Assembly (NCBI GenBank): GCA_016840385.1
Contig: JAEOSL010000064.1
Span: 1 to 20,485 of the forward strand
Length of the DNA: 20,485 bases
Reading direction: 5' to 3'
DNA from: Candidatus Thorarchaeota archaeon
GTDB taxonomy: Archaea; Asgardarchaeota; Thorarchaeia; Thorarchaeales; Thorarchaeaceae
Shown: piece by piece, positions 1 through 20,485 of the stretch
Numbering within the stretch: position 1 is the stretch's first letter
Layout: every line of letters begins with the position of its first letter
Made by a program: the position numbers and the translations under genes
The notes under the pieces: model-generated
Database searches by the model: none
The model's input: the letters and a program-made list of their open reading frames with translations, nothing else
What the model was told of the DNA's origin: nothing

Positions 1-7
1 AGGTCCA

Positions 8-892
8 GTGGGAATTGTACGACGTAGAGTTGCCCGTGTTCGGTGGAATCCTAAGAACCAGTGGAACACAGTGGACCCAGTGTACGGGTGTGTGGGCGCG
101 CTCACGAACATGGATGAGGAAACTGGGGAGTTCTACGGTTGTCCGTGGGGGTGCTATGCTCTCTTCTCCTTCAAGAAACTAAAGGCTGACTTCTCTACTC
201 CAGTCCCTCAGATAATCAATGAGAAGGTGCTGAAGGATGACTTTCGTCGTGCTCGTAAACGGACCCGAAGGAGCTGGGTACGGAACGGGGTCATTGGAGA
301 CCCTAGTCTTTCATGGGAAACCACTATCGACCTGTGTGACATTGAGCATCGGATGGATCTAACTCCTGTGGTTTTCACTCGTCAGTGGCTTGACCCTAGC
401 AGGTCTCAGGTGAAGGAGATGGTGGACTATGATGTGCTTCTGCATCTCTCTGTGTGCGCTCTTGACTCCGATGAGTTCCTTTCTCCACGTGATGAGTTGG
501 TTCGTTCCTTCCTTCGACATGGGGGAAGGGTTGTGCTGAGGAACGTTACTTTTCACTTCGATGATACTACCGAGGAAGGTCTGCGGTTGTGGGAGAAACA
601 GGACAGACTGATGCTTGGGGACTTTGGCGTGTTCGGGGATCAACGACCTGAAGTTCTTGAGAATCCTGCGCGGTTGATTCGGGGAAAGAAGCAGCGGAAT
701 CCCACCTGGAAGGTTGTAGGTGACTGGGCGTACTTCAAGGCTCCCACTACGAAGGACCACAAGTTCTCACCTCACAATCACAACTGGACTGCGGGTGTTT
801 TGTATGCTCAACCAGCGTGTTGGATGGGATGCAGACAGTGTCCTGTGCAGTGTTTGACGAAGGACCGACAAGCAACCCTTGACCAATTCTAA
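8..892 (+). CDS. Radical-SAM-like protein with split N-terminal Cys motif and a second C-terminal Cys cluster
   Basis: The 294-residue protein starts at GTG 8. The frame is open to the window edge, so the true start may lie upstream. Near the N-terminus are DPVYGC (C28) and GCPWGCYA (C45, C49). Known radical-SAM proteins of the NPYxGCxHxCxYCYA type, and the phage-associated DUF5131 group, bind a 4Fe-4S cluster with a Cys triad whose last Cys is followed by Tyr-Ala. Here the triad appears stretched to C-x16-C-x3-C. The middle, with NGVIGDPSLSWET, then TPVVFTRQW, then LLHLSVCALDSD, looks like the alternating strands of a TIM barrel. The C-terminus holds C271, C275, C278 and C282 (CX3CX2CX3C), which could carry another iron-sulfur cluster. 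It looks more G+C-rich than the HNH gene downstream, suggesting a different origin. The substrate is unknown. The family call is moderate; a non-radical-SAM iron-sulfur protein is the alternative. Confidence 0.55.
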   Translation: MGIVRRRVARVRWNPKNQWNTVDPVYGCVGALTNMDEETGEFYGCPWGCYALFSFKKLKADFSTPVPQIINEKVLKDDFRRARKRTRRSWVRNGVIGDPSLSWETTIDLCDIEHRMDLTPVVFTRQWLDPSRSQVKEMVDYDVLLHLSVCALDSDEFLSPRDELVRSFLRHGGRVVLRNVTFHFDDTTEEGLRLWEKQDRLMLGDFGVFGDQRPEVLENPARLIRGKKQRNPTWKVVGDWAYFKAPTTKDHKFSPHNHNWTAGVLYAQPACWMGCRQCPVQCLTKDRQATLDQF

Positions 893-1143
893 CCTGTGCA
901 CTTTATACTCATTATTGATAGAAAATAACATCATTTGATTAAAACAACAATACGTATATAGAAGGTCAACTTGAAAATGAATTGAGTTATTTCAGAGGAT
1001 CATCTGAAAAAAGCAAAGACAGAGAATCATAGAAAACTAAGGAATTATGGCTTAATCTGGTACCCCTATCACCTCAGATGTTAGTTCTGTTCTCTATGAG
1101 TATCTTTCTTTTTGCAAACTGTCATAATAATATGCAATAAATC

Positions 1144-1150
1144 TTTTATA
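1144..1150 (+). promoter_or_regulatory. TATA-like box for the HNH gene
   Basis: TTTTATA lies about 40 bases before ATG 1187, which would put transcription start near 1174 with a short leader. This supports the internal ATG at 1187 over the in-frame ATG at 1112, which lies upstream of this box. Confidence 0.4.
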
Positions 1151-1186
1151 CTTAAACGAACAGAGGAATTGTTGGTGGACTCTGTT

Positions 1187-1717
1187 ATGAGTTTTTGGTG
1201 GGAGGAGAAACCTAAAAAAAGAACTTTGGGAATAAGGGATAAGCAGATTCTCTGGGAGAGAGCGGGACATAAATGTGAGGCGTGCGGAAAGGAAATCACT
1301 TATCCTGAAATGCAAGCTGGGCACAAGATTGCAGCGTCTAAAGGGGGGGATGCAACATTAAGAAATTGTGTAAGCCTCTGCTACAAATGCAACAAACTAC
1401 AAGGAACTGATAGCTGGAAGACATTTCTAAGAAAATTGGGGAAGCAAGGAAGTGTTTCATCAAAATCTAGAGTTAAACAAACTCTAAAAGAATTAACACT
1501 ACCCAAACTAAAGTTTTTGGCGAAAAAACACAAAATTAAGGTAAAAGGGAGAATAGAAGAAGGATTGTTCGAAGATCGCAAATTACCCCCCACTAAGGCT
1601 CAATACGTGACTGCGCTCGCAAAAAAACTTACTGAAAAAGATATAGAATCTGACTTGAAGGAATTTAAGCCAAAACCGAAAAAGAAAAGAAAAAAGAGCA
1701 GCAATCCATTCTGGTAA
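1187..1717 (+). CDS. HNH endonuclease with SAP-like C-terminal DNA-binding region
   Basis: From ATG 1187 the protein is 176 residues, starting MSFWWEEKPKK. I chose this start because a TATA-like box and a GGTGG ribosome site precede it; starting at 1112 adds 25 unrelated residues. The HNH core runs from KCEACGK through AGHKIAASKGGD and N-C-V-S-L to CYKCNK. It has two CxxC zinc knuckles around a catalytic His (AGH) and an Asn, the layout of zinc-stabilised HNH nucleases. Next come the segments LPKLKFLAKKHKIKVKGR and PPTKAQYVTALAKKL, which resemble a SAP-type helix-extension-helix DNA-binding module. The tail is very Lys-rich and ends NPFW. It probably nicks or cuts DNA. A mobile-element, phage or defence role cannot be told from sequence. 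No partner gene is adjacent. Confidence 0.8.
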   Translation: MSFWWEEKPKKRTLGIRDKQILWERAGHKCEACGKEITYPEMQAGHKIAASKGGDATLRNCVSLCYKCNKLQGTDSWKTFLRKLGKQGSVSSKSRVKQTLKELTLPKLKFLAKKHKIKVKGRIEEGLFEDRKLPPTKAQYVTALAKKLTEKDIESDLKEFKPKPKKKRKKSSNPFW

Positions 1718-1806
1718 TTCTCTATTTACGTCTAATACTCTTTGTAATCATTAATCTTGGTTTCAAGCTATCATCATTCTACCTTTCTAAGAAGCAAGGT
1801 GAGAGA

Positions 1807-2142
1807 TCATCTTCGATTCTTGAAGCCATTGAGCATGCAGAAAGAAATGTTCATCCTCCCTTTGAATAGAACATTTCGTTTCATAACTAAGACAATCGCA
1901 ATCAGAGTGATTACTCCTGCTGCAAGTAACGGAATAATGATCGGTAACGAATTTGAAACAAAGACCTGAATTTCAAGTTGGTCTGAGTTACCTACATGGT
2001 CTTCTGCATATACTGTAATATTATGAGAACCGTCAGGATATTCTGTTGTATCCCATCGATACAGTACGAAACCCAATGTTAACTCTGCCTTCTTCACAGA
2101 GTCGATCCAGATACTGATGTTTACTTGACCTTCAATTTTGGT
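1807..2142 (-). pseudogene. C-terminal remnant of an Ig-like surface protein
   Basis: Read on the minus strand from just after a stop at 2143-2145, the frame gives an Ig-like beta-sandwich end. It contains KIEGQVNISIWIDS, then YRWDTTEYPDGSHNITVYAE and DHVGNSDQ. A single membrane helix (SLPIIIPLLAAGVITLIAIV) and a short basic tail follow. The pattern GxVxIxIWxD ... WDTTxYxDGSHxIxVxAxDxxGN is common in archaeal and bacterial surface proteins with stacked Ig-like repeats. The stretch that normally separates the two motifs is shortened, and there is no signal peptide, so I read this as the 3' end of a lost large gene. A GTG at 2095-2097 could start a 96-residue product, but that would lack an export signal. 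Confidence 0.6.
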
Positions 2143-2216
2143 TTATGATGTTTTATGAATCATTCTACGAATTGAATAGATTATTATCGAATTATAACCT
2201 CGGTTTCAATGATTAG

Positions 2217-2252
2217 AATAAATACATAATGCGTTAGTGTACTCATAAGGGA
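2217..2252 (+). promoter_or_regulatory. TATA-like box and ribosome site before the exported-protein gene
   Basis: AATAAATACATAAT lies about 35 bases before ATG 2259 and AAGGGA lies at 2248-2253, so a short-leader transcript covering the two genes 2259-3584 is likely. Confidence 0.4.
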
Positions 2253-2258
2253 ATACAC

Positions 2259-3128
2259 ATGCAACGTTACAATCAAGATATTCGCAGAATACTCATCACA
2301 GTCGTAGTTATTGCGGCACTTCTTGCTTCAATGTTTATAATTGCAGCGGTGTTTTCAGAACAACCGCAAATTATTGATGAGGAGCCTGATGATTATGTAC
2401 ATTGGACGGGTCTTCCTACTGCTCCCTTAACTATCATTATCGATAGTGGTGCACAGGGTACTCAGATTATTGGTAATCTCGAATTTGGATTTCTAAACAA
2501 CACTATTGATTTTCCTATTGGTGTCTATGAAGATTGGCTACAGATACATAATGGGTTTAACAAGACCGATGCGATTGGATTAGGTTATGATGCACTCCGA
2601 TACTATTCTTTTGCTTATCTCGGTGAAACAAGATTGTATGATGGATGGACAAACAGAACTTCAGGCACATGGGCAAGTTCTGATTCAGTAGAATGGAGTC
2701 CAATGTCGAAATCTGGAATGCATATGGGAAGTATCCATGAAAGTGACTTGGACAATTTGACAATGGCTGGATTTGTTCTTGAGTATGAATCACTTAAAGT
2801 ATATTTCAAGGATGGAACAAATGTTGTCTGTGGTCCAACCAATCTTACACTTGGAGTAAATTTTACTCTAGTCGATGATGAATGGAATGTTGAATATATC
2901 TTTGAAGCATCATCAATGGATGACATCCTATTTGGAACAGACTCTGTGACAATTCAATTCACACAAGAAATTCAACCAGCTGATGATGATGATATTGACA
3001 CCAATACTCCTGACATGGTGGAAAGAATGATCATTCTTCCAGGTATCGCGATACCAATTATCTTGGGTGTAGTCATTATTGGTGTGATCCTTGTTACAGG
3101 TCGGCAGCAACGGATGGATAGGGAGTAG
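2259..3128 (+). CDS. Exported, doubly membrane-anchored protein of unknown function
   Basis: The protein has 289 residues. I do not recognise a named family. Residues about 10-31 form a hydrophobic helix (ILITVVVIAALLASMFIIAA) that acts as a signal or anchor. Residues about 45-240 are polar, strand-rich and contain N-glycosylation-type NxT/S sites, suggesting an extracellular beta domain. An Asp-rich linker (QPADDDDIDTNTPD) leads to a second helix near 257-280 and a short Arg-rich cytoplasmic end. The stop codon at 3126-3128 directly abuts the ATG of the next gene, which encodes a membrane-anchored winged-helix protein, so the two are surely co-transcribed. The layout suggests a sensor ectodomain paired with a cytoplasmic DNA-binding partner. 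That pairing is inference. Confidence 0.75.
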   Translation: MQRYNQDIRRILITVVVIAALLASMFIIAAVFSEQPQIIDEEPDDYVHWTGLPTAPLTIIIDSGAQGTQIIGNLEFGFLNNTIDFPIGVYEDWLQIHNGFNKTDAIGLGYDALRYYSFAYLGETRLYDGWTNRTSGTWASSDSVEWSPMSKSGMHMGSIHESDLDNLTMAGFVLEYESLKVYFKDGTNVVCGPTNLTLGVNFTLVDDEWNVEYIFEASSMDDILFGTDSVTIQFTQEIQPADDDDIDTNTPDMVERMIILPGIAIPIILGVVIIGVILVTGRQQRMDRE

Positions 3129-3584
3129 ATGTGGAAAATGTCAGATACGATTGATGACAAACAAATAGCCGAATTGCTCAAAGGTAAGACCATGAAGGTG
3201 TATGCATTACTTTTAACCCAGGATTCCATGAGGATGCGAGATATTCAACACACCCTAGGTTTCTCAAGTCCAAGCTTAGTCATCCATCATCTCACAAAAC
3301 TCATGGATGCGGATTTAGTCAAAAAAGATGCGCATGGAGATTATTCCATCAAGAAAGATGTGCGAGTGGGTTCTCTCACACTATTTGTTCAGGTGGGCAG
3401 ACACTTTCTACCTCGCTTTGTATTCCTGGCTTCTTTACTGATCTGTATCCTTGTGCCTTATGTGATGTTTTTCATGTCAATACCACCAGATGGGAAGGAC
3501 ATCCTATTCTTGACAGTGGTGCTATCTACGATAATTTTCCTGCTCTATGAAGCATACCGAATGTGGTTCCTAAATCCGATATAA
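3129..3584 (+). CDS. Membrane-anchored winged-helix (ArsR-like) transcription regulator
   Basis: The protein has 151 residues from ATG 3129; ATG 3138 is an equally good start. Residues about 12-77 form a winged helix: AELLKGKTMKVYALLLTQ, then MRMRDIQHTLGFSSPSLVIH as the helix-turn-helix, then HLTKLMDADLVKKDAHGDYS as the last helix and wing. Archaeal ArsR-type proteins have this pattern. Two membrane helices follow, about 96-118 and 124-141, joined by a short loop (IPPDGKD), so the DNA-binding domain faces the cytoplasm. It sits directly behind the exported protein and ends 28 bases before a strong hairpin. A transmembrane regulator controlled by its exported partner is the simplest reading. 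The targets are unknown. Confidence 0.75.
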   Translation: MWKMSDTIDDKQIAELLKGKTMKVYALLLTQDSMRMRDIQHTLGFSSPSLVIHHLTKLMDADLVKKDAHGDYSIKKDVRVGSLTLFVQVGRHFLPRFVFLASLLICILVPYVMFFMSIPPDGKDILFLTVVLSTIIFLLYEAYRMWFLNPI

Positions 3585-3611
3585 ACTAAGAATATAGATA
3601 ATTTGCTTAGG

Positions 3612-3645
3612 AGGAATTCAGTAGTGTTTCTCATACTGGATTCCT
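3612..3645 (+). terminator. Hairpin terminator after the two-gene sensor/regulator unit
   Basis: AGGAATTCAGTA (3612-3623) pairs with TACTGGATTCCT (3634-3645) over 12 positions, one of them a G-U pair, across a 10-base loop. The T-rich TTCTTCATTT follows. It sits 28 bases after the winged-helix stop codon. Confidence 0.55.
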
Positions 3646-3769
3646 TTCTTCATTTAAGTTGATTTCCTCTTCCAAAGGATTGCCCCGCTTCTGACAACTT
3701 GTCTTGCCTAAACAGAGTAACCCCATAGTTGAGCAACGCATCTACTGAGTCGGGTCAATAATTCCCAGA

Positions 3770-4198
3770 TTATACTTTCCATGTAGTGTTCAAGTTGATA
3801 TTTACCAATCTACTAGGTTTGTTTTCCCAGCTGCCTGTCCATTCTTTCGTGAATAATCCCTTGGATCGTTTCTTGACAGAAAGGAGCAACACATCCTTGC
3901 GTTTCAATAGGATGCTTCTATCAGATGTTCTGAAACTAATAGCACCTTCATTCTCATTTACCTTGTATCTTATATTCCACATGACTCCCTTGTTCTTTCC
4001 CAATCCTCTCTTGTCACGACTCACGACCACAACACACAGAACAATAAAAACACCCTCATGCCACTTTCCTTGGCATTTAGTTTTTTCACATTTCCATTCT
4101 GACTGACCTAATTGTATATTGACATCATACATAACGTTTCCACAATAAGCACATACGACGTTTCTTGACAAGCCATCATCCTTTGACACTATAATCAC
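3770..4198 (-). CDS. Small zinc-ribbon protein
   Basis: The protein has 142 residues from GTG 4196-4198. Near the N-terminus, VCAYCGNVMYDV (CxxC) and WKCEKTKC (CX4C, followed by a His two residues after GKW) look like the two knuckles of a zinc ribbon. A short hydrophobic strand-like segment (VFIVLCVVVVS) follows, then a basic, strand-rich part (YKVNENEGAISFRTSDRSIL, LKRKDVLLLSVKKR). A TATA-like ATATAAATTT on the minus strand near 4238-4247 gives a leader of about 18 bases and supports this start. I do not recognise the family. It may bind nucleic acid or protein. The adjacent gene is divergent. Confidence 0.6.
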   Translation of the reverse strand: MIIVSKDDGLSRNVVCAYCGNVMYDVNIQLGQSEWKCEKTKCQGKWHEGVFIVLCVVVVSRDKRGLGKNKGVMWNIRYKVNENEGAISFRTSDRSILLKRKDVLLLSVKKRSKGLFTKEWTGSWENKPSRLVNINLNTTWKV

Positions 4199-4348
4199 TC
4201 CACTCTAAACCCTAACGAAATCATTAGGTTAAGTCCATATAAATTTGCCAATGGTAGTTGAATTCAAACGTTCATGCACACATGTACTAACGTCTGTATC
4301 CAGAAATCATATCAGATTCCCTTTTCCAAATGATTTTGTGTGGTTAGA

Positions 4349-5002
4349 ATGATTGAAAGCGTCGAAAAGATCATCAATGGATTTGAACTGCTGATCTCTG
4401 ATTTGGAGAATGATATCTCGTGGTTCGAAAGTCAATTACCCCAATTCGAAGAGAATAGCTTTGCTTTTGTCCATAAACATGCTGTTGTTGCTCGTGACCA
4501 ACTGAGAAACTACAACGATTGGTCTGATGACATAATCATACAGATATTTGTTGAGTATCGAGAAAGATTGACGATGGTTGTGGTGTCGGCATTCATCTTC
4601 AGCCTTTCAGCTATTGAATACTCCCTGAAATCGTTTATCAGAAAATCAGTTGATGGGCCGCTAGTCGATTGGCTAAGTATGAGAAGAGAAAAGGCGGAGG
4701 AAGGAGGAAATGTTTTCAGGATGTATCTCAGGAGTATAATGATTGAGTCCGAAAAGAAACATCTGATAGACAAATCTAATCTCGACAGCTGGAAAGGTAT
4801 GATCGAACTAAGGAATGCTATCATGCACAACAATGCCATCTTTGATGAATATACTTCTTTCAAAATTGGTGATATGACTTTTGAAGCAGAAGCTGGAAAT
4901 ATGGTGAGGTATCCAATGAGCGACCGTCCCAAAATCATCAAAGTTCTTGTTTCACTAACCAGAAATTGGATTGAAGCTTATTTGAAGACGCACACAATCT
5001 AA
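4349..5002 (+). CDS. HEPN-domain protein, possible RNase of a defence or toxin type
   Basis: From ATG 4349 the protein is 217 residues (GTG 4340 is an alternative). It is almost entirely helical. An N-terminal helical pair (about 1-60) is followed by the segment MVVVSAFIFSLSAIEYSLKS, typical of the first long HEPN helix. Near residue 155 is ELRNAIMHNN, which matches the HEPN signature R-N-x3-H with acidic residues just before it. In known HEPN proteins the Arg and His form the RNase active site. This ELRNxIxHN form occurs in solitary HEPN proteins linked to abortive infection and stress. No nucleotidyltransferase (MNT) partner is adjacent, so it is not a classical HEPN/MNT toxin pair. Catalysis is inferred from the motif only. 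Confidence 0.65.
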   Translation: MIESVEKIINGFELLISDLENDISWFESQLPQFEENSFAFVHKHAVVARDQLRNYNDWSDDIIIQIFVEYRERLTMVVVSAFIFSLSAIEYSLKSFIRKSVDGPLVDWLSMRREKAEEGGNVFRMYLRSIMIESEKKHLIDKSNLDSWKGMIELRNAIMHNNAIFDEYTSFKIGDMTFEAEAGNMVRYPMSDRPKIIKVLVSLTRNWIEAYLKTHTI

Positions 5003-5129
5003 AAGAGTGTATCACTAGAGCCGCCAATAATAAGAAGGTTCTAATCGTGAATCTATATATTTAGCAAGATATTAGAATAAATGGATCGTGGAAACAATGG
5101 AGATAGATTTAGTCTAGATATGCTCTGCG

Positions 5130-5543
5130 TTATTGGACCGGCTCATCTGTCTGGTCTGGACTACCCTTTTCAGGTACAGGCTGCTTATGGACTCTCCACT
5201 GAATTGCGAACATAATGGTTGTAAGAATTATCCCAGAGGGGATGTAATACACAAAAACAAAGATGACGAACTGAAACGGCGAAAGTGTAAACAGGTTTGT
5301 TACAACTGGGTAGGATATCACATGTATAAAGAACAGGACAAGAATTGGCCTCCCAAATCGACGGAACCACCCTCCGCTCGCTGCATCTCTCGCGTTAAAT
5401 GAGGTAAGCCAACTCTCAGCTCTCTTTGTACTATCTTGCTGGAACCATAATAGCCCTTTCGAATATCCATATGCCAAGAAGACAATCAAGAAACCAATAA
5501 ACGCTAGAACGGACAAAACAGGGTCAAAGCTACTTGTTTGCAC
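5130..5543 (-). CDS. Small three-helix membrane protein, unknown function
   Basis: The protein has 137 residues from GTG 5541-5543, with GGAGAGGG just upstream on the minus strand as a good ribosome site. Membrane helices lie near 8-30 (VLSVLAFIGFLIVFLAYGYS), 66-88 (RPILVLFFIHVISYPVVTNLF) and 92-116 (PFQFVIFVFVYYIPSGIIL). The tail is polar (PVPEKGSPDQTDEPVQ). The connecting segment has paired Arg residues and an aromatic GGWFRRFGRP. I do not recognise a family. It stands alone between a HEPN gene and a broken solute-binding-protein gene on the opposite strand. Confidence 0.6.
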   Translation of the reverse strand: MQTSSFDPVLSVLAFIGFLIVFLAYGYSKGLLWFQQDSTKRAESWLTSFNARDAASGGWFRRFGRPILVLFFIHVISYPVVTNLFTLSPFQFVIFVFVYYIPSGIILTTIMFAIQWRVHKQPVPEKGSPDQTDEPVQ

Positions 5544-5584
5544 GATTATCCCTCTCCTCTAAACACATATGTATGCACTATTGG

Positions 5585-5817
5585 TTTTATACTTTTTCAG
5601 ATTTTGAAGATGGGGAGTTCTACGAATTGAATAGGAATCCCTATTTTTACAACCCACACGATTACGAAAATACAACTACCCCAACTGATCTAGAACCAAC
5701 CAGACAACAACACCGGAAATATACTGGCCAATAGCAATCAGCACAGCACTAATCTCAGGGACAGGAATTGTTATTGTATTCTATGCTGTAGTAAGATATC
5801 AGAACCGTAGGAGTTAG
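5585..5817 (+). pseudogene. Frameshifted C-terminal remnant of a family-5 solute-binding protein
   Basis: The first frame gives FSDFEDGEFYELNRNPYFYN and then a Thr-rich linker, matching FSDFEIGEYYRIERNPLFYY of the intact protein downstream. It stops at 5732-5734. A one-base shift near 5700 gives YWPIAISTALISGTGIVIVF, a membrane helix, then YAVVRYQNRRS and a stop at 5815-5817. The intact paralogue ends with the same layout: RNPxFY, Thr-rich linker, helix, Arg-rich end. The rest of the gene is missing upstream, where a minus-strand membrane-protein gene starts immediately. This is therefore a truncated, frameshifted duplicate. Confidence 0.75.
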
Positions 5818-5933
5818 TGTAAACCACTATTCTCAGAAACATCGTCATACTTTGGGTGAATGACAGAAATTCAAAAAAGTTAAATCAAAAAACTCCATTC
5901 TATCAATGTAAATAGAGGTTCAGGTGTAGGAGA

Positions 5934-7799
5934 TTGAGGAGTCGTCTTTATGCAACAGCTATGCTTGCAATAGTGGCTATAGTAATCAGCTCGTATTCGA
6001 ATGTTCTAATCGTTAGTTCATGGTCAGCATCGGATCCAATGCAAAGAGGACCATATGTTGATGAGGTTATCTTCAAGGTGATTGAAAACACAGATCAGAG
6101 GGCTCTTGCTCTTCAAGCTGGTGATATTGAAATTGCCTATGTTTTAAGTGACCGAGACCATCTCCAAATATTGGAGTCAGACCCAGATATCGACATATAC
6201 AGAGGCTCAAGAAACCATTACGGATTTATTACCATCAACTGTCGTGATTATCCATTAAATATCAGTGGTCTCCGACGAGCCTTTGCTTTTGCCTTTGACA
6301 AGACGAGAGCTGCCGAGGACCTCCTTGCCGGGGAGTCGATTGACCATGATTCGCTTGTCCCTCCAATAAGTGGTTGGTGTGTAGAGGATGAGTTTGAGTG
6401 GCACTACTATACAAACCAGTCAGATATCGGGAACCAACTTTTGGATGAACTTGGTTTCAATATTGACAGTACAACAGGATATCGTCTTGCACCAAACGGA
6501 GAAGAATTTGAAATTAGATTCTCTGATTATGGTTCGAGTTGGTCGTACAGAGTTGCCCGGATAGCAGTTGATGCTTTGCACTCCTTACACATTGATGCTT
6601 CTAGTGAATATCGCCAGGATTCATTCTTAGACCAACATGGAGAGTATGATATGGTCTACAATTTCAAGTATAACTATGATAATGACGTTGACTGGCTAGC
6701 TTACGAATATTGGTCTGAGTATGCTGATGAACCGTATCAGAACCCAACAAATTTTGCTAACGAAACATACGACAGCTGGCGAAACCAACTCCTCTACGGT
6801 GCAACCTACGAGGAAGTCCTTGAGGCTGCATCTGAGATGCAAAAAATCCTCCATTATAATGTACCACGATTAGTAGTCCATACAAGCATCTCCACCCAAG
6901 CATATAGGAACGATCAATTTGAGGGTCATGTTGAGGATCGTAGTAGACACATCTCAGGTCCTTGGACCTTGAGGAATATCCACAAAATTGACGGGACCTT
7001 TGGCGGCACGGTCCCAGTCGCACTGGTTCGTGAACCAGATTCATTCAATATTTTTGTCACAAATTCTCCATATTCCAAGACAATTCTTGAGAATCTTTGG
7101 CCTTCATTGTATGACTATGGACCTGATATGCAACCAGTTCCAAATCTAGCTGCAAGTATGGTGATTGAAACACATACCGATAATCCTAGTATCCCCGAAG
7201 GTCATAAAAGATACACCTTTGATATTATTCAGAATGCAACTTGGAGTGATGGAACACCACTAACTGCAGAGGATGTCGCATTTAGCTTCAACTATGATGT
7301 CGAGAGAATCTATAATGATACATTTGTTGCACCTTCATTTGTTGGAGAGATAGCTGCTGCTTATTCACCAACTCCATATCAAGCTGTAATCGAGTGTAAT
7401 ACTGAATCTTACTGGCACTTTAGCAATGTTGGATTTCACTACATTATACCAAAACATATGTTCAATAATGCTACAGGAATCGGATACGATGATTGGTTAG
7501 ATTGGAATCCATTCTTAGATCCGAGTGAACCATATACACACTGCGGTCCTTTCGTCTTCTCGGATTTTGAGATTGGAGAATACTACAGGATAGAGAGAAA
7601 TCCTCTTTTCTATTATTCCGCGGACCCGAGTGATAGTTCCACCACTACAACCAATACTACCACGAGCTTACCAAATACCACATCTCCATCAGATATCAAT
7701 TATGGTCCTTTAACGATTTGGCTAACAGCTGGGTTCACTGCAGCCATTCTGATAGTAACTGTCGAAATTTCTCGAAGGAGAACTGGTGCTCAGGACTAG
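5934..7799 (+). CDS. Family-5 (oligopeptide-type) ABC solute-binding protein with swapped halves
   Basis: The protein has 621 residues from TTG 5934 (AGGTG at 5922-5926). ATG 5961 is the alternative start. Residues 1-33 form a signal peptide. Residues 41-345 carry motifs that normally form the second half of SBP_bac_5 proteins: DEVIFKVIENTDQRALALQA, LRRAFAFAFDK, and near the end VPRLVVHTSISTQAYRNDQF. Residues 357-561 carry the normal first half: GGTVPVALVREPDSFNIF, then LENLWPSLYDY, WSDGTPLTAEDVAFSFNYD, IIPKHMF and CGPF...RNPLFYY. A Thr/Ser linker (566-586), membrane helix (592-610) and Arg-rich end anchor it outside the cell. It should bind peptides or similar solutes, but no permease or ATPase gene for import is in the window. 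The broken copy upstream ends at the same point, so the layout belongs to a small family. Confidence 0.85.
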   Translation: MRSRLYATAMLAIVAIVISSYSNVLIVSSWSASDPMQRGPYVDEVIFKVIENTDQRALALQAGDIEIAYVLSDRDHLQILESDPDIDIYRGSRNHYGFITINCRDYPLNISGLRRAFAFAFDKTRAAEDLLAGESIDHDSLVPPISGWCVEDEFEWHYYTNQSDIGNQLLDELGFNIDSTTGYRLAPNGEEFEIRFSDYGSSWSYRVARIAVDALHSLHIDASSEYRQDSFLDQHGEYDMVYNFKYNYDNDVDWLAYEYWSEYADEPYQNPTNFANETYDSWRNQLLYGATYEEVLEAASEMQKILHYNVPRLVVHTSISTQAYRNDQFEGHVEDRSRHISGPWTLRNIHKIDGTFGGTVPVALVREPDSFNIFVTNSPYSKTILENLWPSLYDYGPDMQPVPNLAASMVIETHTDNPSIPEGHKRYTFDIIQNATWSDGTPLTAEDVAFSFNYDVERIYNDTFVAPSFVGEIAAAYSPTPYQAVIECNTESYWHFSNVGFHYIIPKHMFNNATGIGYDDWLDWNPFLDPSEPYTHCGPFVFSDFEIGEYYRIERNPLFYYSADPSDSSTTTTNTTTSLPNTTSPSDINYGPLTIWLTAGFTAAILIVTVEISRRRTGAQD

Positions 7800-7984
7800 A
7801 AAATCTTAGGTTCGTCCCATTCGCCCATTCGGATTGAGCCAAGAAAGAGTTCGAAGAAGTCGGACCCGAAGTGATACACCGCTGTATCTAGTATACACTC
7901 AGTTTAACGAAGGGTCTACTGAGCAAGAAACAAGTCTAACTACCACTTGTGGCTCCATTGAGTCTCTTGTTTACCGTACAGGAA

Positions 7985-7999
7985 TGACTCTCAGAGTCA
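7985..7999. terminator. Palindrome between converging genes
   Basis: TGACTCT-C-AGAGTCA is a perfect inverted repeat with a one-base centre. It lies between the 3' ends of the solute-binding-protein gene and the minus-strand operon. It could be a shared terminator element, but it lacks a clear T run and could equally be a protein-binding site. Confidence 0.25.
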
Positions 8000-8022
8000 A
8001 ATATTGAAACCGCTTCTTGGAA

Positions 8023-8514
8023 TCATTTCTGATGAATCCTTTTCTGATATATGTTGAACACTGAAACTATCACAAAGGGGAGTGCCAACACAATTCCAGG
8101 ATAGATGAAAGAGAAACGAGGAAGAGCTATTCCCCAAATCCGATGAGTAATTGATTCATTATTCGAATGAGTCGCAACAAATCCATATATTCCGGGTTCT
8201 GGAAAATCAAGCCAGCCCTCATATTCCTCGACATCCTCCATCGCAAACAGTGGTTCAATACCAATCATTGTCCCGGATTCAAGCACTTGAATCACATCAT
8301 CAGATTCAAGAAAATATATCGAGAATGGGCTATTTCCCTCTCTAGTTGAAGTTACAAAATATATATCATCAGTAACAAGAAAGTAGTTTCCCTCATAATT
8401 TCCTGATTCTATACGTGCCCCACCAGAAATTCCTGCGGGAAAGAGAAACGACATGGCGACTAGACTTATTCCTATCACAAACAGCAACCTGAAAAATAGT
8501 TCGACATATCTCAT
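8023..8514 (-). CDS. Two-helix membrane protein, third gene of the ABC exporter operon
   Basis: The protein has 163 residues from ATG 8512-8514, with AGGTGGAGG just upstream inside the end of the permease gene. Helix one is near 6-28 (LFFRLLFVIGISLVAMSFLF). An extracellular, acidic, strand-rich domain follows (about 30-128, including DFPEPGIYGFVATHSNNES). Helix two is near 133-153 (FIYPGIVLALPFVIVSVFN), with a short basic tail. The gene starts 4 bases after the permease stop, so translation is probably coupled. It may be an accessory or substrate-facing part of the transporter. I do not recognise a family. Confidence 0.7.
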   Translation of the reverse strand: MRYVELFFRLLFVIGISLVAMSFLFPAGISGGARIESGNYEGNYFLVTDDIYFVTSTREGNSPFSIYFLESDDVIQVLESGTMIGIEPLFAMEDVEEYEGWLDFPEPGIYGFVATHSNNESITHRIWGIALPRFSFIYPGIVLALPFVIVSVFNIYQKRIHQK

Positions 8515-8518
8515 GGTG

Positions 8519-9331
8519 CTATGCCTCCACCTTCTTGAAGCGCATAATTGCAGACAAGATGAATACTACAACCATCACTGACATAACTCCGATAGTGAAC
8601 AGAACATCACCCAGCATCGGAGCAGTTTCTCCCCCACGGAGATACTGAGAAAACATGTATATTGGGTTCATGATCCACGAGATGACTCTTAGACTCGCGG
8701 ACGCAGACGAAAATATCAGAAGGCTGTACCATACCGCAACTCCACCAACTGCTGTAGCCATCGTTCGTTTCGTCACGATTGCTAACAGATTAATTGAGGT
8801 GATTACCAGAATTATCGCCAAGTAGAATATTCCGAAATAGCTTAAGAATGCTCCAATGTCAATGGCTGCTGGGACCATCAAGAATTGAGCCAAGAGAACT
8901 GACAACGTGGAGATACCTCCAATGATGAGGAGCGGTACAAGAATTCTCATCAATAGGAGATGTGTCCGTTCTACTGGATACGACAGCAAGGTTCGAAGTG
9001 AACCATCTTCGAAAGAACGTGCTGTGGTAAAAGCAACGATGAGTGGCATGATGAACATGATTACAACCCATAACTGTTCCAGACTGCTTACTAGAGTGGT
9101 CGTAGATATTGAATTCATAAACGAATTGAAATAATCTATCTGAGCAGTCCCATTCCATGTTGGTCCAGGCCTTATGTCAAAATTGAGCGAATAGGTTGCC
9201 CAGTTATATGTGGCAGAAAATGCAATGTAGAGGAAGAAGACTGTGATAAACTCAACAAGAGGAGAGCGATAGGAATGTCGGAATTCTAATCGTGTGACAT
9301 CTAACCATTCCCTTTTTCTTTTATTGCTCAT
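8519..9331 (-). CDS. ABC-2 type transporter permease
   Basis: The protein has 270 residues from ATG 9329-9331, preceded by AAGGAGAT. It has about six membrane helices: 27-47, 87-105, 130-153, 163-186, 195-215 and 240-262. The first extracellular loop is long (about 48-85). RSFEDGSLRTLLSYPVERTH after the second helix is the typical ABC-2 permease segment that contacts the ATPase, with the E-x-G-(S/T)-L pattern. The start overlaps the end of the ATPase gene by 11 bases. Together they form an exporter-type ABC system. The substrate cannot be read from sequence. Confidence 0.88.
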   Translation of the reverse strand: MSNKRKREWLDVTRLEFRHSYRSPLVEFITVFFLYIAFSATYNWATYSLNFDIRPGPTWNGTAQIDYFNSFMNSISTTTLVSSLEQLWVVIMFIMPLIVAFTTARSFEDGSLRTLLSYPVERTHLLLMRILVPLLIIGGISTLSVLLAQFLMVPAAIDIGAFLSYFGIFYLAIILVITSINLLAIVTKRTMATAVGGVAVWYSLLIFSSASASLRVISWIMNPIYMFSQYLRGGETAPMLGDVLFTIGVMSVMVVVFILSAIMRFKKVEA

Positions 9332-10244
9332 TTTTCATTATCTCCTTGTAAGCATCCTCAAGTGTATTGGCCTGCTCTATAGCATAGATGGTAATTCCAA
9401 GCTGCTGTGCCATTACATCCAGCTTCTCTTTCACAGAAGGGAGGGTAATATCCCTGACCGATATGGACACAGTGTTTGCTCCACTCACAACACAAGAGGT
9501 GATGAAGTCTGAAGATTGGATTATCTCGTAAAGCTGTTTCGGGTCCGAACAAAGGACTTTGAGAGATCGTTGTGTTCGTCTTTGAATAATGTCCCGCACA
9601 CTACCCTCTTCTATGACCTTACCCTCTTTGATGAAAGCAACATTATGGCAAGCTTTCTCTAGTTCAGATAGAATGTGTGAAGCTATGAAGAAAGACACTC
9701 CTAAGTCAAGATTCAGGTCTACAATGAGTTTGATAATCTCATCCCTTCCCACGACATCAAGATTCGAGGTAGGTTCGTCTAGGAACACGAGTTCAGGACT
9801 ACCAATCAACGCCTGTGCTATTCCTAAGCGCTGATACATACCTGCTGACAGATTCATGATCTTTCGGTCGTGCGCATCTTCGAGACCGACTGTTGCCAGT
9901 AACTCTTTCGGATCACTCTGACTTCTGTAGATCTGTTCTACACACTGTAAGTAATCCAATGTCGAAATTGTCGGTGAGAATGATGGTCGTTCATGCAATA
10001 CTCCAATCCGTCGACGAATGTCTAGACTGTGAGTGCGAACATCCATTCCCAAAACCTTTGCTTGTCCCGCATCTGCATGAATGAGTCCGAGCAATACACG
10101 AATGAGAGTGGTCTTCCCAGCACCATTTGGTCCAATGAGTCCAAAGATACCCGGTTCTATATCTAGGGTGAATTCTTTGAGTGCTTCGACCTTTCCAAAC
10201 TTCTTTGAGAGTTCAGATACAGAAACTACGCTGTCCGAGGACAT
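9321..10244 (-). CDS. ABC-2 type transporter ATP-binding protein
   Basis: The protein has 307 residues from ATG 10242-10244. GGAGGG 8-9 bases upstream fixes this start; the longer open frame to 10487 adds unrelated residues. Motifs in order: Walker A GPNGAGKTT (about 39-47), the ABC signature in degenerate form LSAGMYQRLGIAQALIG, Walker B LVFLDEPTSNLD, and the switch His in ASHILSE. The last roughly 90 residues form the C-terminal domain common to CcmA/BcrA-type ATPases (SLKVLCSDPKQLYEII onward). It powers the permease encoded next, and the genes overlap by 11 bases. A TATA-like sequence at 10288-10297 probably starts the operon. Confidence 0.92.
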   Translation of the reverse strand: MSSDSVVSVSELSKKFGKVEALKEFTLDIEPGIFGLIGPNGAGKTTLIRVLLGLIHADAGQAKVLGMDVRTHSLDIRRRIGVLHERPSFSPTISTLDYLQCVEQIYRSQSDPKELLATVGLEDAHDRKIMNLSAGMYQRLGIAQALIGSPELVFLDEPTSNLDVVGRDEIIKLIVDLNLDLGVSFFIASHILSELEKACHNVAFIKEGKVIEEGSVRDIIQRRTQRSLKVLCSDPKQLYEIIQSSDFITSCVVSGANTVSISVRDITLPSVKEKLDVMAQQLGITIYAIEQANTLEDAYKEIMKNEQ

Positions 10245-10287
10245 CAAACTACCCTCCACTTCTATTGTTTCACTGACATTCTTACTT

Positions 10288-10297
10288 AATATTATTG
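10288..10297 (-). promoter_or_regulatory. TATA-like box for the ABC operon
   Basis: On the minus strand AATAATATTA lies about 45 bases before ATG 10244, with the A-rich TTTTGAAATC just before it as a possible TFB-recognition element. Confidence 0.35.
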
Positions 10298-10410
10298 ATT
10301 TCAAAATGATTGAGGATGTTGTCCATTGGAATCGCTTGGTTGAGGTTCTTCTACTACTATACACCCTGACATCAGATTGCAGTTTCCAGTCTTGGAAGAG
10401 GATAAGATAG

Positions 10411-10899
10411 TCAGAAATCAAAATCGTGAGATCCAACCTGCATCTTGCTGGATAAGACCTCTCCTTTCCATGGTCCTCGTATCTCAATCAGATTCAAGAT
10501 TCTATATCCCTTTTTCATGAGGAATGCGATAATAGCATCATTGTTAGGATTAATCCAGTGATAGACAGTATCTCCACCAAGACTTTTTGCTAGACTCTCA
10601 GCCTTGGTGTGCAGCTTTGATGCTATACCTTTACGTCGGTAGGTCGGAGCCACATAGAGAGATTCAGCCCATACTACATCTTCGTCAACACGACATATTA
10701 GATATCCAGAAATTGTTCGAGCGTCAGTAGCTACGAATATTGGAAATTCCTTGTCAAGATAAGCATGCAGTTCTTCCTTTGCAGATACAAGATCTGGTTT
10801 CACCTCAAGCGTCTTTAGCTTTGACAGCTCAATCCTGAACTCTGCTATATATTGTATGACCTGCTGTTCATCCTTGACATCATAGTTTCTTATCTCCAT
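10411..10899 (-). CDS. GNAT family N-acetyltransferase
   Basis: The protein has 162 residues from ATG 10897-10899, with AGGAGA about 9 bases upstream. GNAT landmarks are clear. There is an N-terminal strand-helix (MEIRNYDVKDEQQVIQYIAE), then ISGYLICRVDEDVVWAESLY as strands 3-4. VAPTYRRKGIASKLHTKAE is the acetyl-CoA pyrophosphate-binding loop and helix (R/Q-x-x-G-x-G/A type). Near the end, WINPNNDAIIAFLMKKGYRI is the usual N-x-x-A-x-x-(F/L)-x-x-x-G-(Y/F) segment. The acyl acceptor is unknown. It lies on the same strand upstream of the ABC ATPase, but a 166-base gap with its own promoter-like sequence suggests separate transcription. Confidence 0.85.
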   Translation of the reverse strand: MEIRNYDVKDEQQVIQYIAEFRIELSKLKTLEVKPDLVSAKEELHAYLDKEFPIFVATDARTISGYLICRVDEDVVWAESLYVAPTYRRKGIASKLHTKAESLAKSLGGDTVYHWINPNNDAIIAFLMKKGYRILNLIEIRGPWKGEVLSSKMQVGSHDFDF

Positions 10900-11388
10900 T
10901 TTCTAATCTCCTATCAATATGGCTACTCGAATGGTCCTCTCCTGTCTGGTAAAAGAAGATTCGGTCATACAATTATCGTAACATACTAATTCAGAACTTT
11001 GAATTAAGTGGTCTGGTCTTCAAGATACGGGCTTGTTGTAGACTTCTGTGGAAAAGGAACATTGCAAGCATCATCATATAGTGACAGGAAATCTAGCACA
11101 ATCTCAATCGTGATTCGATCGGAATTCTGCTCCTCGAGCACTGAATAGAAACCTCGTGATGGTTTATGCACTATGCATCAGTTCAGACCAGTCCACATTT
11201 CGATTATCTGTCCAGATGCATCCGAATACAGAACCTGTCATTAGACTACCGTTCTGTCTCCCCTCCTCTGATTCTTAATGATGATGAAGCTCGAACAATC
11301 TCTGAGAAATCTCTAGGAAAGCTGAAGAATTGGATCCAAGTGTGAGGGAGAAATCTCTAGTACTTGGCTTTTGAAGAATAATGTAGAT
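10900..11388. other. Gene-poor stretch, mostly without recognisable content
   Basis: No convincing gene fills these 489 bases. The only open frame of note is a 59-codon one at 11166-11345, listed separately. I see no RNA gene, and no repeats beyond the start of the permease-like fragment at 11389. Confidence 0.5.
11166..11345 (+). other. Possible 59-codon ORF or gene remnant
   Basis: An ATG at 11166 opens 59 codons ending TGA 11343-11345. The C-terminal half (PPLILNDDEARTISEKSLGK, then LKNWIQV) has the composition of a real amphipathic helix, while the N-terminal half is undistinguished. No ribosome site is obvious. It may be a genuine small protein, the tail of a lost gene, or chance. Confidence 0.25.
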
Positions 11389-11545
11389 GCTTATCTAATC
11401 ATCACCAAGCCTCTTGCGTAATCCGTAAAGAACCTTCTACATAGCTATTCTCTAATGGATTGGAATCTGAGATTATCTTCAAAACACAGACATATGAGCC
11501 ATAGTCCTCTTCCATAAAATCACCCGCCCCGAATCCGAATTCGGC
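11389..11545 (-). pseudogene. 3'-end remnant of a permease-like gene (paralogue of 17581-19059)
   Basis: On the minus strand this reads FGFGAGDFMEEDYGSYVCVL, then KIISDSNPLENSYVEGSLRI and TQEAW before TGA. It matches FGIGEELEESYGSYICALKI and the following ISDDAPSEESYIEGTLQIIQ of the 492-residue protein. The DNA match continues past the stop, with 16 identical bases (GCTTATCTAATCATCA) at 11389-11404 and 17568-17583. Only about the last 45 codons remain, so this is a truncated duplicate and not an active gene. Confidence 0.8.
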
Positions 11546-11578
11546 ACAACCCTAGAGAAAGCAGGGTCACCTTCAAGC

Positions 11579-11686
11579 TTAGGTGGACGATTTTTCAACC
11601 GAGAGAGAGAGCAGCATCCTGATGATTTGTTAGTTACTCTCTGTAAGAGCTGCCATAAAAAAGCAGAAACAAAGGATAGAAGTTAA
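11579..11686 (+). pseudogene. C-terminal fragment of an HNH endonuclease
   Basis: The frame reads LGGRFFNREREQHPDDLLVT, then LCKSCHKKAETKDRS and TAA 11684-11686. H-P-D-D-L-L-V-T-L-C-x-x-C-H is the usual last helix of zinc-type HNH nucleases, where N/D-x-x-x-L-C-x-x-C-H closes the fold. The first zinc knuckle and catalytic His are missing because the frame runs back into the permease-like fragment. It is a broken copy unrelated in detail to the two intact HNH genes here. Confidence 0.55.
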
Positions 11687-11742
11687 ACCTCTTCTCTGAA
11701 TTTGGATTCAATCTGAACTACTCTTCTATTTAATGAGTTGAT

Positions 11743-11940
11743 TTGACATCGTTTCATACAGGTCGAATTGCTGTGCTAGCTCCCAAAAAGGGTGCTCATA
11801 ATAAAATCGGTTCTAGCCCTTATGAAGTTCTCTGTCAGTATACTCACTGGATAGTATTGCCAAACAAACTTGATTGGTTTCATGTCTGGTACAATGATGA
11901 TATTGACATAACGGTTATAATAACCTCAGAGAGTGACTGA
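11743..11940 (+). other. Uncertain 65-codon ORF carrying the TGxIAVLAP motif
   Basis: The frame starts at TTG 11743, shortly after a TGA, and has no evident ribosome site. It begins with HTGRIAVLAPKKG, and the same motif recurs at 12417-12449 as YTGLIAVLAP. The later part (VLCQYTHWIVLPNKLDWFHV) looks strand-rich. It could be the tail of a lost gene or a short real product. The repeated motif suggests a relic of duplicated sequence. Confidence 0.25.
11915..11922 (+). promoter_or_regulatory. TATA-like box before the YGQCE membrane protein
   Basis: TTATAATA is centred about 33 bases before ATG 11952, giving a predicted transcript start near 11945 and a nearly leaderless message. Confidence 0.35.
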
Positions 11941-11951
11941 TCGTGATCTAG

Positions 11952-12308
11952 ATGTACGGACAATGTGAGTTTTGGAATGAATTATCAAATAAATGCGAAA
12001 TACAAAAATATCTAGATGCACTTGGGATGGAGCCTATTGTACCGATTGAACGTCCACCCAAAGGACATATTGATAATTTCTGCAAAACTAAGAAAGCCAA
12101 AGACTGTTGGAAAAAAGATGCAGTAAAACAAATGATTGACGATGCTGTTTTTGATGAAGATTTTGAGCCTTATGTATCCATTAAGCAAATACTATGGAAG
12201 TGGTTGAAATGGGGTGTTATAATCTCAGTAGTAGGTTTTGTCATTTTTGTTATGATAATTCTATCCATATACTTCACTGGTGGTGGAATGTATTTCTTTA
12301 ATATTTAG
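11952..12308 (+). CDS. Small Cys-containing single-helix membrane protein
   Basis: The protein has 118 residues from ATG 11952. The N-terminal part has four Cys: C5 (MYGQCEFWNELSNKC), C15, C44 (DNFCKTKKAKDC) and C52. These could bind a metal, an arrangement seen in small cytoplasmic zinc-binding segments. After an acidic stretch (DDAVFDEDFEPY) comes one membrane helix near 87-110 (WGVIISVVGFVIFVMIILSI), with a short Gly-rich end. I do not recognise a family. A degenerate second copy of its first residues lies just downstream at 12356. A TATA-like box supports expression. Confidence 0.5.
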   Translation: MYGQCEFWNELSNKCEIQKYLDALGMEPIVPIERPPKGHIDNFCKTKKAKDCWKKDAVKQMIDDAVFDEDFEPYVSIKQILWKWLKWGVIISVVGFVIFVMIILSIYFTGGGMYFFNI

Positions 12309-12349
12309 GTGAGTGTGATGACAGGAAGAAACGGTTTAAGTAAGGGTGA

Positions 12350-12461
12350 ATGAGAAGGTATGGACAATGTGAGTTGACTTCAAACTACCTCCAAAAGAGG
12401 AGTGAAGTAGTCTGGTTCCTACACCGGTCTTATTGCTGTGCTTGCTCCGCAGACCGTCTAG
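12350..12461 (+). repeat. Degenerate second copy of YGQCE start and TGxIAVLAP motif
   Basis: RYGQCELTSNYLQKRSEVV, starting at 12353, echoes the start of the protein at 11952 (MYGQCEFWNELSNKCE). At 12417-12449 another frame reads SYTGLIAVLAP, echoing FHTGRIAVLAP at 11752-11784, and then stops at 12459-12461. The two motifs occur in opposite order in the two copies. No intact gene results. Confidence 0.4.
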
Positions 12462-12572
12462 TTAGTTATTCATCTAACCGGATTCTAATCATAACAACAA
12501 AGAAATACATAGATTGTGGATACTATACCTAAACTCTCAACTCTACTTAGTTGTCCAGTAGGAGGAATTACT

Positions 12573-12887
12573 TTGGGCCATAAAGACTACATAATTGATG
12601 AAGATGGATACTATCGCTTCCCAAATTCTGGAATGCTGGTGCATAGGTGGGTCGCTGAAAAGCATGTGGTTGGACGTAAGCTATATCCTGGGGAGGTTGT
12701 CCATCATAGAAATGGCAACAAGCGCGACAACCGATCCGAGAATCTTGAGGTCATGACATGGGAGCAGCATGAGGCTCATCACAAACGGTATAGTATAGTC
12801 AAGAACATTAAGACTGTTGGAAAAATAGTGGGAAGCCTTCTAGGTGTTAAGACAAAGAAACGACGCAGGAAGAAGAAGTGGTTCTAG
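12573..12887 (+). CDS. HNH_3-type endonuclease with basic tail
   Basis: From TTG 12573 the protein is 104 residues. I chose this start because GGAGG lies at 12560-12564, 8 bases before it, while GTG 12516 has no ribosome site. MGHKDYIIDEDGYYRF leads into MLVHRWVAEKHVVGRKLYPG, then EVVHHRNGNKRDNRSENLEV and MTWEQHEAHH. These are the landmarks of HNH_3 nucleases common in phages and as free-standing homing-type enzymes: VHH for metal binding and catalysis, the conserved N-x-x-x-N-L, and a closing His cluster. The tail is KTKKRRRKKKWF, strongly basic. It is probably a DNA-nicking mobile endonuclease. Its target and partner are not visible. Confidence 0.8.
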   Translation: MGHKDYIIDEDGYYRFPNSGMLVHRWVAEKHVVGRKLYPGEVVHHRNGNKRDNRSENLEVMTWEQHEAHHKRYSIVKNIKTVGKIVGSLLGVKTKKRRRKKKWF

Positions 12888-12903
12888 ATTAGATATATCT
12901 TGA

Positions 12904-13014
12904 AATGGGGAATTGATTACATTGAAAATTAAAGGTGGACGATTGAAAAAGAACATTGAGATTAGAGCTGGAAAACAGGAGTACTTCAAGTTCACAGTTT
13001 CTCTAGCTCCTTAA
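12904..13014 (+). pseudogene. Possible C-terminal remnant of an unknown protein
   Basis: Directly after a TGA, the frame reads NGELITLKIKGGRLKKNIEI, then RAGKQEYFKFTVSLAP and TAA 13012-13014. The alternating pattern looks like the last strands of a beta domain. There is no start codon with a ribosome site. It could be another stray gene end. The evidence is only composition. Confidence 0.3.
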
Positions 13015-13060
13015 TAAATCTGGGCTGGTTTCCCCCTAGCCACGGAGAATAAAGTATATA

Positions 13061-13094
13061 TGTAAAGTATGCTTTACGTATAATATACTTTACA
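13061..13094 (+). promoter_or_regulatory. Palindromic operator overlapping the XRE promoter
   Basis: TGTAAAGTA (13061-13069) and TACTTTACA (13086-13094) form a perfect 9-base inverted repeat. Inside it GTAAAG (13062-13067) pairs with CTTTAC (13072-13077), and another AAAGTAT copy lies at 13051-13057. The TATA-like TATAATATA at 13079-13087 sits inside the palindrome, about 25-30 bases before ATG 13112, so the message would be nearly leaderless. A dimeric repressor bound here would block transcription, which fits autoregulation by the XRE gene that follows. Confidence 0.65.
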
Positions 13095-13111
13095 TTACAC
13101 TAGTGATTGAG

Positions 13112-13348
13112 ATGATAGAAAATCGAGTGAGAGAATCTAGAAAAAGAAAACTCAATGAGGTATCCAACTCACGCGAATGGACACAAGAGAGCCTTGGCCT
13201 ATGAGTGGGTGTCACCCGGCAAACGATTATCGCTATCGAGAGAGGAAAGTACAATCCAACTCTTGAGCTTGCATTCAAACTAGCAAATGAGTTTGGTGTA
13301 ATGATTGAGGAGATATTCAGTTATAGGGCGGATGAATATGGAACGTAA
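13112..13348 (+). pseudogene. XRE-family (HTH_3) regulator interrupted by an in-frame TGA
   Basis: From ATG 13112 the frame reads MIENRVRESRKRKLNEVSNS, then REWTQESLGL, then TGA at 13202-13204, then VGVTRQTIIAIERGKYNPTL and ELAFKLANEFGVMIEEIF to TAA 13346-13348. This is a complete small XRE regulator: helix 2 is TQESLxxx, recognition helix VTRQTIIAIERGKYNP. The single stop falls where the family usually has a charged residue, consistent with a CGA or AGA to TGA change. GTG follows the TGA directly, so re-initiation could make the second half, but that would lack helix 2. The operator upstream and the DUF2178-like gene overlapping the 3' end argue it was functional recently. A sequencing error is the main alternative. 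Confidence 0.75.
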
Positions 13349-13706
13349 ACAAATCATAGCAAATGTTTCTGTTGCAAGTACTGGTGTCATATTTTTGGTA
13401 ATTATGATGTGGTATCTTCCAGATATGGCTGTTGAATTACTCTTTATTTGCATTGTTTCAGTAATTGTGTCTACGGTTGTTACATGGAGAGCAAGAGTTG
13501 ATCAACGCAAAGACGAACGAACCATACAACTAATGACTCTTGCAGGTCGAAATGCTTTCATGTTTCTCGTCTTTGCTATGCCGATGTTAGCGGGATTCAG
13601 TATTGCTGGTATCATTTCGATAGATGCAGTCGGAGCCTTGTGGCTACTCTGGTCAATTGCACTAGGGATTACTTGGATATCGTTTTCCTATTACTATACA
13701 CGTTGA
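13338..13706 (+). CDS. DUF2178-like four-helix membrane protein
   Basis: From ATG 13338 the protein is 122 residues; GGGCGG at 13326-13331 sits 6 bases upstream, though ATG 13332 is also possible. Helices are near 8-25 and 30-48 (LPDMAVELLFICIVSVIVST), then a cytoplasmic segment ARVDQRKDERTIQLMTLAGR, then helices near 74-94 and 97-117. The DERT-x-x-I-x-x-x-A-x-R pattern between the helix pairs is the hallmark of DUF2178, a small archaeal membrane family often encoded right behind an XRE regulator. It overlaps the regulator by 11 bases, as in those pairs. Its role is unknown; it may modulate the regulator at the membrane. Confidence 0.7.
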   Translation: MERKQIIANVSVASTGVIFLVIMMWYLPDMAVELLFICIVSVIVSTVVTWRARVDQRKDERTIQLMTLAGRNAFMFLVFAMPMLAGFSIAGIISIDAVGALWLLWSIALGITWISFSYYYTR

Positions 13707-13721
13707 TTGTGTGCAATCAAC
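13702..13721. repeat. Perfect hairpin at the DUF2178-ATPase junction
   Basis: GTTGATTG (13702-13709) and CAATCAAC (13714-13721) are a perfect 8-base inverted repeat around TGTG. It includes the stop codon of the membrane protein and ends 19 bases before the ABC ATPase start. There is no T run, so a transcript-stability, attenuation or protein-binding role is more likely than simple termination. Confidence 0.5.
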
Positions 13722-13740
13722 ATCAAGATTACAGGAGAGA

Positions 13741-14517
13741 ATGTGTGTGACCAGTAGAAAGATCGAAATCAAGACCAAAGGACTCTCCAAGTCATTTGGG
13801 AGTGTTGTCGCACTCGACAACCTTGATCTAGAATTAACCACAGCCAGTAGATTCGGATATATTGGACCTAACGGAGCCGGGAAGACTACTACTGTACGAA
13901 TACTATCAGGACTGCTGAAACCGACAAGTGGTGACGCAAAGGTCTGTGGTTTTGACATTCATAGAGAGAGAGACAGGATAAAAGCTGAGACAGGCCTGTT
14001 GCCTGAAACCCCAGGGCTCTACTCGAAGTTGTCTGCTGTGGAGTTCCTCGAGTTTATAGGTGCTCTGTATCATATGAGCGAAGATGTCTTGGACTCTCGA
14101 ATCGATAGACTCCTCTCTATATTGGGACTAGAGGGACGACGGGATGACCTGTTAGAATCATATTCATCTGGGATGAAACAGAAAGTTCTCGTGGCCTCCA
14201 CGCTCATTCATGAACCCAGATTGGTATTTCTCGATGAACCAACCTCTCGTCTTGACCCAGCAGTCAGTGCTCTGGTCAAGGATTTGATTTTGGCTCTCGC
14301 TGAGGAGACTGAAACGACGTTCTTCATTTGCACGCACATGATTGATTTTGCTGAGGATGTGTGTGACATCATTGGAATACTCAACGAGGGCCGGTTGGTG
14401 GCTCTGGGCTCTCCCGAACAGATTGTAAGTGACTCGGGTGCTGAGGACCTTGAGGAAGCGTATCTCAAGATTATTGGTGGTAAAATTGACAGAAAGAAGC
14501 TCCTTGATTGGAGGTGA
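13741..14517 (+). CDS. ABC transporter ATP-binding protein (CcmA/BcrA type)
   Basis: The protein has 258 residues from ATG 13741. GTG 13747 fits the AGGAGAG ribosome site slightly better, and the frame upstream (to 13711) is unsupported. Motifs in order: Walker A GPNGAGKTTT, Q-loop region with TGLLPETPGLYSKLSAVEF, signature YSSGMKQKVLVASTLI, Walker B LVFLDEPTSRLDP, switch His in ICTHMIDFAEDVC. The C-terminal domain of BcrA-type ATPases is short here. It is the motor for the permease encoded next, whose ribosome site lies in this gene's stop region. The XRE/DUF2178 pair directly upstream, on the same strand, likely controls it. Confidence 0.93.
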   Translation: MCVTSRKIEIKTKGLSKSFGSVVALDNLDLELTTASRFGYIGPNGAGKTTTVRILSGLLKPTSGDAKVCGFDIHRERDRIKAETGLLPETPGLYSKLSAVEFLEFIGALYHMSEDVLDSRIDRLLSILGLEGRRDDLLESYSSGMKQKVLVASTLIHEPRLVFLDEPTSRLDPAVSALVKDLILALAEETETTFFICTHMIDFAEDVCDIIGILNEGRLVALGSPEQIVSDSGAEDLEEAYLKIIGGKIDRKKLLDWR

Positions 14518-14522
14518 GAGAG

Positions 14523-16181
14523 TTGGCTCGACATTGGTTGGTCATAGCTAAGGTAGAGTTTCTAGTGTGGAGTTCTAGATTCAAGAGTAGGAGAGCTCCA
14601 ATCTTCGCAGGCATTATCCTGACTGGATTCCTCTGGGCATTCTATGTGGTCCCAGAAATTTGGAGATTCGTTATCAGCGGTAACCTGTTCATCAATTCTC
14701 TGTTGATGGTTGCATTACCGGAACTCATTCGCATCGCCATGCTGCTCTTGTGGATGCTTGTCTTGATCTATCCTATTCTGTACGCTCTTCAGCAGATCAA
14801 GATAGGCCAGTGGGAGATAATCCTCAGTTGTGATGTTTCCACGAAGTCTCTGCTGGTGGGGACGTTCGTGGGAAAGATACCCAGTTATGGACTGATGGTG
14901 TTGTTTCTCGCACCAGTACTGATGTCGCCATTCATACTTGCCTATGAAGTGGCTCTTCTAGGTCAGATACTAATGTATTGTTCAATCCTACTGGTTTCAT
15001 TGTCGACTCTGTGGATATCCAACTTCGTGTCACTCGCAGTCCAGGCAAAGATTGGTGAATCGAAACGTGCAGAGGATCTGGGAAAGGCACTCTCAATGGC
15101 TATTGGATTGATCGCGGGACTACCAATCTACGGGCTGGTCTACTTCGCTGGACCTCTGACAGGCATTCTCGGGATGAATGTATTTCTTCTCTTCCCGTTC
15201 ACATGGGGTGCTGACATGACATCATGGGCGGCAATCCTGTTCAGTTCGAAAGTCACCCCAGAGATGCTCCCCCTCTTCGAGACCGTTCTTGGTTTTAACT
15301 TCTTAACTGATGTGCTATTACTATCGCTATTCACACTGCTTTTCGTGGGTGTTGCGTTTCGAGCAGCAGACAGAGTATTCACCTTCAGACTGGGAGTGAG
15401 TACTGAAACAGTCACGACCATTGTCCGGGAGAATGTTGTGGTCCGCGGGATTAGAAGGCTCTTCCCAGGACCTTTCGGTGTTCTGGTGGTCACGAGTCTC
15501 AAAGACTTCTTCCGGAAGGCTGAGAATCTTTCAAGACTCGGTTTTGTTGTGATGATGGCGACTGTCATGCCAGTTGTGATGAATCTCTCATCACCAGCCC
15601 CACCGATTGATGATCCGACTTTTCGAGTGATGATACCAATGATTTCAGTAGCGATCATGCTCATGGTTGTGGGAACAATGACTTTTGGTGGAACGGGCTT
15701 CATTGAGAGCAAGGACCACCTCTGGATCATAAGAAGTGCACCACACGGTTCGGTTGAGTTTGTAGAGGCGAAGCTTGTCAGTTTCTTCATCTCAGCTGCT
15801 CCCTTGGCTTTGATTCCCTCCGTTATAGTAGGGCTGCTGATGGGTCTTGAAGTCATGTCCATCTTCCTGATGTTCACATATTGCTATTGTCTATTATGCT
15901 GTTCAATCATGGTGTCAATCGGTGTAGTAGCAGCCAATCCTACCTTTGAAACCACAAGATCCCGCTCGTACATCTTAAACAGTCTCGCAACCGGACTCAT
16001 CATCTTGGGTGCAATAATATCCGCCCTGCTTCTTGGATTCTTGTATTTCGGACCAACATTGTTGGAAGGTTTAGGCTTTTTGGGAAGTATTGTGTTGCTC
16101 ACGGTCACACCTCTGGTGATAATCGGGCCCCTCCTAAGCTGGCTGGGTGCTAGGCGTCTGGGGCGTCCTAGCGAGTCATAA
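14523..16181 (+). CDS. Large ABC-type exporter permease, about 12 membrane helices
   Basis: The protein has 552 residues from TTG 14523, which follows GGAGGTGA at a good distance; TTG 14508 would overlap the ATPase more. The N-terminal half has about six or seven helices, from PIFAGIILTGFLWAFYVVPE to FLTDVLLLSLFTLLFVGVAF. A cytoplasmic segment follows (about 285-335, RENVVVRGIRRLFPGPFG). The second half has five or six more helices, ending SWLGARRLGRPSES. The two-halved layout matches ABC-2 related permeases that act with a single ATPase type. The substrate is unknown. The last 123 bases, including the stop codon, occur again at 19099-19221. Confidence 0.88.
   Translation: MARHWLVIAKVEFLVWSSRFKSRRAPIFAGIILTGFLWAFYVVPEIWRFVISGNLFINSLLMVALPELIRIAMLLLWMLVLIYPILYALQQIKIGQWEIILSCDVSTKSLLVGTFVGKIPSYGLMVLFLAPVLMSPFILAYEVALLGQILMYCSILLVSLSTLWISNFVSLAVQAKIGESKRAEDLGKALSMAIGLIAGLPIYGLVYFAGPLTGILGMNVFLLFPFTWGADMTSWAAILFSSKVTPEMLPLFETVLGFNFLTDVLLLSLFTLLFVGVAFRAADRVFTFRLGVSTETVTTIVRENVVVRGIRRLFPGPFGVLVVTSLKDFFRKAENLSRLGFVVMMATVMPVVMNLSSPAPPIDDPTFRVMIPMISVAIMLMVVGTMTFGGTGFIESKDHLWIIRSAPHGSVEFVEAKLVSFFISAAPLALIPSVIVGLLMGLEVMSIFLMFTYCYCLLCCSIMVSIGVVAANPTFETTRSRSYILNSLATGLIILGAIISALLLGFLYFGPTLLEGLGFLGSIVLLTVTPLVIIGPLLSWLGARRLGRPSES
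16059..16181 (+). repeat. 123-bp repeat, copy 1 (3' end of permease)
   Basis: These bases, TTGTTGGAAGG through the TAA, are repeated in the same orientation at 19099-19221 with 4 differences by my count, all within about 12 bases near 16122-16132. Similarity stops right after the stop codon. Confidence 0.9.
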
Positions 16182-16429
16182 TTGGTGACCTCAGATTGAT
16201 GAAGATGCAACTGACATCATCTAAAGATATAATCAATGTCAGAACCGTTATGTACTGAATTATGAGATTTTACTATGTGGTTAGTGGGAGTGTTATTCGA
16301 TCTATTTTCATTAAAATGATGAAAGTAAGCTAGGGTTGGGAAAACCAAAGAGTTTCTAATCTCTCCAAGATTGAAGATTGCAAAGGGATTTAACCTCGTA
16401 AAGTTTCTTATAATTTAGGGAGAATTTCG

Positions 16430-16924
16430 TTGAAACCTCTAGAGAGTTTCTTTCGCAACGAGAATAATACTGGTACAATTATCTTGCTATTAGTAATAAT
16501 GCTACTAATGGTACCATATGGCTTCATTATCCAGATTGGTGAAGGCTGGCATTACTTTCAGGTCTCTGCAGCGGTTTGGGTATTTAGAGATTGGAGCTAT
16601 GCTTCAGGTGTTGAGATATACAACTCTTTTGGCTTTCTTGATCCATATCTTTTCTTGAACTCATTCATACTTGCAGTTTTTAGTTATGTTTTCACAATTC
16701 AAATAATAAGACATCACAGAGCTCAAACAACTAAAAAGAAGGTTAGAATTTCAGCAGTTCTGACTTTGATTCCTTTAGTACCTCTGTTTTTCCTTTCCCT
16801 CTTTGGTGTTTCAATGCAAGCTGGGGGTGGATTCAATGGCCCAATTCCACTCTTCATGATTCTCGGTCTCATTATTGACCATCTTTGGGGTATTGAACCT
16901 GCAGTTGTACCCTGGGATGACTAA
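16430..16924 (+). CDS. Four-helix membrane protein, unknown function
   Basis: The protein has 164 residues from TTG 16430, with GGGAG at 16419-16423 and a TATA-like CTTATAATTT just upstream. Helices are near 16-37 (TIILLLVIMLLMVPYGFIIQ), 71-92 (YLFLNSFILAVFSYVFTIQI), 106-127 (ISAVLTLIPLVPLFFLSLFG) and 136-153 (GPIPLFMILGLIIDHLWG). The first extracellular loop is aromatic-rich (WHYFQVSAAVWVFRDW). A basic patch (HHRAQTTKKKVR) separates helix pairs on the cytoplasmic side. I do not recognise a family. It stands alone, followed by a nested hairpin. Confidence 0.65.
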   Translation: MKPLESFFRNENNTGTIILLLVIMLLMVPYGFIIQIGEGWHYFQVSAAVWVFRDWSYASGVEIYNSFGFLDPYLFLNSFILAVFSYVFTIQIIRHHRAQTTKKKVRISAVLTLIPLVPLFFLSLFGVSMQAGGGFNGPIPLFMILGLIIDHLWGIEPAVVPWDD

Positions 16925-16930
16925 AAATAA

Positions 16931-17002
16931 TTGAGTCATAGTAATATATCATATAGAAAAAGGAATCTGTAGAAAACTCTCCAGATTCAAATTATGACTC
17001 AA
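16931..17002. terminator. Nested two-level hairpin after the membrane-protein gene
   Basis: Outer arms TTGAGTCATA (16931-16940) and TATGACTCAA (16993-17002) are perfectly complementary. Inside, GAATCTG (16963-16969) pairs with CAGATTC (16982-16988). It begins 7 bases after the stop at 16924. A transcript end or stabilising structure is likely; a protein-binding palindrome is possible. Confidence 0.45.
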
Positions 17003-17203
17003 TAACTCCATGCTATTGAGAGGTCGCTTGCAGAGTTACTAAGCTCAATCATGTTCTGACCAAATAACTGGGCGTTTAGAAACAGGTACAGGTACAAACC
17101 AAAGTACTGCCAAATGAGACGAATGAATATGAGACCGAGAAGCCTGTTGAGTCATCAATTTCCAAGCAGCAGTATCTCATCTAGAAGCCAAGAAGTTTAG
17201 GAA

Positions 17204-17309
17204 TTACTTGGCTGTCTATTTTCTTGGTACACAAGTATTTTTTCTTGGCTTGGCTTACTTGAACTACCTTGTACTTGTGTATTTCGTAAAATAGACTACA
17301 GCCAAGAAA
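17204..17309. repeat. Long imperfect inverted repeat, about 105 bases
   Basis: Left arm 17204-17237 (ATTACTTGGCTGTCTATTTT, then CTTGGTACACAAGTA) pairs with right arm 17272-17309 (TACTTGTGTA, then AAAATAG-ACT-ACAGCCAAGA). There is a 3-base bulge and a small internal loop. The 34-base loop repeats CTTGGCTTGGCTTACTTG, similar to the arms. It could be a structured RNA, a small inverted-repeat element, or a remnant of one. No transposase is adjacent. Confidence 0.5.
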
Positions 17310-17414
17310 TTGAAGAGCAGGATCGCAGGGGTTCAAGGTGAAACCAATCTACATGAATAGGTCTACCTATTTGCCAATTTGGGCTTTACAGAACAACCGG
17401 AAACGTCTGAATGA
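17295..17414 (+). pseudogene. Possible C-terminal relic of a GNAT acetyltransferase
   Basis: One frame reads TTAKKLKSRIAGVQGETNLH, then E, a TAG at 17358-17360, then VYLFANLGFTEQPETSE and TGA 17412-17414. N-x-x-x-x-x-x-x-LxxxLGF with an upstream helix resembles the end of GNAT enzymes. The internal stop and missing core make it non-functional if the match is right. Evidence is a short motif only. Confidence 0.3.
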
Positions 17415-17580
17415 GAGGTAGAGGAGGGGGAGTTCAAAGTAATTGAATTCCATCTCTTTATATCTAACTTCCAAGAATACTCGAAAGAACATCTTCAACA
17501 ATCAGGCATAACATCATCCTTCTTTCTTACAACCTCTCATAGTTTTGCCAAATCAGACTCTTTAATCGCTTATCTAATCA

Positions 17581-19059
17581 TCAATAAGCCTCTTGGATAA
17601 TCTGTAAAGTACCTTCGATATAGCTCTCTTCTGAAGGGGCGTCATCTGAAATGATCTTCAAAGCACAGATATATGAACCGTAGGATTCTTCTAATTCCTC
17701 ACCTATTCCGAATCCTACACCATAACTTTGATTCAACCAACCGAATAATAATTCGAAACGAATCGATTCCTCAAGCAAACCAAATTCCGTAGAATTCATC
17801 TCAAGGAAACCAACATAGAAACTCACATTACCTGAGGTATCGCCCAAAGTTACGATATTAACTTCGAAATAAATCTGATTGAAGAGACCAGGATAGGGAG
17901 GGTGAACATCAATATCAAATACAATCCAAGACCCTACTGGAATGTTCTCCCTAATCCCTGGAGTTGCATAATAAACAATTGTTGTGCTATTAACCACGTA
18001 ACTACTATACGTCGATGCACCAACAAACATCGAAATAAGAAGGACACCAACAATCATAGTTGTCCGACCTCTTTGAAACCTCAGACCACGCCTGATGCGA
18101 GTGATCTGGAGAAGTTTCTCAGGAGAATCCGAAGCATCCCATAATTCAATGACTGGAATCATGCCCTTTAGGATCGGCCAGCGAGTGGAATTCTTTGCTA
18201 GAGCTCTTTGTCCTGCGAAAAATAGAACGATTGAGATCGAGCCTAGTATTAGAAGGGCAATGGAAAGACCTTCTATTGAAACTATGAATCCCACATATCT
18301 CACCATATCGTTGGTGGACTCGAATTGATAACCACTCAGTTGAACTGCTAACGCTCTAACAACGTTATGGGGGCTTAGAAGGGCCATGATTCGAGTAATT
18401 GAAAAGTTCCAAAAGCGGGGGTCTGCACTCCCGCCTGCAATAGATCCAATCACAATAGTTGATGCACTACCAAGAATTGTGCACAATCGCGAATCATCTG
18501 TAATGCTAGCTAAAGAAGAAGCTATTGCAGCCAAAGAAACAGACCCTATTAACGAGGCTCCTAGGACGGATGGGAAAAAAGTAAAGTGACTGAAGCTTAT
18601 CGGGTATTGGGCTAGAGAATCAAGGATGATGGGTTTTAAGAATGCGATGATTGTAAAGATGGTGGTAAACAAACTAGTAACCATAAAAGTATGAAGAACA
18701 CGAATCTGAAAAGCTCTCTTTGTCCCATCCTCATCGATCCTTCTCAGAAGATAAAGACGTGATGCACGACTACTGAAGAGTAGTCCAGCTGTCAGAAATG
18801 AAAATAGACCTGTAGCGAAGGCCATGGACACAATAGTGACTGAGTTGAGTAGAGGAGCGAGCTCAAAGCTTGAACTAACAGGATTTGCAAGGAATAGTCC
18901 CAAGGATGCAGATACTATGCCAACTGCAAAGATTATGAACAAATCTCGTCGAGATATTGATGGTATTTCCACGTCATCGTTTATGAAACTGTAATTCATT
19001 CGCAGCAAACGCCCCATAACTCCAATGATTGCGGAGTATTTCCATCTTTTGATTGACAA
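17581..19059 (-). CDS. ABC-2-like membrane protein with C-terminal extracellular beta domain, probably 5'-truncated
   Basis: The protein has 492 residues from TTG 19057-19059; ATG 19017 is an alternative, and neither has a clean ribosome site. Six helices fall in about 35-300: near 40-58, 70-92, 120-143, 157-185, 195-210 and 257-285, with KRAFQIRVLHTFMVTSLF between. A cytoplasmic Arg-rich segment (about 290-335, ITRIRRGLRFQRGRTT) leads to one more helix (337-356). A strand-rich extracellular domain of about 135 residues follows (PVGSWIVFDIDVHPPYPGLF through SYIEGTLQIIQEAY). The helix layout resembles ABC-2 permeases. No ATPase gene is adjacent. A paralogous fragment suggests the coding sequence once extended beyond 19059. 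Function is unknown; transport or surface sensing are possible. Confidence 0.7.
   Translation of the reverse strand: MSIKRWKYSAIIGVMGRLLRMNYSFINDDVEIPSISRRDLFIIFAVGIVSASLGLFLANPVSSSFELAPLLNSVTIVSMAFATGLFSFLTAGLLFSSRASRLYLLRRIDEDGTKRAFQIRVLHTFMVTSLFTTIFTIIAFLKPIILDSLAQYPISFSHFTFFPSVLGASLIGSVSLAAIASSLASITDDSRLCTILGSASTIVIGSIAGGSADPRFWNFSITRIMALLSPHNVVRALAVQLSGYQFESTNDMVRYVGFIVSIEGLSIALLILGSISIVLFFAGQRALAKNSTRWPILKGMIPVIELWDASDSPEKLLQITRIRRGLRFQRGRTTMIVGVLLISMFVGASTYSSYVVNSTTIVYYATPGIRENIPVGSWIVFDIDVHPPYPGLFNQIYFEVNIVTLGDTSGNVSFYVGFLEMNSTEFGLLEESIRFELLFGWLNQSYGVGFGIGEELEESYGSYICALKIISDDAPSEESYIEGTLQIIQEAY
18984..19003 (-). repeat. 20-bp perfect repeat, copy 1 (start region of the 492-residue gene)
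   Basis: TGAAACTGTAATTCATTCGC occurs here and at 19701-19720. On the minus strand it encodes RMNYSF near the start of the membrane protein. Confidence 0.75.
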
Positions 19060-19098
19060 AATGTTGTACCATTTTCAGTCCTGTTTTGGTGTATGGAT

Positions 19099-19221
19099 TT
19101 GTTGGAAGGTTTAGGCTTTTTGGGAAGTATTGTGTTGCTCACGGTCACACCTCTGGTGATAGTCGGAACTCTCCTAAGCTGGCTGGGTGCTAGGCGTCTG
19201 GGGCGTCCTAGCGAGTCATAA
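19099..19221 (+). repeat. 123-bp repeat, copy 2 (orphan 3' end of a permease gene)
   Basis: This copy reads LLEGLGFLGSIVLLTVTPL, then VIVGTLLSWLGARRLGRPSE, S and TAA in the plus frame. Against copy 1 two residues change (I to V, P to T). It sits on the plus strand about 40 bases before the start of a minus-strand gene, with no coding sequence before it. It is a stray gene end, probably inserted or left over from a paralogous permease. Open frames crossing it on the minus strand are artefacts. Confidence 0.9.
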
Positions 19222-19378
19222 CTGAGTGGAAAGGTTGGATGAGAGTTGACACATAACAAAAGAAATACATTGATTGGTCGTCTATTGGGCAGAGTTATTC
19301 TATGAAAAAGTGTGGCTCTAGTCCAGAGAGTAGCCCCAATTTTGTTTTATCCATGATTGTTGCCCGTAAGAAGCAATA

Positions 19379-19744
19379 CTACAGCGACCATGCCAATTCC
19401 ACGAATGTAAATCCGTATAGAATCAGCGATACGATACACCAATACAAAACAAAGCAGAGGATGTACCTCATCGGTTTTCCTCTAGCGAGTAGACCATATT
19501 TCTCAGTGAATCCAAAGATTGTTACTCTTGGTAAAAGAAATGGAGTTCGTTTACAATATTCAGCATATTCAGGACCGAACCTTTTGGCTAGTCCAATCTC
19601 TTCAAGATCAGCTACGATGACAAGTATGATTGATACTAGTGACCAAGAAAGAATATCTCCAGGTCGTATTCCGGTCCAATATACCGTGGGATATCCTTTT
19701 TGAAACTGTAATTCATTCGCTGAAACTTGCCTAGAGGTTCCCAT
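19379..19744 (-). pseudogene. Isoprenylcysteine-methyltransferase-like C-terminal fragment
   Basis: On the minus strand the frame runs MGTSRQVSANELQFQKGYPT, a helix (ILSWSLVSIILVIVADLEEI), then GLAKRFGPEYAEYCKRTPFL and LPR, and a last helix (YILCFVLYWCIVSLILYGF). L-E-E-x-x-L-x-x-x-F-G-x-E-Y-x-x-Y-x-x-x-T-P-F-x-x-P is the signature of the ICMT/PEMT-type membrane methyltransferases. Only about the last half is present: the GPY...RHPxY binding segment and earlier helices are missing. Upstream sequence in another frame is the start of a different gene (19690-19764). It is most likely a chimeric remnant, though a short functional product is not excluded. Confidence 0.5.
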
Positions 19745-19764
19745 CTCTTAGAGTTAATCTGATA
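19690..19764 (-). pseudogene. 5' fragment of a paralogue of the 492-residue membrane protein
   Basis: In the minus frame one base off the methyltransferase frame, this reads YQINSKRWEPLGKFQRMNYS, then FKKDIP. The intact gene reads YNILSIKRW, then GRLLRMNYSFINDDVEIP. The core DNA is identical over 20 bases (19701-19720). Similarity fades after about 19690, where the methyltransferase-like frame takes over. The match in front of the TTG at 19059 (YNI before LSIKRW) suggests both genes once began further upstream. Confidence 0.5.
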
Positions 19765-20122
19765 GACTATCATAGGCAATCTTCATGACTGTGACTAACT
19801 CAACGATGGATAACAACAGAATCATTAAGCAGCCAGAAGCAAAGTATCGGTTGCCAAGGAACAAAAACGCAGGCAATAGTAGAACAACGCTCATCACACT
19901 AGCCCATACATATCCGAGCTGTTCCCAATTCTTTCTTGGAATCCAAAGAAGAATGAATCCAATAAAATCAAGAATGAGAAAGAAGAGTAACCAAAGTGTG
20001 TAATCTGGCCATGGATAATAAACAACAGAGGACAAACCAACCATGTCGAAAAGAACAGCATCTCGAGCAAGATGTGTACTTTTTATCATTGTGAGGAACG
20101 TGTTATGATTTCTTTCTGGCAA
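19754..20122 (-). CDS. Small membrane protein, about four helices
   Basis: The protein has 122 residues from TTG 20120-20122, or 111 from ATG 20087-20089. GGAG near 20133 favours the TTG; a TATA-like CTATATAG near 20147-20152 would place transcription start almost on it. Hydrophobic segments lie near 21-35, 40-59 (YTLWLLFFLILDFIGFILLW), 72-90 (WASVMSVVLLLPAFLFLGN) and 94-114. The middle loop is WIPRKNWEQLGY. I do not recognise a family. It precedes the methyltransferase-like remnant on the same strand and could be part of the same damaged locus. Confidence 0.5.
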   Translation of the reverse strand: MPERNHNTFLTMIKSTHLARDAVLFDMVGLSSVVYYPWPDYTLWLLFFLILDFIGFILLWIPRKNWEQLGYVWASVMSVVLLLPAFLFLGNRYFASGCLMILLLSIVELVTVMKIAYDSLSD

Positions 20123-20226
20123 TTACTGAAACTCCCTCGTGTCTTCTATATAGTTAAAACGAAAATAAAATTGATGCACATTTTTGGAAAAATCGTGGTG
20201 TACAGTTTGTGAACCAGCTGCTACAG

Positions 20227-20310
20227 GTTGTATCATACATACAACATCCATTGTTGTAACGTGTGTCTTCATTGTCTTATGCATTCCGATACGCGTACAA
20301 TTGTCGGAAT
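20227..20310. promoter_or_regulatory. Two inverted repeats in the divergent promoter region
   Basis: GTTGTAT (20227-20233) pairs with ATACAAC (20239-20245), and ATTCCGA (20283-20289) with TCGGAAT (20304-20310). They lie between two divergent gene starts. They are candidates for regulator binding; each could be chance alone. Confidence 0.35.
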
Positions 20311-20356
20311 TGATAAGATGATGAGCAAGGGAGTTAAAAGGACAAAAGGTCATATA

Positions 20357-20374
20357 TTAACCAGAATTGGTTAA
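20357..20374 (+). promoter_or_regulatory. Palindromic operator candidate before the last gene
   Basis: TTAACCA-GAAT-TGGTTAA is a perfect 7-base palindrome directly after a TATA-like CATATATT (20351-20358) and ends 11 bases before GTG 20386. A bound protein would cover the expected transcription start. Confidence 0.45.
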
Positions 20375-20385
20375 CTACGAAGAAT

Positions 20386-20485
20386 GTGAGTGCTATCTGT
20401 GAAGTCTATCCATTTCAGGTTTCCAACCAAGCGGCAGGAATTCATATGGCTGAAAAGACGACAGGAAATCCCTCCGTCGACAATC
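20386..20485 (+). CDS. Start of an unknown protein, cut by the window edge
   Basis: From GTG 20386 the frame reads MSAICEVYPFQVSNQAAGIH, then MAEKTTGNPSVDN, and stays open to the end. The TATA-like box near 20351-20358 gives a nearly leaderless message for this start. ATG 20446, with GCAGGA about 7 bases upstream, is the alternative start. Too little is present to name a family. Confidence 0.4.
   Translation, partial: MSAICEVYPFQVSNQAAGIHMAEKTTGNPSVDN

Follow-up and report, generated by a model that had tools for sequence, protein, structure and literature searches.

Circular permutation of a family-5 solute-binding protein from Thorarchaeota and its rotated relatives in Asgard archaea and Bacillota

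Thorarchaeota are a little-cultured group of Asgard archaea near the origin of eukaryotes. A stretch of 20,485 nucleotides from one of their genomes (Candidatus Thorarchaeota archaeon, assembly GCA_016840385.1, contig JAEOSL010000064.1), here called the window, carries a gene for a solute-binding protein (SBP) of family 5 whose halves, according to a first-pass annotation, follow each other in the reverse of the usual order, the second half (residues 41-345) preceding the first (357-561). The locus thus raises the questions of whether this order is real and what such a receptor might do in a neighbourhood that had been described as devoid of importer genes. In the following, the usual family-5 chain is designated A-B-C, that of the window protein B-C-A, and the third cyclic order C-A-B.

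Segment order of the window protein

The gene, its parts and an adjacent relic are located in the window as follows:

5934..7799, + strand: gene for a B-C-A family-5 solute-binding protein of 621 amino acids (Pfam match, segment order, structure model)
5934..6023, + strand: hydrophobic N-terminus, signal peptide or anchor, residues about 1-30 (predicted helix 2-22)
6051..6494, + strand: segment B, the canonical middle part, residues 40-187 (segment matches, Pfam)
6510..6968, + strand: segment C, the canonical C-terminal part, residues 193-345
6969..7004, + strand: new junction, residues 346-357, at which the canonical N-terminus follows on the canonical C-terminus (interval left between the matches to segments C and A)
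7005..7616, + strand: segment A, the canonical N-terminal part, residues 358-561 (segment matches; phmmer against AppA)
7629..7703, + strand: Ser/Thr-rich stalk, residues 566-590 (translation; pLDDT <50 at 569-594)
7704..7793, + strand: C-terminal membrane anchor, residues 591-620 (predicted helix 591-620)
5588..5814, + strand: frameshifted relic of another B-C-A gene, comprising its 3' end with stalk and anchor (tblastn)

With respect to family membership, the window protein scores 146.5 bits against SBP_bac_5 (PF00496), above the curated cut-off of 32.4, with residues 38-262 corresponding to profile positions 144-363. A phmmer comparison with PDB sequences aligns residues 357-560 to residues 21-208 of AppA, and segments B and C of the structure model match solved family-5 structures, the structural matches listed being family-5-type chains. 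High profile positions therefore come first, which rules out the normal profile order and bears out the reversed succession of the halves. The structure model is confident; its sequential TM-score against AppA (1xoc), from a superposition that follows chain order, is about 0.38. The best NCBIfam model, NF045467 (Opp4A), reaches only 79.7 bits and stays far under its cut-off of 650. While the protein is thus homologous to AppA, DppA, OppA and NikA over all three segments, its order is B-C-A and not A-B-C, and it is therefore classed as a homologous but permuted branch, not as an ordinary family-5 member. Because one Pfam name spans all orders, automatic annotation overlooks the rotation.

Segment A ends in an RNPLFYY motif, the point at which the chain is cut, and, unlike in canonical A-B-C proteins, the termini and the tether exit at the loop after this RNPxFY motif. 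As the first-pass annotation had proposed, segment order and model place the predicted chain exit after segment A, with stalk and anchor next. Helices predicted at both ends of the structure model would supply an export signal and a surface tether, pLDDT being low at residues 23-32. Judged by a simple hydropathy window and not by a dedicated predictor, a C-terminal hydrophobic segment is present in 116 of the best 120 of 813 homologs (query included), and the N-terminus is hydrophobic in all seven array paralogs of the public Thorarchaeota stretch L061.

The 813 homologs were found at an E-value of 0.001 or better in a search of 5.8 billion proteins with the window protein as query; two of them (P0002, P0003) are 77-78% identical to it, and all of the best 120, query included, have the order B-C-A. 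Seven consecutive B-C-A genes lie in L061 and five in L001, a shorter stretch of the same contig, and every copy of the L061 array has an N-terminal hydrophobic segment, the order B-C-A, a C-terminal hydrophobic segment and its own stop. That the permutation is only apparent, the gene being a piece of a longer tandem SBP or the product of a frameshift or of chimeric assembly, is practically excluded, for although tandem arrays and the neighbouring relic make recombination between copies plausible in principle, the order is constant in loci from many separate genomes, the array copies are each complete and dN is below dS in all three gene pairs compared. The window gene is a real circularly permuted family-5 SBP gene.

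Distribution and origin of the rotated orders

A match to the window protein was found in 84 of 195 sampled Asgard genomes, with a best E-value of 1e-50 or below in 44; weak matches may be canonical, and segment order confirms B-C-A in six further weak-match genomes (G029, G037, G050, G125, G131, G177). As match lists cover the best matches, most counts are lower bounds. By hand count of complete genes, partial ones being left out, three Thorarchaeota genomes contain 24 B-C-A genes (10, 6 and 8) as compared to 4 canonical ones. Thorarchaeota accordingly have a large and diversified receptor repertoire, with some members fused to proteases.

Rotations were surveyed in Asgard archaea and in Bacillota, the phylum of Brevibacillus genome G196, of which 149 genomes were sampled. 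Among the matches listed, a B-C-A profile matches across the C-A junction in at least 8 of these 149 genomes, and all ten loci fetched from the eight carry a B-C-A gene. With one such protein as query 391 proteins were obtained, the best 120 comprising 113 B-C-A proteins and 7 fragments, and their source names include Limnochordia, Clostridia and Synergistales. The bacterial proteins mostly have no C-terminal anchor, a hydrophobic tail being seen in 5 of the 113, in contrast to the 116 of 120 listed homologs of the window protein. As a control, all 32 family-5 matches in two Bacillota genomes have their first profile position at 1-8 and continue forward, in the normal order. The B-C-A order is thus found beyond Archaea.

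The second rotation emerged among the homologs of a canonical Thorarchaeota SBP (L063), of which 120 were listed: 97 are A-B-C, 21 are C-A-B and 2 are fragments. The chain of the 21 C-A-B proteins, which lie within P0200-P0237, starts at about canonical residue 380 and stops at about 379; C-A-B loci from Asgard archaea and Bacillota are L065-L068, L107-L110 and L153-L159. In a model of P0206 (28 sequences; pLDDT 87.6, pTM 0.81) residues 200-553 align to canonical residues 1 to about 350, which complements the result for B-C-A. In Bacillota, all seven suspected loci fetched with a C-A-B profile are C-A-B, in at least 4 of the 149 genomes, and the control locus L160 is A-B-C. By eye, a lipobox-like cysteine follows the signal in five of the seven, and OppB- and OppC-like genes adjoin six. 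The presence of both rotations in Bacillota rules out a family confined to Asgard archaea. In another protein, that of L116, segment A starts only at residue 235 and segment C was not detected; it may be a further C-A-B protein.

In the main C-A-B group, the canonical membrane-helix tail is still matched in 8 of 8 printed examples (6-15 bits) and the canonical signal peptide, very weakly, in 4 of 8 (0-3 bits), the domain between signal and tail being the rotated part; the more distant L107-L110 have neither match. The main group could thus be explained by an internal duplication with consecutive loss of the outer parts. All mapped Asgard C-A-B groups break near canonical residue 380 (ends 378-381), the second match of L110 extending to residue 389, and this common break may mean that the site is permissive or that an old event was later followed by reversals.

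In a 66-row tree of canonically reordered sequences from Asgard archaea and a few others, the B-C-A proteins form one clade (98/97). With bacteria added, all of them still fall on one side of a branch, with values of 78/89 in a 70-row tree, for which the bootstrap had not settled, and of 90/81 in a 59-row tree, from which 19 of the 70 rows had been removed as long branches or near copies and to which 8 had been added; a single B-C-A clade including bacteria thus has modest support. The 59-row tree requires at least five changes for C-A-B and at least six for the three orders together, gains and reversals being inseparable in these counts, and a single origin of C-A-B is unsupported as such. 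The trees rest on a hand-picked subset of the proteins found and omit those without all three segments (e.g., L011, L012, L115, L116 and L125, and in the 70-row tree L144 and L146). The occurrence of two different rotations in archaea and bacteria suggests that the family-5 fold has been rotated more than once in evolution.

Importer operons of rotated receptors

Both canonical family-5 SBPs and relatives of the window protein occur in operons of the OppBCDF type. In Thorarchaeota genome G001 (L047) three successive permease-type genes are followed by a B-C-A gene, and two ATPase genes of the oligopeptide type are divergent from this run. When one permease of this operon was used as query, a gene starting with B-C was next downstream on the same strand at 15 of 30 loci, the query's own locus included and 1.5 kb downstream covered; at 8 of the other 15 (genomes G005, G015, G039, G052, G077, G083, G086 and G173) a relative of the window SBP lies 2-10 kb downstream on the same strand, and at the remaining 7 no SBP relative was seen downstream among the matches listed. 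Of note, two adjacent OppB-type permeases of this Thorarchaeota operon (L047:2225-3286 and 3404-4465, both on the - strand) are 93% identical to each other. At 8 of 10 B-C-A loci of Bacillota, two multi-helix ORFs plus another two ORFs follow downstream on the same strand, identified in L128 as profile relatives of OppB, OppC, OppD and OppF; in L130 and L131 no such permease/ATPase run was seen.

Some members of the B-C-A family thus lie directly beside genes for OppB/OppC-type permeases and oligopeptide ATPases, and the earlier proposal of a receptor type that is not an importer subunit finds no support at the level of the family, in Asgard archaea or in Bacillota. Most complete copies in the three Thorarchaeota genomes (22 of 24) are nevertheless orphans, a permease match within 10 kb on the contig having been found for only 2 of 24 (G001:C123 and G003:C264), which is a lower bound as the contigs are short.

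The OppC proteins of the B-C-A type have a gap of approximately 200-260 residues between their first two predicted helices in all 11 cases examined, i.e., eight bacterial ones in B-C-A operons, that of L047 beside the B-C-A gene, and those of the Asgard contigs L051 and L062, for which no SBP is shown. Examples are:

L047:4644-6203, - strand: OppC with large loop
L128:7497-8969, + strand: OppC with large loop

The loop is possibly a docking adaptation. Between bacterial and Asgard loops no sequence similarity was detectable. An enlarged loop may not be specific to rotated SBPs: one of four OppC proteins linked to A-B-C genes (L053) also has a large loop, of about 185 residues, and the OppC relatives beside Bacillota C-A-B genes are ordinary in five of six cases (290-316 aa; the sixth has 382).

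In an operon with the order SBP-OppB-OppC-OppD-OppF, the SBP is A-B-C in L054, L150 and L152 and C-A-B in L147, L148, L149 and L151. Compared to L054, OppB, OppD and OppF of the four C-A-B operons are 67-74% and OppC 51-56% identical; the partners in L150 and L152, the latter stretch ending inside OppD, are closer to L054 (OppB 83-90%, OppD 85-96%). Judged by best matches within a reference set of 15 proteins from three operons, the A-B-C and C-A-B operons are apparently orthologous, so that the rotation seems to have been accepted without a change of partners and function seems to survive it. The SBP gene of L151 is broken by a stop in its 5' part. The shared slot amounts to a natural experiment, through which it can be tested directly what SBP topology and tethering contribute. 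As both rotations occur in what appear to be full importer operons, a shift of the termini is evidently tolerated, or even exploited, in docking and delivery.

Taken jointly, these data would allow for a reading to which we give about even chances: family-5 SBPs would be topologically switchable, with a fold that can be cut and rejoined at two loops to yield all three cyclic orders; several switches would have taken place across Bacteria and Archaea, one of them within an orthologous operon slot with the same partners; B-C-A would form one deep clade that has its own importer operons and expanded massively in Thorarchaeota; and rotation would have been selected for moving the tether point, thereby placing stalks, lipid anchors or a surface protease at another site of the receptor.

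Role of the window gene and relation to known systems

In line with the first-pass annotation, there is no importer gene within the 20-kb window, and a scan of nine of its proteins revealed no importer permease; an adjacent permease, as expected for the SBP of an OppBCDF-type importer, is seen for some relatives but not for the window gene. The window does contain two pairs of ABC ATPase and membrane-protein genes (8519-10487 on the - strand and 13711-16181 on the + strand), the ATPases at 9321-10487 and 13711-14517 lying beside an ABC-2-type membrane protein, which scores just above the ABC2_membrane_2 cut-off, and an unassigned one, respectively. Both pairs thus look like exporters and not like partners of the SBP.

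The window gene probably encodes an orphan, membrane-anchored, permuted oligopeptide receptor whose importer is encoded elsewhere, a reading in which we have good confidence. The N-terminal signal would direct export of the SBP, and the Ser/Thr stalk and helix, leaving the fold after segment A, would hold it to the membrane; the clam-shell receptor would close on a short peptide and pass it on to an ABC importer of the OppBCDF type whose genes lie elsewhere in the genome, as one among many paralogous receptors on a common importer. What has been computed is the permutation and its conservation, a structure model of good confidence, the tandem arrays and, for some relatives, a linkage to permeases. 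We infer a peptide ligand, a shared importer for this orphan copy and a benefit of the moved tether. The simplest reading is a diversified receptor out of a large repertoire, with a shared importer, comparable to the Pseudomonas aeruginosa proteins DppA1-A5, several SBPs with different preferences that share the one importer DppBCDF (PMC4206461). This system is bacterial and its sharing demonstrated, whereas for the window SBP sharing would follow by analogy; permutation is not mentioned in the abstract of that source.

A link to peptides is also suggested by relatives of more than 2000 residues, all four of which, as examined, carry a subtilase domain behind the rotated SBP (2299-2568 aa as covered, L056 and L058 being truncated by the stretch ends):

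L055:181-7080, - strand: SBP-subtilase fusion
L056:1-7531, - strand: SBP-subtilase fusion
L057:873-8414, - strand: SBP-subtilase fusion
L058:1-7705, - strand: SBP-subtilase fusion

Their Asp, His and Ser motifs are present and look intact by eye, the first motif pattern having found the His motif only, and all four also match Ig- or PKD-like domains, some of them weakly. Such fusions suggest that the surface is where peptides are both cleaved and captured, and a peptide would accordingly be the likely ligand of the window protein as well.

These fusions to subtilase and Ig-like stalks also fit an alternative, according to which the orphan B-C-A proteins act at the surface as receptors or scavengers and take no part in transport, being engaged in sensing, adhesion or the holding of peptides for a surface protease, and only their operon-linked cousins are importer subunits. 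The excess of orphans over permease-linked copies and the window's lack of an importer also fit this alternative. However, linked copies (G001:C123, G167:C5, G145:C93, G003:C264, G074:C194) are 52-59% identical to the window protein, and the use of several SBPs by a shared importer is documented, so far as the available part of that source goes (PMC4206461); we therefore regard a role without transport as unlikely.

Considerably less probable still is that the window copy is in decay and retains little of its function. The relic lies 120 bp upstream of the gene, its best pair of pieces matching the C-terminal approximately 80 residues of P0073 (E 1.3e-15; tblastn with P0001-P0120), and between the window gene and its counterpart in L001 dN is 0.162 and dS 0.413, in comparison to a dN of 0.176 with a dS of 1.48 and a dN of 0.188 with a dS of 1.16 in two other pairs. 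With a sister-gene relic adjacent and constraint weaker than in these pairs, the window gene could be relaxing. However, its ORF is full-length, relatives as close as P0002 and P0003 exist, and dN is still below dS. The receptor with an importer encoded elsewhere thus remains the preferred reading.

A permuted SBP as such is already known. TpMglB-2 of Treponema pallidum is a naturally circularly permuted sugar SBP, for which the class "Type Ic/Cluster Bc" was proposed, and its authors raised tethering as a factor that might favour such an altered topology (PMC4990184). In the available part of that report, TpMglB-2 resembles the window protein in being a permuted, tethered SBP, and its gene is clustered with probable ABC transporter genes; it differs in its sugar-binding Type I/Cluster B fold and in having one rotation, which alters the strand order of the N lobe alone. 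The present case concerns family 5, two different cut points, both Archaea and Bacteria, and orphan arrays. Full-text searches with permutation terms, preprints lying outside their scope, returned no report of permuted family-5 SBPs among the matches listed, and the available parts of PMC7683729 and PMC9123169 contain nothing on them. Among PDB sequences, none of the 42 best stretches fits well across the junction of rotated profile A1, and none of the best 60 of 104 fits that of profile A2 well, apart from an 18-residue overhang in 6ofq. The permutation is therefore called new as a family-5 variant, which is of relevance since SBPs are classified by strand order and by the pattern of their crossovers.

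Closer inspection of the remainder of the window finally reveals a direct repeat of 126 nt, 96% identical, with copies at 16059-16184 and 19099-19224 that are 3040 bases apart, the first of which forms the 3' end of the membrane-protein gene at 14508-16181 and the second of which lies farther on. By eye, two ORFs on the + strand (1112-1717 and 12516-12887) resemble HNH-endonuclease-type proteins, and a short ORF on the - strand (1807-2097) has an Ig-type-like domain followed by a membrane helix and may be what is left of a larger surface protein.
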